NCBI GenBank assembly: GCA_029251375.1
Contig: JAQXDL010000010.1
Span: forward strand, 248,001 to 312,000
DNA: 64,000 bases
DNA from: Pseudomonadales bacterium
Lineage (GTDB): Bacteria; Pseudomonadota; Gammaproteobacteria; Pseudomonadales; Azotimanducaceae
Direction: 5' to 3'
Shown here: positions 1 to 64,000 of the stretch, in pieces
Layout of the letters: each line of letters starts with the position of its first letter
Position numbering within the stretch: the stretch's first letter is position 1
Made by a program: the position numbers and the translations under genes
Notes under the pieces: generated by a model
Told to the model about the DNA's origin: nothing
The model's input: only the letters and a program-made list of their open reading frames with translations
Databases searched by the model: none

Positions 1-1204
1 AGGTATGAACCATGTTGGGCACATCAGAATACATCATACCTTTGTAGCTAAAGGTATCTGGGAAGTGAACTTTTTTACCATCAACAAGAAAGTCGACACC
101 AGACATAACCGTCAGCTTCAAACCAGTAGCAGTCACTATAATATCAGCCTCAAGCTCATCACCATTAGCAAGCTTTAATCCTTTCTCGGTAAAACATTCA
201 ATATGTTCTGTCACTACTTTGGCACTACCGGACTTAATGGATTGAAACAAATCGGAGTTAGGTACCAGACACATTCGCTGATCCCACGGGTTGTAAGATG
301 GCGTGAAATGTTTATCAACGTCATAGTCAGGCCCTAGTTCCTTTCTAACCATTTTCAATAGCATCGCTTTAACTTTCTCTGGTGCGATCCGCGTTCTGTC
401 GTACATGAACCGTTGCAGTTTAATGTTCTTGAATCGCGTAATGGCGTAGGCCCATTTTTCTGGCAAAATCTTGCGCAAGGCATTAGCAATCTTGTCTTTA
501 TCAGGGGCAGAAACGACGTAGGTTGGTGAACGTTGCACCATTGTTACGTCGGCGCCTCGATCAGCCATCGACGGCACTAACGTCATTGCTGTAGCGCCGC
601 TGCCGATAATGATGACCTTTTTGTTTTTGTACTCGAGATTCTCTGGCCAGAACTGAGGATGAATGACCTCACCCTTATAATCATCGATTCCTTTAAATTC
701 TGGCGTAAAAGCTTCTTCATAATTGTAATATCCGCCGCACATAAACAGCATGTTGCCTGCAATTGTTTTTACAGAGCCGTCAGCGGTTTCAACGTCAACA
801 TACCAGCAGGCATCTTCCGATGACCAGGCTGCACTCTTGACACTGTGCTCAAATCGAATCTTGTCTCGAATGTCGTATTCGTCTGCCGTCTCATTAACGT
901 ATTTACGAATAGAAGGACCATCAGCAATTGACTTGGCCTCGCGCCAAGGTTTGAAATTGTAACCAAGAGTATGCATATCACTGTCAGATCGTATACCTGG
1001 ATAGCGAAACAGATCCCAGGTACCACCGACAGCCTTTCGACTTTCCAACAGGGTGTAAGTTTTACCCGGACAGTTTTGAATTAGGTGTACTGCAGCACCG
1101 ATACCGGATAGTCCTGCGCCGACGATAATGACGTCCTGGTAATCGATGGCGTCGTTAGACATTTTTTTATCCAAATCAGTCTGTTCTGCTCGTGCTTCTG
1201 ACAT
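1..1204 (-). CDS. Flavin-containing Baeyer-Villiger-type monooxygenase (3' end outside window)
   Basis: FAD- and NADPH-dependent oxygenase that would insert oxygen into a ketone or oxidise a heteroatom. The start is ATG at 1204, preceded by the purine-rich site AGGGGGAAGC. An FAD-binding glycine motif (GAGLSGIG) lies near residue 30, a second dinucleotide site (IIGSGATA) lies near residue 200, and between them is YKGEVIHPQFWP, close to the BVMO fingerprint (F/Y)xGxxxHxxxW. The reading frame is open to the window edge, so the C-terminal part is missing from view. It lies 127 bp downstream of an ECF sigma gene on the same strand, which may control it. The substrate cannot be read from the sequence. 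Confidence 0.9.
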   Translation of the reverse strand, partial: MSEARAEQTDLDKKMSNDAIDYQDVIIVGAGLSGIGAAVHLIQNCPGKTYTLLESRKAVGGTWDLFRYPGIRSDSDMHTLGYNFKPWREAKSIADGPSIRKYVNETADEYDIRDKIRFEHSVKSAAWSSEDACWYVDVETADGSVKTIAGNMLFMCGGYYNYEEAFTPEFKGIDDYKGEVIHPQFWPENLEYKNKKVIIIGSGATAMTLVPSMADRGADVTMVQRSPTYVVSAPDKDKIANALRKILPEKWAYAITRFKNIKLQRFMYDRTRIAPEKVKAMLLKMVRKELGPDYDVDKHFTPSYNPWDQRMCLVPNSDLFQSIKSGSAKVVTEHIECFTEKGLKLANGDELEADIIVTATGLKLTVMSGVDFLVDGKKVHFPDTFSYKGMMYSDVPNMVHT

Positions 1205-1331
1205 GCTTCCCCCTGACAAATTGACCCTATCTTTCGACTCTATATAAGACAGGTTTTCCTAACCCGCTAATAAACCACGTTTTAGTCAAAGGGTCAAAAT
1301 TGTACGGTGCATAAAACGACCCAAATGGGCT

Positions 1332-2303
1332 CTAACGCCAAGGCAACGCGGTCGTTGCAACCATGTTTTCAATGGATTCCCAGGGCTGATGATAACCCCG
1401 CTGGGGCGATATGACGCCGAGCTCGGCAGCAATGCGCGCCAGGGTATCTTTAGCAAAACTATAGTCCTTGATACGCATCACTCGATCCACAATACCGTGC
1501 ACCACCACACTGTGAAATTCACTGGTATCCATGCGATACAGCGCAATAAAGCCTTGACCGTGATACTCGCCATATTCGGCAACAAGACCAGGTCCTGCTT
1601 GCTCGCTCCAAATACCCTCTCGGCCACGGCCACCGCCAACATTACATACCGTGATTTGCACATACTCAGCCATCAGATCTTTCAACTCTGAGACTTCTCC
1701 ACTGTTCATTGCGTCAACAAAGGCTTGCGCCAATAACCGTGCCTGAAGGTCAACAGGCGTATTTGGGTATCCAGCCGAGGATACAGTTACTGCCATGGCC
1801 TCGGCTTGGATCAAAGCTGATTGCACTGCATCTTCGCTATCAGCGATGAAGTCCGCTATTTCCAAAAATGTAAAACCGTAGATCTCATGAAATAAAACGG
1901 CCGCAAACACTTCGGCGGAGGTCACGGCCAAAGCCTTCTCCATTGCCGAACTGACATTGCGGACGTCCAACCCTTGCGCCTCTACCAATTGCTCCTCATC
2001 CCAATGCGGTGACATCCATTGTCTGTTTCGTTGTAGACCTAGCCAATGATCGGTTGCGGTCCGAAACAAATAGATTTTCAAGCTCGAAACGGGACTTTGC
2101 TCAGCATGAAAATCACCGCGAGCGACCATGCCGAAACATTTCAACTGAGCATCCTGCAGTAGATCCTCAGCAGCCCAAACATTGCCCGTTAGTTTTAAAC
2201 AATAGGAATAGAGCAGACTGTGGAATGGCGCTACTTCGTCCAAGAACAAAAACCAGTCGCGCCGCATGACCTTTGCTCGCTCCTCTGAAAATTTATCAGC
2301 CAT
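1332..2303 (-). CDS. ECF-type RNA polymerase sigma factor with C-terminal SnoaL/NTF2-like domain
   Basis: Alternative sigma factor of 323 residues. Sigma region 2 spans about residues 25-95 (LYSYCLKLTG, AEDLLQDAQL) and region 4 about 118-175 (LFHEIYGFTFLEIADFI). From about residue 185 there is an extension resembling the SnoaL-like tails of the ECF41-type families, including a GGGR motif at 223-226 (ECF41 proteins have a DGGGR-type motif). Those tails regulate sigma activity without a classical anti-sigma factor, and no anti-sigma gene is seen here. A strong GGAGGAG site precedes ATG 2303. The monooxygenase downstream on the same strand fits the known pairing of such sigmas with oxidoreductase genes. 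I saw no ECF41-like TGTCACA promoter box in front of it. Confidence 0.85.
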   Translation of the reverse strand: MADKFSEERAKVMRRDWFLFLDEVAPFHSLLYSYCLKLTGNVWAAEDLLQDAQLKCFGMVARGDFHAEQSPVSSLKIYLFRTATDHWLGLQRNRQWMSPHWDEEQLVEAQGLDVRNVSSAMEKALAVTSAEVFAAVLFHEIYGFTFLEIADFIADSEDAVQSALIQAEAMAVTVSSAGYPNTPVDLQARLLAQAFVDAMNSGEVSELKDLMAEYVQITVCNVGGGRGREGIWSEQAGPGLVAEYGEYHGQGFIALYRMDTSEFHSVVVHGIVDRVMRIKDYSFAKDTLARIAAELGVISPQRGYHQPWESIENMVATTALPWR

Positions 2304-3055
2304 GCAATTTCTCCTCCGAGAGCCGACTCATTGGTTGAGTAATTTACTTTACTTGTCGCCCGCTCTTTAACTCGATCGTATCCAGCTATGTTGTTAAAAC
2401 GCATCTGGCATGTGTCTAGAGAACAGCGCATTAAAGGTCAGCTGATGCAATAAACCTACACAATATGAAACCACGAAGGTCTTAAGATTACATTGCTGCT
2501 AAAAATTCCACCGCAGGGTTCAACGACCGGTAGCCACTAAAATAACGATATCTACTCTAGTTACTAACAAGACCGGGCACTTCGTAAACTACCGCCTCAC
2601 TGGTGCCAGGCGAAATGATGCTAGGCGGAAGCCGCGGCGCCTATTATTAAACGTCTTCAAAACTTAACTGGGAAGCAATATAAATGAAAGACTTACCGCC
2701 ACATGTATTCCTTAGCAGTCGGGACGAGAGGTACAATCAACTTGACGGTCCGTACTGATTGCCTACCAGATATTTCCGTTAATCCACCCAGTCAGTTTGG
2801 CGGACCCGGCAATTAGTAATCGCCTGAGGATCTTTTTATGGCGTCGATTACCAATGGTCTAGCTTGGTCGTTTGACGCGATGGCGAGAACTTCGAAACTA
2901 AAGTGAAATAACATCGAGTGCGAATCTGAGGGGGTTTCCAATCCTGCCCGACTATACAAAATTGTCACTGGCGATAGACGTTACGTTTTTAAGATAAAGG
3001 CCGTCAAATACCTATATCATGCGAGCTATGACTAGCTCTCAGGACTCGCACGCTA
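2304..3055. other. 752-bp gap without recognisable gene
   Basis: The stretch has stops in all frames and no tRNA-like fold or repeat that I can see. It includes the promoter side of the ECF sigma gene. The longest candidate, an ATG near 2684, opens only about 24 codons. It may hold decayed sequence, since a MOSC-like relic lies just downstream. Confidence 0.5.
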
Positions 3056-3298
3056 ATGAAAGAACATGAAGTAACCCGCAAAGACGTTAAACGTCATCCA
3101 ACCAACCCTAATTGGACCATGCCGAAAACTTGGGGCGTTTGGAAACTGCCAGCCGAGGCGATCGGCGAGAGATATCGAATGGGTAATAATCCTCTGGTCG
3201 AGAAAGAGTTAACGAAGAAGTTTGGCGGATGCGAACTTATTACACTCTACACTTCAAGGGCGAAAGCTCGGGCACACGCTGATGAACTTAATCAATAA
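3056..3298 (+). CDS. Hypothetical small basic protein
   Basis: Eighty residues, rich in Lys/Arg with several Trp (NWTMPKTWGVWKLP), no membrane segment and no signal peptide. I do not recognise the family. The amino-acid composition and soluble pattern look like a genuine protein, but no good Shine-Dalgarno site precedes ATG 3056, so the start is uncertain. It stands alone between a long gap and a MOSC-like relic. Confidence 0.5.
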   Translation: MKEHEVTRKDVKRHPTNPNWTMPKTWGVWKLPAEAIGERYRMGNNPLVEKELTKKFGGCELITLYTSRAKARAHADELNQ

Positions 3299-3397
3299 AG
3301 CCGCAGCAGCGCAAGCTAGGCCCTGTGATGCCGACAGGCTGCACAAAACGTGACTCTCTTATAGCTCACACACATGTCCAGAGAACAGGGCTCCTAA

Positions 3398-3550
3398 GAA
3401 CTCAGTAAAATTCGCGCTAAGACGCAAGGCAAGTTTGGCAGTGGTATTGTTTTCGGCAACTACATGACGATTAACAAACCCGGCACTTTAACCATAGGTG
3501 ATTGCTTAGAGTTTCAGCCCTATGAAGACGACACATCGATAAAAGCATGA
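3398..3550 (+). pseudogene. Relic of the C-terminal end of a MOSC-domain protein
   Basis: After a stop at 3395-3397 the frame stays open for 50 codons to TGA at 3548-3550 and has no start codon near its beginning. The translation contains GIVFGNYMTINKPGTLTIGD, which resembles the end of MOSC domains (YcbX/YiiM type), where an FG...L...PG-x-(I/L)-x-(V/I)GD pattern closes the beta-barrel. No N-terminal portion was found upstream, so this is read as a truncated remnant. The match is by eye and short. Confidence 0.45.
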
Positions 3551-3566
3551 CAGGAGGACACAGGAA

Positions 3567-3953
3567 ATGAAATTTGGGAAATGGTTATGTCTACTCGGCG
3601 CCGGCTTCTTTGTTATTTATGGCTGCCTGTTCACCATCCTACCAGCCACCTTTGCAAGCTTAGTCACTGACGGCGTACCGACAACTGCAACGGCGCTAAC
3701 TGATATGCGCGCGACCTATGGCGGCATGTCGATTGCCGTCGGGATATTGCTTGCAATGTTTGCAATGAGAAAAGAAACGCTTCGCTCGGGCATCGTTGCG
3801 TTGTGCTTGCTGATGACCTGCATGGCATCAACTCGCGTTATCGGCATGGTTGTTGATGGCGAACCTAATGCCCTGATGTTTATCTATCTATTACTTGAGC
3901 TGGTCGCCATGGCAATATGCTTACGATGGCTGAAAGTCGTGAAAGCCGAGTGA
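3567..3953 (+). CDS. Four-helix membrane protein, DUF4345-like
   Basis: 128 residues with four hydrophobic segments at roughly 5-25, 50-68, 75-95 and 100-122. The loop motif DMRATYGGMS between helices one and two is typical of DUF4345-type inner-membrane proteins, whose function is unknown. The site CAGGAGGACACAGGAA immediately precedes ATG 3567. It ends in a short basic tail (LKVVKAE). No operon partner is apparent. Confidence 0.75.
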   Translation: MKFGKWLCLLGAGFFVIYGCLFTILPATFASLVTDGVPTTATALTDMRATYGGMSIAVGILLAMFAMRKETLRSGIVALCLLMTCMASTRVIGMVVDGEPNALMFIYLLLELVAMAICLRWLKVVKAE

Positions 3954-4157
3954 AATTCGCCTAACCGGCAGATTTTTCATGTCAACGACACAACTAACGG
4001 ACACGCAGAGGCACGCAATGACGAGCGCCTTAACTTCACCGGGTGATCTTAAAACACAGGTTGGTCGTAACCAGAGATGAATGCTTGCCTCAGCTTTTTT
4101 ACCATGCGCAAGCACCGACATGATCGATAGACAATGCAAATCACCTAGGCCTTGATA

Positions 4158-4373
4158 GTGAACAGGATTAACCCAAAAAAACTGCTACGCAGTAAATGGA
4201 CCGCCGTGAGCCCGATTAATAAGGAGAAACACTTCTTAATATCAGAGCTTGAGTTCGATGAGCAAGGTGACGTTAGCCTTTGTCAGCTAGAAGCGGTTAT
4301 ATCAAATCGGTCAGAATCAATTGCCTGGCAGACGCTGAAAAACAACAAGAAATGGCTGCAAGGCTGGAAGTAA
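4158..4373 (+). CDS. TIGR02450 family small Trp-rich protein
   Basis: About 71 residues beginning NRINPKKLLRSKWTAV and ending KKWLQGWK, which matches the conserved ends of the TIGR02450 family of small proteins common in Gammaproteobacteria (function unknown). GTG at 4158 gives the usual family N-terminus (MNRINPKK). An in-frame TTG at 4152 would add only two residues. It appears monocistronic. Confidence 0.8.
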   Translation: MNRINPKKLLRSKWTAVSPINKEKHFLISELEFDEQGDVSLCQLEAVISNRSESIAWQTLKNNKKWLQGWK

Positions 4374-4482
4374 GCAATCTAAATTTACATCAGCACTTAT
4401 CTTAAAGGCTAGCAGCTGATGAACCCGGCTCGCTCTTTACATGCCTATTTCGGTGCTGCGCTGGTGCCTCGTCAGTGCTTCT

Positions 4483-5142
4483 TTAATGCTTCAAACGCTT
4501 AAACTTCAGTATGTAGCCTTTAAATTTTTCATCGAGATAGTCAGTATTTATCGGCTTCTCGTGTACCGAGCTAAAACCAAACTCGATCATTCGGTCACTC
4601 AACTTAGCTTTCCTACCACGGCCTGGATCAACAATAATCACCTCGCAATTAGGATTTGCATGGTTATCAATAAAGTTGGCCAATAATTCAATATGCTCAT
4701 CTTCGTACAACAGATCGCTGCCAATAATCACATCAAACAACCCCAGGCTCTCTTTTTTGTCAGCCCAATCGACTTGTTCGAAAGCAATCTCATCACCTTC
4801 GTTGAGCCGTGCGTTTCGCTGTAAGAATTTTTGCGCCTCAGGATGATAGTCAGTCGCGGTGATATCGGCGCTTTGCTTATTAAGCAACAAACTCGAGAGT
4901 CCCATACCACAGCCAACTTCTAATATGCGCTTTTTACCTGCCTCAAAATCATCCATAAAATGAGCGAGCACCAAACTCGACGACCAAAGCACGCCAAATA
5001 TTGGCCAGGTTGCAGAGGAAATACCAAGATCTTCCGCAATACCAGCGGGGTCGTGAAACTCTTGTTTATCGCGAAGTGTGCAGAGGTGAATGTCAAGATT
5101 ACCAAATTCGACGGTCTGGTAGCGCAGTCGTAAGTTTGTCAT
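4483..5142 (-). CDS. Class I SAM-dependent methyltransferase
   Basis: 219 residues. Motif I is ILEVGCGMG at about 73-81, an acidic post-II residue occurs in ATDYHPEA (about 96-103), and FDVIIGSDLLYE lies at about 135-146. This set, with WPIFGVLW before motif I, is typical of the METTL/PF10294-type protein-lysine or nicotinamide-like methyltransferases. The protein is cytosolic with no signal peptide. The target is unknown. It is convergent with the small genes to its left and has no operon partner. Confidence 0.85.
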   Translation of the reverse strand: MTNLRLRYQTVEFGNLDIHLCTLRDKQEFHDPAGIAEDLGISSATWPIFGVLWSSSLVLAHFMDDFEAGKKRILEVGCGMGLSSLLLNKQSADITATDYHPEAQKFLQRNARLNEGDEIAFEQVDWADKKESLGLFDVIIGSDLLYEDEHIELLANFIDNHANPNCEVIIVDPGRGRKAKLSDRMIEFGFSSVHEKPINTDYLDEKFKGYILKFKRLKH

Positions 5143-5500
5143 TAAGCGGCCTCAAAAAATTGGGCGCTAAGCCAGCTATTTATCGATAAATCGATAGTGA
5201 GATAGATAAAAGACAAAACGAGTTAACACATAGACTATAGCACTTTGTGTCAAAGACAAAGTATTGCTGTGATTGCAGCATACGGCCCAATGCTCGGATA
5301 TCCTTATTCTAACAATGAGACTATCTTGCGAAATTAGATCTATCTCGACGTTACAAAGCGTTAGAGTGTTTAACTAAAGTCCCGCGAGTCCAACCTCATG
5401 CGTAGGCAAACGTCGGACAACAAGATTAGCTAACATGATTTTACCCAGCAGGCATGCAGCTTACTGACACCAAGAAACCACCTAAAAGGCTTTGTTAAAT
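5143..5500. other. Intergenic gap, divergent promoters
   Basis: This 358-bp stretch separates the minus-strand methyltransferase from a plus-strand membrane-anchored protein and must carry both promoters. I see no gene, repeat or strong stem-loop. Confidence 0.5.
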
Positions 5501-6007
5501 ATGTCACAGCGCACGTCTACCCTACTGGAAGTCATCTCGGCAGTTGCGGTGATACTGTCGCTCATCTTCGTTGCTTTCAAGATCAGAAATAGCTCAGAGC
5601 AAGTAGAACAAAACACAAGAGCGCTGCAGATTACGGCCTACCAAGACCTCGTCGGCCGCATCGTCGAAATCAACGCCATTGGCATAGAGGAGTCGACCAC
5701 AATAGAGAGTCTTGTTGCGATCGAATCACCCACAGAGCATGACACACGAAAGCTAAACTCATTTTTGTGGATACTGTTCCGTCATAGCGACATGGCTTTC
5801 TTTCAATATGAACAGGGTGCAATCACGAAAGAGCGACTACGGTCGGTGATGGCAGCGATAAACGGCAGACTAGAACTACCCAAGGTTGTAGCGCGCTGGC
5901 AGGAAATCCAAGATGTTTTCGTGCCATCCTATCGCGTTTATGTTCAAAAACAGATCGACAGAATTCAAAAGCAACATGAGAAGATGCAATTTGAGACCAA
6001 CTCATAA
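5501..6007 (+). CDS. Hypothetical single-pass membrane-anchored protein
   Basis: 168 residues with one N-terminal hydrophobic helix at about 8-28 (VISAVAVILSLIFVAFKI), followed by a soluble alpha-helical domain with charged heptad-like stretches. Proteins of this build are common and uncharacterised in marine Proteobacteria. ATG 5501 is preferred over an in-frame TTG at 5492 because an AAAAGG site lies about 12 nt upstream of the ATG. No catalytic motif is evident. Confidence 0.65.
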   Translation: MSQRTSTLLEVISAVAVILSLIFVAFKIRNSSEQVEQNTRALQITAYQDLVGRIVEINAIGIEESTTIESLVAIESPTEHDTRKLNSFLWILFRHSDMAFFQYEQGAITKERLRSVMAAINGRLELPKVVARWQEIQDVFVPSYRVYVQKQIDRIQKQHEKMQFETNS

Positions 6008-6085
6008 CCGTCGACGTGCATAAACGGGTAAACTACCTAACCTATCAAAATAGACCTTTCTCAATGACTAGATGGATGCGTATTA

Positions 6086-6484
6086 GTGAGCGTTAAACGA
6101 TTAACTCGGGTTGCACAAAGGATGGCAATGCATGCCGTTAGTGGCTTCTCCTGCATGCACCCGTGTCTTGGCGAGTGTTGCGCACAACATGACTTAAGTT
6201 ACGTCGAAGTCGACCTCATTTACGCACGCTTTCAACCTGTGATTAGTGACCCATCAACGGAACTCAGCTTAGCTGCTGCGGCTCTGCGAGAAAAATTTCA
6301 AGAAGTGCTGATCAAAGAAGGCTTGAAGCCTTCAGGCATAATCAGCGGACTGGCGACCTTCGATTTTGAGGCTGATCACTGGCCCATGAGTTGCCATGTA
6401 GCCATTGCTACAGTCCAGTATGGCAAACTGGAATTCGCCGTTGACAGCACAGGCACACCCATCCAACTGTCAAAGTTAGCGTGA
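6086..6484 (+). CDS. Hypothetical protein
   Basis: 132 residues from GTG 6086, with an alternative ATG start a dozen codons further in. Cysteines and histidines cluster near the N-terminus (CMHPCLGECCAQHD), which could bind metal, and the C-terminal half looks like mixed alpha/beta. I recognise no family. The ribosome-binding site is weak, so the start is uncertain. Confidence 0.5.
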   Translation: MSVKRLTRVAQRMAMHAVSGFSCMHPCLGECCAQHDLSYVEVDLIYARFQPVISDPSTELSLAAAALREKFQEVLIKEGLKPSGIISGLATFDFEADHWPMSCHVAIATVQYGKLEFAVDSTGTPIQLSKLA

Positions 6485-6861
6485 CCAGAAGGGCCTCTTT
6501 CTCAGCGAAAAATAATCTACCAATATGGATCTTCATAATGCCTCTAATTGGTAAGAATCTTCTACGATAACCATCGGTATTTTCGGGCTGCTTTTCACTG
6601 TTTCGCTTTTGGGGCCACAGGGCGAAGTTTTCTAAAAAACATGAAGATTAGATGATGTAGAAAAGGTCAGAATGTAGCGCTAACCTCCCCTGGTGCCCAC
6701 CGACTGAAGAGGCACATAGATATCTGTACTGCAAATGCAAACGAGATATTGTCACTTTTGTTTGATAATACTTTTGCAAATACCATTTTCGACCCGATTA
6801 CTTGGCAGTTACTCAAGGCGGCATCAACGGTTAACAAATATCCAAAAAAAGGACGAGCCAT
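6485..6861. other. 377-bp gap without supported gene
   Basis: Only short frames occur here, including a minus-strand frame at 6667-6870 that I do not trust. The last bases hold the AAAAGGACGAG ribosome site of the next gene. Confidence 0.45.
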
Positions 6862-7272
6862 ATGCGGCACATTAAGAAAATCTCGATCATGTTAGCGGCC
6901 AATTCACTTCTGGCTCTTTTTTTCGGCACAACTGTTTTCCACTTATTGGTATTGCTTGGCGTCATCCCTTTCAATATTGTCTGGGGAGGTCGGTTAGAGA
7001 ATGCAGATCAAATGTACATATTTGAATCGTTTTCTCTCACTATCAACCTAGCCGTTTTGTGGATCGTCGGCATGAGAGTGAACTACATTCCGACAATTAT
7101 TAACAACAAAGTCATCACCGCTTTTCTTTGGCTATTAGTCATTCTCTTCAGCCTAAACACGGTCGGCAATTTGTTTTCCCTAAACAGCCTTGAAGCCATA
7201 TTATTCACGCCGGTCACGTTTGTCGCTGCCATTTTTTGTTGTCGACTGGCGGTCGACCACGAAGCTCCTTGA
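6862..7272 (+). CDS. Hypothetical four-helix integral membrane protein
   Basis: 136 residues with about four transmembrane segments (roughly 8-33, 55-72, 82-103 and 108-128). ATG 6862 follows AAAAGGACGAGCCAT. No charged motif, cysteine pair or soluble domain suggests a function. The composition is typical of small, poorly conserved inner-membrane proteins. Confidence 0.65.
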   Translation: MRHIKKISIMLAANSLLALFFGTTVFHLLVLLGVIPFNIVWGGRLENADQMYIFESFSLTINLAVLWIVGMRVNYIPTIINNKVITAFLWLLVILFSLNTVGNLFSLNSLEAILFTPVTFVAAIFCCRLAVDHEAP

Positions 7273-7414
7273 TCACAGCCAATGCTCGATCAGATATTCG
7301 TTGACTCTTAGCGTTGTGGTAACATTTCGATAATCAACGCTGCCGCAAGAGAACATTATCATGCGTTCAAATCATGGTTGAACTTTGTCAGCTCATCATC
7401 AGGAAGACCTAACG

Positions 7415-7618
7415 ATGAAATTGTCCTCTCTTAGCACGTCGTCACAAATCGCACGCTTTGTTAACGCAGCCTTCATATTTGTTTGTTTCGCATCGCCAGC
7501 GATGACTCACGCGGCTAAATCTGGCTTACGGACAGAAGGCGCAACATTAGCCTTTGAAGCAACCCACATGAACAGGAGCATCCCTGAGCAGCAGCAACCT
7601 GCCCGTTCGGCTCGGTAA
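7415..7618 (+). CDS. Small exported hypothetical protein
   Basis: Sixty-seven residues. A probable Sec signal peptide runs to about residue 34 (hydrophobic FVNAAFIFVCFA, then MTHA-A), leaving a mature peptide of only about 33 residues that ends in a Gln/Pro/Arg-rich tail. ATG 7415 is chosen over TTG 7385 because AGGAAG lies about 8 nt upstream. It may be a short periplasmic peptide or the remains of a longer secreted protein. Confidence 0.45.
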   Translation: MKLSSLSTSSQIARFVNAAFIFVCFASPAMTHAAKSGLRTEGATLAFEATHMNRSIPEQQQPARSAR

Positions 7619-7660
7619 TCACCAAACAACTAAACACTCACAATTTTAGAGACTAAATTT

Positions 7661-8647
7661 TTGAAAAACCTACTGATATTTGAAGCATCGCTTGAGCGTC
7701 TCAAGTCCCGTTTCGCATCCTATGATGGATTGAACCTGTTAGCTTTCACCAATCAAGGCACGATTAGAAATGGCGACACTGAAGTTAAGGGTGAGGCGAT
7801 GTTTGACTTGCCAATCCATGCCAGCTGGCTAAGCTTCGAAGGACCAAGAGAACTACTGCCGACTTTTTGTAGTTTGCAGGTTAAGTCACAGGCTTTAGAG
7901 TTTGTTCAAACGGCATCCGCCGGACTCGACAACGTGTTTTTTAAACAGTTGGCTAGCAAGCCAATTCAGTTATGTAACAGCGATGCACAGGCTCTCTCAA
8001 TCGCAGAGTATGTTGTTTCGAGCTTACTTTTTCGTTTACAGCGAATCGATCAACGCATAGCACTACAACACAATAAGGACTGGCAAGAGTTTGTGTTTCG
8101 CGAACTCGCAGAATGTCACTGCCTCGTACTTGGCTACGGCAATATCGGCTCAAGAATTGCCGACCGATTAAGAGCCTTCGAGAGCAAAGTATCGGTCATC
8201 AGACGAAACACAACTGATATTGATGGCATCGCAAAAACAGGCACCATTTCCAACTTGCCAAGTATGTTGGGTGATGTGGATGTCGTAATCGCCGCCGCCG
8301 CACTAAACGATGACACCGATCAACTCTTTGATCAGGCAATGTTTCAGCGCTTTAAACCCGGCACTATCTTCATCAATATTGCACGCGGCTCAATGGTCGA
8401 CGAAACCGCTTTAAGCGAAGCTCTCGATAACGGGCAAGTAAGTTACGCGGTACTGGATGTGTTTCAGCAAGAGCCGTTACCTGCAGATCATCGATTTTGG
8501 CTAGATGATCGAATTTTAATTTCTGCACATGCATCTAACGCAGGGTCAGGTCGTCAGCAGCGCGGTGACGAGCTATTCTTTGAGAACCTCGACAACTATC
8601 TGAACAGCACAGCTATGCGTAATCTGGTTGATTTAGACACCATCTAG
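7661..8647 (+). CDS. D-2-hydroxyacid dehydrogenase (NAD-dependent)
   Basis: Oxidoreductase interconverting a 2-hydroxy acid and a 2-keto acid, 328 residues. The Rossmann motif is LGYGNIG at about 157-163. The catalytic set of the family is visible: Arg242 (ARGSMVDE), Glu271 (QQEPLP) and His290 (ISAHAS). The proposed start is TTG 7661, the first start codon in the frame, with no strong Shine-Dalgarno site. The N-terminal catalytic half is divergent, so the substrate is not predictable. It stands alone and is convergent with the symporter gene. Confidence 0.85.
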   Translation: MKNLLIFEASLERLKSRFASYDGLNLLAFTNQGTIRNGDTEVKGEAMFDLPIHASWLSFEGPRELLPTFCSLQVKSQALEFVQTASAGLDNVFFKQLASKPIQLCNSDAQALSIAEYVVSSLLFRLQRIDQRIALQHNKDWQEFVFRELAECHCLVLGYGNIGSRIADRLRAFESKVSVIRRNTTDIDGIAKTGTISNLPSMLGDVDVVIAAAALNDDTDQLFDQAMFQRFKPGTIFINIARGSMVDETALSEALDNGQVSYAVLDVFQQEPLPADHRFWLDDRILISAHASNAGSGRQQRGDELFFENLDNYLNSTAMRNLVDLDTI

Positions 8648-8854
8648 CGCTTCGTCGCTAACGACCGATAGCGCTCTCAACTCTCGACGGCTTGGCGGCC
8701 GTCAACTGGAGTGCGTCAGTGACTTGGTATCCACTCGATCATTAAATAAGAGGAACCATAAAGAAGATCGGCTTCATCATTATTCAGTTCATTGGCAGTG
8801 ACGGATATGAGTTTAAGCAAAAAGCTTGGCGCAGAAAATAGCAACATCAAACCA

Positions 8855-8908
8855 TCAAAACCTCAAAACCTCAAAACCTCAAAACCTCAAAACCTCAAAA
8901 CCTCAAAC
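8855..8908. repeat. 8-bp tandem repeat, six perfect copies
   Basis: Unit TCAAAACC is repeated perfectly at 8855-8902, with a partial seventh copy to 8908 and a degenerate ATCAAACC just before. It lies in the 370-bp gap between two convergent genes (8648-9017). The gap holds no other supported gene; a GACGGC/GCCGTC stem at 8686-8703 has no T-tract. Copy-number change by slippage is likely. Confidence 0.9.
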
Positions 8909-8983
8909 AACGATCTTTGCAACGTCGACCCCTAAAACAAAGCCACTGCATACTTTTTTGTCCGAACCTAGTGCTGACAATAT

Positions 8984-9022
8984 TGCTAGCTTAAATTGCT
9001 AGCTCTAAATGTTAGCTCTAAC
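8984..9022. repeat. About 13-bp imperfect tandem repeat at the symporter 3' end
   Basis: Three imperfect units (TGCTAGCTTAAAT, TGCTAGCTCTAAA, TGTTAGCTCTAAC) run into the last codons of the minus-strand symporter gene. The repeat therefore touches the coding end and could alter the C-terminal residues if it changes length. Confidence 0.65.
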
Positions 9023-10541
9023 TGCTCGCTGTGCCCGCTAACTGACGATAGAAAAGCCTACCGCGTTCGGTCTCAGTCTTCTCTGGCGCAAGTATTATGA
9101 ACAGTAAGATGACGATAATCGGCAATAGGGTTGCCGAAAAGGTCGGGTCCTTCCACTCGCCTAGATACAAGGTCAACTCGTACCACGCTTGAGGAAAGCC
9201 GCCGCTGCTTGCATAGGTCTTATCAAACAGCGTATTCAGACCCCAGTGCAGCAAGCCACCGAAGAAGCCAATCGCCATCCCCCAGAAAGCCGCGTGTTCG
9301 CTTGTTCGCTTCACATAAAATAAGAAGGTAATTGCGATCGCTGGCGGTACCACCAACGCAAAGCCCAGCAGCAATAGCTTCAGAACCGAACCCAGAGAAT
9401 CCTCAACCAACCAGGCAATGGTTGTCGCGGTTAAGCCATAGACAACCGTGGTGATTTTATAAGCCCTAACTTTGGTTGCCGGCGTAAAACTACTTGAACC
9501 TGGCACCCAATCATTCACGAACATCGTTGCACTACCCAGCAAGATGGGTGCACCTGATGAAATCAACGCCGCCAGCACCGCTGCTAATGCAATGCCTCCA
9601 ATGATCGGCCCCGCATCCGTGGCCAATTGCGTAATCGTGATGTAACCCTTAAGACCACTCTCAGCGCCATATTTTGCCAATGCTTCGAGCCCAACCAAAC
9701 CCGCTAAAAAGGGCATGGTAGCCGCAAGTAAACCGGCAACAAAAAAGGCAGGTAGCAGTGTCGATTCGGATTTCGCAGCACTTGAAAAATTCGCATAAAC
9801 CGACGCGGCTGGCGTGTGCAATGTTGCGGAAAAAAACAGCGCTATGATAGATGCCCAACCAATACCCGCATAACTCCACCAACTCATTTCATCCTTATCC
9901 GCAACAGCCAGGGCATCGTCTACACGCATCACCGTTGCTGACCAGCCACCCATATCCTGCATGACAACCCAGGCAACCAGCGCCAAACCACCGATAATCA
10001 CGCCACAATGGATCACATTGGTGATCGCCGTACCCCGCAATCCACCCATAACGGTAAAAATGAGAATAACCAAACCACCAATGTAGACACCGTAAACAAA
10101 AGGTAGACCGGTCACGCCACTAATAATTGTGCCGATAATGAAGGGTTCAATAATGTTAACGATGAAATATTCAGCCTGCACACAAAGGCTGGTTAATGCT
10201 TGGCAGCGCTTCGAACCAAAGCGTTTTTCAAAAATCTGACCAACACTACTAAGAGCAAGCCTCCTATACGGAACGGCAAAAAATAGTCCGACTAATAACA
10301 GCGCAGTAAAAGAGTTTACACCGTACCAAAGCACTCCAACGCCATTGTTCATAACATCACCGGCAACACCATAGGTACCCGCCCCACCGATTCGCGTGCC
10401 AGCAACACCCGCAGCCAACATGATGACGCCCATAGTGCCACCACCGGTCGCCCAATCACCCGAGCTTTTCTGGCGTCTGTCGATGTAGAGCCCAATCAGG
10501 GCAAAGCCGACTAGATAGCCAACAATAATTATTGTTGCCAT
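9018..10541 (-). CDS. Sodium:solute symporter family (SSS) transporter
   Basis: About 507 residues with some 13 hydrophobic segments across the whole length, the SSS fold. Characteristic stretches are the Gly-rich AAGVAGTRIGGAGTYG near residue 45-60 and YGVYIGGLVILIFTVMGGLRGTA near 155-175, the helix-5/6 region of this family. It would import a solute with Na+. ATG 10541 is chosen because GGAAG lies just upstream; TTG 10553 would consume that site. The neighbouring TauD and amidohydrolase genes on the same strand suggest uptake of an amino-acid-like or sulfonate/amide compound, which is inference. Confidence 0.88.
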   Translation of the reverse strand: MATIIIVGYLVGFALIGLYIDRRQKSSGDWATGGGTMGVIMLAAGVAGTRIGGAGTYGVAGDVMNNGVGVLWYGVNSFTALLLVGLFFAVPYRRLALSSVGQIFEKRFGSKRCQALTSLCVQAEYFIVNIIEPFIIGTIISGVTGLPFVYGVYIGGLVILIFTVMGGLRGTAITNVIHCGVIIGGLALVAWVVMQDMGGWSATVMRVDDALAVADKDEMSWWSYAGIGWASIIALFFSATLHTPAASVYANFSSAAKSESTLLPAFFVAGLLAATMPFLAGLVGLEALAKYGAESGLKGYITITQLATDAGPIIGGIALAAVLAALISSGAPILLGSATMFVNDWVPGSSSFTPATKVRAYKITTVVYGLTATTIAWLVEDSLGSVLKLLLLGFALVVPPAIAITFLFYVKRTSEHAAFWGMAIGFFGGLLHWGLNTLFDKTYASSGGFPQAWYELTLYLGEWKDPTFSATLLPIIVILLFIILAPEKTETERGRLFYRQLAGTASS

Positions 10542-10696
10542 TAATACTTCCAATTAAATATGTGGCTGAAAATTATCAGCGAGTGAAAATTTGAGGCTGT
10601 TCGGCACGCCATCAACGGCCTTATTCAAAATGTTTCTGTTCAAGGCCTGCGTTCTGCTGGAACATAATACACACAATTGAAACAGTTGAGTGTTGG

Positions 10697-11560
10697 TTAG
10701 TTGCTAGCGGCAAATTCCGAAGCTTTATCGCCCGCAATACGCGCATGGAACATAAGTCGAGGTATAGAAAGATCCCAAGGGCAAGCCTGGTGCAATAGGC
10801 AACGGTTATCCCAGATCACGGCATCACCGGGTGTCCAGCTATGATGATAAATACGTGGTGCTTGGCAGGCATGTGCCATTAGCTCATCCAACAAAGCCTC
10901 AGATTCAGATTCACTTAAACCGGGTATGCCGTAAGCGTGTCGGCCAATCAACAACGATTTCCTACCGGTTTCCGGATGCGTCTTAACGAGTGGTCGAAGG
11001 GGCGGCTCTTGATCGTGAAAACCATAACCGCTGTAACCACCTTTGTCTTTCTTCGGATCATGACCCAGCTTCATTTGGCTGTAGTGTAACGAATGGTAGG
11101 CAGACAACCCTTGTAATTTTTCTTTCATGTCCGCATTCAGACAGTCGTAAGCAGCTCGCATATCTGCCCAACCGGTCTCGCCGCCATCGGGGGGAACGAT
11201 GTGTGCAGTGAAGACCGCGCCCTTGGCTTGAATAGGCATATATGTACTGTCAGCATGCCAACCCATATTGCCTTTTAGTACCTTAACGACATCATCATTT
11301 TTCGGACGAACAGAACCATCCTTGCGAATATTGGAAATAGGTGCGAGGTCAAATTCAAGCTCACCAAAACGACGAGCGAAAGTGACTTGCTGTTCATTTG
11401 TTAGATGCTGCCCGGGGAAAACCAACAAACCGAACTCTAACCAACAGGCGTAAATCTGTGCAAAGCTTTCCTCATCGAGCTTGTCGAGAGTCAGATTGGT
11501 TAGTCGTGCACCAAAGCTCTTATTTAATAAAGGCTCCACTGTGAAATTTGTATTCGTCAC
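10697..11560 (-). CDS. TauD/TfdA family Fe(II)/2-oxoglutarate dioxygenase
   Basis: Oxygenase that hydroxylates a substrate while decarboxylating 2-oxoglutarate. The metal triad is visible as His102-x-Asp104 (GWHADSTYMP) and His257 (RCLLHQACPW), with Arg268 (IPRLMFHAR) placed to bind 2-oxoglutarate. Its 287 residues are normal for the family. The start is GTG 11560, with AAAAGGAG seven bases upstream. It lies between the symporter and the amidohydrolase on the same strand. TfdA-like, TauD-like and other substrates cannot be told apart here. Confidence 0.9.
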   Translation of the reverse strand: MTNTNFTVEPLLNKSFGARLTNLTLDKLDEESFAQIYACWLEFGLLVFPGQHLTNEQQVTFARRFGELEFDLAPISNIRKDGSVRPKNDDVVKVLKGNMGWHADSTYMPIQAKGAVFTAHIVPPDGGETGWADMRAAYDCLNADMKEKLQGLSAYHSLHYSQMKLGHDPKKDKGGYSGYGFHDQEPPLRPLVKTHPETGRKSLLIGRHAYGIPGLSESESEALLDELMAHACQAPRIYHHSWTPGDAVIWDNRCLLHQACPWDLSIPRLMFHARIAGDKASEFAASN

Positions 11561-11712
11561 TTCAAGCTCCTTTTATTCTAAAAACTTAAGTTAAGGCTCT
11601 CGGCTCTTCGGAAACTTCGCCTGCGAAAATGATGACTAAGATGAATGCAGAAAAGTCCAGCCATCGATGTGCGCGCGCACTATTTGATTAACATACAAGC
11701 TTTACTATCCAT

Positions 11713-11757
11713 CTAAAATTAAAAATGCGGTAACTATCGAAGATAACCACCGCATTT
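11713..11757 (-). terminator. Rho-independent terminator
   Basis: On the minus strand AAATGCGGT (11757-11749) pairs with ACCGCATTT (11731-11723), with an inner TATC/GATA stem, and is followed by a TTTTTAATTTTA tract. It lies about 30 bp past the stop of the amidohydrolase gene and should end its transcript before the TauD gene. Confidence 0.72.
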
Positions 11758-11786
11758 GGTTTTCACCGTCTAGGTCTATTCAACGG

Positions 11787-13424
11787 TTAGGTGCCATGTC
11801 GAAGTACTTGGCCCGCCCGAGTACCTGTTAGCTCACCATCAATCAGGCTTATCTGCCCATTAACAATCGTCGCCTTGAAGCCTTTCGCACGCTGAATATA
11901 ACGCGATGCGCCCTGCGGGAAGTCGTGAACAAGTTCAGGTTGGCATTCACCGACAACATCAGCATCAAAAACATTAATATCAGCACGCATGCCCTGCTTT
12001 ATTAAGCCTCTGTCTTGCAAACCAATCACGCGAGCTGGGCCCGAGGTCATCTTTTTGATTGCTTCACCCATCGAAAAATAACCGGTATCGCGGTGCCAGT
12101 GAGACAAGACAAAACTGGACCAACCGGCGTCGCAAATTTGCGATACGTGGGCGCCTGCATCACCTAAGCCTGGGTAGACATTGTCACTCTTAAACAGATC
12201 AGCCTGCTCCTCAAGGTTCGTTGCGAACATGCGAAAGTTAAACAAGGCGCGGCCATTGGTTTCTCGGGCTAACCGCACGAAAGTCTCGGACCAGTGCTCA
12301 CCCGCCGCGTCTGCTTGGTCGAGCAGATTCTGGGTCGAGGTATACAATGGGCGTTCATCAGAACCGAGAAAGAAAACAGACTTGATCGGCACACGGGATG
12401 CCTTCGGTCGTTTCGCCTCTTCGATCAATTTGGCTGCAAACTCATCATCCAAAATGGATGCGAGTCTTGCATCAAAATCTTTACTTGAAAGTTCACGCCA
12501 CGCCTCACCCTTAAAAGGTAATCCTGCTTGCAGTCCAAACATATATCCTGAACCACGCACGTGGGATATTGCTGTGATATTACGATTCTCACACAGCTTA
12601 TCGAGAGCATCGGCTGACATTTTGCCGTTACCTTTATCTGGGCCAGTACCGTAACTAAATAGAACGCGAGAATTTTCAGTATCAGCAATCTTACTGAGCA
12701 CTTCGAAATCAGCACCAACCGCCTGAACCAAAGCATTCTTTGGTCCAACTGCTCTAGCAATCGCTTCTAGTTCACTGACATCGGCAAAGGTACCGGGAAT
12801 TGACCTTCCATCTGGTCCCTTATGGGGCTCGTATCGATTGGTGGAAAATCCAAATGCACCTGCGTCAATTGCGGTGGCGACAATATCCGCCATCTGCTGT
12901 TTTTCAGCTTCCGTCGCTTGTTCTTCTACCGACCGTTCGCCCATGACGTAGTAGCGAATTGCACTATGACCGACTAAACCTGCAACGTTTACTGCGGTAC
13001 CAAGCTTCTGGATTGAATCGAGATACTCACCATATTGTTCCCAGTCCCAAGCTAGGCCTGTCAAAATCGCCTGTTTGGGTATGTCTTCTACTGTTTCCAT
13101 CATACCTGCAAGCAGTTCACGATCTTCGGGTTTACAGGGTGCGAAAGTAACACCGCAGTTACCAATCAAGGCGGTGGTCACGCCATGCCAGCTGACCGGC
13201 GTCATATCCGGGTCCCAACCAATCTGAGCGTCAAGATGCGTATGTATATCAACGAAGCCGGGTGTCACCATTTGTCCGGTAGCGTCAATTTCCGTCTTTG
13301 CCGTTCCGTCAATGAAGCCAACTGCGGCAATAAGGCCATCCTGGATTGCCACATCACCTTTGACAGGTTCCGCACCAGATCCATCAACAATGGACCCACC
13401 TCGAATTACGATATCGTATGTCAT
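11787..13424 (-). CDS. N-acyl-D-amino-acid deacylase-like amidohydrolase
   Basis: Metal-dependent hydrolase of about 545 residues. The N-terminal beta-strand with the HxH metal site is FVDIHTHLDAQ (about 58-68), the cysteine ligand region typical of D-aminoacylases is IGNCGVTFAPC (about 87-97), and the catalytic-Asp region is GLGDAGAHVSQ. The C-terminal composite domain carries RGLIKQGMRADINVFD. Such enzymes release D-amino acids from N-acyl forms, or hydrolyse related amides. ATG 13424 fits the AAAGG site better than ATG 13430. The gene is divergent from the thiolase and ends in a terminator. Confidence 0.85.
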   Translation of the reverse strand: MTYDIVIRGGSIVDGSGAEPVKGDVAIQDGLIAAVGFIDGTAKTEIDATGQMVTPGFVDIHTHLDAQIGWDPDMTPVSWHGVTTALIGNCGVTFAPCKPEDRELLAGMMETVEDIPKQAILTGLAWDWEQYGEYLDSIQKLGTAVNVAGLVGHSAIRYYVMGERSVEEQATEAEKQQMADIVATAIDAGAFGFSTNRYEPHKGPDGRSIPGTFADVSELEAIARAVGPKNALVQAVGADFEVLSKIADTENSRVLFSYGTGPDKGNGKMSADALDKLCENRNITAISHVRGSGYMFGLQAGLPFKGEAWRELSSKDFDARLASILDDEFAAKLIEEAKRPKASRVPIKSVFFLGSDERPLYTSTQNLLDQADAAGEHWSETFVRLARETNGRALFNFRMFATNLEEQADLFKSDNVYPGLGDAGAHVSQICDAGWSSFVLSHWHRDTGYFSMGEAIKKMTSGPARVIGLQDRGLIKQGMRADINVFDADVVGECQPELVHDFPQGASRYIQRAKGFKATIVNGQISLIDGELTGTRAGQVLRHGT

Positions 13425-13707
13425 CTTCATCCTTTCTATTTTGTATTATTGATTATCTAGATTAGCCTGACTCATTCTGATCGTCAAAGGGACCTTATTG
13501 CATCTACCTAGCCGCTGAAACCGTTGGCCTTGGCGGAGTCACAATGCGCCACAACTAAACATATTTGGCAATTTGCGAAAATATCAGCCGCTAATCACAA
13601 CACGATGTGTACTTGATATATGATCTGCAGAGAAATAACGCTATAGAATTTTTCTAACAAAAAAATTAGTCGCAACATAAGTAACGACATACTCGATAGG
13701 AAATATC

Positions 13708-14907
13708 ATGAGAAGAGCTGCTATTGTCAGTCCATTGCGAACCCCGGTTGGAAAATATCAGGGCTCGTTACAATCATTTAATGCAGAGGATTTAGGGGCA
13801 CTTGTCATTCGCGCATTGGTTGATAGATCAGGCATTGATCCTGAGCGCATTGAAGAAGTTATTTTTGCACAGGGCTATCCAAGCGGCGAAGCACCTTGTA
13901 TAGGTCGTTGGGCAGCGCTTGCTGCCGACTTGCCGTTGCATGTTTCAGGCACACAAATCGATCGACGCTGCGGCAGTGGTCTACAAGCGGTTGCCAATGC
14001 CGCAATGATGATACAAACCGGCGCGGCGGATGTCGTCATAGCCGGTGGTGCAGAAAGCATGAGTAACGTCGAGTACTACACAACAGACATGCGCGGTGGA
14101 GCACGCAGCGGTTCAGTCACGCTGCACGACAGATTAGAACGTGGTCGTGTCAGATCTCAACCAGAAGCACGTTTTGGTCATATCTCCGGCATGATCGAAA
14201 CCGCAGAAAACCTCGCCAACGAATACCAAATCACGCGTGAGCAAGCAGATGCTTACGCCATGCAATCACAACAACGTGCGCAGGCGGCATGGGATGAAGG
14301 CAAGTTCGACAACGAGCTAGTGACGATTTCAGTACCCCAAAAGAAGCAAGACGACCTCATTTTCGATCGCGACGAGGGTGTACGTGGTTCAACATCAATG
14401 GAATCGTTAGGAAAATTGCGAGCTCTTAACGAAGGCGGCATTGTCACCGCAGGTAATGCGTCCCAGCAGAACGATGCCGCCGCGGCATGTCTGGTTGTTG
14501 CCGAGGACAAGCTCGAGGAGCTCAATCTTGACCCCAGCGCTTGGTTTGTCTCTTGGGCTGCCAGCGGTTGTCATCCTGCGACCATGGGTATTGGTCCAGT
14601 ACCCGCTGTTGAGAAACTATTTGCCCGCAATAACATCAGCTGGAAAGACATTGATCTGGTTGAGTTAAATGAAGCCTTCGCCTGTCAGGTACTGGCGGTC
14701 TTAAAAGGTTGGGGCTGGCAAGATATGGACAAGCTGAACGTGAACGGTTCTGGCATATCTCTCGGACACCCTATTGGCGCCACTGGTGGCCGCATCATGG
14801 CGACCATGCTGAACGAGTTACACCGACGCGAGGGTCGCTATGCACTAGAAACCATGTGTATCGGTGGCGGGCAAGGAATTGCGGCGCTATTTGAGAGAGC
14901 GGTTTAG
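13708..14907 (+). CDS. Acetyl-CoA C-acyltransferase (thiolase)
   Basis: Beta-ketothiolase of 399 residues, the normal length. The acyl-accepting nucleophile is Cys88 (RRCGSGLQA), with His354 (LGHPIGATGG) and Cys384 (MCIGGGQG) completing the active site and NEAFA present. It would cleave 3-ketoacyl-CoA in beta-oxidation, or condense acyl-CoAs. The gene is monocistronic, with AGGAAA upstream of ATG 13708. It is preceded by a 283-bp divergent promoter region shared with the amidohydrolase. No beta-oxidation multifunctional subunit is next to it. Confidence 0.93.
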   Translation: MRRAAIVSPLRTPVGKYQGSLQSFNAEDLGALVIRALVDRSGIDPERIEEVIFAQGYPSGEAPCIGRWAALAADLPLHVSGTQIDRRCGSGLQAVANAAMMIQTGAADVVIAGGAESMSNVEYYTTDMRGGARSGSVTLHDRLERGRVRSQPEARFGHISGMIETAENLANEYQITREQADAYAMQSQQRAQAAWDEGKFDNELVTISVPQKKQDDLIFDRDEGVRGSTSMESLGKLRALNEGGIVTAGNASQQNDAAAACLVVAEDKLEELNLDPSAWFVSWAASGCHPATMGIGPVPAVEKLFARNNISWKDIDLVELNEAFACQVLAVLKGWGWQDMDKLNVNGSGISLGHPIGATGGRIMATMLNELHRREGRYALETMCIGGGQGIAALFERAV

Positions 14908-14937
14908 TCACTCTCGTCAAAACCACCGCATGTCGGT

Positions 14938-15822
14938 TTAGGCGCTAATATGCGCCTTAATCAGTTCGAGCACAGGTGCTTGGTATTGCGGAAACAGCGC
15001 GTGCCCCATACCTTTTTGTATTTCTAGCTTAGCGCCGGGGATCACTTCTGCGGTGTGGATTCCACCCTCGACTGGCACTAATGGGTCCTTGTCGCCATGT
15101 ATGACCAGAGTCGGTACGGTTACCGTTTTTAAACTTTCAGCACGAGAACCGCTTGCCATAATGCCAGCTCGCTGTCTTGCGGCACCGATTGGATAGAACT
15201 GTCGCTCAATTATCGCCCGGGTCTGATCTCTGGCTTCTTGATCATCAGAGAAACCGTCGCCGCCAATGATTCGTCGATTCTTTAAGTTATGATCGACCAG
15301 CAAATCTATCTCATCTGCAGCCGGTCCTGGTTGTGTCAGCACATCTATCGCCGCTTGGGTTGCCGACGGTAAAGACGGATCACCCGTTGTTGACATAATA
15401 GACACCATGCTAAGCAATCTATGAGCATCGTCTATGGCCATTTGCTGGGCAATCATGCCACCCATCGAAGCACCAATTACATGCGCTTTTTCAATCTCTA
15501 ATGCATCCAAAAGCCCAATACCATCCTGTGCCATATCCGCGAGTTTATAAGGCACTGCAGGGGCTTTACCCGCCATCAAGTCAGCGAATAACACTTCGAA
15601 ATCTGGCATGCCGGCTGCCTCAAATTTTGTACTCAAGCCGACATCGCGATTATCGTAGCGAACCACATGGAAGCCAGCATCTACTAGACCGGCGAGTAAA
15701 AGCTCTGGCCACGCAATCATTTGTGCGCCTAAACCCATCACAAACAACACCGTTGGGTTGCTGCTATCACCAAATGTTTCATAGCAGATATCAATACCGT
15801 TTGCTTTCGTCATCTGTTCCAT
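14938..15822 (-). CDS. Alpha/beta hydrolase
   Basis: 294 residues with a complete triad: Ser119 in GASMG, Asp246 in GDKDPLVP and His274 in GMGHALFP. The oxyanion strand is FVMGLGAQ (about 27-34). The build resembles the 3-oxoadipate enol-lactonase/esterase group, but the substrate is not determined. An in-frame ATG nine bases in (15813) is an alternative start. It is convergent with the thiolase and divergent from the LLM gene, and is probably transcribed alone. Confidence 0.87.
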   Translation of the reverse strand: MEQMTKANGIDICYETFGDSSNPTVLFVMGLGAQMIAWPELLLAGLVDAGFHVVRYDNRDVGLSTKFEAAGMPDFEVLFADLMAGKAPAVPYKLADMAQDGIGLLDALEIEKAHVIGASMGGMIAQQMAIDDAHRLLSMVSIMSTTGDPSLPSATQAAIDVLTQPGPAADEIDLLVDHNLKNRRIIGGDGFSDDQEARDQTRAIIERQFYPIGAARQRAGIMASGSRAESLKTVTVPTLVIHGDKDPLVPVEGGIHTAEVIPGAKLEIQKGMGHALFPQYQAPVLELIKAHISA

Positions 15823-16128
15823 GTTTTTTGCCTATAATCTTCCATTATTTGAACCGCAACGTTTCAGTTGATATTGCTGCAACCTCGCACTCTTGTTGGC
15901 GGCTTTTCGTTACTTTCGATCATTGAGTATAGCGATTTCTAAAGGCTTTTTGGATCGATGTACCTATTTGATCAAAAATTTGGCTTTCACACATACTTTG
16001 AAAGTCACTATGGTAGTGTTTAACCGCTGGACGCTGGACTATTATTGATGACAGCCTGCAATCATCAAGATTAGATTCCGATATGATTAAGACCAAAGAA
16101 ACTGTTAAGACAACGCGAGTTTATCGAC
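15823..16128. other. Divergent promoter region
   Basis: 306 bp between the hydrolase and the LLM oxidoreductase. No gene, repeat or clear operator is seen. Confidence 0.4.
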
Positions 16129-17142
16129 ATGAAAATTGATGCAACCATTGGCGCAGATTTAAAAAACGTAGCTGACCAAGCGAGACGATTAGAGGCCATT
16201 GGCTACGATGGTATTAAGGTTGCTGAGCTAGAACATGACCCGTTCTTGCCATTAACGCTCGCTGCAGAGTACACCAATAAAATTGAGTTGATTACCTCGG
16301 TTGCCGTTGCCTTCGCCCGCAACCCAATGAGCATGGCGCATCTGGCCCATGATCTGAACGCTTTTAGTGATGGCAGATTCATTCTTGGCCTTGGCACACA
16401 GGTAAAGCCGCATATTACCAGGCGGTTCGGTATGCCTTGGCATAAAGGGCCACGACAGATGCGAGAGTTCATTAACGCAATGCATAACATTTTTGATTGT
16501 TGGTATGACGGCTATGATCTCGAATTTGACGGTGAATACTATCAACACACGCTCATGCCAAAGACATTTACACCGAAGAACATTGCTGCCGATCGACCGA
16601 AGGTTCTTCTTTCTGCAACCGGACCATTAATGACTAAGGTCGCCGCAGAAACAGCAGATGGACTCATCATGCATCCCTTCTCAACCGAGAAATTTATTCG
16701 AGAAGTTAATATCCCCGCGATCGAAGCGGGCTTGCAAAACAGCGACTTGAGCCGACAAGACTTTACGATCGACTTCGCGCCACTGATTGCGACAGGTAAA
16801 AGTGATGAAGAGATCAACGCAGCGAAAGAATTAGCAAGAGGTCGAATTGCATTTTACGGATCAACACCAGGTTACAAGATGGTGCTTGACGCGCATGGCT
16901 GGGGTGAACTCCAACCCGAACTCAACTTCCTCATGAAACAACATCGCAGCGAAGAAATGGCAGCTTTGATCAGCGATGAAATTCTCAACGAGTTCACTCT
17001 CATCGGCAGCCCGAACGAGGTTGCTGCTGAAATGCTGCAACGGTTCGGCGATATTGTCGATCGCAGCGCTTTTACCGCTCCTACGCTCAACGATGACGAC
17101 ATTGCAGAAGTGCTAGCCTACCTTCATGCCGACAAAGCCTAG
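16129..17142 (+). CDS. LLM-class (luciferase-like) oxidoreductase, probably F420-dependent
   Basis: 337 residues of the bacterial-luciferase TIM-barrel class. Diagnostic stretches are YDGIKVAELEHDPF (about 24-37), TSVAVAFARNPM, HDLNAFSDGRFILGLGTQV (about 74-92) and AETADGLIMHPF, which match the TIGR03617-type subfamily annotated as F420-dependent. FMN use cannot be excluded. The enzyme would oxidise or reduce a carbonyl or alcohol substrate. No F420 biosynthesis gene is in the window. Monocistronic. Confidence 0.85.
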   Translation: MKIDATIGADLKNVADQARRLEAIGYDGIKVAELEHDPFLPLTLAAEYTNKIELITSVAVAFARNPMSMAHLAHDLNAFSDGRFILGLGTQVKPHITRRFGMPWHKGPRQMREFINAMHNIFDCWYDGYDLEFDGEYYQHTLMPKTFTPKNIAADRPKVLLSATGPLMTKVAAETADGLIMHPFSTEKFIREVNIPAIEAGLQNSDLSRQDFTIDFAPLIATGKSDEEINAAKELARGRIAFYGSTPGYKMVLDAHGWGELQPELNFLMKQHRSEEMAALISDEILNEFTLIGSPNEVAAEMLQRFGDIVDRSAFTAPTLNDDDIAEVLAYLHADKA

Positions 17143-17838
17143 ATTGCCATTCGAATCTTGGACAAAACCGTCAATTGGCCGTCGAATTCGCCGTCCGCAA
17201 TCTGTAAATACATCACCATAAGTAGGAGCAATGGTCATCTCAAAGCCATTAAGCTCGGCTATCACAGGTTAAGAAATCCGCATGGTCTGATCTACGATTA
17301 AAACCGGCCCTCAATTGAGATCGTTTGCTGACAATAAAAGTACCAGGCCACTATTTAGCCTGCGCACTGACGAAAATCTGATTTAAACACGTTCGCAATC
17401 GATGCAGACCCTGTCAACAGTGGCTCTGAGCCCTTATTAGTTTTCATCTGGAGACATAATAGGGGTGGCTGCGTGTTGGCACCGACGTAGTCCGATACAG
17501 TTTTTCAACGATGAATGACGGCCAAATGACAAAAATTCATTTTTAGGCAAACAATCAAGTTACGCCGGTATGGCTACATTGCAGCGATACTTTTGACCTG
17601 TATTTACTGGAAAACATCAAAACCAAGCGATATTTTGCAAAAGAAGGTAAAACTTTATTTGTACTTTCGCCCAGAATTATTACAATGCGCGCCTCAGATA
17701 GTGTTGTGTTTCAGGAAAAAATTCTTATTGAGAGACTCCCGAGAGCGAATACTGGTTCAAACAGGTCTTCCTCATCGCAAAAAACGACATCACACCAAGG
17801 CTCGTCCTTACTCATACACACCGGTCCCGGAGGATTAT
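17143..17838. other. 696-bp gap, mostly non-coding
   Basis: The frame of the next gene is open back to TTG 17593, but that extension has no ribosome site and atypical codons. On the minus strand a 46-codon frame at about 17133-17270 (PIDGFVQDSNGN) has no recognisable family. Otherwise nothing is seen. Confidence 0.45.
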
Positions 17839-18579
17839 GTGGCTCAAAGCGCTTTAGACTTGAACGTTTGGAAAGAAATTGCAATCGCAAAACAGATACT
17901 TATCAAGACAGCAACAGATACGTTGGGACTTGACCCAGAGTGCAATGATGACGAACTAAAAGTTGAGCTCGAAAAAGCCATGCAGCAGATTAAAGATGCT
18001 GACTCGCAAGTGACCAAAGCTAATGCGATTAACGCCGGCATCGTTGCTGACATTCGTGACAAGCTTGAGGCAACTCAAAAAATACTTAAGGATGTCGAAG
18101 CCAAAAATAAAAGCCTAGAAGATCAAAACGCGGCTCTGATAAACCAAGTTGAAGTTAATCGTCTACAAAGTCTAAAAGACATTGAAAAGACTGCGACTCA
18201 GCTTGAAGAAAAGAATCGAGCACTAAAGGCGATCAACACTGCACTTGCCGACACGCCAGAAAATGTTGTCAAGAAGATGAAGCAGTTGAACAAGAAGAAA
18301 TTCGATGAATCAACCGCTAGAAAGAGCGCCGAAGCCATCGCCAAGACCTTGAAGAAAGAGAAACAAGATCTTGAAAAGAACGTAAAAGGACTTGAGGCAG
18401 ACAAGGAACTTGCTTCAAAACTTGCTGATCAGCATCGCGAACTACATACCTTCTCTAACGAGCAGTACACTGAGCTTAAAGAGTTAAGTAAAGATGAAGA
18501 ATCACTCAAGAGCGTACCAGAGCTTGATGAAACGGTTCTGAAACCTTTCACGACTGAAACCGAAGAAGACGAATCTTAA
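17839..18579 (+). CDS. Long coiled-coil protein
   Basis: 246 residues from GTG 17839, chosen for the GGAGG site five bases upstream; the frame is open further upstream to TTG 17593. About residues 40-215 are almost uninterrupted heptad-like, Lys/Glu-rich helix (LEEKNRALKAINTALAD, KTLKKEKQDLEKNVKG). The C-terminus is acidic (TTETEEDES). There is no signal peptide or transmembrane segment. The function is unknown and may be structural or scaffolding. It is followed after 9 bp by a two-helix membrane protein and then a NADAR enzyme, so the three may form one transcript. Confidence 0.7.
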   Translation: MAQSALDLNVWKEIAIAKQILIKTATDTLGLDPECNDDELKVELEKAMQQIKDADSQVTKANAINAGIVADIRDKLEATQKILKDVEAKNKSLEDQNAALINQVEVNRLQSLKDIEKTATQLEEKNRALKAINTALADTPENVVKKMKQLNKKKFDESTARKSAEAIAKTLKKEKQDLEKNVKGLEADKELASKLADQHRELHTFSNEQYTELKELSKDEESLKSVPELDETVLKPFTTETEEDES

Positions 18580-18588
18580 ACTAGAAAG

Positions 18589-18879
18589 TTGCCCTCCAAC
18601 CCCTTCACTGGTCCGCTTCGAGCACTCTTCTCCCCGCTTCTTAATAAATTAGAAGCGGGTGATGGCCTCTACGTTTATAAGCCATCACACCGATTTATTC
18701 TGATTTTCATGAGCTGCCTATTTCTAGGCCTGGCAATCAGTGTTTATGTCTTTATGCCGCAAACTGATCCAGGCTATTGGTTTCCGGTTGTTGTGTTTGG
18801 TTGCGCTGGGCTTACAGGTCTTATCACAGGTCTATTAGGGAAAAATCGTGCCGTGGCAAAGTTATGGGGTTCACGCTAA
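18589..18879 (+). CDS. Small two-helix membrane protein
   Basis: 96 residues from TTG 18589, only 9 bp after the coiled-coil gene. Two hydrophobic segments at about 36-54 (FILIFMSCLFLGLAISVYV) and 65-83 (PVVVFGCAGLTGLITGLL) face each other as a hairpin, with a basic C-terminal tail (GKNRAVAKLWGSR). I recognise no family. The close spacing suggests co-expression with the coiled-coil protein. Confidence 0.55.
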   Translation: MPSNPFTGPLRALFSPLLNKLEAGDGLYVYKPSHRFILIFMSCLFLGLAISVYVFMPQTDPGYWFPVVVFGCAGLTGLITGLLGKNRAVAKLWGSR

Positions 18880-18991
18880 AAAGCATTACCTCATATCATC
18901 ATTGATCCAGCTGACGCCTCATTTGATTGATCGAACACATTTTGTAAACAAATTCAGCAAACCTCTCGCACCAAACAGGCCCGCCATTCAC

Positions 18992-19465
18992 ATGTTGTTT
19001 AAAGCCGAAGATGAAAACACGCTGTATATTTCACGACACGATGTCGATGAAATATTTAGCAGCTTCAGTCCACACAGCTTCATCCTCGAAGAAAAAACTT
19101 GGCCTACCGTCGAACACTACTTCAACGCGATGAGGTTCACTAATAGCTCATACCAAGAAAAGGTAAGGCATGCGCCAACACCGGCGAAGGCACAAAGGCT
19201 TGGTAACAATTGGTTAAATCGATTTTTTTGGCAGAAGCAACGTGACTGGCAAATCCGCCAAATCGTCTATATGACACGTGCTATCTACACCAAGTGCAAA
19301 CAACACAACCAAGTTGCAGAAGCACTGCTGGCGACCGGCGACAAGCGCCTAGTTGAGAATTCACAATACGATTACTACTGGGGTTGCGGCCGCGACCGCC
19401 GCGGTGAAAACAAATACGGCGAAGTGCTCATGGCAGTTCGAGACAAACTTACTGAAGAAGCTTAA
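18992..19465 (+). CDS. NADAR-family (YbiA-like) N-glycosidase
   Basis: 157 residues from ATG 18992, the usual size of YbiA. The frame is open back to GTG 18848, overlapping the previous gene, but the conserved domain begins near 18992. Family signatures are FSPHSFILEEKTWPTVEHYF near the N-terminus and YYWGCGRDRRGENKYGEVLM near the C-terminus, which carry the active-site residues of NADAR enzymes. These hydrolyse N-glycosidic bonds, of riboflavin-pathway intermediates in YbiA or of ADP-ribosylated guanine in NADAR antitoxins. No DarT toxin is adjacent. Confidence 0.85.
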   Translation: MLFKAEDENTLYISRHDVDEIFSSFSPHSFILEEKTWPTVEHYFNAMRFTNSSYQEKVRHAPTPAKAQRLGNNWLNRFFWQKQRDWQIRQIVYMTRAIYTKCKQHNQVAEALLATGDKRLVENSQYDYYWGCGRDRRGENKYGEVLMAVRDKLTEEA

Positions 19466-19521
19466 ACGCGCCTCACGCTTGTTTGGAAAATCGTTTTTAT
19501 GAACAGCTTTGAAGCGTCAGG

Positions 19522-20628
19522 CTAGCTCCCCAACACATTTACCCCTTCGCGTTGTTGACGAATAGTTTCACTGGCAGTTGGATCCTCGCCTATTTGCACA
19601 ATGGTCTTACCAAAATTTTGCCCAGTCAGCATGGCACTAAAAGCCTCTGGGGTACGTTCGATGCCTTGCCAAACATCTTCCTTATATTTGATTAAGCCCT
19701 GATTTACCCACTCGCCCATCTCACTTAGAAATTGTTCTTGGTATTCGTCAACAAAGTTACCGACAAACAACCCATGCACCTGTACCTGTTTGCGCTCAAA
19801 GAATGCCGCACCTTGTTGCTGCCAAACCTCCTGGGGAGACAAACCATCCTCGTTGCCATATTGAGAAATCATACCGCACAAACTAATTCTGGCGCGCATG
19901 TTAAGTAACGGCAAAACAGTCTCATAAACTTCACCACCGACATTTTCAAAATATATGTCGATACCATCGGGGCATGCTTGCGCCAATTGATCGGCAAAGT
20001 CTTCGTCGCGTCGATTCAAGCAGGCAGAAAAGCCAAGCACATCCTCTACAAATCGACACTTCTCACTTGAACCTGCAATACCAACAACCCGACAACCTTT
20101 AATCTTTGCGATCTGGCCAGCATTTTGACCAACCCCACCGGAGGCGGCAGAAACAACAACCGTTTCACCCGGCTTCGGTTGGCACTGAAGATAAACACCT
20201 GAGTATGCCGTTAATCCCAACATCCCCAATACGCCTATGGCAGTCGATATCGGAGCAATAGAATCGTCGAGCTTTCTTGGCAGCATGTAGTTAAAAACAG
20301 ATATGTCCTTTCCTGTCAGACCATATTGCTGCCAGCCATTCGTATTAAAAACCAGATCCCCCTCGTTATAGGCCACATGGCGACTGTGTGTGACTTGCGA
20401 TACGGTTCTGCCATGGCAAACTTCACCGATCGTCTCCACACCCGAACGTCTTCTCCCCCACTGATAGGGGTCCAATGAAAGATAGATCGTTCGACTGGCG
20501 AATTGACCATCGGCGGGCTCAAGGATCTTGTTACTATCCAACCTAAAGTCACCATCGCTTGGCCAACCGGCTATTGGTGTTCTTGCCAATACCCACTGCT
20601 TGTTTATCGCATTGCTTTGCTTGCTCAT
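19522..20628 (-). CDS. Zinc-independent MDR-family NADP-dependent oxidoreductase
   Basis: About 368 residues of the medium-chain reductase type related to leukotriene-B4 dehydrogenase, curcumin reductase and YncB. Visible are SLDPYQWGR near the N-terminus, the cofactor site VVSAASGGVGQNAGQIAK (about 154-171) and DGIDIYFENVGGEVYE (about 223-238). It reduces the C=C bond of enones. ATG 20628 is preferred to the adjacent TTG. A second member of the same family is at 48403-49392. The gene is monocistronic. Confidence 0.88.
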   Translation of the reverse strand: MSKQSNAINKQWVLARTPIAGWPSDGDFRLDSNKILEPADGQFASRTIYLSLDPYQWGRRRSGVETIGEVCHGRTVSQVTHSRHVAYNEGDLVFNTNGWQQYGLTGKDISVFNYMLPRKLDDSIAPISTAIGVLGMLGLTAYSGVYLQCQPKPGETVVVSAASGGVGQNAGQIAKIKGCRVVGIAGSSEKCRFVEDVLGFSACLNRRDEDFADQLAQACPDGIDIYFENVGGEVYETVLPLLNMRARISLCGMISQYGNEDGLSPQEVWQQQGAAFFERKQVQVHGLFVGNFVDEYQEQFLSEMGEWVNQGLIKYKEDVWQGIERTPEAFSAMLTGQNFGKTIVQIGEDPTASETIRQQREGVNVLGS

Positions 20629-20925
20629 CAATTAACCTGCCCTCGCCATCCCTGATTGGCATGAGTATACAAGCATGTCGGTGTTGCATGGCAATACCGA
20701 TCTAGGCAAGTGAATAAGTTACTAAGAAGCGATTGTTGTCGAGTTCCGTAATGGTATAGTGATTAAAGATTGTGTCGCGACGCAGTCGACATCGTGACTC
20801 GTTTTTATTTTAAAGGCAGGGCTCAACTATTGTGTAGCTGGCGTTCCAGTTTAACCGGCGCCGACAACTTCAAACACAAGGGCCTTCATGATTAATGCTC
20901 CTAGAATACCGACACCTATAGTAAC

Positions 20926-20981
20926 AACGACTATAATAAGAACGACCATAATAAGAACAACCATAATAAGAACAACCCGAC
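20926..20981. repeat. 15-bp tandem repeat upstream of a hydrolase gene
   Basis: Unit AACRACYATAATAAG occurs three times (20926, 20941, 20956) with one or two changes per copy, plus a partial fourth to 20981. It ends 25 bp before the start codon at 21007, so copy-number change would move promoter and leader elements. The rest of the 378-bp gap (20629-21006) holds no gene I can support. Confidence 0.85.
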
Positions 20982-21006
20982 ACTATTACCGCTAAGGGGC
21001 AGCAGC

Positions 21007-22749
21007 ATGACAAAGACGATGAGCAGAACAACATTTATTGCGCTCACAATGATCATTTTGGGTTCGTGGCTAGCCAGCCTAATTCAAACGGACAATGGTC
21101 AAGTTCAGGTGAGCGATATTCGATTCGTCGGTAGCGCAGGTCAAACGATGAGCGCACTACTTTACCGGCCTCAGAATGCCACCGTCGACAATCCACAACC
21201 GGCAGTGCTTGCCGTCCACGGTTATATCAACTCTCGCGAGACTCAATCCGGCTTCGCCATTGAGTTGGCTCGACGCGGCATCGTCGTTCTAGCACTGGAC
21301 CAAACAGGCCACGGATATTCCGATGCACCGGCTTTTGCGCACGGCTTTGGCGGTCCTGACGGGCTCGCTTATTTACGCAGCCTCGCCTTTGTCGATCAGC
21401 AACGAGTAGGGCTTGAAGGTCATTCAATGGGTGGTTGGACAGTGTTAATGGCGGCGGCAGCCAACCCAGATGGATACGAGAGCATGGTACTCGAAGGATC
21501 ATCAACGGGCACTTTCGGCACCAATGAAGGCACCCCAACCTTTCCGCGCAACCTTAAACTTGTGTTTAGTCGCTATGATGAATTTTCGGCACTCATGTGG
21601 GAAAGCCCGATTGCCGACAACATTATTGAAACCGAAAAATTGAAAACGCTGTTTGGCAGCGATTCGCCCATCGAAATTGGCACGCGTTACGGCTCAACAA
21701 CAGCAGGCACCGCCAGAGAACTCAGTATGCCGCCTGTCACACACCCGGGCGATCATCTGTCAACTGAGGCAATTGGTGATGCGGTTGATTGGTTTAACGA
21801 AACTCTTACGCCAGATGCAAGCTATTCAAAGACCAACCAGACCTGGTACTGGAAAGAACTTGGCACACTCATCGCGCTTATCGGTGTTTTGATGATTATC
21901 CTACCGATCTGCGATGTATTGTTAAAAAGCACTTTCGCTTCTGTCGTGGTTGCTGCGCCGCCTATTTATGACGTTACCAGAAGTAGTTGGTTCATCATTG
22001 CATTTATAACCGCAGCGATTCCCATACTGACGTTCTTCCCGGTTCAGACTATTGCACCTTTATTGTTGCCACCCAACCTATTTTGGAGCCAATCAATAAC
22101 GACCGGTATTGTCGGCTGGATGATGGTAACCGGCGCGATTAGTTTGGTGCTATTTCTAATCTGGCTGAAGTTCTTTCAGAGCAACATTCGATTCGCAAGC
22201 CAGTGTGGGCTCGGTGATTTTGATGAACTCATCAGATCATTGTTTTTCGCCAGCTCCGTTGTCCTTACCCTTTATCTACTCGTTAGTGCAATAGACTTTT
22301 TCTTTACCATCGATCCTCGATTTTGGGTGGTCGCGCTCAAGCCCATGTCCAAGATGCAATTCTTTCAGTTCCTCGCTTACCTACCCTTCATTCTGGGCTT
22401 CTTTGTACTACTCGGGGCTACACTGCATAGCCAGCTCGGAAAACGTGAAGCGTCTACCGCATCAATGATGATGATCAACAGCACGGTCTTAACGATCGGT
22501 TTCGTTGTGCTGCTGGTCGCTCAATATGTCCCACTATTCGCTGGCGGCACACTACTCATTGCGTCACAACCGCTGCTGACAATAGTCGCATTGCAATTCA
22601 TCCCTCTAATGATTCTTATAGGTATGGTATCCACCTGGTGCTTCTATCGGACTGGCAGCGTCTATCCCGGTGCGTTTGTGAATGGCATTTTTATTTGTTG
22701 GTACATTACCGCCGGACAAGCAACCCAATCAGTACCCTTTTTCAACTAA
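21007..22749 (+). CDS. Alpha/beta hydrolase fused to a C-terminal polytopic membrane domain
   Basis: 580 residues. An N-terminal signal anchor (about 9-25) is followed by an alpha/beta hydrolase domain at about 35-270: HGYINSRET is the oxyanion loop and the nucleophile is Ser140 in GHSMG. A likely triad His is near 248 (THPGDHLS). From about 285 to the end there are seven or eight transmembrane helices (IALIGVLMIILPICDVLL, WFIIAFITAAIPILTFF and more). The hydrolase domain is probably periplasmic, by inference from the anchor. It may process a lipid or acyl ester at the membrane. The gene downstream encodes an exported protein. Confidence 0.8.
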   Translation: MTKTMSRTTFIALTMIILGSWLASLIQTDNGQVQVSDIRFVGSAGQTMSALLYRPQNATVDNPQPAVLAVHGYINSRETQSGFAIELARRGIVVLALDQTGHGYSDAPAFAHGFGGPDGLAYLRSLAFVDQQRVGLEGHSMGGWTVLMAAAANPDGYESMVLEGSSTGTFGTNEGTPTFPRNLKLVFSRYDEFSALMWESPIADNIIETEKLKTLFGSDSPIEIGTRYGSTTAGTARELSMPPVTHPGDHLSTEAIGDAVDWFNETLTPDASYSKTNQTWYWKELGTLIALIGVLMIILPICDVLLKSTFASVVVAAPPIYDVTRSSWFIIAFITAAIPILTFFPVQTIAPLLLPPNLFWSQSITTGIVGWMMVTGAISLVLFLIWLKFFQSNIRFASQCGLGDFDELIRSLFFASSVVLTLYLLVSAIDFFFTIDPRFWVVALKPMSKMQFFQFLAYLPFILGFFVLLGATLHSQLGKREASTASMMMINSTVLTIGFVVLLVAQYVPLFAGGTLLIASQPLLTIVALQFIPLMILIGMVSTWCFYRTGSVYPGAFVNGIFICWYITAGQATQSVPFFN

Positions 22750-22804
22750 TCAAAGCGAGCCAATATGCTCGAACCCTTTCAACTATAAAAATGAGCAACT
22801 GACT

Positions 22805-23308
22805 ATGCACAACAACAGGAATCAATTAGTACAGACACTCAAGGTGGTTTCACTCATGGCGCTTGCTTGCATGGCATCAAGTACATTTGCTGAAACCGTC
22901 GGTGTTAAACAACTGGCTTGGATGACAGGCTCCTGGGAGGGCCCGATCGGACCGAACACGCTCGAGGAAAATTGGAGTCGACCACTCGACGGTTCTATCT
23001 CAGCATTAGTTCGCTCCAGAGGCGAGGGTAAAACCAGCATGATTGAACTGATCGTTATTGAAGAAGAAAACGATTCAATCGTACTGAGACTTCAACAGTG
23101 GAACCCAGGGTTTACGCCGCGCACGCCGGGTCCACAGGTAATGGCACTGGATAGCATCGGCGAAAATCGAGTGGCGTTCAAATCAACCGGCGAAGGCGGA
23201 TTAAAAACACTTGCCTACAGCCGACCAAGCGACCGGGCATTTAATATTGATATCGAAACCGCAGAAGGCGCAAAATTTCAAATCAATCTCAGCGCTTTTA
23301 ATCGGTAG
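22805..23308 (+). CDS. Exported DUF6265-like protein
   Basis: 167 residues. A Sec signal peptide ends near residue 26 (SSTFA-E), followed by the opening LAWMTGSWEGPIGPNTLEENW, which is typical of the lipocalin-like DUF6265 proteins, whose function is unknown. The start is ATG 22805; the frame stays open upstream into the 3' end of the previous gene, but the signal peptide fixes the start. It lies 55 bp after the hydrolase-membrane fusion and may be co-transcribed with it. Confidence 0.75.
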   Translation: MHNNRNQLVQTLKVVSLMALACMASSTFAETVGVKQLAWMTGSWEGPIGPNTLEENWSRPLDGSISALVRSRGEGKTSMIELIVIEEENDSIVLRLQQWNPGFTPRTPGPQVMALDSIGENRVAFKSTGEGGLKTLAYSRPSDRAFNIDIETAEGAKFQINLSAFNR

Positions 23309-23425
23309 CTCGATAGCGGCAAAGACAAGTAGATAAAAGGACAAATAGATAATTAGATAGCGAAGTAACCCAAACGGGTAACGCCAGCATCAAACAGCCG
23401 TACAACAACCAACCAGGAAATAGAC

Positions 23426-24028
23426 ATGCACCTATACACCCAATCTCAATCCCCGAATGGCCAACGTGTCGCCGTCTTTATGAAAGAAAAAGGCGTCGAT
23501 ATCCCGCTAACTGAAATCGATCTCCGTGGCGCAGAAAACCTCGCTGACGAGCATAAAAATCGCAACCCGTTTGGTCGTGTGCCTGTGTTAGAAATGGACG
23601 ATGGCACTTTCTTAGCTGAAAGCCAGGCAATCTGCTTGCTGCTCGAAGGCCTCTACCCAGAACCGAATATGTTTGGCAACTCGCCGGAAGAAAAAGCAAA
23701 AATCGAAATGTGGAACCGACGCGTCGAACTTAATGTTCTCATGCCTGTTGCGCAGGGTTTCCGTAATCTAACCGGTTTTTTCAAGGACCGAGAAACCGTT
23801 GTAAAAGAATGGGGCGAGGTCGCCGCTGCTGATGCCGTGCGCGCTGTTGCAATCTTTGACGCTCATCTCGCAAACAACCAGTTTATCCTTGGCGATCGAT
23901 ACTGTATTTCAGATATGACATTGGCGATTACCCTAGGCTTTGCAAAAAATGTCGGCCAAGATTTACTCGGCTCTGAGAATATTGCGCGCTGGCATGCAGA
24001 AGTAACCGCGCGCCCAGCCTTTAGCTAA
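23426..24028 (+). CDS. Glutathione S-transferase family protein
   Basis: 200 residues, the standard two-domain length. The N-terminal thioredoxin-like domain holds NPFGRVPVLEMDDG with the cis-Pro at about 54 and the GSH-gamma-Glu contact ESQAICLLLE (about 65-74). The C-terminal helical domain carries the N-capping-box region QFILGDRYCISDMTLAI. It would conjugate glutathione to electrophiles. CAGGAAA lies upstream of ATG 23426. It is convergent with the flavin monooxygenase gene 23 bp away. Confidence 0.88.
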   Translation: MHLYTQSQSPNGQRVAVFMKEKGVDIPLTEIDLRGAENLADEHKNRNPFGRVPVLEMDDGTFLAESQAICLLLEGLYPEPNMFGNSPEEKAKIEMWNRRVELNVLMPVAQGFRNLTGFFKDRETVVKEWGEVAAADAVRAVAIFDAHLANNQFILGDRYCISDMTLAITLGFAKNVGQDLLGSENIARWHAEVTARPAFS

Positions 24029-24051
24029 GTTGAAAGGTAAGGCTCGCGGCT

Positions 24052-25437
24052 TTATATGGCTCGTTCTTGTCCGCGACGTTTGGGTAACTTCACCGTCGTC
24101 GGACCGGGACAGTCTTTCGCCTCGAAAGGTAAATCACGAAAGTGTTCCGAATCAATCATACGAGACTGCTGCGCATACAACGCTAATTTGCCAAACCATG
24201 ATGGCAACGGAGCACGGCCATAGTGGCTCGCAAGCAGATTGATATAGTCCGTCTGCTTCTCCGCCAACCGATGGAAGTGCCGCTTTTTGACATCAGAGGC
24301 GGTGAGTTCATCAATCTTTGCGTCAATTGATTGCAGCATCAGCGTCGGTGAAGGCAACACCAATTCACCGCAAAGTGACTTTGCAAACCACTCTGCTTGA
24401 ATTTGAAATAATGGAAAAGGAATCACCAAAAAAGGTAAGCCAATAAAACCTAAAGTCGGCTGTGTTGGCGAAACGATATCCATGTAAAGCGGATGCACCC
24501 AATTGTCATCAACCACAACTTCGGTCGGCGCTTTATCCACATTGTTTATTTCATTAACGTCGCCACCCAAAAACGGAAACTGATATTCGTATCCAGTGCA
24601 ATACATGACGATATCGGCATCAATTAATTGATCATCATCAAATACCGGACCCTGCCCATGAAAGTGTTTCGGCCATGGATGCAGCTCAACCCCGGCGGGC
24701 GTCTTGGTGATGGGTAATGTAAACGACTGCGCACACCACACAACACGCTTTGCGACTTGCGCTATCTCCCTTGAAATATCTGAACCTGAGGCACCCGCCC
24801 CTAACACCACGACGGTTTTGTCACGACAAAACTCTGGGTTTCGATAGTTATGGCTATGTAACGTCATCCCTTCGAACTGGCCCTCAATAACCGGCACTCG
24901 GGTTTTTGAATAGTGTCCATTACATACCGCAACGGCATCGAAGTCCTCCTGTCGCACCTCGCCACTTGCGGACAAGGTTGTCACGGACCAACAGCCTGAC
25001 AGCTCGGGCGTTTTAACATCAAGCGCTAAATCGTTACGTCGTTTGATCGACGTAACGGATTGACCAAATGCAATATGCGGCAACAGGTCGAATTCGGCCG
25101 CAAAGCGTTCAAGGTATGTCAAAACGCTAGAATGGTGCGGATACCTCAAATCATAATCGTCGCCACCACCTTTAGAGTCGAAGCTATAATCGAGAAACGC
25201 CATCAGGTCCCGGGGCAAGTTCGTTCGCAACGAGTCGTACAGTGACGAATGAACATGCCGACTTGTATCGACGCCCATCAAATCATCTTCAGTGTCTGGC
25301 TCATATAACCATGTACCACCGACACCCTGAGATTGCTCTAAGACGACAACCTGCATGCCGTGCCTGAGAATTTCCCTTGCAGTTGCCAGTCCCGCCGCCC
25401 CTGCACCAATGACCGCTATTCGCTTAGGAGACTGCAT
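24052..25437 (-). CDS. Flavin-containing monooxygenase (FMO)
   Basis: 461 residues. The FAD motif is IGAGAAGLA (Gly11, 13, 16), the FMO signature FEGMTLHSHNY fits FxGxxxHxxxY, and the NADPH site is VVLGAGASGSDIS. It would oxidise a nitrogen, sulfur or ketone group. It is the last gene of a minus-strand operon and its start overlaps the end of the MaoC-like gene by 14 bp, implying translational coupling and a shared pathway. It is distinct from the BVMO-like gene at the left edge. Confidence 0.92.
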   Translation of the reverse strand: MQSPKRIAVIGAGAAGLATAREILRHGMQVVVLEQSQGVGGTWLYEPDTEDDLMGVDTSRHVHSSLYDSLRTNLPRDLMAFLDYSFDSKGGGDDYDLRYPHHSSVLTYLERFAAEFDLLPHIAFGQSVTSIKRRNDLALDVKTPELSGCWSVTTLSASGEVRQEDFDAVAVCNGHYSKTRVPVIEGQFEGMTLHSHNYRNPEFCRDKTVVVLGAGASGSDISREIAQVAKRVVWCAQSFTLPITKTPAGVELHPWPKHFHGQGPVFDDDQLIDADIVMYCTGYEYQFPFLGGDVNEINNVDKAPTEVVVDDNWVHPLYMDIVSPTQPTLGFIGLPFLVIPFPLFQIQAEWFAKSLCGELVLPSPTLMLQSIDAKIDELTASDVKKRHFHRLAEKQTDYINLLASHYGRAPLPSWFGKLALYAQQSRMIDSEHFRDLPFEAKDCPGPTTVKLPKRRGQERAI

Positions 25438-26206
25438 TGATTCTCGCTTCGGTCAGCACTTTATTGTCACTGGCCAGGCACATGCCGCTGTTGTCATCGG
25501 ACACCAGTACATCAAACTGGTGATCCCAAAAAATGGGTCGTCTAAAATAGATTTCAAGATCAAATGTGGCGCAGGCGGTTCGATCGATCAATGCCGCGAT
25601 GAGATAGTGCACACCCATACCGCCACCAATAATCGGCGCTCTGAAACCCGCCTCGACCGCTGACGCCATTTCATAATGAATGCTGTTACCTTCTGTGCTG
25701 TAGGCTCTGACTTGTTCAGGCGTCAAGGTCCAGTTCTCAATCGGCTCGAGAGCGCTTGGATTTTCAATCACTGCAGCCGGACGTTCACCCGCACCACGCA
25801 CCCCCGCTTTAGCTGGATCAGGTTTTAGCGACACACGGGATGCATCAATCACCTTCTTACCCGCCGCGTTCTCAAACCAAATCTGTGTTTGTACCGTCTT
25901 ACCCCTCGGCACTTGCGTGACCTTTTCTATAAAACCTTTCACCGTCAATGACTCCCCCAACTTGACCGGTTCGTATTGCACTAGGCGTTGCACCATATTG
26001 ACATTACCCTCTGCGCTAATGCCATTTGCGATGCCATGTCGAATGCCAATCCCAATATAGAACGAGGCATCAACACAGTTATTCAATCTGTCCGCAGGCA
26101 ACCCACAGGCTTGCAGTTTCTCTACCTGGTAGTCTGCCTCGACAATCACTTGCCCCGCTGAAAATTCAAAACCATCGACGGGCTCATGCCACATTTGTTC
26201 ACTCAT
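25424..26206 (-). CDS. MaoC-like double-hotdog protein (acyl-CoA hydratase/dehydratase-like)
   Basis: 260 residues. The pattern of two hotdog halves is visible: an N-terminal half with LGESLTVKGFIEKVTQVPRG and a C-terminal half with TEGNSIHYEMASA, then FDLEIYFRRPIFWDHQFDV. MaoC relatives hydrate enoyl-CoA or dehydrate 3-hydroxyacyl-CoA. The classical D-x4-H catalytic pair is not obvious; His177-like IHYE may substitute. AAGGTGCG precedes ATG 26206. It is coupled to the FMO gene by overlap. Confidence 0.7.
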   Translation of the reverse strand: MSEQMWHEPVDGFEFSAGQVIVEADYQVEKLQACGLPADRLNNCVDASFYIGIGIRHGIANGISAEGNVNMVQRLVQYEPVKLGESLTVKGFIEKVTQVPRGKTVQTQIWFENAAGKKVIDASRVSLKPDPAKAGVRGAGERPAAVIENPSALEPIENWTLTPEQVRAYSTEGNSIHYEMASAVEAGFRAPIIGGGMGVHYLIAALIDRTACATFDLEIYFRRPIFWDHQFDVLVSDDNSGMCLASDNKVLTEARINAVS

Positions 26207-26220
26207 CGCACCTTACCTAT

Positions 26221-26256
26221 GTTGTCTCGCTTGTTGTCTCGCTTGCTGTTTCGCAT
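26221..26256. repeat. 12-bp tandem repeat upstream of the MaoC-like gene
   Basis: Two perfect copies of GTTGTCTCGCTT (26221-26232, 26233-26244) and a third changed copy to 26256. They lie in the 83-bp spacer of the operon, 14 bp before the MaoC-like start. Confidence 0.75.
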
Positions 26257-26289
26257 CTTATCGAGGGAATCAACTAAATAGCATCCTCG

Positions 26290-27507
26290 TTAATCATCTT
26301 GTTTTGTTGCTTTCGCGCTCAGCTTTGACTGCTGTTTTAAAGCCTTACGGCTTGAGGCAATCGGGTGCATCTCACCAGCACCTGCAGGCCACACACCGGG
26401 ATCAGCTTTGACCAAGCGACATATTCTTTTACCGTGAGCTGTGAGCGACTGCCAAATTTCATCGGGCATCGTTTGCCTGCTTAAGGTTTCGGGAACCCAA
26501 GGTGAAACATATTCAACGTTTGGCATCGCCCTTATAGATCGACTAAGATTTGGCGTTGCTCCATGCCAAGCCCGAAGGTCACGAATAACACCGTCACCCG
26601 CCTTCGCGCCAACAAGCGTTGAGAGGCGCATCCATTCCGGCTCTTGTTCAGGCGTCGGGGGCAATTGACGCGTGATATGTGTACCGGGTACCTGTCTGAT
26701 CGGACCATTTTCCCAAGTTAGATCAGACATCAAAAAATTAATCGTGATGTAGCCAGGCGCCATTTCCATGATAAGTCGTTTTGACAACAAATCCGGCTCA
26801 CCGCGTTCGTCCAGCTTTACATCAACACCTGAAGCAATAGCCTGCTCAATTCGACCTGCTGGAATAACCTGTTCGTCTTCGACATCCGAATGCAAATGTT
26901 GATACTCAACCGCACCGGGTAAACACAGGTCACCGCCGGCGCCACGAACACGGTAGTCCAGTGAGCCAAAGATTTTTTCTAAGATCGGCGTGGTTGTCGG
27001 CAGGTCCACCATTGACGCCCAGATCGGATCATGCAACAGCTCTCGGGACGCAGACGAAGTACCTAAGCTGTAGCGATGCGGCAGGCGGTAGCTTTCCGTG
27101 ACATATTTTCGCTCACCTTCACCCACAATGTTAAGTATTTGCTGCAAGCGCTGCACACACCCAACGCGAAAACGATCAAGCTGTTCTGCGTTGAGTAAAT
27201 TACGGACAACCACAAATCCATCACGATGGAAGATGCGTGCGATTTGATCAAGCTGGTCGGGTTCGCAAATATCCAAGCCTCGAATACCATTATTCTGCTT
27301 CAGACGTTGTCGCAGCGCCTCAACCTCAGGGTCGTCATAAGCGCGCCGTTTTGGCGCGCGAGGATCCGGCACACCAAAGAATACTTTGTCAGGAAACGGA
27401 TGACCCTGCGCATCAACTGTTTCGTTGACCGGCGTATGAATGTCCCAACCGACATCTGACTCTTCATGAATCGAAAAACTACTAGGTTGGTTCTGCTTTT
27501 CTGACAT
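26290..27507 (-). CDS. Phytanoyl-CoA dioxygenase (PhyH) family protein 1
   Basis: 405 residues, longer than a typical PhyH (about 300) because of an 80-residue N-terminal extension. Fe(II) ligands are His206-x-Asp208 (QHLHSDVEDE) and His315 (RAWHGATPN), with Arg near 326 for 2-oxoglutarate. A conserved GPIRQVPGTHITR lies between. TAGGAG precedes ATG 27507. It lies 47 bp downstream of a second, clearly different PhyH gene, and the two are probably sequential enzymes of one pathway. Confidence 0.88.
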   Translation of the reverse strand: MSEKQNQPSSFSIHEESDVGWDIHTPVNETVDAQGHPFPDKVFFGVPDPRAPKRRAYDDPEVEALRQRLKQNNGIRGLDICEPDQLDQIARIFHRDGFVVVRNLLNAEQLDRFRVGCVQRLQQILNIVGEGERKYVTESYRLPHRYSLGTSSASRELLHDPIWASMVDLPTTTPILEKIFGSLDYRVRGAGGDLCLPGAVEYQHLHSDVEDEQVIPAGRIEQAIASGVDVKLDERGEPDLLSKRLIMEMAPGYITINFLMSDLTWENGPIRQVPGTHITRQLPPTPEQEPEWMRLSTLVGAKAGDGVIRDLRAWHGATPNLSRSIRAMPNVEYVSPWVPETLSRQTMPDEIWQSLTAHGKRICRLVKADPGVWPAGAGEMHPIASSRKALKQQSKLSAKATKQDD

Positions 27508-27554
27508 TCACTAACTCCTAACTGATGCTAACGTCTGCCTACGGATGAGAAAAA

Positions 27555-28547
27555 TCATAAGTTGACCTCGGCAGCAACTGCCAACAACTCGTTAGGCAGA
27601 CGCTGCTGTAGGGCAAATGTTTTTGAGTAGCCGGCGTTGCAGCCTTGCACCTGCGTTGACCAATCTCGCCACATGTTTTTTTGCGGCGGATCAAGGCGAC
27701 AGGTATCCAAATCTTTTCGAACAAAATCAGACAAGACGGCCTGTCGCATGACGTTTGAGTAATTATGCCCTGCCATATGTGCCAAACGATGGTGCCACAG
27801 AACCACATCACCCGCCTCGCCATAACAGTCTACCGGCGAGGTATCAGACATCACCGCCTCAAGCTCGTCCAGATAGGCTTGCGAATGAATGATACCTTTA
27901 TGACTCGGTAGGTGTTCATAGAAGGGTATTCTGGGCTGGTCATACTGCATCTGAAATGTTGGATACAATCGACGATGTGATCTCGGCCAAACTTTAAACG
28001 CTCCGCCCTGCTTGGGTACATCAGCCAGCAAACCAACAATACCCAGGTTAAAAGGATGGCCATCGGTGTGGCTGGCATCAGGTTCTTTAGGCCGATCGCC
28101 GTAAGGTAGCGTGCAGTAAACACCTCGAATGCCTTGCGTGTTTGCCGGGTCGACTGGGCCACCTGGCCAAGCAGGGCCGGCGTGCCCCATCGGCTTACCA
28201 TAAGGGACCGGTGCTTCAACCATATCCTCACCGAGCAATTGCTCAGCGACACCAACAAGCTTCTCACTAAACACGAGATCCAGCAGTTGCGGCTCAGTGC
28301 TGAATTCGCGCACCTGCCAGCGATACCCCATACGTAGGTTGAGGCTACTGTCTTGCTCTTCATCCGGCGCAAAAGGACCCGTATGGGTGCTTGGATCATT
28401 TTTCTTCAAATGATTTGTATCAGGCAGTGAATCCCAAACGCGATCCATGACCGCCTCACATTGAGCCAGGTCCAATACGTTTTTTAGCAGCAGATAGCCG
28501 TTGTCTTTAAAAAAACTAATTTGCTCGGCGGTTAGTTTCATTGTCAT
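27555..28547 (-). CDS. Phytanoyl-CoA dioxygenase (PhyH) family protein 2
   Basis: 330 residues. The metal site is His160-x-Asp162 (DASHTDGHPF), with a distal His in VVLWHHRLAHMAGH and PRSHRR between. The N-terminal FFKDNGYLLLKNVLD is the standard PhyH opening. It would hydroxylate a substrate using O2 and 2-oxoglutarate. It is the first gene of the operon; ATG 28547 or 28541 are both possible starts. A 14-bp repeat sits just upstream. Confidence 0.9.
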   Translation of the reverse strand: MTMKLTAEQISFFKDNGYLLLKNVLDLAQCEAVMDRVWDSLPDTNHLKKNDPSTHTGPFAPDEEQDSSLNLRMGYRWQVREFSTEPQLLDLVFSEKLVGVAEQLLGEDMVEAPVPYGKPMGHAGPAWPGGPVDPANTQGIRGVYCTLPYGDRPKEPDASHTDGHPFNLGIVGLLADVPKQGGAFKVWPRSHRRLYPTFQMQYDQPRIPFYEHLPSHKGIIHSQAYLDELEAVMSDTSPVDCYGEAGDVVLWHHRLAHMAGHNYSNVMRQAVLSDFVRKDLDTCRLDPPQKNMWRDWSTQVQGCNAGYSKTFALQQRLPNELLAVAAEVNL

Positions 28548-28575
28548 CTCGGTCGTATTTTAAATATTGTAATTT

Positions 28576-28618
28576 CAATGTCATGTCTTCCAAGTCATAT
28601 CTTCAATGTCATATCTTC
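28576..28618. repeat. About 14-bp tandem repeat in the PhyH operon leader
   Basis: Three imperfect copies: CAATGTCATGTCTTC, CAAGTCATATCTTC and AATGTCATATCTTC. They lie about 30 bp upstream of the first gene of the PhyH operon. Confidence 0.75.
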
Positions 28619-28786
28619 AGTGATGCATCTGCATGCAACTTCATTGCCTATCAGGACAATTATCCGAAACATTAAAGGTCTTATGCGAGCCTTATGCACC
28701 ATTGCATTTACGCTGGATAATGAACCAAGAACCGCTTAGTCTGTTCCATTGTTTACAACTTTTCTAGCAATTAAAGGGTGCCAATT

Positions 28787-29173
28787 TTGAACGCAAATGA
28801 TGAAGCCGGTAAACGCATACTCTGCCACTGTTTGGCGTCAGTCAGCATGGCTGATGGCGATCTGGACGCTCGAGAAATTGCGACAATGCTTGCCACCGTT
28901 GAGCAGGTTACCGGTTGCCAAGTCAGCGCAGATGAAATGGTGCTTGCGGCGTCTACCGTCACTGAAGAACCTGCAGAGTTCCAAGCAAACCTCACCGCAA
29001 CTGTGCCTGACATGGAAGATGCTTTCAAACTGATGATTTTAAAAACCTGCATTATGATCGGCAGAGCAGATACGTTCATGATTGATACCGAAAAAGATCA
29101 TATCTATGCGTTAGGTCACACCCTTGGATATAACGCTGAGCAGATCAATGAGCAGTTTGAAATTATCACCTGA
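28787..29173 (+). CDS. TerB-like small protein
   Basis: 128 residues. The pattern of paired helices with an acidic SMADGDLDAREIATM segment (a typical metal-binding DxDG region of TerB/DUF533-like proteins) followed by ILKTCIMIGRADTFMIDTEKDHI suggests the TerB fold. Its role, in tellurite or stress responses, is unclear. TTG 28787 is chosen because AAAGGG lies eight bases upstream; GTG 28778 overlaps that site. It is divergent from the PhyH operon and convergent with the acyl-CoA synthetase. Confidence 0.7.
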   Translation: MNANDEAGKRILCHCLASVSMADGDLDAREIATMLATVEQVTGCQVSADEMVLAASTVTEEPAEFQANLTATVPDMEDAFKLMILKTCIMIGRADTFMIDTEKDHIYALGHTLGYNAEQINEQFEIIT

Positions 29174-29234
29174 TAAAGGTTGCCGATTACTCACCAGATA
29201 GACATTGCAAACTGTACATTAACCTAACGCAATC

Positions 29235-30887
29235 CTAACCTAACCCTAAACGGTCAAGCGCCGTTGCCTTCGCCCACTTGTAATCTGCCTTGCCATTCGG
29301 CGCGCGTTGCACTGTATCCACCAGCAGAACATTTTTCGGGGTTTTATAACCCGCCAGATGCGATCGACAATGGTTTTGAACATCCACCTCAAAACCGCTT
29401 TGCGCTTCACTGTCGATAGCTGTTGCCTGAGCTTTTCGAGAAACGACCGCAACAACCCGTTCGCCAAACTTCTCATCAGGCACACCAACAACTAAACAGT
29501 CCTCTACGTCATCATGGCCCTTGGTAATCTCTTCCACTTCTTCAGGAAAAACTTTTTCGCCAGCGGTGTTGATACACATTGAGCCACGGCCCAACAGCGT
29601 CAAACTACCGTCAGACTCGACTGTCGCAAAGTCGCCCGGGAAAACATACCGGACGCCATCAATTACCCTGACGGTCTTAGCGGTTTTCTCGGGATCCTTG
29701 TAATAGCCCATCATGGCGCTTTCCGTCGCGATCATGCCCATTTCACCGCTACCTGGCGTCACTTCTTTATCGTCCTCGGTAAAGACTTTCACATCCTCGT
29801 TAAGTTCAAACTTCGCAGTCAAGGCGGCTGACTCCCGCGTAGAAACAGACGTACCCATGCCACCTTCGGTTGAACCCATCGCATCGATCAAGGTCATATC
29901 AGCGTGCTTCAGCAAACCTTGTTTAATTTCCTGCGACCACATAACACCGGAGGAAATCATCGTTTTCACACTTGAAACATCATAGGGCGAGCCTTTATCG
30001 GCAGCATTATCTAACGCGGCTAGCAGGGGGCGCGCAAAAGCATCACCGACAATCGTCAACAAACTTGCCTGATGTTGTTGCGCCTGCGACCATATTAAAT
30101 CAGCATCAAGGCCGAGATGATTAACTGTCAACGCTGCACCGCCCGCCAATTGCGTAATCATTGCGCCAACCCACATACCGGTACCATGCATTAAAGGACA
30201 ACAAACCAAGCCAATCGGCAGCCCATTCGCCGCCTTCAATTGTCGGGCTTGCTCCGCCAGATCGGTGACACTTTCGCCAACCGGGGGCGCGCCGATCAGC
30301 GCGGTGTAGGCTGACAAACCGCTACAGTGGCCACCATTTGAGTACATGACACCTTTCGGCATGCCTGTCGTGCCACCTGTGTACAGCATGTAAAGGTCAT
30401 CTTCCGAGCGCGCTATTCGCGGCATAGGATCCGCAGCGCTGATGGCATCCTCGTAGTTTAGCCCGCCATCAATATGTCGCCGAGAGCCATTGATGCCTAC
30501 CTGAATAAAACAACGTACACCTGTTAGCTTACTTTTGATCGCCTCAATTCTGTCAGCATAGTCACTTTGAAATATGACGGCCTGCGCATCAGCATTATTG
30601 AGTAAATAAACAAGCTCTTCCTCTCTGTAGCGATAGTTAACATTAATCGGACAGCCGCGAAGCTTCATCACACCATGATGCGCCTCTAGATACTCATTAC
30701 TGTTGTGCAGATAGATACCGACCTTACTGTCAGGACCCAGCCCGTGTGCAACTAAAATGGCTGCAATCTTCGCCGCTCGGTCATCGTACTGAGTCCACGT
30801 GCGGGTCACGCCATCACAGATTAATGCGGGACTGTCGCCAATTTCATCGGCGATAATTTCAAAAGCTGTCGCGAAGTGCCAATCCAT
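29235..30887 (-). CDS. AMP-forming acyl-CoA synthetase (FadD-like)
   Basis: 550 residues. The P-loop-like motif is YTGGTTGMPKGVMY (about 168-181), the adenylation motif is DAMGSTEGG, and the C-terminal lid includes GRGSMCINTAGEKVFPEEVE and the catalytic Lys region GYKTPKNVL. It activates a carboxylic acid with ATP and CoA. The nearby PhyH-MaoC-FMO operon on the same strand suggests it feeds that pathway (inference). ATG 30887 overlaps no other gene. The product is cytosolic or membrane-peripheral. Confidence 0.92.
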   Translation of the reverse strand: MDWHFATAFEIIADEIGDSPALICDGVTRTWTQYDDRAAKIAAILVAHGLGPDSKVGIYLHNSNEYLEAHHGVMKLRGCPINVNYRYREEELVYLLNNADAQAVIFQSDYADRIEAIKSKLTGVRCFIQVGINGSRRHIDGGLNYEDAISAADPMPRIARSEDDLYMLYTGGTTGMPKGVMYSNGGHCSGLSAYTALIGAPPVGESVTDLAEQARQLKAANGLPIGLVCCPLMHGTGMWVGAMITQLAGGAALTVNHLGLDADLIWSQAQQHQASLLTIVGDAFARPLLAALDNAADKGSPYDVSSVKTMISSGVMWSQEIKQGLLKHADMTLIDAMGSTEGGMGTSVSTRESAALTAKFELNEDVKVFTEDDKEVTPGSGEMGMIATESAMMGYYKDPEKTAKTVRVIDGVRYVFPGDFATVESDGSLTLLGRGSMCINTAGEKVFPEEVEEITKGHDDVEDCLVVGVPDEKFGERVVAVVSRKAQATAIDSEAQSGFEVDVQNHCRSHLAGYKTPKNVLLVDTVQRAPNGKADYKWAKATALDRLGLG

Positions 30888-31056
30888 TTTATGCTCTCTT
30901 TTTGTTGTTGTTCTTGTTTGTTTTTATCAGAACACTAATTGCTATCGCTTTTATATCACATGCATAGCAGTGGTTGCATGCCTGCCTACCAAGGTGACAA
31001 TTCATGTAAAAGCGAGCAATAATAGTCAGTACAAAACTTCACCGAGTAACAGGTTT

Positions 31057-32649
31057 ATGTCAACTAACTACAGGGCACTGACCGGCTTCATCGGTCTGAT
31101 ACTAAGCGCAGTCTGTCTAACCAGCAATGCGCAAACCTGCGCATCAACACCAGGCACTGAACATTTCTATGCCACCAGTTGGGGCATCGATGAAAGAAAT
31201 ACTCGCTTCCAACCCGAATCTGATATCAATGCAAATAACGTTACTTCACTTGAAGTGCAGTGGGTTTTCGGCCTTGATGAGAACGAAGCGCCTCATTCTT
31301 ACCCATTGGTCACTGAAGACAGCATCTTTATTGGTACCACCGACGGCAACCTGTACGCGCTCGATAAGCTAAGTGGCTGTATTCGCTGGGTCTACGCGAT
31401 CGACTCACCTATTAGGACCGGCGTTGTACCCGGCCAAGTTAACGTCGATAACACAGATCGCACTGCACTTTTCTTCGGCACCTTTAGTGGCGAGGTGTTT
31501 GCTGTTGATGCGCAAACCGGCAAGCAAATTTGGCGAAAGAACGTTCAGGATCATGCTTACGCAATGATCACTGGCACCCCGAGCTTCTTTGATGGAAAAC
31601 TTATTGTACCCGTGTCCTCCGGCGAGCTTGTTCTTGCGGTCAACCCGTTTTTTGCCTGCTGCCAATTTCAAGGCTCTATTTTGTCCCTCAATGCCGATAC
31701 CGGCGATATTAACTGGCGTACAAAAACCATACCTGACCTGCCAAAAGTGACCGGCAGTAACTTTATCTTTGTCGAAAAATGGGGCCCTTCAGGCGCACCT
31801 ATATGGTCTTCACCAACCATCGATATCGAGCGGAACCAGATTGTATTTGGTACCGGGGAGAACTACACAGCCCCTGCGTCCAACACCAGTGACTCAATTA
31901 TTGCCATAGATCTGGATGACGGCAGCATTCGATGGGTGCAGCAATACACATCGAAGGATGCATTTAACATGTCATGCACCATCTCAATGGATCATCCTAA
32001 CTGCCCCAAAAATGCCGGACCGGACCTGGATTTTGGCGCGTCCCCCATTATTACGAAAACTCGCTTGGGTCAACCGATCATCGTGGCGGGTCAGAAATCC
32101 GGCGGTGTCTATGGCATTAATCCCAGCAATGGCGAACGTCTTTGGGAACAACAGTTTGGTCGAGGCGGTTATCTTGGTGGTGTTCACTGGGGTATCGCGG
32201 TTAACGAACTATTAGGTCTTGTTTTTGCGCCGATCAGCGATGTGCCCACCGGACCTTTTACCGGCAACCCGGAACCCGGCTTAAACGCGCTCGACATCGA
32301 TACCGGCGAAGTTAAGTGGTCAGCGCCCTATGTTGCCGATTGCGCAGATCGCGAGGGCTGTCGCTCGGGTATGTCAGCGGCGATTACCGCAACTGACGAT
32401 CTAGTTTTTGCGACCGGGCTCGACGGAGGATTACATGCCTTTGCGGCTAGCTCGGGGGAAGTCCTGTGGAGTTACGATACTTGGCGTCCCTACGACAGCA
32501 TTAATGGCATTGAAACCAAAGGCGGCGCAATCGATGTGCACGGTCCAGTTGTCGCAGGCGACTTGTTGCTGATTCAAAGTGGCTACAATTCTTTCGGACA
32601 AATGGGCGGCAACGCCTTGATCGTTTTCAAGCTGGGAGGTCAAAAGTGA
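31057..32649 (+). CDS. Exported PQQ-type beta-propeller protein (polyvinyl-alcohol-dehydrogenase-like)
   Basis: 530 residues. A signal peptide of about 26 residues (LTSNAQ) precedes a run of beta-propeller blades with GxLYALDKxSG and GEVFAVDAQTGKQIW repeats. Vicinal cysteines Cys201-Cys202 (FFACCQFQ) sit where PQQ dehydrogenases have a disulfide over the cofactor. No CxxCH haem motif is present. It is most like PVA-dehydrogenase/BamB-type proteins, and catalytic use of PQQ is possible. ATG 31057 is fixed by the signal peptide. Its stop overlaps the RDD gene by 4 bp. Confidence 0.82.
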   Translation: MSTNYRALTGFIGLILSAVCLTSNAQTCASTPGTEHFYATSWGIDERNTRFQPESDINANNVTSLEVQWVFGLDENEAPHSYPLVTEDSIFIGTTDGNLYALDKLSGCIRWVYAIDSPIRTGVVPGQVNVDNTDRTALFFGTFSGEVFAVDAQTGKQIWRKNVQDHAYAMITGTPSFFDGKLIVPVSSGELVLAVNPFFACCQFQGSILSLNADTGDINWRTKTIPDLPKVTGSNFIFVEKWGPSGAPIWSSPTIDIERNQIVFGTGENYTAPASNTSDSIIAIDLDDGSIRWVQQYTSKDAFNMSCTISMDHPNCPKNAGPDLDFGASPIITKTRLGQPIIVAGQKSGGVYGINPSNGERLWEQQFGRGGYLGGVHWGIAVNELLGLVFAPISDVPTGPFTGNPEPGLNALDIDTGEVKWSAPYVADCADREGCRSGMSAAITATDDLVFATGLDGGLHAFAASSGEVLWSYDTWRPYDSINGIETKGGAIDVHGPVVAGDLLLIQSGYNSFGQMGGNALIVFKLGGQK

Positions 32650-33086
32650 GCCAGCAATCAACCCTCTCACAACGTTTCATTGCAACCTGCGTCGATTTTC
32701 TAATCCTACCGCCCCTCGGTCTACTGGTTATGTTGGTAACCGGTCTTATCGAAGATGCGGACGCCTATGTGATGCCATGGTTCTATTTGCGCATATGGGG
32801 CTTACTGATCTTAAGCTACCTATTATTACAGGGATTTCCGCTATTCACTCGAGGCCAGACAGTCGGCAAACTTCTTGTTGGCATCAAGATCGTCAGTCTT
32901 GACGGCACGCCCGCCTCAGCATTCAATCTTTTTACTCGCACCTTCGTGTTAATCAGTATAGCCCTTATACCCTTCCCATATAACTTCTTGGGACTACTAC
33001 TAATCATCGATCCTTTGTTCATCTTTGGCAAAGATCGACGTTGTCTTCACGATCACATCGGACAAACTAAAGTGGTCCAATTGTAG
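32646..33086 (+). CDS. RDD-family membrane protein
   Basis: 146 residues from GTG 32646, overlapping the previous gene by four bases (GTGA), so translational coupling is likely. Hydrophobic segments lie at about 15-33, 47-62 and 98-125. RDD hallmarks are the initial ...RFIATCVDFLIL with Arg and Asp, and GQTVGKLLVGIKIV in the loop. RDD proteins are implicated in ion or solute transport across the inner membrane. The pairing with an exported propeller is not one I recognise. Confidence 0.85.
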   Translation: MSQQSTLSQRFIATCVDFLILPPLGLLVMLVTGLIEDADAYVMPWFYLRIWGLLILSYLLLQGFPLFTRGQTVGKLLVGIKIVSLDGTPASAFNLFTRTFVLISIALIPFPYNFLGLLLIIDPLFIFGKDRRCLHDHIGQTKVVQL

Positions 33087-33094
33087 CTTCCTCA

Positions 33095-34258
33095 CTAGCC
33101 ACGAATGATCGTTTCTTTTTGGAACAATCTAGCGGTAATCATTACAAGACCCAAGCCGGCGACGAGGCCGGACACTGCCGAGTAGAAGTAGGCAATCAAC
33201 GGCACCGCTTTAGCACCAAGCACTTCTGAAAGTAAAATCTGTTGCCCCAGCAACGGCACAAGATACATCCAATCCTGGGATGCTATCGGCGAAAAGGTAA
33301 GATACAGAAAAGGCAACATGGGTAACATCGTTAGAATACCGATATAACTTTGCGCGTCCTTGAAAGACTTCGCGAAAATCCCCAGCAACATTTGCATACT
33401 ACTGGCAAGAAACCCTAATGGCAGCGTTGCAATAATCATCAACACAATCTGGTTGCCGGTCACATGGAAGTTTAAGCCTATTTCTTCCAACGGCACTTGG
33501 GACATCGCCAACACGCACAGCACCAAGGTTAACACCATGCCAAGGCAGGAAAACATCGATGCAGCAAGCCACTTACCAATAACGATATCGTACCGCTCTA
33601 TAGGATTAATCAACAAAGGCTCAATCGTCTTTCTCTCACGTTCTCCAGCTGTACTATCAACCGCAATACCCATGCCTGATACGAACGCAGCTAAAATAAT
33701 GTAAAGGGGAATGAAGTTCAGCGCAGCGGCGGCTCTTTGCTGTTTGCTGGCAACATCAACATCTTCGACAACGACAATGCTCATCACCTCCGGCGCGACA
33801 CCCCGCGCAATCAGGCGAAGCGAAGCCAAGTTATTGTTGTAACGCCGAATCAAACCTTCGAAATGACTCACCGCAGGACGAGCGTCGGTTCTTGAACCAT
33901 CACTTACCAGTTCAACAGCCACAGGCTTGGCCTTCGCCATTCTTTGCGCGTAGTCCTGCGGGATGATCACGACCAGATCCTTTTTCTTATTTCTAACCGC
34001 CGCTTGGGGATCCCCCTTAAAAGCTTCGATACTGACATTCTGTTCTTTTAGCCAAGCGATCAAGTGTGGCGCATGTTCAATTCCAACGATCGGAATAATC
34101 GTCTGTTCGGCTTGCGAACGCAGATTGACCATTGCTGTCATCATGGCGTAGACCAAGATCGGCGCCATAAAAGGAAATATAAAGGCCGACATGAGCGCAC
34201 GTCGGTCACGCCGGCCATCGAGTAACTCTTTACCAAGTACAACACGAATCGGGTGCAT
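33095..34258 (-). CDS. ABC transporter permease (NatB-like, ABC-2 type)
   Basis: 387 residues. One N-terminal transmembrane helix (about 22-44) is followed by a large extracytoplasmic domain to about 175, then five helices (FIPLYIILAAFVSGMGIA, ASMFSCLGMVLTLVLCVLAM and others). STAGERERKTIEPLLINP is the typical coupling region of ABC-2 permeases. It would export a small molecule or lipid. Its ATG (34258) overlaps the stop of the ATPase gene in a TGATG junction. Convergent with the RDD gene. Confidence 0.9.
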   Translation of the reverse strand: MHPIRVVLGKELLDGRRDRRALMSAFIFPFMAPILVYAMMTAMVNLRSQAEQTIIPIVGIEHAPHLIAWLKEQNVSIEAFKGDPQAAVRNKKKDLVVIIPQDYAQRMAKAKPVAVELVSDGSRTDARPAVSHFEGLIRRYNNNLASLRLIARGVAPEVMSIVVVEDVDVASKQQRAAAALNFIPLYIILAAFVSGMGIAVDSTAGERERKTIEPLLINPIERYDIVIGKWLAASMFSCLGMVLTLVLCVLAMSQVPLEEIGLNFHVTGNQIVLMIIATLPLGFLASSMQMLLGIFAKSFKDAQSYIGILTMLPMLPFLYLTFSPIASQDWMYLVPLLGQQILLSEVLGAKAVPLIAYFYSAVSGLVAGLGLVMITARLFQKETIIRG

Positions 34259-34977
34259 CAGACCGCCTCCACTAATTTAATGAAGGCTTCTTCTAGGTTA
34301 TCTTCCGATGCTTGGCTTCGAATTTCGTCAGTTGTTCCCTGAGCAACTACCCTGCCATCGGAAATGATGACAATCTGATCACAAAGCCTCGCAACTTCAT
34401 GCATCACGTGACTAGAAAACAATACGGCAATGTCACGACGTTTAAGCTCAACGATAAGATCTCTAACCGCCCTCGCCGTCATAACATCCAAACCGTTGGT
34501 CGGCTCATCGAGCATGACATTGGGGGGATCGTGAATCAGCGCGCGTGCCAAACATACTTTGGTCTTTTCGCCTTGCGAAAAACCGTCAACACGTCGATCG
34601 GCAATCGACTCCATGTCCAACAATCTAATGAGTTCGTTCGCTTTAGCTTCGAGTACATTCTCATCAATGCCATGTAACCGACCAAAATAGTTAATGTGGT
34701 CCCGCGCTGTTAAGCGTACATACAAACCCTGATTATCCGGTAACACACCTATTTTACTTTGCGCAGATCGCGGCTCGGCAATCACGTCGATGCCATCAAT
34801 GATGGCACTGCCGGCATCTGGCTTTACCAGACCATAAAGCACTCGCAGGCTGGTAGATTTGCCGGCACCGTTTGGGCCAAGCAAACCGGTAATTTGACCG
34901 TTTTCTGCACGAAACGTGACATCAGACAACGCCTGTACATCACCAAAACTCTTCGCTAAACCGTTAACCTCAATCAC
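34258..34977 (-). CDS. ABC transporter ATP-binding protein (NatA-like)
   Basis: 239 residues, complete ATPase. Walker A is GLLGPNGAGKST (about 32-43), the Q-loop is in ...GVLPDNQ, the signature is FSQGEKTKVCLA in place of LSGGQ (about 134-145), Walker B is VMLDEP and the H-loop is SSHVMHE. It partners the permease downstream. The start overlaps the 3' end of the S33 hydrolase gene by four bases, making a tightly coupled three-gene operon. Confidence 0.95.
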   Translation of the reverse strand: MIEVNGLAKSFGDVQALSDVTFRAENGQITGLLGPNGAGKSTSLRVLYGLVKPDAGSAIIDGIDVIAEPRSAQSKIGVLPDNQGLYVRLTARDHINYFGRLHGIDENVLEAKANELIRLLDMESIADRRVDGFSQGEKTKVCLARALIHDPPNVMLDEPTNGLDVMTARAVRDLIVELKRRDIAVLFSSHVMHEVARLCDQIVIISDGRVVAQGTTDEIRSQASEDNLEEAFIKLVEAV

Positions 34978-36524
34978 AATTCGTCCTCCGTTGCCGCTGC
35001 ATCATCCGGACTTAGGGCACCTGCAAAAGTTGTAAAAAATGGCGGCCGATCAAGGTTCATAACGCAACTGGTATCGATCTTCGATGGTTCGATAGTTTCA
35101 ATGAAGTCCCGCATGATTTCAGGCACACAACCCCGCAGCGACGCAGCGTGTCCGACCCCGGGCACAACAACATGTTCCGAATTAGACAACGTTGCTGCAG
35201 CCTGCCAGCCATATTTTGGTGGCGTAATAGGATCAAACTTACCCGACAGTAACAGTACCGGTTTATCTGACGATACAGGTTCAAAGTAGTCCAACGGAAT
35301 GCTCCTTGTAGGCCAAAATTCACAGACAGGCTTAAGCGAACGGAACATTGGATTATCAAAATGCTTCGCTTGCCCCGGTGCACTGACCAAGCTCAAGTCT
35401 TCTGAACAGAGCACTGATGCCATCATGCCAATACTCATGCCAGAACCTTCATTGTCGTCACCGCCTGAGAAAACAAAATTGGAGGTCACCAACGGTTGGT
35501 AATTGCCTAAGTAAGCTTCTTCAATCGCCAGAGGCACCAAACTTGAAAGGTCACGATCGTACAAAATACCCCTCAGCATTTGCGTTACATGGTTTTGCGT
35601 GACCTTTCCCGAGATAAACTCGCCTGTCCGTGGGTGAACAATGGTGACATCTTCCGATTGCGCTTTAAGGCGACCAAGCAGCTCGTTAAAGTGTTGCTCA
35701 AGCGTTGGAAAAGCCTCCGCACAGTGCGCCTGCGATTGACAGTCGGCCAGCAGCATCTGAAACGATGCTTGTGCATCAACTGCAACCATCTCGCCTACTT
35801 TCATAGACATAGGTACGACGCTGTCGAGAATGACACTTCGCACTGACGACTCATGGCGACGAAGATACACAAGTGCCGCACGGGTGCCATAAGATATGCC
35901 GTATAGATTAATGTCACGGTAACCAAGCGTTGTCCGAACTTCATTGAGATCATCCATGGCGATCGGCGTTGTATACAGAGCCGGGTTCGCCTCGTATTGA
36001 CTCAAACAAGTTTGTAGCAAAGCTTGTTGCGTTAAAAGGATCTCTTCGTAGCTCAGCTCATCCAGCACCGGCGCAGCTTCATCAGGCTCGCAGGCAAGTG
36101 AATTCGACAAGCCAGTACCTCGCTGATCAACCAGCACAACATCTCTTTCACGCCTTAGTTTAGATAGCCTAGAGAAAAGTAAGGGGCCCACCTCAACCGC
36201 CGCCTGGCCTGGTCCACCGGCAAGAAAAAAAATAGGGTCAGGTTTTACTACCGAGGAAGCGGCCGGTATCAACATAATATTAAGGTCAATTTTTCGACCG
36301 GTATTGGATGCCCGATCCTCATAAACCGAGATAGTGCCGCACAGGCTTTCCAACACAATACTGGTTGCCTGTGCCTGCTCAGGTCGGCCACAAGGTGCAA
36401 GCAAATCATAATTTGGTTTTACCAAGGTACTTTGATCAACCCCCAACTCGCAGCTACTGAGCAGCAAAACAAGGCTGCCCAGTATCGCAAAACTTTCGAA
36501 AGGTCTTAGGTCGGCATAGTGCAT
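34974..36524 (-). CDS. Lipoprotein S33/TAP-like alpha/beta hydrolase
   Basis: 516 residues. A lipoprotein signal ends LLSS-Cys25, so the mature protein is anchored in the envelope. The prolyl-aminopeptidase-type HGGPG motif appears as AGGPG (103-106), then DQRGTG (133-138), nucleophile Ser211 in GISYG, acid in SGKFDPITP and His in PGVGHAAS. The C-terminal TAP-like domain is present. It would cleave a peptide or ester. GAGGAAG precedes ATG 36524. Overlap with the ABC ATPase gene links hydrolysis to an export or import step. Confidence 0.88.
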   Translation of the reverse strand: MHYADLRPFESFAILGSLVLLLSSCELGVDQSTLVKPNYDLLAPCGRPEQAQATSIVLESLCGTISVYEDRASNTGRKIDLNIMLIPAASSVVKPDPIFFLAGGPGQAAVEVGPLLFSRLSKLRRERDVVLVDQRGTGLSNSLACEPDEAAPVLDELSYEEILLTQQALLQTCLSQYEANPALYTTPIAMDDLNEVRTTLGYRDINLYGISYGTRAALVYLRRHESSVRSVILDSVVPMSMKVGEMVAVDAQASFQMLLADCQSQAHCAEAFPTLEQHFNELLGRLKAQSEDVTIVHPRTGEFISGKVTQNHVTQMLRGILYDRDLSSLVPLAIEEAYLGNYQPLVTSNFVFSGGDDNEGSGMSIGMMASVLCSEDLSLVSAPGQAKHFDNPMFRSLKPVCEFWPTRSIPLDYFEPVSSDKPVLLLSGKFDPITPPKYGWQAAATLSNSEHVVVPGVGHAASLRGCVPEIMRDFIETIEPSKIDTSCVMNLDRPPFFTTFAGALSPDDAAATEDEL

Positions 36525-36628
36525 GTCGTTACTTCCTCGTTGAAACTAGGCGACGCGTCAGTCGATTCTGGATAGATGCGGCGTCGACACTTAATACTGA
36601 AGGGCACATAGAAAAAAGAGCGTATTAG

Positions 36629-37834
36629 TTACCGACTGATCACACCGGTCGACCGCAACTGTTGAATTGTTGACTCATCCATATCGAGCAGCTCGCTCAG
36701 CACCAAATCATTTTGCTCTCCTAATTGCGCCGGTAGCTTTGGTTCGATACGTGATCCGGTCGCAACGTTAATGGCGGAGTTCATCAAGGTCACATTGCCA
36801 AGTACCGGATGCTCGATATCGCGCAATGTACCTCTTTCATGCATATGCTCGTCTGCCAATACCTCCTTCACATCGCGAACCATCGCTGTGGGCACACCTT
36901 CACCCTGCAAAGCATCCAAAATTTCTTGACGCGTGTGAGCTTGCGTAAACTCGGAGACGATTGCATCAACCTCGGCGATACGTTCTGATCGCTGCGACAT
37001 CTTAGCTAAACTCGCATCCTCAAGAAGTTCGGCGCGACCGATCGCCCTCAGTAAGCCACGCCAGTGCCCATCGCGTATACAAATAATCGACACGTGACCA
37101 TCAGCCGCTTCATAAACATTGTAGGGCGACATCGTCAGAGCAGAATGTTGATTATCAGTTCTTGCCGGAACCTGTTGATCGAAATAGTAATAGGCGCCCA
37201 GCACAGAAGCTAGATTTGGCAATACTGTGTCTTGCATGGCCATATCAATAATCGCGCCTTTGCCGGTTTTTGTTCGCTCAAACAAAGCTGTCACAATTGC
37301 GCCGTAGAGATGGACGCCGCCGAAAAAGTCGCACAGAGGCACCCCCGCTTTGAGCGGCGGCGTCCCCTCATAGCCCGTCGTGCTCATAACACCCGACATG
37401 GCCTGAACCGTCAGGTCCATAGCTTGAAAATCCCGATGTGGTCCACTTCGACCATATCCGGAGCCAGCCGCATAAATCAAAGCCGGATTCAATTCGAGCA
37501 AGTTCGTCGCCGATAGACCTAATTTCTCCATTGTATCGGGGGAAAAATTCTCTAGCACAACGTCAGCTTTTTTGACGAGCTGCCGAAAAATATCCTTGCC
37601 TTGTTCAGACTTAAGATCAACCGACAGGGATTCCTTGTTTTGATTTAGTAACATAAAAGGATAGGCGGCAGCGCTAGTTTCACCTCGCCCTCGCAACGTC
37701 TCGCCCATTAAGGATTCAACCTTGATGACTCGCGCACCCGCCATGGCCATTAGAAACGTCGCGTATGGACCGTTATATATTTGGCCAAGATCAAGCACCG
37801 TAATGCCTGCCAAGCTGCCCTTATCATATGTCAT
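36629..37834 (-). CDS. CaiB/BaiF family CoA-transferase
   Basis: 401 residues, full length. Family features are VLDLGQIYNGPYATFLMA at the N-terminus, KVESLMGETLR, the nucleotide-contact region KADVVLENFSPDTMEKLG and the catalytic Asp in PLCDFFGGVHLYGA. Class III CoA-transferases move CoA between carboxylic acids such as succinate, formate or a steroid or carnitine acid. A clear AAGGAG site precedes ATG 37834. It lies between an SDR gene and the hydrolase-ABC operon on the same strand, and is probably expressed with the SDR. Confidence 0.92.
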   Translation of the reverse strand: MTYDKGSLAGITVLDLGQIYNGPYATFLMAMAGARVIKVESLMGETLRGRGETSAAAYPFMLLNQNKESLSVDLKSEQGKDIFRQLVKKADVVLENFSPDTMEKLGLSATNLLELNPALIYAAGSGYGRSGPHRDFQAMDLTVQAMSGVMSTTGYEGTPPLKAGVPLCDFFGGVHLYGAIVTALFERTKTGKGAIIDMAMQDTVLPNLASVLGAYYYFDQQVPARTDNQHSALTMSPYNVYEAADGHVSIICIRDGHWRGLLRAIGRAELLEDASLAKMSQRSERIAEVDAIVSEFTQAHTRQEILDALQGEGVPTAMVRDVKEVLADEHMHERGTLRDIEHPVLGNVTLMNSAINVATGSRIEPKLPAQLGEQNDLVLSELLDMDESTIQQLRSTGVISR

Positions 37835-37930
37835 GCATGCTCCTTAAATTGTCACTACAAGCGTGGTTTGAATTAGCGCAGCGAACCGACTGCGCCTATG
37901 ACCCAAACATTATTTAAACTCGATACCACT

Positions 37931-38692
37931 CTAGATCCGGATACCACCATCAACTTCGAGTACGCGCCCGGTTAGATAATCATTTTCGAAAATATAGACT
38001 GCGGTACGACCTATCTCTTCGGGCTGACCCAAACGCTTCAGTGGTATACCCGCCGCCATCTTCTCAAGCGCCTCTGGCTTCATACTTGCAACCATCTCTG
38101 TTTCGATAAACCCTGGTGCAATAGCCGCTGCTCGAATGCCATAACGGGATAATTCTTTGGCCCAAACGACAGCCATAGAAGCAACACCTGCCTTGGCTGC
38201 TGAGTAGTTACTTTGACCCATGTTGCCTGCCTTTGAGATGCTCGATATATTGATAATGACGCCAGCACGCTTGCCTTCAATCATCCTCGTTGCGGCTTCT
38301 CGTCCACACAGAAACACACCTGTTAAGTTAACGTCGATGACAGCCTGCCACTCAGCAAGCGACATACGCTTGGAAATTTCGCCATCCTTTACTTTGACAA
38401 GCAAACCATCCCGAAGAATTCCGGCATTATTGATAACACCATCAATGCCACCGAAATCCGCAACAATCTGATCGAACACAGCCACAACTTCGTCTTCACT
38501 GGCTATGTTGGCCTTGTAGGCCTTTGCGTCGCCACCAATTGCAACGCAGGTCGCAACAGCCGCTGCCATCGGCTCTTCATTCAGATCGACTAACGCCAGT
38601 TTGGCGCCCTTAGCCGCAAATTCTTTTGCCATCGCCAAACCCAAACCTTGCGCACCACCAGTGATAACAATGACCTTATCTTTAATATCCAT
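37931..38692 (-). CDS. Short-chain dehydrogenase/reductase (FabG-like)
   Basis: 253 residues from ATG 38692, which gives the family length; the frame extends upstream to 38770 without support. The cofactor motif is TGGAQGLG (11-18), NNAG is at 88-91, and the catalytic Ser150/151, Tyr163 and Lys167 sit in NISSIS and YSAAK. An Asp36 (LVDLN) after strand 2 suggests NAD(H). The insert [18 protein letters not shown] is seen in 3-hydroxyacyl-CoA and 3-oxoacyl reductases. It lies 96 bp upstream of the CoA-transferase on the same strand. Confidence 0.9.
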
Positions 38693-38974
38693 TAAATCGT
38701 TTTCCAATTTTGTATTCATTTGTGATGTCTTCGATTTACGCAGACAGATTACCCGACTCATTAGACACACGGCTAAGTCAGCGCTCAGGTGTCGTGATCG
38801 GTGAGTATTTTGTTAACAAACAAAACTTCGTGAAATAATAACAGCTCTGTATCGAAATGTTGACGAACCGCGAGATCCCGAGGTCTAGCATGATTGGCAT
38901 CTAACGGCATTTACAGGCATTATTTTGCACCAACAAAAATAACAAAAACTTGCTTTCAAAATCAAAGGGCATCT

Positions 38975-40354
38975 ATGTCGACTCAAGACACCACAAACAC
39001 TCCTGTCTCAGAAAAAAGTATGCGCAAGGTCGCCATGACCTCACTGGCAGGCACCAGCATCGAATGGTATGACTTCTTTATATATGGGACAGCAGCTGCT
39101 CTGGTGTTTCCAACGGCTTTCTTTCCTGAGGATATGCCTCCAATGGTTGGCCTTATTGCGGCCTTTAGCACGTTTGCGGTGGGTTTCATTGCCCGACCGA
39201 TTGGCGGCGTTGTGTTTGGACACTTCGGTGACAAGGTCGGCCGCAAAGCGGCACTTGTTACCGCGCTGCTATTAATGGGCTTTGCGACGACACTTATTGG
39301 TCTATTGCCAACCTACGCTTTGATCGGCCCTGCTGCGCCTCTGCTACTGACCCTGTTCAGATTCTCGCAGGGACTTGCCGTGGGCGGTCAATGGGGAGGT
39401 GCTATGCTGCTGGTGACCGAGAGTGCACCGAAACACAAGCGAGGCTTCTATGGCGCCTTCGCACAAGCAGGCGCGCCTGTCGGCATCATTCTCGCTAATC
39501 TCGCCTTTCTAGCCGTCAGCGCGCTATGTAGTGACGAGCAATTTATGGATTGGGGATGGCGCATACCTTTCTTACTCAGTGTTGCGCTGATTGGTTTAAG
39601 CCTCTACGTTCAACTAACGCTTGAGGACACACCCGCCTTTAGGGAGCTCAAAGAAGCTCAAGAATCGCCGAATCTGGCAACGGCGCAACAATCGACGAAA
39701 CAGGCAAGCGAAAAACCCGTTGCCACAAGCAAAACCGAATCGCCTGTTCTAATGGCCATCAAGAAATACCCCAAGCAAATTCTGTTAGGGGCCGGCGCCT
39801 TCTTAGCTGTGCAAGTAACTTTTTATATACTGATCGCCTTTCTTATCGCCTACGGAAGCAACCCCGCAGGATTAGGATTAGATCGCGATCTAATGTTAGC
39901 CGCTGTCCTGATATCGGCGGCTATGCAGATACCCGGTCTATTCATCGCCTCTGCATGGTCAGACAAACATGGCCGCAAAGGTGTCTACATGCTCGGTGCT
40001 GTATTAGGCGGGATTTGGGCGTTCGTTATGTTCCCACTCATCGACACCGGTAACTTTTGGCTAATTGTATTGGCCATGTCTGGCGGCCAAATTTTCCTCT
40101 CAATGATGTATGGCCCACAGGCAGCTTTCCTCGCTGAAATGTTTAGCACAGAAGTGCGTTACTCCGGCGCTTCACTAGGCTATCAACTCGGCGCCATCGT
40201 CGGCGGCGGTTTCGCACCAATTGTTGCAACTGCCTTGTGGAAAGACTTTGGCACCATTTATATATCTATGTATATTGCCGCAGCATCACTGATCACGCTG
40301 GTTTGCGTAATCATGCTGACAGAAACGCATGGCACTGATCTCGACGACGTTTGA
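38975..40354 (+). CDS. MHS-family major facilitator transporter
   Basis: 459 residues from ATG 38975, with AAAGGG six bases upstream. About 12 transmembrane helices. The opening SLAGTSIEWYDFFIYGTAAAL and the loop RPIGGVVFGHFGDKVGRKAAL are diagnostic of metabolite:H+ symporters (KgtP, ProP, ShiA relatives). A cytoplasmic loop of about 45 residues rich in Gln/Ser/Lys lies between helices 6 and 7. It probably imports an organic acid used by the catabolic genes around it. Confidence 0.9.
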   Translation: MSTQDTTNTPVSEKSMRKVAMTSLAGTSIEWYDFFIYGTAAALVFPTAFFPEDMPPMVGLIAAFSTFAVGFIARPIGGVVFGHFGDKVGRKAALVTALLLMGFATTLIGLLPTYALIGPAAPLLLTLFRFSQGLAVGGQWGGAMLLVTESAPKHKRGFYGAFAQAGAPVGIILANLAFLAVSALCSDEQFMDWGWRIPFLLSVALIGLSLYVQLTLEDTPAFRELKEAQESPNLATAQQSTKQASEKPVATSKTESPVLMAIKKYPKQILLGAGAFLAVQVTFYILIAFLIAYGSNPAGLGLDRDLMLAAVLISAAMQIPGLFIASAWSDKHGRKGVYMLGAVLGGIWAFVMFPLIDTGNFWLIVLAMSGGQIFLSMMYGPQAAFLAEMFSTEVRYSGASLGYQLGAIVGGGFAPIVATALWKDFGTIYISMYIAAASLITLVCVIMLTETHGTDLDDV

Positions 40355-40710
40355 TGAACATGCATGGGCTAAAGATCTTAATCCTATCGTTGCTATTTAT
40401 TACCGCATGATGTGTGCAGACGATAGTATTAAGGCGCTGATGCAAAATGGTATTACGCCGGCAACAAATATTTTGTGGGGTGCATCCGAGCGCCCCAACC
40501 ACCAAGAATGGTTGTTACTGGAGAAAGCGGCGGGAGACTGCGGAGAGACTACGAAAAGTAGGCTTGGCCATGAAAACTTCTTCAATCGGCATGGCCAAGT
40601 AAAAAGCATGCCAATCAAACGACTTTATCAACGCAAGTGTATCCGTCGGCGCGGCCATTCAAAACAGAGAACGACGACCCTAATGGCCATCCTTACAACC
40701 ACCATAAAGA
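40355..40710. other. 356-bp gap between MFS and amidohydrolase genes
   Basis: A plus-strand frame of 130 codons crosses it (40329-40721), but it overlaps the transporter gene, lacks a ribosome site and shows no domain, so I do not call it. No stem-loop or repeat is clear. Confidence 0.4.
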
Positions 40711-41826
40711 CTAAAGGTTAAATGCTTTAACAGCATTTTTGCCTAGCACGGCATTGCGCCTATCTTCGCTCAAATTTTGTATTGACGCACGAATCAATTT
40801 TGGCGCCGTAAGGGTTGAATCGATGTGCGGATAATCCGAGCCCCACATAATATTTTCTTCTCCAACCAATGTCAGCATTGCGTCGATCGTACGTTCTTCG
40901 GGTTCTGCAACAAAGTAGCAATTACGTTTGATGTATTCACTCGGCTTCATCTTCAATGGCGTCAAGGTCAGGTCTTTAAAAAAATTATGTTTTTCATCCA
41001 GCCGATCCATCAGATAGGCCGCGTAGCCACAACCTGCTTCAACCGAAACAAGTTTTAAAGTCGGGAAACGATCTAACAGGCCATCCATGATAACGGAAGT
41101 TAGCGCAGGTATCATTTGACCGGTTGCACCCAAACCGAAAGAGAAGGTCAAGCCAGGACTTGTCATCATCCAATCAACAAACGGCACAGCAGCACCGCCA
41201 AACCTGACGATCACATGAAAACATGCGGGTATACCTGCTTCCGCACAGAGTCGCCAAATAGGATCAAATGCCGGCTGACCAGGTCGTTGATCGTTGACGA
41301 TTTCCGGCGGCACAAACACACCTTTAAAGCCGGCCTTAATGCAATGTGCGAGCTCAGCGGCGGCAGCATCGACGTCGTGCCAATTCACAATAGCGATGGG
41401 TACAACCCGATTGCCTGCTTGTTGAAAAAAATCGAGCTGCCAACGGTTATAGGCGCGGCAATAAGCTGTATTGAGATCCATGTCATCGAGCGGGAAAGGG
41501 AGGATGCCGATGGTTGGAAACAATACACCGCTATCGACTTGCCACTCATCCAGCATTCGACAGCGAGCAAGAGGCTCATAACTCGCTAGCTCACAACCAT
41601 CTATGTATTTCCCGGGCGCCGTCAATGCCTGCAACCGATCTAAGTGCGCACCGCCTAAACCTGCAAGCCGGCCAGCAAGCATCGGTTGTTCGCCAATAAT
41701 TAAGGTTTCAACCCCATCGATTTCTTCAATACGAATGGCACGATCTCGATACTTTGGCTCTAAGTATTTCTGCCATAAATCAGCAGGTTCCATAACGTGG
41801 GAATCGCAATCAACAACGGTGGGCAT
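40711..41826 (-). CDS. ACMSD-like amidohydrolase (amidohydrolase-2 family)
   Basis: 371 residues. The N-terminal metal site reads DCDSHVMEP (6-14), the variant with Asp in place of the first His that occurs in this subfamily. ACFHVIVRFG is the central strand and WGSDYPHID (near 330) the C-terminal metal/catalytic Asp region. Relatives decarboxylate or hydrolyse aromatic acids, and many such genes occur in sterol and xenobiotic catabolism. The gene is divergent from the PhyH gene at 41960 and may share its promoter region. Confidence 0.87.
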   Translation of the reverse strand: MPTVVDCDSHVMEPADLWQKYLEPKYRDRAIRIEEIDGVETLIIGEQPMLAGRLAGLGGAHLDRLQALTAPGKYIDGCELASYEPLARCRMLDEWQVDSGVLFPTIGILPFPLDDMDLNTAYCRAYNRWQLDFFQQAGNRVVPIAIVNWHDVDAAAAELAHCIKAGFKGVFVPPEIVNDQRPGQPAFDPIWRLCAEAGIPACFHVIVRFGGAAVPFVDWMMTSPGLTFSFGLGATGQMIPALTSVIMDGLLDRFPTLKLVSVEAGCGYAAYLMDRLDEKHNFFKDLTLTPLKMKPSEYIKRNCYFVAEPEERTIDAMLTLVGEENIMWGSDYPHIDSTLTAPKLIRASIQNLSEDRRNAVLGKNAVKAFNL

Positions 41827-41959
41827 ACTTAATTCCGATAAAAATTCGATAAGGAAATGTACCAGAAGCAGACATAATTCGATAATTGCTGCATACTAAT
41901 TTTCTGTATTGGTCCGCACATTTGAGCGAAACAGCTAAGCTAAATAGTCAGGTATCACT

Positions 41960-42826
41960 ATGTTAAAACGGACGGCGAATTACTTTACCGATCGAAGAGT
42001 AGACACCCTACCCGCTTCGACCCGTGAGGCCAGTCTTGAGCTAGAGACGAAAGGTTACACGCATATTCCAGCGATCATCACACCGCAAGAAGTTTCCGCG
42101 CTGTTCTCAGAGGTATCGGAAGTGTTCGATAATCTGCCGCCGGACGGTCGCGCGGTCGGTATACGCACCGAACAAGAGGACGAAATGTACCGCTATGAAC
42201 TACTGAATCGCAGTAGCCTATGCCAAGCGTTAGTCGCCAACGAAACAATCCTCTCGACCATTGAGCCACTGCTAGGGGAAGACTGCCATGTGATCGCCAA
42301 CACAGGTTGGCGCAACCCAATTGGTCACAAAGGCGCCGATGAAGGACAAGCCTGGCACATTGATGCAGGCCCCCATGTGCCTTTACCTGAAGGTGTTGAA
42401 TGGCCGGCTGATATTCCGCATCCAGTATTTGCTATCGGCATCCACGTCTTCTTGAAAGATTGCCTGCTTGATGACGGCCCAACTGGCGTCATCCCCTACA
42501 GCCATCTTTCAGGTAGGTTTCCACCAAGAGCGCGACTGTTTGATGTGGATCTTGCCTATCATGACAACACCGTCGTCCCTCTCATAGCGAAAGCGGGTGA
42601 TGCAATTATGTTTGTCTCAGATGTCTGGCACAGACGCCTCCCCGCAAGCGCGCACCAATCCGGTCGTTTTTTCGTCCAAATCCACTACGGACGACGTGAT
42701 ATTGCACAACGAATAAAACCTACCAGCGAAACCAACCATGTTGATGAACGGACCATCAATAATGCGCTGCAGCCTAGGCAACGCACGGTGATTGGGATTC
42801 ATCCCAATCATTTTTATGATGGCTAA
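41960..42826 (+). CDS. Phytanoyl-CoA dioxygenase (PhyH) family protein 3
   Basis: 288 residues, typical PhyH length. The Fe(II) site is His133-x-Asp135 (AWHIDAGPHV), with the distal His in DVWHRRLP. The N-terminal opening ELETKGYTHIPAIITP is characteristic. It is not closely similar by eye to the two PhyH proteins of the 26-28.5 kb operon. It is divergent from the amidohydrolase, and no ribosome site is strong. The substrate is unknown. Confidence 0.88.
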   Translation: MLKRTANYFTDRRVDTLPASTREASLELETKGYTHIPAIITPQEVSALFSEVSEVFDNLPPDGRAVGIRTEQEDEMYRYELLNRSSLCQALVANETILSTIEPLLGEDCHVIANTGWRNPIGHKGADEGQAWHIDAGPHVPLPEGVEWPADIPHPVFAIGIHVFLKDCLLDDGPTGVIPYSHLSGRFPPRARLFDVDLAYHDNTVVPLIAKAGDAIMFVSDVWHRRLPASAHQSGRFFVQIHYGRRDIAQRIKPTSETNHVDERTINNALQPRQRTVIGIHPNHFYDG

Positions 42827-43158
42827 GGTGGCGGTCGAGCAGTCTAGACCAGACTAATTGAGCCACAATGTTGGGAAGCAATGAAATCAATGGGTTCAAA
42901 ATGTGACGGTTTTCTCCTATTGCTTCGTATAAAGAGTTAGTGGCTAACAATTTTGGAGCTTCACGCCCTTCGTATTGCTTTTCTGGAGTGTTAATATCCT
43001 TCGCCTCATTATTCGGTGTTGCTGAAAACCTCTTGAAAGCTATAACTGTGGTGAGAGACGACCGGGCTTCATTTACAACGTCTCCATTCACCACTCGATG
43101 AACCCTTCTGCAAACAGACCCGATTGAAACGCTCGCTGAGGGCAATCACAGGCTAGAG
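42827..43158. other. 332-bp gap before the RND operon
   Basis: Holds the promoter of the RND operon. A minus-strand frame (42774-43145) spans it, overlapping the PhyH 3' end; I see no domain or ribosome site and leave it uncalled. No repeats. Confidence 0.4.
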
Positions 43159-44394
43159 ATGATAAACAAACTCTTAATACCGGTCGTCATTATCCTTTGC
43201 AGCATAGCCGCTGCGGTTTGGATGTCGGCCCAACAGACTGACCCGGAACTGATCAAGCCTGCACCACCCTCTATGCTAGTAGATGTCATGCAGGCGCGCT
43301 CTGAGCAAGTTCAGATCACCATAGAAGCACAAGGTAGCGTCAGCCCTCGCACACAAACTGTGCTCGTTTCCGAAGTCTCAGGTTTAATCACGGATGTATC
43401 TCCGGCATTTGTAGCAGGCGGCTTTTTCAAAAAAGGTGATGTGTTGATACGGATCGACGACCGAAATTATCGTGCCGATGTCAAACGTGCACAAGCAAGC
43501 GTCGCCACCGCACAAACGTTAGTCACGCGAGAAACGGGTTTAGCAGATTATGCAGAATCGGATTGGCAAAAAGCGAAACCGATACTCTCGAACAGTAAAG
43601 CGGCAACAGACCTCGCTTTACGAAAGCCGCAATTAGCGGAAGCGCGAGCGAACCTAGAATTTGCAGAAGCAGATCTGGCAAAACGCCAGGGGGACCTTGA
43701 TCGCACCGTTATCCGAGCACCCTACGACGGTTTAGTGCGAGAGAAACGCGCCGACATCGGGCAGTACGTCGCCGCTGGCACGCAACTCGCCGTCACCTTT
43801 GCAACGGACATCGCAGAAATACGTTTACCCTTGCCCGATAAAGAACTGCCCTACCTTGATCTCGGGTCGCTGAATCACAGCGCAGGCTCGGGTCCCGCAG
43901 TGACCTTATTCGCCGAGATCGGTGGCGTACAGAGTTCTTGGGATGGACACATTGTCCGCACCGAAGGGGTCTTTGATGAAAAGAGCCGGGTTTTGTACCT
44001 CGTTGCTCAGATCAAAGATCCTTACAATCAATTCGCCGAGCGTTGGCCGGCGCCATTGCGTATTGGTACGTTCGTCGAGGCAAAAATCAAGGGACGGCTA
44101 GTCGACAACATCATAAAACTGCCTAGAAAAGTATTGCAGGGCGACGATCGAGTTTGGACCGTGGCGGCGGATAACCTCCTAAATCTTAGCAAAGTGAATC
44201 TGCTGCGCAGTGATGAGTCTCATATCTACGTCACTAGTGGCATCAATGACGGTGACCTTGTCTGCCTCTCCGCTTTGGATAATCCTCTGCCGGGCACACG
44301 GGTCAGATTCGGCTCCAGCGAGCAGCCATCTCAGCAACAATTTCAAAAGAAAACGCAGCAACAACTAAAGGTCATCGCTAGTGAAGACGATTGA
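43159..44394 (+). CDS. RND efflux periplasmic adaptor (membrane fusion protein)
   Basis: 411 residues. An N-terminal signal anchor (about 4-24) is followed by a lipoyl/barrel-sandwich half (VSPRTQTVLVSEVSGLITDV), a coiled-coil hairpin (about 108-180, AQASVATAQTLV ... LAEARANLEFAEADLAKRQ), then the second lipoyl half APYDGLVREKRADIGQYV. It bridges the pump to an outer-membrane channel. No TolC-type gene is adjacent, so a channel from elsewhere would be used. It overlaps the pump gene by 14 bp. Confidence 0.92.
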   Translation: MINKLLIPVVIILCSIAAAVWMSAQQTDPELIKPAPPSMLVDVMQARSEQVQITIEAQGSVSPRTQTVLVSEVSGLITDVSPAFVAGGFFKKGDVLIRIDDRNYRADVKRAQASVATAQTLVTRETGLADYAESDWQKAKPILSNSKAATDLALRKPQLAEARANLEFAEADLAKRQGDLDRTVIRAPYDGLVREKRADIGQYVAAGTQLAVTFATDIAEIRLPLPDKELPYLDLGSLNHSAGSGPAVTLFAEIGGVQSSWDGHIVRTEGVFDEKSRVLYLVAQIKDPYNQFAERWPAPLRIGTFVEAKIKGRLVDNIIKLPRKVLQGDDRVWTVAADNLLNLSKVNLLRSDESHIYVTSGINDGDLVCLSALDNPLPGTRVRFGSSEQPSQQQFQKKTQQQLKVIASEDD

Positions 44395-47300
44395 CACTCA
44401 CAAAGGCATTATCGCTTGGTTCGCGCGCAACCATGTCGCAGCCAATTTACTCATGCTCGTCATTGTACTGACCGGCATTATTTCAGCGCTGACAATCCGC
44501 ACGCAAATCACCCCTGACCTTGAAGCTGACAGAATAACCATCGACATCCCTTTTCCAGGCGCCTCTCCCGGCGAAGTCGAATCCGGTGTGATCACGCGCC
44601 TCGAGGAGGCCATTCGCGATATCGAAGGTATCGATCTGATGCGAACCTACTCCCGTAAAGGCATGGGCTCGATGCGCTTGAATATTGAGTCCGACGCTGA
44701 CCTGCAGGTTGTCATGGATGACGTCAAGATGGCGGTCGACCGTATTTCCAGCTTTCCCGGCTCCATCGAAAAACCCATAATCTATCGAGCCCAGCCTCAA
44801 GTTGGCGCGATAAACGTTCAGGTTTACGGTGACCTAGATGAACGCTCTATGAAGGCATTCACAGAAAAGATCAGAGAAGAAATTCTTAGCCTACCGTCCA
44901 TCACTAAAGCAGAAATGAGGGGTTCGCGCCCCTATGAAATTGCCATTGAACTCAAAGAAGAGAAATTACGCCAGTACGGCTTAACACTGAACGAGGTCGC
45001 ACGGGCGGTGCAACGTTCTTCTTTAGACCTGCCCGCCGGCATCATTCAAAGCGAATCCGGTGACATTCTGCTACGAACCGAGGGCCTCGCATACGACAAG
45101 AACGATTTCGAACGTATCGTCCTCGTCTCTGAAAGTGACGGCACTCGGCTTACCCTCGGGGATATCGCCAACGTCTCTGACGGCTTTGTCGAACAGCAGT
45201 TTCACTCACTATTTAATGGCAAACCGAGCATCGGCATCACCGTCTACGCCGTATCGGATCAAAATCAAATCGACATCTCCAAAGAGGTCCAGCAGTACGT
45301 TGAAAAACGCAAAGATAGGTTGCCTGACGGCATTAACCTCGAGGCATGGGCCGATAGTACGGCTTATCTTAGCGGCACCATGGGCATGATGGTCTCCAAC
45401 ATGCTAACCGGTGTGCTACTTGTACTCATCGTGCTTGGGGTTTTTCTAAGACTTCAGTTGGCTTTTTGGGTCATGTTAGGCATGCCAATCGCATTCTTAG
45501 GCGCCTTCGCTTTGCTCCCTCTCGTCGGCGGATCAATTAATATGATTAGTTTGTTCGGCTTTATTCTCGTTTTGGGCATTGTTGTCGATGACGCAATTAT
45601 TATTGGAGAGAGTGTTCAAAGCACCACCGAAAAGCTCGGTCCAGGTATCGACAACGTCATCATCGGCGCAAAACGCGTCGCTACTCCCGCAACCTTTGGG
45701 GTACTGACAACTATCATGACTTTCATTCCCCTGCTTCTGGTGCCGGGTACATTTGGCGCTCTACCTGAAGCAATCGGCGTTGTCGTCATACTCTGCTTAC
45801 TGTTTTCCATCATTGAATCGAAACTTATCCTGCCGGCTCATTTGGCCAGCATGGCCCCCATTGTCATCGACAGAACAAAGCCAGTGTCACGTTGGCATCG
45901 ATTTCAATCAAAGTTTGCCGCCGCGCTAAAGTCCTTCATCTACAATCGCTACCAACCTCTGTTAGAAAAAGCCATTAAGCAACGCTATATTACCGTTGCG
46001 ATATTCGTTGCCATGCTGGTACTTGCGATCGGCTTCGTCATGGGTCCTTATGTTCGCACGGTGTTCTTTCCTAATATGAATTCTGACTACCTGCGAGCTC
46101 AACTGGAAATGGTGGACGGCGCATCAACGGAGCTGACAACTCGCGTTATTAAAGAAGTTTCAGAGTCACTTACTGATTACAACCAATCATTACCAGAGGA
46201 TGAACAGTTCCTCGTCAATTTTGCCGCCTACACATCTAACAAGACTGGCATGGTGATGGTTGAAATGAAAAAGAATGGTGAACTGACAAAAAATCCAGAG
46301 AAAATCGCATCAGAATGGCGAGCGAAGATCGGTGAAATAGCCGGCACAAAGAAGCTTGAAATATCGGGCTCAGAGAAAAGTCACGGCAACGACAGCGACG
46401 TTGAATTCAAATTAGTCGGCCAAAATGAGGAGGAGCTAAACCGTGCGGCGCAAGCACTGGAACAAGCCCTTAAGGGATATGTCGGGGTTTACGATATCGA
46501 GAATTCTGACAAGGGAACGACACCTGAGATAAATCTTCAAATCAAACCTTCGGCAGAAGCGCTTGGACTATCACTACGAGACCTTGCTGATCAGGTCCGC
46601 GCTGCGTTTTACGGAGTCGAAGCACAACGTATTCAACGGGGCAGAGAAGAAGTCAAAGTCATGGTTCGCTATCCAAAATCTGATAGAGAGTCGAGAGGCA
46701 ATCTAGACTCAATGTACATCAGGACAGAATCCGGCGATGAAGTCCCGTTCGGTTCGGTTGCTGAGATGGAAGAACGTATGAGCCCGAGCTTGATTGCACG
46801 AACTTGGGGTAAGCGATCGGTCCACATATCTGCAAATGTTGAACAAACGATTATTGAACCTGGCATCGTCGTCAAAGAAATCGTTAACGGCGACTTCAGT
46901 CAGCAACTGGAACTGGAGTTTCCGGGGGTGCGATTAGAGCTTGGCGGCGCAAGCCAGGAGCAAGCCGAGTTACAGACGCGTATGCTTTACACATCACTGC
47001 TTGCGCTATTTGGTATCTATGCGCTGATGGCGATACCGCTAAAGTCTTACCTACAACCACTTATTATTATGGGCGTTATTCCCTTTGGTATGATCGGCGC
47101 CATGATCGGACACCTGATCGTCGGCATCGACTTTAGCGCTCTATCACTTTGCGGCATCGTTGCTTTAGCAGGGGTCGTCGTCAATGACAGCATCATCATG
47201 GTGGATTTCGTCAACAAATCCGTTGAAGAGGGAGATCCGATTGCAGACGCGGCTATTAAAGCCGGTACAGAGAGATTCAGAGCCATCATGCTTACGTCAC

Positions 47301-47503
47301 TGACAACCTTTTTTGGATTATTACCAATTCTACTCGAAACAAGTTTCAGCGCTCAGATGGTCATACCAATGGCGGTATCTTTAGGTTTCGGAATTTTGTT
47401 TGCTACGGTTATCACGCTGATTTTAATCCCTTGTCTGTACATCATTCTTGACGATCTAAACAATGTCCGATGGAACTTCTGGGCAGCGAAACCTTCGCAT
47501 TAG
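44381..47503 (+). CDS. RND efflux transporter permease
   Basis: 1040 residues, full length, starting at GTG 44381 inside the adaptor gene. It shows the RND layout: a first transmembrane helix, a large periplasmic domain, helices 2-6, helix 7, a second periplasmic domain and helices 8-12. The proton-relay acidic pair in helix 4 is seen in LGIVVDDAIIIGE. GVVVNDSIIMVDFVN is the equivalent in helix 10. It pumps substrates out of the inner membrane and periplasm using proton motive force. Class HAE-like; substrate unknown. Confidence 0.95.
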   Translation: MKTIDTHKGIIAWFARNHVAANLLMLVIVLTGIISALTIRTQITPDLEADRITIDIPFPGASPGEVESGVITRLEEAIRDIEGIDLMRTYSRKGMGSMRLNIESDADLQVVMDDVKMAVDRISSFPGSIEKPIIYRAQPQVGAINVQVYGDLDERSMKAFTEKIREEILSLPSITKAEMRGSRPYEIAIELKEEKLRQYGLTLNEVARAVQRSSLDLPAGIIQSESGDILLRTEGLAYDKNDFERIVLVSESDGTRLTLGDIANVSDGFVEQQFHSLFNGKPSIGITVYAVSDQNQIDISKEVQQYVEKRKDRLPDGINLEAWADSTAYLSGTMGMMVSNMLTGVLLVLIVLGVFLRLQLAFWVMLGMPIAFLGAFALLPLVGGSINMISLFGFILVLGIVVDDAIIIGESVQSTTEKLGPGIDNVIIGAKRVATPATFGVLTTIMTFIPLLLVPGTFGALPEAIGVVVILCLLFSIIESKLILPAHLASMAPIVIDRTKPVSRWHRFQSKFAAALKSFIYNRYQPLLEKAIKQRYITVAIFVAMLVLAIGFVMGPYVRTVFFPNMNSDYLRAQLEMVDGASTELTTRVIKEVSESLTDYNQSLPEDEQFLVNFAAYTSNKTGMVMVEMKKNGELTKNPEKIASEWRAKIGEIAGTKKLEISGSEKSHGNDSDVEFKLVGQNEEELNRAAQALEQALKGYVGVYDIENSDKGTTPEINLQIKPSAEALGLSLRDLADQVRAAFYGVEAQRIQRGREEVKVMVRYPKSDRESRGNLDSMYIRTESGDEVPFGSVAEMEERMSPSLIARTWGKRSVHISANVEQTIIEPGIVVKEIVNGDFSQQLELEFPGVRLELGGASQEQAELQTRMLYTSLLALFGIYALMAIPLKSYLQPLIIMGVIPFGMIGAMIGHLIVGIDFSALSLCGIVALAGVVVNDSIIMVDFVNKSVEEGDPIADAAIKAGTERFRAIMLTSLTTFFGLLPILLETSFSAQMVIPMAVSLGFGILFATVITLILIPCLYIILDDLNNVRWNFWAAKPSH

Positions 47504-47792
47504 CCTTTTTAGCATGTGAGATATGCCTCGGCACTCACGAAAAGAACCGAGTAACGCACTCAAATGAAAGTGCTGTTTATCAACTGTTGTAACATTGGCC
47601 CTCAACCGGCCCAAACATGAACCATACATCAGATACTTCCGAACATCCTAAATGGACTCTGCCACATTGTGCATTGTTGGCAATCGTCGGCTGTGCTGCC
47701 CTGCTTGAATATTTCACCGGGTCCACACTTGTACTTGGCAACAACACCTCTGTTGGGTTGTTAATCGCCACAGTGTTCGATGCCACATTTGA

Positions 47793-48264
47793 ACGCTCGT
47801 AAACAGGGTTACGTCATTTCACTGCTGCATTATCGAAGGCACGGGGCTCGGATTATTCTTCGTCTGCGGCACCGTGAAATCTCACCAAGGTGCAATGTCG
47901 ATTGAGTCTTCGCTCGGACAAAGCACAACAGTGAGCTTGTCCTTTCCGTCCTCAATAGACCTTCACCCGACAAAAGATGAGATTGATGACGCCAGCAACC
48001 ATTGAGGAAGCTGTTTACAGGACGCTGTTGGCAGCAGACGGGGCCGAAGCGATCAGACTTCATGCACTACGGACACTCAACAAAAAGGCAAAGCGGCTGA
48101 TTATGACAGGGTGAACATCAGAGCAGCATCGTGAACTTATTGCACAAGGGGCAATGGCTGTATTGACTAAACCTTTCACACGATCATTATTGTGTCAGCG
48201 AGTTGACGCAGCAATCAAAGCGATTCGCTTGTCGGAGAAAAACCCCACCAGAGAAACTTTTTAA
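47793..48264 (+). pseudogene. Relic of a hybrid sensor histidine kinase (ATPase G2 box plus receiver tail)
   Basis: Two fragments of one ancestral gene. Frame 47793-48005 encodes EGTGLGLFFVCGTVKSHQGA, the G2 box of a HATPase_c domain, then a short linker ending in TGA. About 48001-48264 in the next frame encodes a receiver domain with most of its middle deleted: LLAADGAEAI, then LIMTG, an in-frame TGA at 48112, then AQGAMAVLTKPF with the conserved Lys-Pro, and a final TAA. The kinase core, HisKA, phospho-acceptor Asp and start are missing. An upstream 61-codon frame (47617-47802) with one hydrophobic segment may be the remains of its N-terminus. It cannot be functional as a two-component protein. 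Confidence 0.8.
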
Positions 48265-48402
48265 CGGTCGTCGTTTTGGTGAAGCCTTTAGATTTTCAAA
48301 AAGATCGAGCCTAGCTCTCGTGCTCAGATATTGGTCTCAAATATGGATCCTAGAGACTGACTTCACAAACCAGACTCATAGGATCTCTATCTGCTATTAA
48401 CG

Positions 48403-49392
48403 CTAGTCGTCAGCCAGTTTCACTAACATCTTGCCGTTGTTAGAACCCGTAAAGAGTCCCATAAACGCGCCAGGAGCGTTATCAATACCTTCGTGTATCG
48501 TTTCGTGATACTTCATTTGACCAGAGCTTATCCAGCCTGACATATCAGTGACAAACTGTCCGCGTAAGTCTTCGAACGCTGAAACAACGAAGCCTTTCAT
48601 TTGAACAAACTTATAAATCATTTCCGTTAGGTTACGCGGACCGGCAGTCATCGTATCGCCGTCATTGTAATGTGCAATCATGCCGCAAACAGGAATTCGA
48701 CCGTTCAGTTTAATATGCGTCAACGCTGCCTCGAGTTGCGCACCACCGACATTTTCAAAATAGATATCGATGCCGTCGGGCGCGCCACGTCTTAACTCGG
48801 CGAGCGGGTCCGCAGTCTTATAGTTGAAGGCATGATCGAAACCAAACTCTTGCGTCAACTGCTGTACCTTGTCGTCACTACCGGCACTACCAATGGCGAT
48901 ACCGCCTTTAATTTTTGCTATTTGACCAACAACACTGCCCACCGCACCGGATGCAGCAGAAACAAACACAGTTTCACCGTCTTTCATTTCACCGGTGACC
49001 AACAAACCGCCGTATGCTGTCAAACCCGGCATACCCATCACTCCAAGATATGCACTAAGTGGCGCCAGGCTCGGATCAACTTTACTTAAGTCGCTACCGT
49101 CTGACAGGAAGTATTCGCGCCAGCCCGAACCGTTGCTGACACAATCGCCTTCACTGAAATCTGGGTGATTTGACGCTACAACCTTGCCTACCGCACCACC
49201 TATCAACAATTCGTTGGGCTTAGCAAATCGCATTCGACCTCGCATATATGGGTCTACAGACATGTAAATGTTTTTTACCAAGATCTGGCCAGCAGCAGGA
49301 TCTTCAATATTGACTTCAACGATGTCGAAATCCCCCGCAACAGGGTTACCCTGTGGTCGAGTCTTTAGGTGGACCTGTCTACTCTGCGTCAT
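48403..49392 (-). CDS. MDR-family NADP-dependent oxidoreductase 2
   Basis: 329 residues of the same family as 19522-20628. SVDPYMRGRM near residue 45-55 and the cofactor site FVSAASGAVGSVVGQIAK (about 127-144) are visible, and GIDIYFENVGG matches the other copy. It would reduce enones such as 2-alkenals. GGAG lies before ATG 49392. The two copies share motifs but differ in length at both ends, so they are old paralogues rather than a recent duplication. Confidence 0.9.
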   Translation of the reverse strand: MTQSRQVHLKTRPQGNPVAGDFDIVEVNIEDPAAGQILVKNIYMSVDPYMRGRMRFAKPNELLIGGAVGKVVASNHPDFSEGDCVSNGSGWREYFLSDGSDLSKVDPSLAPLSAYLGVMGMPGLTAYGGLLVTGEMKDGETVFVSAASGAVGSVVGQIAKIKGGIAIGSAGSDDKVQQLTQEFGFDHAFNYKTADPLAELRRGAPDGIDIYFENVGGAQLEAALTHIKLNGRIPVCGMIAHYNDGDTMTAGPRNLTEMIYKFVQMKGFVVSAFEDLRGQFVTDMSGWISSGQMKYHETIHEGIDNAPGAFMGLFTGSNNGKMLVKLADD

Positions 49393-49591
49393 TTACTACT
49401 CCAAATTCTATTACAACTTCAAGATCGGCAAACATACTAGATATTGTGCCAAGAGTAAAAATCATCTCAAAATTACCCAGACATCTTTTCAATTTTCGAA
49501 GGCGCCGTCGTGAATACAACAAAGATGGATTGTAGTATTTTATTGCCATTGATATGTTGCTGTAGCATCACGACACCCGAGGAGACAGACT

Positions 49592-50902
49592 ATGTTCAAT
49601 CGCATTAACTTATACACTACAAAACTCAGAACTCTCTGCCTGTGCATCACTATACTGCTCGCAGCACAGAGTTCGATCGCAGCACCGAAAAGTGGCTTAA
49701 AGCTGGCAAAGCCGGAAACAGTGGGAATCTCCTCGGAGCGATTGGCAAGAATAGAGACAAACTTGGCGCGGTACATAGAAAGAAACGAATTGGCAGGTAC
49801 AGTCTCAATCGTCGCCCGTAAAGGGCATGTGGTTCATCTGCAGGCGCAAGGGATGCGCGATGTTGAGAATGCCAAACCGATGCGCACAGATACAATCTTC
49901 AGAATTGCCTCCATGACTAAACCGATCACCTCAGTCGCACTGATGATGCTTTACGAAGAGGGTTTGTTTCAGTTAAACGATCCCGTTAGCAAATGGCTAC
50001 CTGAATTCGAACAGATGAAGGTTATGGTGCAGACGGCACCCGGAGAAACAGCGGGGCCGCCTTACAAACTTGTCGATGCGAACAATGCGATTTCAATCAA
50101 ACATGTCTTAACCCACACGGCAGGGCTGATGAACCCCTATAGACAAGGGCATCTAGCGCTGTACCAAAACCGAGAGACGCTAGCACCTGGCTTTAACCTC
50201 GAAGATTCTATAAAGAGCATGGCAAAACTTCCGTTGGCATTCCAGCCAGGCGACGAGTGGCAATACTCATCGGCAACAAACGTTGTGGCCAGATTGGTTG
50301 AGGTCATGTCCGGTTTAACGTTGGATGAATTTTTTCAAGAGAGAATTTTTGCACCACTTGAAATGACAGACACACATTTCTATCTGCCAACATCAAAGCT
50401 TGATAGGTTCGCTGCCCAATACGCTCCTGATGAGGCTAACGATAATCGCATCAAGCTTGCCGATGCGCCCACCAAAGACAGCCGATTTGTCAAACAACCT
50501 CACAGCTACTTTTCAGGCAGCGGCGGTTTGATGTCAACCGCAACTGATTACGTCAGATTCCAACAGATGATGCTTAACAAAGGCGAGCTAGACGGGGTAA
50601 GGATATTAGGACCAAAAACGGTCGAGCTTATGTTGAAGAACCATACCGGCGATTTACCCATTTGGCTCAGGGGACCGGGCCACGGCTTTGGCTTAGGTTA
50701 CTCCGTTGTCACCAATAGTGCAGACGCAATCACTACGCAAACTGAAGGGTCGGCAAGCTGGGGTGGCGCATTTAACACAATTTTCTGGATCGATCCTGAG
50801 GAAGAGCTTGTTGCCGTCTTTATGAGTCAGCTACGCCCTTACACCCATCTCAATGTTCGGGCTGATTTCATCTCGACGGTGAATCAGGCCATTGTTGAGT
50901 AG
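49592..50902 (+). CDS. Exported serine hydrolase (beta-lactamase class C/EstB-like)
   Basis: 436 residues. A Sec signal peptide ends near 30 (SSIA-A). The nucleophile is Ser107 in SMTK (107-110), the second motif Tyr225-Ser-Ser (QYSSATN) follows at normal distance, and HGFGLGYSV occupies the KTG position, with the first residue changed from Lys to His as in many EstB-type esterases. It is more likely an esterase or peptidase than a lactamase. GAGGAGA precedes ATG 49592. It lies 24 bp upstream of the enoyl-CoA hydratase and is likely co-transcribed with it. Confidence 0.9.
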   Translation: MFNRINLYTTKLRTLCLCITILLAAQSSIAAPKSGLKLAKPETVGISSERLARIETNLARYIERNELAGTVSIVARKGHVVHLQAQGMRDVENAKPMRTDTIFRIASMTKPITSVALMMLYEEGLFQLNDPVSKWLPEFEQMKVMVQTAPGETAGPPYKLVDANNAISIKHVLTHTAGLMNPYRQGHLALYQNRETLAPGFNLEDSIKSMAKLPLAFQPGDEWQYSSATNVVARLVEVMSGLTLDEFFQERIFAPLEMTDTHFYLPTSKLDRFAAQYAPDEANDNRIKLADAPTKDSRFVKQPHSYFSGSGGLMSTATDYVRFQQMMLNKGELDGVRILGPKTVELMLKNHTGDLPIWLRGPGHGFGLGYSVVTNSADAITTQTEGSASWGGAFNTIFWIDPEEELVAVFMSQLRPYTHLNVRADFISTVNQAIVE

Positions 50903-50926
50903 CGTAATTAATGCACAGGAGAAATG

Positions 50927-51757
50927 ATGGTAACTAATGCAAACCAAGCAGATGGTCCGATGGCGACAGACACAACGATTTTTGAAGTCAAAGACCGTGT
51001 CGCTTGGATCACACTAAATCGTCCCGAAGCAATGAACTCGCTCAACCCGGAATTACGCTGGCAACTCTCTGAACACATGAACGAAGTCGAACGCAACGAT
51101 GATATTTGGTTGGTGGTCATTACCGGCGCTGGGGAAAGGGCATTCTGTGCCGGTGCTGATTTGAAACATCGCGCCCGCGAGCGCGACGCTACCAATGAAC
51201 AACGGGCCCAATGGCAAAAACTGACAACCGAGACAACACATATCATCGAGCGCTGGCACTTTTCGAAGCCCATCATCGCCATGGTGAACGGCTTTGCCCT
51301 AGGCGGCGGCCTAGAAGTGGCAATGGCCTGTGACATTATTGTGAGTGCGGATCATGCGGAGTTCGGTTTACCAGAGCCTAGACGGGGCTTGATTGCAGGT
51401 TCAGCCGGTGTGCATCGGCTGCCACGGCAAATCGGGCTAAAGCCAGCGATGGGCTACTTGCTAACCGGTCGCCATATGACAGCCCAACGTGCCTATGAAC
51501 TAGGTCTGGTCAATGAGGTTGTGCCGATGGATCAACTTAAAGACACGGTTGATGGTTATGTTGCGGACATCTTGCGTTGCGCGCCACTTGCTGTGCGCGC
51601 AACGAAACAAGCATCAATGCGCGGTTTAGATTCAACCCTCGCCGAGGCTTACTACCAGCCCTACGAATCAGAGCTGATTCGGCGCGACAGTGAAGATGCG
51701 CAGGAAGGACCGAAGGCCTTTACAGAGAAACGCGCGCCGGTCTGGCAAGGGAAGTAG
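50927..51757 (+). CDS. Enoyl-CoA hydratase/isomerase family protein
   Basis: 276 residues of the crotonase fold. The oxyanion-hole strands are GAGERAFCAGADL (about 68-80) and NGFALGGGLEVAMACD (about 121-136), and catalytic-face Glu residues are present in LPEPRRGLI. It hydrates or isomerises an unsaturated acyl-CoA. ATG 50927 sits five bases after AGGAG; ATG 50924 is too close to that site. It follows the serine hydrolase by 24 bp. Confidence 0.93.
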   Translation: MVTNANQADGPMATDTTIFEVKDRVAWITLNRPEAMNSLNPELRWQLSEHMNEVERNDDIWLVVITGAGERAFCAGADLKHRARERDATNEQRAQWQKLTTETTHIIERWHFSKPIIAMVNGFALGGGLEVAMACDIIVSADHAEFGLPEPRRGLIAGSAGVHRLPRQIGLKPAMGYLLTGRHMTAQRAYELGLVNEVVPMDQLKDTVDGYVADILRCAPLAVRATKQASMRGLDSTLAEAYYQPYESELIRRDSEDAQEGPKAFTEKRAPVWQGK

Positions 51758-51791
51758 CTTAAATAAAGGCTCGTGCAAAGCCGAGCCAACA

Positions 51792-52229
51792 CTATAACTG
51801 TCGATAGCCTCGCGCCTCATAGTCAAAGTCCCATAACGCCCGATTTTTCGGTTCTGCCAAATAGTAGTTGTTGTGGTATGAACGAATCTCCGCAATTTTA
51901 TCGCCAACAAACACGTACCACTCGCTGCCCCTAAGTATCTCTGGCGTCTGAGTTTCAAACGGCTGCCATTTCATACTCCACTCAATCACTGCTTCATTGT
52001 CCTGCACGATCGCATGGTCAAGCTGCCAGTTAGCCTGTGTTTTTGGCGCGACTTTAGCCCAATAGTTGGCTAATCCAGACGCACCAACCACCTTAGAGTG
52101 ATCAACAAAGTAGTGCACCACATCGTCAGTAAACGTCGACATCATCAGCTCAACGTGCGCTGTGTTGCAACCGTCGTAGTACCGCTTGATTTGATCAATA
52201 TAAGGATGACCAGCTTTTCTCAAATTCAC
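51792..52229 (-). CDS. NTF2-like/SnoaL-like protein
   Basis: 145 residues from GTG 52229, which has GAGAGGG seven bases upstream. The longer frame to 52301 would overlap the divergent DksA-like gene and is not preferred. The cone-shaped NTF2 pattern is seen: an N-terminal helix (YIDQIKRYYDGCNTAHVELM), then strands FTDDVVHYFVDH, AVIEWSMKWQPF and KIAEIRSYHNNYY. Such proteins are ketosteroid-isomerase-like enzymes or binding proteins. No catalytic set could be assigned. Confidence 0.75.
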   Translation of the reverse strand: MNLRKAGHPYIDQIKRYYDGCNTAHVELMMSTFTDDVVHYFVDHSKVVGASGLANYWAKVAPKTQANWQLDHAIVQDNEAVIEWSMKWQPFETQTPEILRGSEWYVFVGDKIAEIRSYHNNYYLAEPKNRALWDFDYEARGYRQL

Positions 52230-52282
52230 GAAAGCGCCCTCTCTTCTCTTTTCATCGTTTCTAATTAGGCTATGATAAACCC

Positions 52283-52666
52283 ATGGTAAAAAAATCCACA
52301 CCGAATCCGGACTTGACCACTTTACAACGCACAGAGCTTGAAGCTGATCTTGTTCAACTCAAACTCGACCTTGAAGAGCTTCTTAACATTACGGAAGCGA
52401 ACGCCCAGCCAGTCAAACTCAAAGACAACGCCGGTCGCTTAAGCCGAATGGACGAAATGCACAATCAGAGCATTTTGCTAGCCAACCGTAACGTTACTAA
52501 GAATCGACTTCGGCAAGTATTGGTTGCCCAAGCCAGAATCGACAAGGAACAGTATGGCTATTGCACGACCTGCGACGAAAACGTTGCCTTCAACCGCCTT
52601 AAAGCCTACCCAGAAGCTGCCATGTGTCTAAAATGTCAAAGTGAAGTAGAAGCCAACCAAGATTGA
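52283..52666 (+). CDS. TraR/DksA-type zinc-finger protein
   Basis: 127 residues. The C4 zinc finger uses Cys94, Cys97, Cys115 and Cys118 (GYCTTCDE ... MCLKCQ), preceded by helices that form the coiled-coil of DksA relatives. It is shorter than DksA (about 150), and the acidic coiled-coil tip motif DxxDxA is not evident, though DEMHNQ lies at the turn. It may bind RNA polymerase in the secondary channel. ATG 52283 is divergent from the NTF2-like gene. Confidence 0.83.
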   Translation: MVKKSTPNPDLTTLQRTELEADLVQLKLDLEELLNITEANAQPVKLKDNAGRLSRMDEMHNQSILLANRNVTKNRLRQVLVAQARIDKEQYGYCTTCDENVAFNRLKAYPEAAMCLKCQSEVEANQD

Positions 52667-52965
52667 TCGACGTCGCGCGTTGGCTGTAATATTGCTGGTG
52701 CGTGGCAACAAAAACCCTGCATGTATTTTCTTTTAGTTTAGCCGCAATTTTCTAATTCATTTATTGATGAACCACGGCGGGTTACTATGCAGACAGCAGT
52801 ACTGAGCGCCGCAGACAACTCAACACGCCGGCACTGCATCACTATCCTAACGACTATCGAAAAGCGTTGGATATGCCACCAATGAAAAAGGTCTAACTCA
52901 TTAACGTATTTGTTTTTAACTGCGCTGACTTAACAATAGATGACCTTGCCCTTCAGTACACGGCT

Positions 52966-53763
52966 GTGCTCAGCGCGAGAGAGCTTGAACGCGCTAACAG
53001 TATTACCCAGCCGCGAAGACGAAAAACCTATTTTGCATCACGGGTGCTTCGTAGAAAAATACTCGCTGATGTGATTGCCTGCGACGTGGCTGAACTACAT
53101 TTTGGCAGAGAAGAAACAGGCAAACCGTTCTTACAAAATCATCTGCGTCACTTCAGTTTGACCCATACTGATGAGTTGATTGCTTTAGCAGTTTCAACTC
53201 GCCCTGTTGGCATAGACATTGAACATAGCGAGAGAAAATTTAACCCCCGCCTCGCAAAACGTTACTTTCACCAACAAGAAAATTCGATTCTTTCAGCCGA
53301 TGATAACTTCAACTTGACCTTTGCGAGCCTGTGGACGCTTAAGGAGGCTTACGCCAAGGCAACCGGCGCGGGTATATTCGCATCAATATCTAAGTTACAG
53401 GTCGAATCTATTTCGCCAACATTAACTATTACCAGTGATCAAAACATTCATTCAGCAGGGTGTTGGCGATTTGATGGTGAGCATAGCTCTCATCCTAGCC
53501 ATGATCCTAGTCCTAGTCCTGATCCTAGACCTGATCCTAGACCTGATCCTAGTCCTGATCCTAGTCCTGATCATCACAACGCCACATGGAATAAAACAAT
53601 GCGCCAGAAGAAGAACTACACGCTATCGGTTGCTTGTCTGGACGCAGCAACATCACCACGCGTTGACCCTAGCGAGCAGGTCACAGAGACGTCCTTGCAA
53701 AGGGTCAATGCAGACTTTAGTTTGCAGGACTTACCCGCTATTTGTATTGCTCAAATCGTCTAG
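52966..53763 (+). CDS. Sfp-type 4'-phosphopantetheinyl transferase with internal repeat
   Basis: Transfers the phosphopantetheine arm of CoA to carrier proteins. The Mg2+ and CoA sites are VGIDIEHSER (Asp84, Glu86) and WTLKEAYAKATGAG (Trp123, Lys126, Glu127, Lys131). Residues 180-202 are a Pro/Asp-rich tract made of DPSP/DPRP units, inserted in the loop between GCWRFDGEH and YTLSVACLD. From GTG 52966 the usual first 20-25 residues are missing; homologous-looking codons (CADLTIDDLALQYT) continue upstream in frame to at least 52921, but no ATG, GTG or TTG precedes them. The true start may be non-canonical or lost by frameshift. No carrier-protein or PKS/NRPS gene is nearby. Confidence 0.83.
   Translation: MLSARELERANSITQPRRRKTYFASRVLRRKILADVIACDVAELHFGREETGKPFLQNHLRHFSLTHTDELIALAVSTRPVGIDIEHSERKFNPRLAKRYFHQQENSILSADDNFNLTFASLWTLKEAYAKATGAGIFASISKLQVESISPTLTITSDQNIHSAGCWRFDGEHSSHPSHDPSPSPDPRPDPRPDPSPDPSPDHHNATWNKTMRQKKNYTLSVACLDAATSPRVDPSEQVTETSLQRVNADFSLQDLPAICIAQIV
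53491..53574. repeat. 12-bp in-frame minisatellite inside the phosphopantetheinyl transferase gene
   Basis: Unit GATCCTAGWCCT occurs five times at 53503-53568 (with a 6-bp partial duplication after the first copy), flanked by a degenerate copy at 53491 and GATCAT at 53569. As the unit is four codons, copy changes keep the frame. Confidence 0.9.
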
Positions 53764-53784
53764 TCAACTTCGCTTATCAAATGC

Positions 53785-54783
53785 CTACAGTGACAAGCCT
53801 CTTAACGGCAAGCCCGCTGCGAGATAACACCTATCAACTAACTGCATCTGCTTGACCGCATCGTCCGCATCAGTGAACAAGGCGCTGCCAGTCAGCACTG
53901 CGTCAATAAACGCATCCAATTGATATCGGTAGGTCGGTCGTCGACTAAACGTCTGCGTTGTGACCGTACCATCAATAACTAAATCAATCGCATTACCCGC
54001 CTGCGGTGCAATTGGATTCTTAACAATCATTTTGCCCGCGTCGCCTTCAACAATAATATCCGCTTTAAACTTCGCTGTCGGGCGCATGTCACCGACCGTA
54101 GTTACTTTGATATCGCCCGGAAAAACCATCTTGGTCGCCAGATAAACATCGACGTTTGACGGACCTGTCTCGGCTGTTGCTTGAACATGCTCAGGTTCCA
54201 TGCCAATGATATGCCTGACCCAGGACAGAGGGTAACAACCAATATCCATTGTCACGCCACCGCCAGTCTCATAATTCATTCGAATATCCCCCGCATCCGC
54301 TATCGGAACCGAGAAGGTCGAGGCGATACTACGGATCTTTCCAAGCATACCGCTATCAACGATCTCCTTAGCTTTCAAAAAAATAGGATGATAGCGATAA
54401 TGGAATGCGTCCATAAGCACGAACCCTGTCTCGTTGGCAATCGTCAGCATTTCCTGTGCTTCGGCCGCATTACTGGCAAATGACTTTTCGCACAGCACAT
54501 GTTTACCAGCGCGCAGCGCCTTAATCGTCCATTCGTGATGATGCGTAATGGGCAATGGGTTGTAGATAGCATTCACTTCTTCGGCGTTAATGATCTCGTC
54601 ATAGCTATCCAATACAGTCGCAATGCCATGCTCCTGCGCAAAAGCCTCGGCGCGGCGCTTGGATCGCGCGGCGATCATCGCTACAGTTGCACGCTCATCA
54701 TTCTGGCAAGGATCGATCAACGCTGGCGGAGTAATTCTTGCCGCGCCTAATGTGCCGAATTTAATTATCGTATCTACTGACAT
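53785..54783 (-). CDS. Gfo/Idh/MocA family NAD(P)-dependent oxidoreductase
   Basis: 332 residues. The N-terminal Rossmann strand FGTLGAARI lacks a strict GxGxxG, as in some members. GKHVLCEKSFASNAAEA (about 92-108) is the conserved EKP-type motif, here EKS, and DAFHYRYHPIFLKAKE follows. MDIGCYPLSWVRHI is the C-terminal domain substrate loop. It oxidises or reduces a sugar-type or diol substrate. Convergent with the transferase gene and probably monocistronic. Confidence 0.9.
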   Translation of the reverse strand: MSVDTIIKFGTLGAARITPPALIDPCQNDERATVAMIAARSKRRAEAFAQEHGIATVLDSYDEIINAEEVNAIYNPLPITHHHEWTIKALRAGKHVLCEKSFASNAAEAQEMLTIANETGFVLMDAFHYRYHPIFLKAKEIVDSGMLGKIRSIASTFSVPIADAGDIRMNYETGGGVTMDIGCYPLSWVRHIIGMEPEHVQATAETGPSNVDVYLATKMVFPGDIKVTTVGDMRPTAKFKADIIVEGDAGKMIVKNPIAPQAGNAIDLVIDGTVTTQTFSRRPTYRYQLDAFIDAVLTGSALFTDADDAVKQMQLVDRCYLAAGLPLRGLSL

Positions 54784-54890
54784 GTTTTTTTGAAGTCCAT
54801 CGTTTTATGTTTTGAATTGATGAGACTCAATCCGTTGATTTGTATATGGTGCTTGTATTGAAAGCGCCAAAATGTGAGCCTGAATGGACC

Positions 54891-55016
54891 TCAACCGTAG
54901 GCTAACTTGAGCATTTCCTGTACAGCAACTACTTGCGTGCCCCAGAAGATTCCCCAACCAACAACGATTGCGACGGAAACTAGAACCGACATTCGTTCTA
55001 ATAGTTTTTTGTTCAT
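54891..55016 (-). CDS. 41-residue single-pass membrane micro-protein
   Basis: Short gene of 42 codons. ATG 55016 has a textbook AGGAG six bases upstream. The translation MNKKLLERMSVLVSVAIVVG continues with WGIFWGT and ends AYG: a basic N-terminus, one transmembrane helix (about 10-30) and a short tail. It lies 31 bp after the DUF6644-like gene on the same strand and is probably the third gene of that operon. A small subunit or regulator of the membrane pair is plausible. The function is unknown. Confidence 0.7.
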   Translation of the reverse strand: MNKKLLERMSVLVSVAIVVGWGIFWGTQVVAVQEMLKLAYG

Positions 55017-55047
55017 ATCGTGCTCCTATTCACCTGTTTCCAATGTC

Positions 55048-55524
55048 CTACGAGAAACCAATCCAGCGACCGGATGCGGCGACGCTAAACCAAATAAGGA
55101 TGCTCGTTACTGCAATAATTTTGATCGACCAGGGATTCAACTCACTATGGTCGCCATTCAACAAAGGTTTCCTGATCAAGTAAAAGAAACAGACACCCAT
55201 GAACAAACCCACCATCTTCGATAAGAAGAACACATTGTAGTAAAGCTTAATGGCAACCGCTGACATCATAAATATGCCAGAAAGTACGATTGCGACGAGC
55301 GCATAGCCAACCCACCTCTCGGTATTTTTTAAAACGACCGGTGCGGGGATATCAGACATCGTAATGTTCAACAAGCGAAGATCGCCAACCAAAATCATGC
55401 CGCCCAATAGAACCATCGCGCCAAGATGAAATGTCTGCACCACCGCAAATACACCACCGTAGGCTTTGGATATCTCAGCTAACATTGAGGTGTCTATCCA
55501 CTCGAACAAAAATAAAAGATCCAC
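55048..55524 (-). CDS. DUF6644-like four-helix membrane protein A
   Basis: 158 residues with four transmembrane helices (about 22-48, 70-92, 97-115 and 131-150). His32 in QTFHLGAMVLLGG and the ...ASGRWIGF end are typical of DUF6644 proteins, which are uncharacterised and resemble cytochrome-b-like four-helix bundles. It starts at GTG 55524 with AGGAG that overlaps the stop of the upstream gene (55534), giving translational coupling. The conserved His residues could bind haem, which is inference. Confidence 0.75.
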   Translation of the reverse strand: MDLLFLFEWIDTSMLAEISKAYGGVFAVVQTFHLGAMVLLGGMILVGDLRLLNITMSDIPAPVVLKNTERWVGYALVAIVLSGIFMMSAVAIKLYYNVFFLSKMVGLFMGVCFFYLIRKPLLNGDHSELNPWSIKIIAVTSILIWFSVAASGRWIGFS

Positions 55525-55533
55525 GTCTATCTC

Positions 55534-56109
55534 CTAATCCAGTTCAGCCAGTTCATTGACACAGCCCGCCGCCCAATACATAAAGCCGGGCATCGCCTTG
55601 TGACAATCCCACCAGTCGTAGGCAATCATTCGGCCCGTCATGATGACGCCTGCCCAAAAGGCAATCGACAAGCCACCACTAATGCGAACCCGCCTCGGCG
55701 GTACCGGATCATTGTCCCATGACAAATTTTCTTGTTTGGTGATGTTACGCAGCAATAGCGCATTGATACCCGCTGCGATTAACAGCACGACTTTAATTCT
55801 GAACCAAATGCTGGTGGTAGTGCGAACCGGGATCGCGTAGTAAAGCAGGAAACCCGTCACAACCATGACAGCGAAGCCAAACATCATTGGCTTATCTAGC
55901 CGTTCAGCAACCTTTGACACGGGCACATCTTTGAAGATGTAACCAAGCATGCGTAGATCAATCACCACCAACATGCCAAGAAATATTATTAAGGTCAGTA
56001 CGTGAGTCGATTCAACCCAGTTGTAGACATAGTAGGATTCATGCAGATCAGTGGACCACTGCTGCGCGTCGAGCCAGAGAGCCAAATCAAAAAGAAGCTG
56101 GTTAAGCAC
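55534..56109 (-). CDS. DUF6644-like membrane protein B
   Basis: 191 residues from GTG 56109, a longer relative of the downstream protein with the same core: VESTHVLTLIIFLGMLVVIDLRML parallels the downstream QTFHLGAMVLLGG. There are about four to five helices plus a loop rich in Pro/Arg (NDPVPPRRVRIS) and a C-terminal extension (GRMIAYDWWDCHK). It is the first gene of a three-gene operon with a paralogous DUF6644-like protein and a micro-protein. A His in the first core helix is shared by both. Confidence 0.72.
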   Translation of the reverse strand: MLNQLLFDLALWLDAQQWSTDLHESYYVYNWVESTHVLTLIIFLGMLVVIDLRMLGYIFKDVPVSKVAERLDKPMMFGFAVMVVTGFLLYYAIPVRTTTSIWFRIKVVLLIAAGINALLLRNITKQENLSWDNDPVPPRRVRISGGLSIAFWAGVIMTGRMIAYDWWDCHKAMPGFMYWAAGCVNELAELD

Positions 56110-56240
56110 TGATATTCCCGTTTATTCTTATTATGCATCCCATAATACCCTTTGATTGAAAGCACGCAATAAACTCATTCAACCTAATAAATTACTATCA
56201 GTGACTTGATGATGCTCTTGATAAAACCAGCAAAACATTT

Positions 56241-56340
56241 GTGACGTGGTGCAACGCAGTAAAATTCAGTACGACGGGACACAACGAGGTACAACAAGGC
56301 ACAACAAGGTACAAAGGAGTAAAACGAGCTGAAACGTTGT
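56241..56340. repeat. Degenerate 10-bp tandem repeat between divergent operons
   Basis: Ten consecutive 10-bp blocks with a shared RYAACRAGGT-like pattern; the clearest are ACAACGAGGT, ACAACAAGGC, ACAACAAGGT and ACAAAGGAGT at 56281-56320. They lie between the DUF6644-like operon (minus) and the MATE gene (plus), spaced close to one DNA helical turn. The whole 291-bp gap (56110-56400) has no gene. Confidence 0.7.
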
Positions 56341-56400
56341 TTGGCATTCATTGAATCAATAACAGTAGACCCGATGGGGCGGCAGTGAAATTATGTCGAT

Positions 56401-57825
56401 ATGCCAGCAATCAAACCTCAGCGTGAATCTGCATCAAATCCGGTCGCCGATTCAAAGGCCTCGCAGGTGATCAATAGCCAAGACCTGACGCAGGGTTCAA
56501 TTAGCGGTCATCTCACACGGCTCACGATACCGATGTTTCTCGGCATCTCCTCGATGATCGTCGCCTCAATGATCGAGACCATCTATATCGGTGTACTCGG
56601 CGCTGAAGAACTCGCAGCCTTTAGCTTCACTTTGCCACTTTTGATGGGGCTTTCCAGCGTATCGATGGGCATCGGCACGGGCGCGGCGTCACTGATTGCG
56701 CGCGCTCAGGGTAGCGGCGACCGAGACAGAGTCCGTATGCTGAGTACTCACTCAATGATTCTGACAACAATGCTACTGGTCATTTTGATGATTGTTGGCT
56801 TTGCCACCAAAGAGGACCTGTTCATCGCGATGGGCGCCTCTGGCCGTGTTTTGACGCTGATCGAATCCTATACTGATATCTGGGTCATTGGGCTCGCTCT
56901 GTTTACGTGGCCTATGGTGGCTTCCACGGTTCTAAGATCGGTCGGTAACGCACGGGTGCCCGGGTTTATTATGACGAGCACGTCGGTGCTTCAGGTCATC
57001 GTTTCGCCGATTATGATTTTTGGCTTGCTCGGGCATCCAGAACTTGGTTTTGAAGGTGCAGCATGGGCGAGTATTGTTGTTGGTCTTATCAGAACACTTG
57101 CAATGTTTTGGGTACTGATCTCAGGCGAAAACCTCGTGTTGTTTAACTTCAGCGCTTTGGAAAAATTGATTCAATCAAGTCGCGAGATTCTCTATATTGG
57201 CATACCTTCGATGTTAAACAGCCTTATTGGGCCGGTATCAATGGCGGTCATACTTTGGCTACTTGCCAGCCATGGACCAGAAGTTGTCGCTGGCTTTGGC
57301 ATTACTTCCCGCTTTGAGATGTTACTAACAATGATATTGATGTCGTTGTCATCAAGCGTCGGACCTTTCGTAGGGCAAAATTGGGGCGCAAAACAGATAG
57401 ACCGAATATACAAAAGCCTAATGATTGCCTACAAATTCTGCTTAGCCTGGGGACTCCTGAGCTTTCTGCTGCTAGCACCATTCGGCGCGCCACTCGTCGG
57501 CTTAATCAACGATGACCCTCTGCTCGTCGAGTCCGCAAGTTGGTATCTACTCATCGTGCCATTGACGTTCGGCACACTTGGTGTCGGAATGATATCGGGC
57601 TCACTATTTGTTGCACTTGGCAGACCGATGCCAACAACCATACTGGCATTAATGCGCATGTTTATTATTCATCTGCCGTTGGCGATATTGATGAATATGT
57701 ACTGGGGCTATATCGGTATCTTCATCGCCACAGCGCTAGCCAATATTCTCATTGGGACGGTCGCCGTTATTTGGAGTCGGCGTGTTCTGGCAAGTGAAGT
57801 CGAGCGAGCCGGTCTAACCACTTAA
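56401..57825 (+). CDS. MATE-family efflux transporter
   Basis: 474 residues with about 12 transmembrane helices in two similar halves. The N-terminal half carries LTIPMFLGISSMIVASMIETIYIGVLGAEELAAF and GIGTGAASLIARAQGSGD, and the second half repeats the theme with GPVSMAVILWLLASHGPEVVAGFGITSRFE and SSSVGPFVGQNWGAKQ. It exports cationic or hydrophobic compounds using Na+ or H+. ATG 56401 has a weak ribosome site. The 10-bp repeat lies upstream. Confidence 0.93.
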   Translation: MPAIKPQRESASNPVADSKASQVINSQDLTQGSISGHLTRLTIPMFLGISSMIVASMIETIYIGVLGAEELAAFSFTLPLLMGLSSVSMGIGTGAASLIARAQGSGDRDRVRMLSTHSMILTTMLLVILMIVGFATKEDLFIAMGASGRVLTLIESYTDIWVIGLALFTWPMVASTVLRSVGNARVPGFIMTSTSVLQVIVSPIMIFGLLGHPELGFEGAAWASIVVGLIRTLAMFWVLISGENLVLFNFSALEKLIQSSREILYIGIPSMLNSLIGPVSMAVILWLLASHGPEVVAGFGITSRFEMLLTMILMSLSSSVGPFVGQNWGAKQIDRIYKSLMIAYKFCLAWGLLSFLLLAPFGAPLVGLINDDPLLVESASWYLLIVPLTFGTLGVGMISGSLFVALGRPMPTTILALMRMFIIHLPLAILMNMYWGYIGIFIATALANILIGTVAVIWSRRVLASEVERAGLTT

Positions 57826-57897
57826 GTTTCGGATCAACTCTATCTACTTCAAATTTAGCTATACCTTCAAGATATGTATCTCCTTGCCAGAAATGTT

Positions 57898-58278
57898 CTA
57901 GCCAGAAATCGCGGTGGTATAAGTCGCCAAATCAAAATAGTCGCGCCATACCTTTATTTTTCCACCTTCCATTTCAAAAACGCCGGTACAGGGAAGATCG
58001 ACAGCCTTGTCAGCAATGCGCGTTTTGTCCAACCGTTCGGCAATGACGACGTTACCATCACCAACAATATTAAGTAGTTCCCATTCCGTACTCTGCCAAT
58101 TTGCAGAGAAACCAGCAATAAACTTACCGAGCGCGTCGTGGCCTTGAACAGGCCCTGTTGGCATGTTGTGATATATGCCGTCTTCAGCAAAAAAACTTAC
58201 CAACTCTTCAACATCAAGGCGGCTCCAAGCCTGAACAAAATTTCGTACAATCTCGATATTGCTCTGTGTATTGCTCAT
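57898..58278 (-). CDS. Limonene-1,2-epoxide hydrolase-like protein
   Basis: 126 residues of the SnoaL/NTF2 fold. The epoxide hydrolase catalytic triad can be placed: Arg82 and Asp84 in ERLDKTR and Asp113 in VWRDYFD, spaced as in limonene-1,2-epoxide hydrolase (Arg99, Asp101, Asp132). It would open an epoxide with water. GGAGACGAG precedes ATG 58278. The gene is convergent with MATE and followed upstream by a TetR gene on the same strand. Confidence 0.8.
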   Translation of the reverse strand: MSNTQSNIEIVRNFVQAWSRLDVEELVSFFAEDGIYHNMPTGPVQGHDALGKFIAGFSANWQSTEWELLNIVGDGNVVIAERLDKTRIADKAVDLPCTGVFEMEGGKIKVWRDYFDLATYTTAISG

Positions 58279-58461
58279 TTATTCTCGTCTCCGTTGAAAA
58301 CTAACGCATTAAATTCGATTCGGTTAAGTACCCAGTATACGCATTTCAGCAAGGTAGACCGCGTTTACACAATCATCCGCGGTCTCAGTAGTACGATACC
58401 AGAAGCACGCTTGGGCGACACAAGCCAGCGTTTATCGTACTCGTATTTTTCCAGTTTCCAA

Positions 58462-59082
58462 CTAGTTTCGCTGACCCAGACCATCTACAAGAGTCGTAAG
58501 AAATTGCTCGGCTATTTCAGAATAGCTCCCTTTTCTGCCGTCTCGGTGCCAATAGGGCAACCAATTGAACGCACCAAAAATAGCAGCTGCGGTGAACTTG
58601 GGGTCGCAAGGCTTAATAGAGCCCTCTTCGACACCTTCTTTAAGCAATTGCCGAATAGCAAAATCAACTTTCTTATAGCCTTCGTGAAGAACTGCCCGAC
58701 TCTCTTGTGATAGCACATCGTTTTGGCAGCGCACTAAACACGCGCCAAAATCATTAGAGAGTACCTGTGCATTTAAACGGAAGAAGGCCTCAAGTCTATC
58801 CAAGGGCGGACGTTCGACGTTTGCGTGCTCAGCATCCTGCATCGCCGTATTCAGGTATTGGAACGCTAGCTGGGAACATTCGAATAGAATCTCATCCTTA
58901 CTACTAATGTAGTAGTACAGCGTACGCTTGGAGACCTTCAACTCTGTTGCGATATCGTCCAGAGAGGTTCGATCAAACCCGCGCTCACTAAATAGCCTCG
59001 CGCCAATCTGCAGAACAGCAAGACGCTTTTGTTCACGTTGCCCTTCTTTGCTGAAAGCGGTTTTTGTTCCTGCAGTCTTCAA
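58462..59082 (-). CDS. TetR-family transcriptional regulator
   Basis: 206 residues from TTG 59082. The N-terminal helix-turn-helix is seen in LFSERGFDRTSLDDIATELKVSKRTLYYYISSKDE-type sequence (about 32-66), with TSLDDIA and LYYYISSKDEI as markers; the C-terminal half is a TetR_C helical domain with a TetR_C_33-like ligand pocket. It may control the neighbouring epoxide-hydrolase-like gene and the Rieske oxygenase. Possible operator repeats lie upstream. Confidence 0.88.
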   Translation of the reverse strand: MKTAGTKTAFSKEGQREQKRLAVLQIGARLFSERGFDRTSLDDIATELKVSKRTLYYYISSKDEILFECSQLAFQYLNTAMQDAEHANVERPPLDRLEAFFRLNAQVLSNDFGACLVRCQNDVLSQESRAVLHEGYKKVDFAIRQLLKEGVEEGSIKPCDPKFTAAAIFGAFNWLPYWHRDGRKGSYSEIAEQFLTTLVDGLGQRN

Positions 59083-59112
59083 TATAACGCTCGCTTATAA
59101 ATGCTATGAAGG

Positions 59113-59168
59113 ATTAGCGCTGTAAAGTGTTAGATCAGACATCAGTTAAGCCAAGACGCATTAGCGCT
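59113..59168 (-). promoter_or_regulatory. Candidate operator: two ATTAGCGCT direct repeats upstream of the TetR gene
   Basis: ATTAGCGCT occurs at 59113-59121 and 59160-59168, the second extending to the palindrome TAGCGCTA. Both lie in the 139-bp gap upstream of the TetR-family gene. Autoregulation is typical of the family, but this assignment is weak. Confidence 0.3.
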
Positions 59169-59221
59169 ATATTCTGTCACTAGGATCGCAGAACGGCAAA
59201 GGCGTAGCATCTAAATCATGC

Positions 59222-60382
59222 TCAATTCACTATCTTAATCACATCCGTTTCAAGCTCATCCAGCTTCTTAAGATAGCGCGCCAAATTTTTATGCAGATGA
59301 CCGATCGCCGACTCAAAACGGCCAAATCGATAATGTGTGTTCGCACCTGAACCAATGGCGGCTTGAATATCAGTGACCACTTTTGCATCTTCTTTGTTGC
59401 CGGTCTCCGTCAGGAAGGCAACGTCTTTTTTAGCGCGGGCTAATATCTCATCGGTTAATGCCGCGCCATCAGGTAATGGCAATGTAAGCTTGTAATGAAA
59501 GTAACGCGTTTTCGTCGGCGATTCGGGTTCCGCGAGGGTGACGTCATAGTGCTGCGAAAGCCTGTTAACAGAAGCGAAGGGAAAGATACGATTAACCAGT
59601 GTCACCATTCGATCAAGTGACAGATTTTTGCGCGGCGCATCGCGCAGTTTTTCAATACGCCGAAAGGGATAACAAACACGGGCGTTCGGCCCCTGCATTT
59701 CAACCACATTTAGATTGTCATAACCGTAGGGAAAGAAGGTTTCAGGATGGGTCGGCTTAATGTGATAGCCCTCTAGCGTACCTTCCGCCGTCAGCTTCCA
59801 GTTGATGTCGTCTTCTGACTCGCTTGAATCAAACAGCACCTGATCGTCGGTCAATAACGCTGGCAAAGACTCCAACGCGCCAGGGCCAACGGGTTCGTCT
59901 TGGGTGACAAACACTAGACCACCTTGAATATCGACCGAATGAACCGGCACCAAGCCATTTTCATCTTTATCAAGATCAGGGAAGCCATGTTCGTGCGGCA
60001 CATATTCAAGGCGACCATCTAGTCGGTAGGCCCAGCCATGATAAGTACAACGAAATATTTTGGTACAGCCGGAACCTTCCGCCAATTGCATACCGCGGTG
60101 TCGACAGGCGTTACGAAACGCACGGATATTACCCTCTAAATCTCGAACAACCACAATCGGTACACCGGCAGAGTTTCTTGCCACGTAGGAGCCCAGTTCA
60201 GGCAATGCCGCAACGGGGCAAAATGCAATGGGTAGTCGTCGCATGAGCCGACGCTCGGCGTCAAAGCGCGCTTGCGAACTATAGTTTTCCACCGGCTCGT
60301 ACCAGTCTTCTTCACCCAGATCGGTTGTGCCGTTATCAATGTGACTGAGGATATGATCAAGGAGTTCCGGATCATTGCGCAT
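59222..60382 (-). CDS. Rieske non-haem iron oxygenase, alpha subunit
   Basis: 386 residues. The Rieske [2Fe-2S] ligands are Cys93, His95, Cys112 and His115 (ACRHRGMQL ... FRCTYHGWAY). The mononuclear iron site has His207 and His212 (GYHIKPTHPE), with the third Asp likely in VVTDIQ near the C-terminus. It would oxygenate an aromatic, amine or similar substrate using electrons from a reductase encoded elsewhere. It starts ATG 60382 with a weak ribosome site. No beta subunit, ferredoxin or reductase is next to it. Confidence 0.92.
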   Translation of the reverse strand: MRNDPELLDHILSHIDNGTTDLGEEDWYEPVENYSSQARFDAERRLMRRLPIAFCPVAALPELGSYVARNSAGVPIVVVRDLEGNIRAFRNACRHRGMQLAEGSGCTKIFRCTYHGWAYRLDGRLEYVPHEHGFPDLDKDENGLVPVHSVDIQGGLVFVTQDEPVGPGALESLPALLTDDQVLFDSSESEDDINWKLTAEGTLEGYHIKPTHPETFFPYGYDNLNVVEMQGPNARVCYPFRRIEKLRDAPRKNLSLDRMVTLVNRIFPFASVNRLSQHYDVTLAEPESPTKTRYFHYKLTLPLPDGAALTDEILARAKKDVAFLTETGNKEDAKVVTDIQAAIGSGANTHYRFGRFESAIGHLHKNLARYLKKLDELETDVIKIVN

Positions 60383-60464
60383 AATGGTTTGCTCAAGACT
60401 TTTCGATTGAGCATCAATCTACGGACTGGTTACAGTATCGTCAAGAGAGTCGGTCTTTACACCG

Positions 60465-61025
60465 TTAAGCAGGCGCTTGCGTTTTCAAAAATTCGGCGAT
60501 TACGTCGACCAAATCGTCCACGGGCCGTTCTTCTTTTATCTCCAATAATGCCGCGCAGTATTTGTCGATAAAACCGCGTTCCGTAGGCAAGCTGCGGCCT
60601 GCAAGCTCCCCTGTTTCATAAGAGGCCGCCCACTTCATAAAGCCTGTGTTCTCTTCGTGCATATCGCCACCAGGATCAATTCGGTCGCCAAACCGTTGAC
60701 GCTCGCGCGGCATTAATCTATTCAATCTGAGTGAGGCGCCAACATTCAAAAGTACCGCATGGGTAAAATTAAGATCAGACAACTCCCACGAACAGACAGA
60801 GCCGCTAAGTATCCATGCGTCGTGTGATTGAACAACGTCGATGATTCGCTGGTTTCGTTCGTCTTTGGAATATTGTTCAACAAAGGGCGGGTCGGACGGT
60901 TTATGGAAAAAATCGTCCGAGTCAAAGCAGGCAACACCCAGTCTTCGAGCTAGCGCTTCAGCTGTGGTTGTGGCACCTGAACCGGGACCGCCTGTTATCA
61001 ACAGCTGAACGTTGCTCATTGGCAT
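60465..61025 (-). CDS. P-loop NTPase, adenylate-kinase-like fold, with altered Walker A
   Basis: 186 residues. The P-loop is GGPGSGATTT near 12-21 with Ala where Lys is expected. This fits the known group of P-loop proteins with a GSGTTT-type loop lacking the Lys, so loss of function need not follow. Other markers are the acidic ACFDSDDFF and RLNRLMPRERQRFG (LID-like arginines). It may phosphorylate a small molecule. GNAT is 45 bp upstream on the same strand, and the Rieske gene follows after 82 bp. Confidence 0.82.
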   Translation of the reverse strand: MPMSNVQLLITGGPGSGATTTAEALARRLGVACFDSDDFFHKPSDPPFVEQYSKDERNQRIIDVVQSHDAWILSGSVCSWELSDLNFTHAVLLNVGASLRLNRLMPRERQRFGDRIDPGGDMHEENTGFMKWAASYETGELAGRSLPTERGFIDKYCAALLEIKEERPVDDLVDVIAEFLKTQAPA

Positions 61026-61070
61026 TAGTGCTTACGCTTTGGCTGCTGATTAGAAGGTTTCAACTCCACG

Positions 61071-61577
61071 CTAGCTACCAGCATAAAAAGCTTCGTGAAA
61101 TGCAAACTGACCGACCGGTTTAGTTTCGCCGACCAGCCTTAGCATGAAGTATTCCTTTGGTTCATTATCTGGGCAATGCTCGGCGGCTGGCTCAAACCCA
61201 TGCCGGCTGTAGTAAAGTGGATTGCCTGTCAGTATGCAGCCCCAAGCACCTTGTTCTGTGATGACTTTCATGCCCGCTTCAATCAACATTGCACCGATGC
61301 CTTCTCTCTGACGTGCAGGCATCACTGAGACGGGCCCCAAGGCGAACCAATGACCAACATCGCTGGATATTGTTGCAGGTGAGAACGTAATTTGGCCAAC
61401 CACCTCATCAACGTCGGTTGCCACAAGTGAAACTGTTAGCGCTCCACAGGCGCGTAAGCTATTAACGAGATCTTGTTCATCGCCACCGGCATAAGGTTTA
61501 CCTTCGAACGCAGCTTTGGTCAGATGCCAGATGGCGTCTCGATCAGTTTCACTCTCTGGGCGTATTGTAGTTGTCAT
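61071..61577 (-). CDS. GNAT-family N-acetyltransferase (YhbS-like)
   Basis: 168 residues. ATG 61577 is chosen because GAAAGGTG lies at the right distance and the first residues (TTTIRPESETDRDAIW) match the usual GNAT opening; the frame extends to 61628 without support. The acetyl-CoA loop is VSVMPARQREGIGAMLIEAG, and GCILTGNPLYYSRHGFEPA is the C-terminal half. It acetylates an amine, of unknown identity. Divergent from metY. Confidence 0.88.
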   Translation of the reverse strand: MTTTIRPESETDRDAIWHLTKAAFEGKPYAGGDEQDLVNSLRACGALTVSLVATDVDEVVGQITFSPATISSDVGHWFALGPVSVMPARQREGIGAMLIEAGMKVITEQGAWGCILTGNPLYYSRHGFEPAAEHCPDNEPKEYFMLRLVGETKPVGQFAFHEAFYAGS

Positions 61578-61741
61578 ATGACACCTTTCACTGTGTTGAA
61601 CCGGATTAGTTTGCTGACTGCCAGACACTTTGAACGAATTGACGACAACAGAATTGTGGAATAAGTATACTGTGCATTAGATTGTGCTCCACGTATGGAA
61701 CAAATAAATATCAACGTACACAAAATTAGCCGGAGAGCCAG

Positions 61742-63052
61742 ATGGCCCAACCACCCACTCACAACTTTGACACCCTGAGCCTACATGCAGGTCAACAACC
61801 CGATCCCGCCACCGGCGCTCGGGCGACGCCGATCTATCAATCAGCTTCTTTTGTTTTTAAAGATACTGATACGGCTGTGGGCTTATTCAATATTGAGCGG
61901 GCCGGCCACGTCTACTCGCGTATTTCTAACCCTACTAATGCCGTGCTAGAAGAGCGCATTGCCACGTTAGATAACGGCGTTGGCGCAATTGCCACGGCCA
62001 GCGGTCAGGCGGCATTACATTTGGCGATCACCACAATCTTAAGCGCGGGCGATCATATTGTTGCATCACGAAGTATCTATGGCGGCAGTCATAATCTGTT
62101 GGACTACACATTAAGACGCTTTGGTATCGAGACAACGTTTGTTGACCCTCGTGACCCCGCCGCATTCAAAGCTGCAATTCAACCCAATACAAAACTTGTC
62201 TTCTCCGAGATTGTTGGCAACCCCGGACTTGAAGTGCTCGACATCCCGGCGGTTTCAGATGTTGCCCATGCTGCAGGTTTGCCATTATTAGTTGATGCCA
62301 CGTTTACAACACCTTACCTGTGTCGGCCGATCGATTTCGGCGCAGACCTGGTGATGCATTCGGCAACCAAGTTTCTCTCTGGGCATGGCATTGTCATTGG
62401 CGGGCTGCTTGTCGATGGCGGTACATTCAATTGGGCCGCGTCCGGTAAGTTTCCAACAATGACGGAGCCTTATGAGGGTTTTCACAATCTCAATTTTGCC
62501 GAAGAGTTTGGACCTGCTGCCTATATCACACGAGCAAGGCGCGAAGGATTAAGGGACTTTGGCGCATGTATGAGCCCCACAACGGCCTTCCATGTACTGC
62601 AGGGCATCGAAACGCTATCGCTGCGCATGGATCGGCACATCGAAAATACCAAAGCGGTCGTCGAATTCCTCACCGAACAAGAGCAGGTCGAGTGGGTTAA
62701 TCACCCGCTTCTACCGGATCACCCTGATCACGCCTTAGCAAAACAGCTTATGCCTAAGGGTGTTAGTGCCGTTTTTAGCTTTGGTATAAAAGGCGGCCGC
62801 GAAGCTGGTATCAAATTCATAGAAAACCTAGAAATATTTTCTCACCTAGCAAACGTAGGTGATGCAAAATCGTTGGTTATTCATCCAGCTAGTACCACGC
62901 ACCATCGTATGGATAGTGATTCACTCGAAGCGTCGGGCATTTCAGAAGGATTGATTAGGCTCTCTATTGGTCTAGAAGACAAAAATGATCTAACAGCCGA
63001 CCTACGTCGCGGCTTAAGAGCATCACAACCTCGCCAAAAGAAGAAGGGATAA
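61742..63052 (+). CDS. metY: O-acetylhomoserine sulfhydrylase (aminocarboxypropyltransferase)
   Basis: 436 residues, the length of MetY. It is a PLP enzyme of the Cys/Met metabolism class: TLSLHAGQQPDPATGARATPIYQS, then YSRISNPTNAVLEERIATL, and the Schiff-base Lys in HSATKFLSGHG. It makes homocysteine from O-acetylhomoserine and sulfide. GGAGAGCC precedes ATG 61742. An alpha/beta hydrolase starts 4 bp after its stop and is surely co-transcribed with it; this is not metX, which is longer and lacks this build. Confidence 0.93.
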   Translation: MAQPPTHNFDTLSLHAGQQPDPATGARATPIYQSASFVFKDTDTAVGLFNIERAGHVYSRISNPTNAVLEERIATLDNGVGAIATASGQAALHLAITTILSAGDHIVASRSIYGGSHNLLDYTLRRFGIETTFVDPRDPAAFKAAIQPNTKLVFSEIVGNPGLEVLDIPAVSDVAHAAGLPLLVDATFTTPYLCRPIDFGADLVMHSATKFLSGHGIVIGGLLVDGGTFNWAASGKFPTMTEPYEGFHNLNFAEEFGPAAYITRARREGLRDFGACMSPTTAFHVLQGIETLSLRMDRHIENTKAVVEFLTEQEQVEWVNHPLLPDHPDHALAKQLMPKGVSAVFSFGIKGGREAGIKFIENLEIFSHLANVGDAKSLVIHPASTTHHRMDSDSLEASGISEGLIRLSIGLEDKNDLTADLRRGLRASQPRQKKKG

Positions 63053-63056
63053 AGAG

Positions 63057-63845
63057 ATGTACGCAACCGTTAACAATCTACAAACCTTCTACAGTGTCGG
63101 CAACGGCACCATTGCAAAGGATCAGCCGAGCGTCATCTTTTTACATGGTGCTGGCATGGATCACACCGTTTGGGTTTTACCGGCACGCTATTTTGCAAGG
63201 CATAATTACAATGTGTTTTCTCTAGACTTCCCAGGCAATGGGCGTTCGGAAGGTGCACCGTTGACAACGATCGAGGCGCTGTCAGATTGGCTGGCAGAAT
63301 TCATGAAGGTGTTGGAAATTGATCAAGCGGCGATCGTTGGTCATTCCATGGGATCCTTGGTATCGATTAACTTCGCCGCCCGTTATCCGGAAAAAACTCG
63401 AGTCATGGCGTTATTGGGCACATCAACACCCATGCCTGTGACGCCGTTATTACTGGATGCAGCAAAAGACAACAATCATGACGCAATCGACATGACGAAC
63501 ACGTGGAGTCACAGCAGCTTCGGTCAAATTGGTGGTAGCGAAAATCCGGGCATGTGCATGATGGTATCTGGACAACGTCTTTTAGAACGTTCAAAAGAAA
63601 ACGCTTTTTTCACGGGCTTGAATGCCTGCAATGACTTTGTCGATGGTGACGAGCTAGTGAAGAAAATCGAGGCTGAAACATTGGTTATCATCGGCAAACA
63701 AGACAAGATGACCGCGGCAATTGGCGCCCAGAAAGTGGCAAGCGCTATTGGCAATGCAAGAGTGTGTCTACTGTCACCCTGCGGTCATTCAATGCTGTCT
63801 GAGCAACCCAACGCAGTGCTGGATGCTTTGGCGACGATTGTTTAG
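63057..63845 (+). CDS. Alpha/beta hydrolase coupled to metY
   Basis: 262 residues with a complete triad: Ser97 (GHSMG), Asp216 (GKQDKMT) and His244 (CGHSM), and the oxyanion loop LHGAGMDHTVW. The short cap suggests an esterase or lactonase rather than homoserine acetyltransferase, which is 350-380 residues long. AAGGGATAAAGAG precedes ATG 63057. It begins 4 bp after metY. The substrate is unknown. Confidence 0.88.
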   Translation: MYATVNNLQTFYSVGNGTIAKDQPSVIFLHGAGMDHTVWVLPARYFARHNYNVFSLDFPGNGRSEGAPLTTIEALSDWLAEFMKVLEIDQAAIVGHSMGSLVSINFAARYPEKTRVMALLGTSTPMPVTPLLLDAAKDNNHDAIDMTNTWSHSSFGQIGGSENPGMCMMVSGQRLLERSKENAFFTGLNACNDFVDGDELVKKIEAETLVIIGKQDKMTAAIGAQKVASAIGNARVCLLSPCGHSMLSEQPNAVLDALATIV

Positions 63846-64000
63846 CTGTTGTCTATTGATCGCCTAGCAATCGCTGCAGAGTGGCTTTCTGCGTTGACGA
63901 GCCAGTTATTTCTAGAGCTGTCCGCGCGCAACATTTTGACCGTCGACACAGCTAACAGTAAATAGACAAATAGTATCGGCACCGATGCAACGATCGACGC
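63842..64000 (-). CDS. C-terminal end of a membrane protein running off the window
   Basis: On the minus strand a frame is open from the right edge for 52 codons and stops at TAA 63844-63842, overlapping the hydrolase stop by 4 bases. It encodes VPILFVYLLLAVSTVKML, a transmembrane-like segment, then a polar tail ending RRSIDNS. No start is in view. It looks like the end of a larger membrane protein, but the sample is short. Confidence 0.45.
   Translation of the reverse strand, partial: ASIVASVPILFVYLLLAVSTVKMLRADSSRNNWLVNAESHSAAIARRSIDNS

Follow-up and report, generated by a model that had tools for sequence, protein, structure and literature searches.

The cassette lies within the window, by which we mean the whole stretch of 64,000 nucleotides that was analysed. 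It consists of three minus-strand frames, here called A, B and M, which an earlier note had placed at 54891-56109 and which we confirmed at those coordinates. In window positions its features are the following.

55534..56109, minus strand: A, a 191-aa DUF6644 membrane protein with a GTG start (PF20349 46.7 bits, model pLDDT 89.9), with four long helices and a C-terminal tail carrying the invariant Cys169 and Cys183 (alignment A4, 83 rows)
55048..55524, minus strand: B, a 158-aa DUF6644 membrane protein with a GTG start (PF20349 181.2 bits, model pLDDT 91.2), with four long helices and an invariant C-terminal GRWIGFS (alignment A3, 85 rows)
54891..55016, minus strand: M, a 41-aa single-helix micro-protein with an ATG start and the motif W..Q....E.L..AYG, in which Gln28 is invariant
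55531..55535, minus strand: AGGAG, the ribosome site of B, which overlaps A's stop; read from the sequence
55023..55027, minus strand: AGGAG ribosome site of M, six bases 5' of its ATG, read from the sequence
56142..56169, minus strand: possible promoter TTGCGT-16 nt-TATTAT, 5' of A; weak, from a two-sequence alignment by eye

The start of B follows the stop codon of A after 9 bases, and since the ribosome site of B also overlaps that stop codon, translational coupling of A and B is plausible. The ribosome site that had been claimed for the micro-protein was likewise found. The promoter-candidate block is mostly retained in one congener, as judged from an alignment of two sequences; a consensus promoter scan does not list it, and the promoter and terminator scan gave a yield no higher than that of its shuffles. 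The divergent neighbour of the cassette is a MATE transporter gene, and the next gene 3' of M encodes a Gfo/Idh/MocA oxidoreductase. The latter was considered as a member of the cassette and rejected: it also follows M in the congener L010, but was seen, by eye and within 400 nt, in none of the other loci compared. A and B are the only DUF6644 genes of their genome. Two repeats were noticed nearby: an intergenic 10-nt repeat (CACAACAAGG, 3.5 copies) upstream of A at 56280-56314, which is absent in one aligned congener, and a tandem 12-nt repeat at 53493-53572 (5.2 copies, 96% matches in 53511-53572), which sits in the plus-strand frame 52966-53763 and encodes a Pro-Asp-Pro-Ser/Arg run.

Both A and B pass the cut-off of 27 bits for DUF6644 (PF20349). 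They are 23% identical to each other by BLASTP (E 7e-13) and match at 99.3% probability in a profile-profile comparison, and on these sequence grounds we take A and B to be paralogues. The AlphaFold2 models place helices at residues 26-55, 64-92, 101-124 and 139-163 of A and at residues 23-51, 61-89, 98-122 and 131-151 of B, which agrees with the description of two related four-helix membrane proteins in the earlier note; residues 154-158 of B, part of the invariant GRWIGFS, were modelled at pLDDT below 50. We aligned 85 B sequences and 83 A sequences, with some near-duplicates omitted, and assembled a wider DUF6644 set of 72 sequences by sampling one in four of the A and of the B sequences and adding 29 paralogues shorter than 230 aa, excluding one fusion protein. 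A His in helix 1, a Lys in helix 3 and a Gly-Arg in helix 4 are invariant in all 72, so that the conservation which had been expected of the shared helix-1 His was indeed observed. These positions correspond to His36 and Lys106 in A and to His33 and Lys103 in B; in either protein the Gly-Arg closes helix 4, and each chain holds a single invariant His. The two Cys residues of the A tail have no counterpart in 22 sampled B rows, which suggests that Cys169 and Cys183 may form a periplasmic disulphide. By the positive-inside rule, applied by eye, loops 1-2 and 3-4 of A and B would be cytoplasmic and both ends periplasmic, while the helix limits would put the invariant His, Lys and Arg of A and B, together with Gln28 of M, in the outer part of the membrane. 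A literature search returned no paper naming DUF6644, PF20349 or DUF6152.

The earlier note had seen in the shared His a hint of haem binding. HemJ (UPF0093, PF03653) is a haem-binding protoporphyrinogen oxidase, and DUF6644 was compared with it and with CopD (PF05425). A matched UPF0093 at E 5e-4 (20.7 bits, below the cut-off of 34.2) and CopD at E 0.0026 (18.5 bits, below the cut-off of 32.1), and B was listed for neither. In single pairwise comparisons, a wide DUF6644 profile matched HemJ along helices 1-3 (E 6e-4, probability 29%) and a set of five CopD-like sequences along helices 1-2 (E 1.5e-4, probability 52%), the helix-1 His being in register both times; HemJ and CopD profiles matched each other at 68% probability, and the narrow A and B profiles matched HemJ at 5.5% and 0.3%, which is not significant. 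These values are a hint, not proof, that DUF6644, HemJ and CopD may share a common superfamily. Since the His aligns with both HemJ and CopD, it would suit haem and copper proteins equally well and marks a wider group rather than a cofactor; it is invariant, but by itself no proof of haem. It is improbable, in our estimate, that the cassette encodes a HemJ-like oxidoreductase acting on a porphyrin or other small molecule with M as its stabiliser. Such a reading draws on the match of A to UPF0093 and on the alignment of both the helix-1 His and the helix-3 Lys with HemJ, but the motifs PRLFVYH and NE.P, invariant in 12 aligned HemJ sequences (A5), are absent from the invariant and consensus residues of A3 and A4, the score of A stays below the family cut-off, and the own genome encodes a separate true HemJ (E 2.7e-35), as do 36 of the 38 relatives, among them all 12 DUF6644 carriers. 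A new protoporphyrinogen oxidase was discarded as the main reading, as the genome already has HemJ.

Comparison with known structures gave generic four-helix bundles. Neither A nor B matched any solved-structure sequence at E up to 10, and Foldseek returned no match with E below 0.001 for either model. A second fold comparison ranked designed and natural four-helix bundles at the top, several haem proteins among them, at scores that may mean little for bundles when Z is under about 13; the best matches fell in this range, with 7ah0 for A (Z 11.0, rmsd 2.0, 104 aligned residues) and 6w6x_A for B (Z 10.9, rmsd 3.0, 123 aligned). The cytochrome b561-like 4o6y_A matched A at Z 8.4 (rmsd 4.3, 138 aligned), a score that bundles commonly reach.

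M is short, as a chance reading frame might be, and the earlier note had proposed to look for it beside DUF6644 pairs in other genomes. Scanning a species-level genome collection with an alignment of B gave 340 relatives. The 80 best were carried forward with their DNA, so that counts out of 80 refer to the closest of the 340. These 80 are of mixed source, mostly metagenome-assembled genomes labelled Gammaproteobacteria or Pseudomonadales (OM182, K189A and Pseudohongiella included), along with one entry labelled Dehalococcoidia and one labelled Rhodoferax. An M profile was trained on 11 sequences, with 10 of the 80 loci in the training and 70 outside it, some of the latter close to training sequences. 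Within a search range of -60 to 500 nt relative to the stop of B, the profile matched in 80/80 loci, including all 70 non-training ones; the weakest match beside B had E 1.2e-6, and the best match elsewhere, among 37,135 six-frame segments, had E 0.15. With starts set by script at the nearest ATG, a choice on which the spacing and length figures hinge, B and M are separated by -4 to 100 nt (median 18), M is 39-54 aa long, and a ribosome-site-like 4-mer lies within 16 nt of the M start in 51/80 loci. Furthermore, M of the window compared with M of L053 gave dS 1.08 and dN 0.079 (dN/dS about 0.07), and pN was lower than pS in all 19 further disjoint pairs, at a mean of 0.064 vs 0.383. The M codons are under purifying selection and M is a real gene. 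The frame is thus conserved as had been anticipated, and a chance reading frame, to which we would give almost no probability at all, is refuted by its presence in 80/80 loci together with purifying selection.

Across 57 aligned M sequences (alignment A6, the own M and 56 from the 80 loci) Gln28 is invariant and Trp25, Leu36 and Ala39 are found in at least 90%, while the N-terminus is variable. The own M had no match in Pfam or NCBIfam, and the other 56 aligned sequences gave scattered weak matches to these databases (E 0.0056 or worse, at most two members per family, with the family cut-offs not displayed). Against solved-structure sequences M had two matches, both at chance level. As far as searches of Pfam, NCBIfam and the literature reach, M is a new micro-protein family. 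The likeness to cytochrome bd or formate systems suggested in the earlier note found no sequence support, as no cytochrome bd small-subunit model was among the Pfam and NCBIfam matches of the 57 sequences.

M is tied closely to B. A lies directly upstream of B in 79/80 loci, A not being found for L126. In a sample of 194 genomes of the order, M was present in 9, exactly the 9 whose best DUF6644 match beats E 1e-40, whereas the 12 further genomes with DUF6644, none matching better than E 1.7e-27, all lack M. Among 38 relatives M occurred in 11 of the 12 DUF6644 carriers and in 0 of the other 26, and in a sample of 369 genomes of the class it was found in one, the window's own, while DUF6644 matches no better than E 3.5e-8 occur in 3 others. 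Across the three samples M occurs only together with this B type, and where found it is single-copy and adjoins B. Cultured carriers of M include Pseudohongiella and Povalibacter uvarum. The position of A upstream of B in 79/80 loci and of M downstream in all 80, and the confinement of M to this B type, point to three subunits of one complex. Alternatively M might be a co-transcribed regulator or assembly peptide and no structural subunit, which we regard as unlikely. Its variable N-terminus and its absence beside two divergent A-B pairs (G010, G177) would suit such a peptide, but its single copy beside B, the invariant Gln, the conserved C-terminal motif and the lack of any M without B in the three genome samples speak for a subunit. 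We also noticed that in L012 and L035 a divergent A-B pair is followed by a same-strand NUDIX-like gene, recognised by eye, in place of M. In G002, of the same genus (L196), the assembled B gene has a disrupted reading frame, although the adjoining M is intact, and a CxxCH lipoprotein gene lies beside the cassette; the disruption may reflect an error in sequencing or recent gene loss.

Outside the A-B-M clade the arrangement is looser. We hand-picked 20 regions with other DUF6644 genes from the genome-sample matches and found 13 pairs (11 by the gene list, and L156 and L158 through profile matches), one fusion and five single genes; the one DUF6644 match of a further region, L161, was missed by the gene list. 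The fusion (L157:2173-3204) is natural and joins two DUF6644 domains in one 344-aa protein. The single genes (L160, L163, L165, L168, L170) lie directly beside DUF6152 with no adjoining paralogue, and such loci look like a simpler, two-gene form of the system. In the tree of the 72-sequence set the A-type and B-type proteins each form one clade, each with support 0.996. When the tree was midpoint-rooted (the support of its deep split was not printed), 8 of the 11 complete pairs had one member on either side (L153, L154, L155, L159, L166, L167, L171, L172) and three did not split (L162, L164, L169). The two clades, the split pairs and the two-domain fusion argue for A and B as a heterodimer, and an old duplication retained as such would explain the A-B-M clade and the 8 split pairs most simply. 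In view of the five single-gene regions and the three unsplit pairs, DUF6644 as a whole obeys no pairing rule, and the family can also work without a paralogue. Thus the expectation that the paralogues stay together held within the clade and failed in five of the 20 regions outside it. Similarly, the heteromeric complex with a small subunit that the earlier note had thought plausible fits the linkage, the paralogy, the conserved M and the fusion, while as a strict rule of pairs it fails beyond the clade. A plasmid search gave 6 records with a weak B relative; four regions were looked at, two of them unannotated.

The neighbourhood of the cassette holds five recurrent partner families. Within 6 kb of A-B-M in the 80 loci we found HupE-like proteins in 27, secreted 'PDLxG' proteins in 11, an anchor protein in 10, a CxxCH lipoprotein in 8 and DUF6152 in 8; 49 loci hold none of the five within this distance, and only 51 loci span 5 kb on both sides. 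In the own genome the partner set lies at a separate locus, L194, with genes for the cytochrome lipoprotein, DUF6152, HupE-like and anchor proteins; the HupE-like protein and two 'PDLxG' proteins there were identified by eye. The lipobox-like protein has CxxCH in 9/9 aligned sequences. Among the 38 relatives this CxxCH cytochrome (E <1e-20) occurs in 9/11 genomes with M vs 3/27 others (Fisher 6e-5, kinship ignored), with a weak and interrupted match in G012 scored as absent, and inside the family (25 genomes) the association gave Fisher 0.005, kinship again ignored. DUF6152 occurs in 9/11 genomes with M vs 4/27 others (Fisher 2e-4 overall and 0.015 inside the family, kinship ignored). For both proteins the co-occurrence with M lies inside one bacterial family. 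The co-occurrence of the CxxCH lipoprotein with M and its presence within 6 kb in 8/80 loci suggest that it may be a redox partner of the cassette.

DUF6152 raises the main rival to a redox reading, in which A:B:M would be a CopD-like membrane partner of DUF6152, the latter in the role of CopC, and would move or load copper for periplasmic enzymes; we hold this to be rather unlikely. DUF6152 adjoins DUF6644 in 7/20 regions outside the clade, five of which have a single DUF6644 gene; on a Paracoccus pantotrophus plasmid an annotated DUF6152 lies beside DUF6644, and on a Novosphingobium humi plasmid it is about 2.6 kb from a DUF6644 pair. The DUF6152 protein (own copy L194:6812-7237, contig C25, and neighbours in other loci) starts with His-His immediately behind what looks like a signal peptide and keeps an NPH or PPH motif further on. 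Of 16 aligned, 8 were found via neighbour clustering and 8, the own one included, by the His-His pattern, so the first 8 alone are unbiased for the motif. Mature CopC begins with His, which the DUF6152 start resembles, and by analogy with His-brace copper proteins DUF6152 could be a candidate of that kind. Copper handling is further favoured by a DUF411 gene near DUF6644 in L170, by the lack of a CopD match in the own genome, by the weak likeness of A and of the wide DUF6644 profile to CopD, and by the shared occurrence of DUF6152 and M. Against it, no Met/His/Cys cluster is seen at the invariant positions of the three proteins beyond His36, Met82, Cys169 and Cys183 of A, DUF6152 is near A-B-M in just 8/80 loci, and A falls short of the CopD cut-off. 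Redox transfer seems likelier than copper handling.

Taken together, the finding that A, B and M travel as a set through many bacteria, most of them uncultured, points to a small membrane complex of a kind not yet described, which probably handles electrons or metal. A three-subunit complex A:B:M, whose physical assembly we infer, is well supported by the gene evidence, which covers the linkage of the three genes, the paralogy of A and B, the status of M as a coding gene, the invariant positions and the genetic association. A and B would be a heterodimer of four-helix proteins, maybe distant relatives of CopD and HemJ, in the inner membrane, and M a single-helix subunit packed on B or on the A-B seam with its N-terminus in and its C-terminus out (positive-inside rule, by eye). 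As the invariant residues of A and B and Gln28 of M would sit towards the outer side of the membrane, the working site would face the periplasm, where it would most likely bind haem b or a quinol and exchange electrons with the periplasmic c-type cytochrome lipoprotein, whose gene tends to share genomes with the cassette and sometimes adjoins it. The whole of this reading, an inner-membrane A:B:M complex with a periplasm-facing site in redox exchange with a c-type cytochrome, is the one we favour, tentatively and at somewhat less than an even chance, its assembly, topology, cofactor and electron transfer being inferred. Counted against it are the one invariant His per chain, the weak likeness to HemJ and CopD, the confinement of the co-occurrence to one bacterial family and the similar association of DUF6152, and also the empty Foldseek result below 0.001, the 49/80 loci with no partner, the lack of M in G010 and G177, the unpaired DUF6644 genes and the three pairs that do not split in the tree. 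In a bolder version, A:B:M would be a membrane cytochrome of a new class: the two helix-1 His residues, one from each paralogue, would clasp a single haem b across the A-B interface, and M would complete the site on its periplasmic side. The complex would then be where a periplasmic redox chain of uncultured Gammaproteobacteria, so far undescribed and made up of the c-type lipoprotein, the His-brace-like DUF6152 and the HupE-like protein, meets the membrane; this version we consider doubtful.

M adds a micro-protein family, apparently absent from Pfam and NCBIfam, which is tied to a family with no assigned function. DUF6644 is thereby recast from a single-protein puzzle to a testable three-subunit complex and linked to other unknowns, namely DUF6152, the c-type cytochrome lipoprotein, HupE-like and anchor proteins, so that solving the biochemistry of one could account for several protein families in uncultured Gammaproteobacteria.

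Among known systems, HemJ resembles A and B as a membrane protein of similar length with the helix-1 His and helix-3 Lys in register, but A lies below its cut-off, A and B lack its motifs, and HemJ is encoded separately in the own genome. CopD shows a weak profile likeness with the helix-1 His aligned over helices 1-2, but A lies below its cut-off and the cassette consists of two paralogues and a micro-protein. CydX is a small subunit of cytochrome bd, and small subunits of this type in respiratory complexes resemble M as one-helix micro-proteins encoded beside large subunits, although no such family is among the matches of M and its relatives. DUF6644 (PF20349) itself holds both A and B as members under an entry that names no function, and to it the present analysis adds the A/B-type pairing and M as a third gene.
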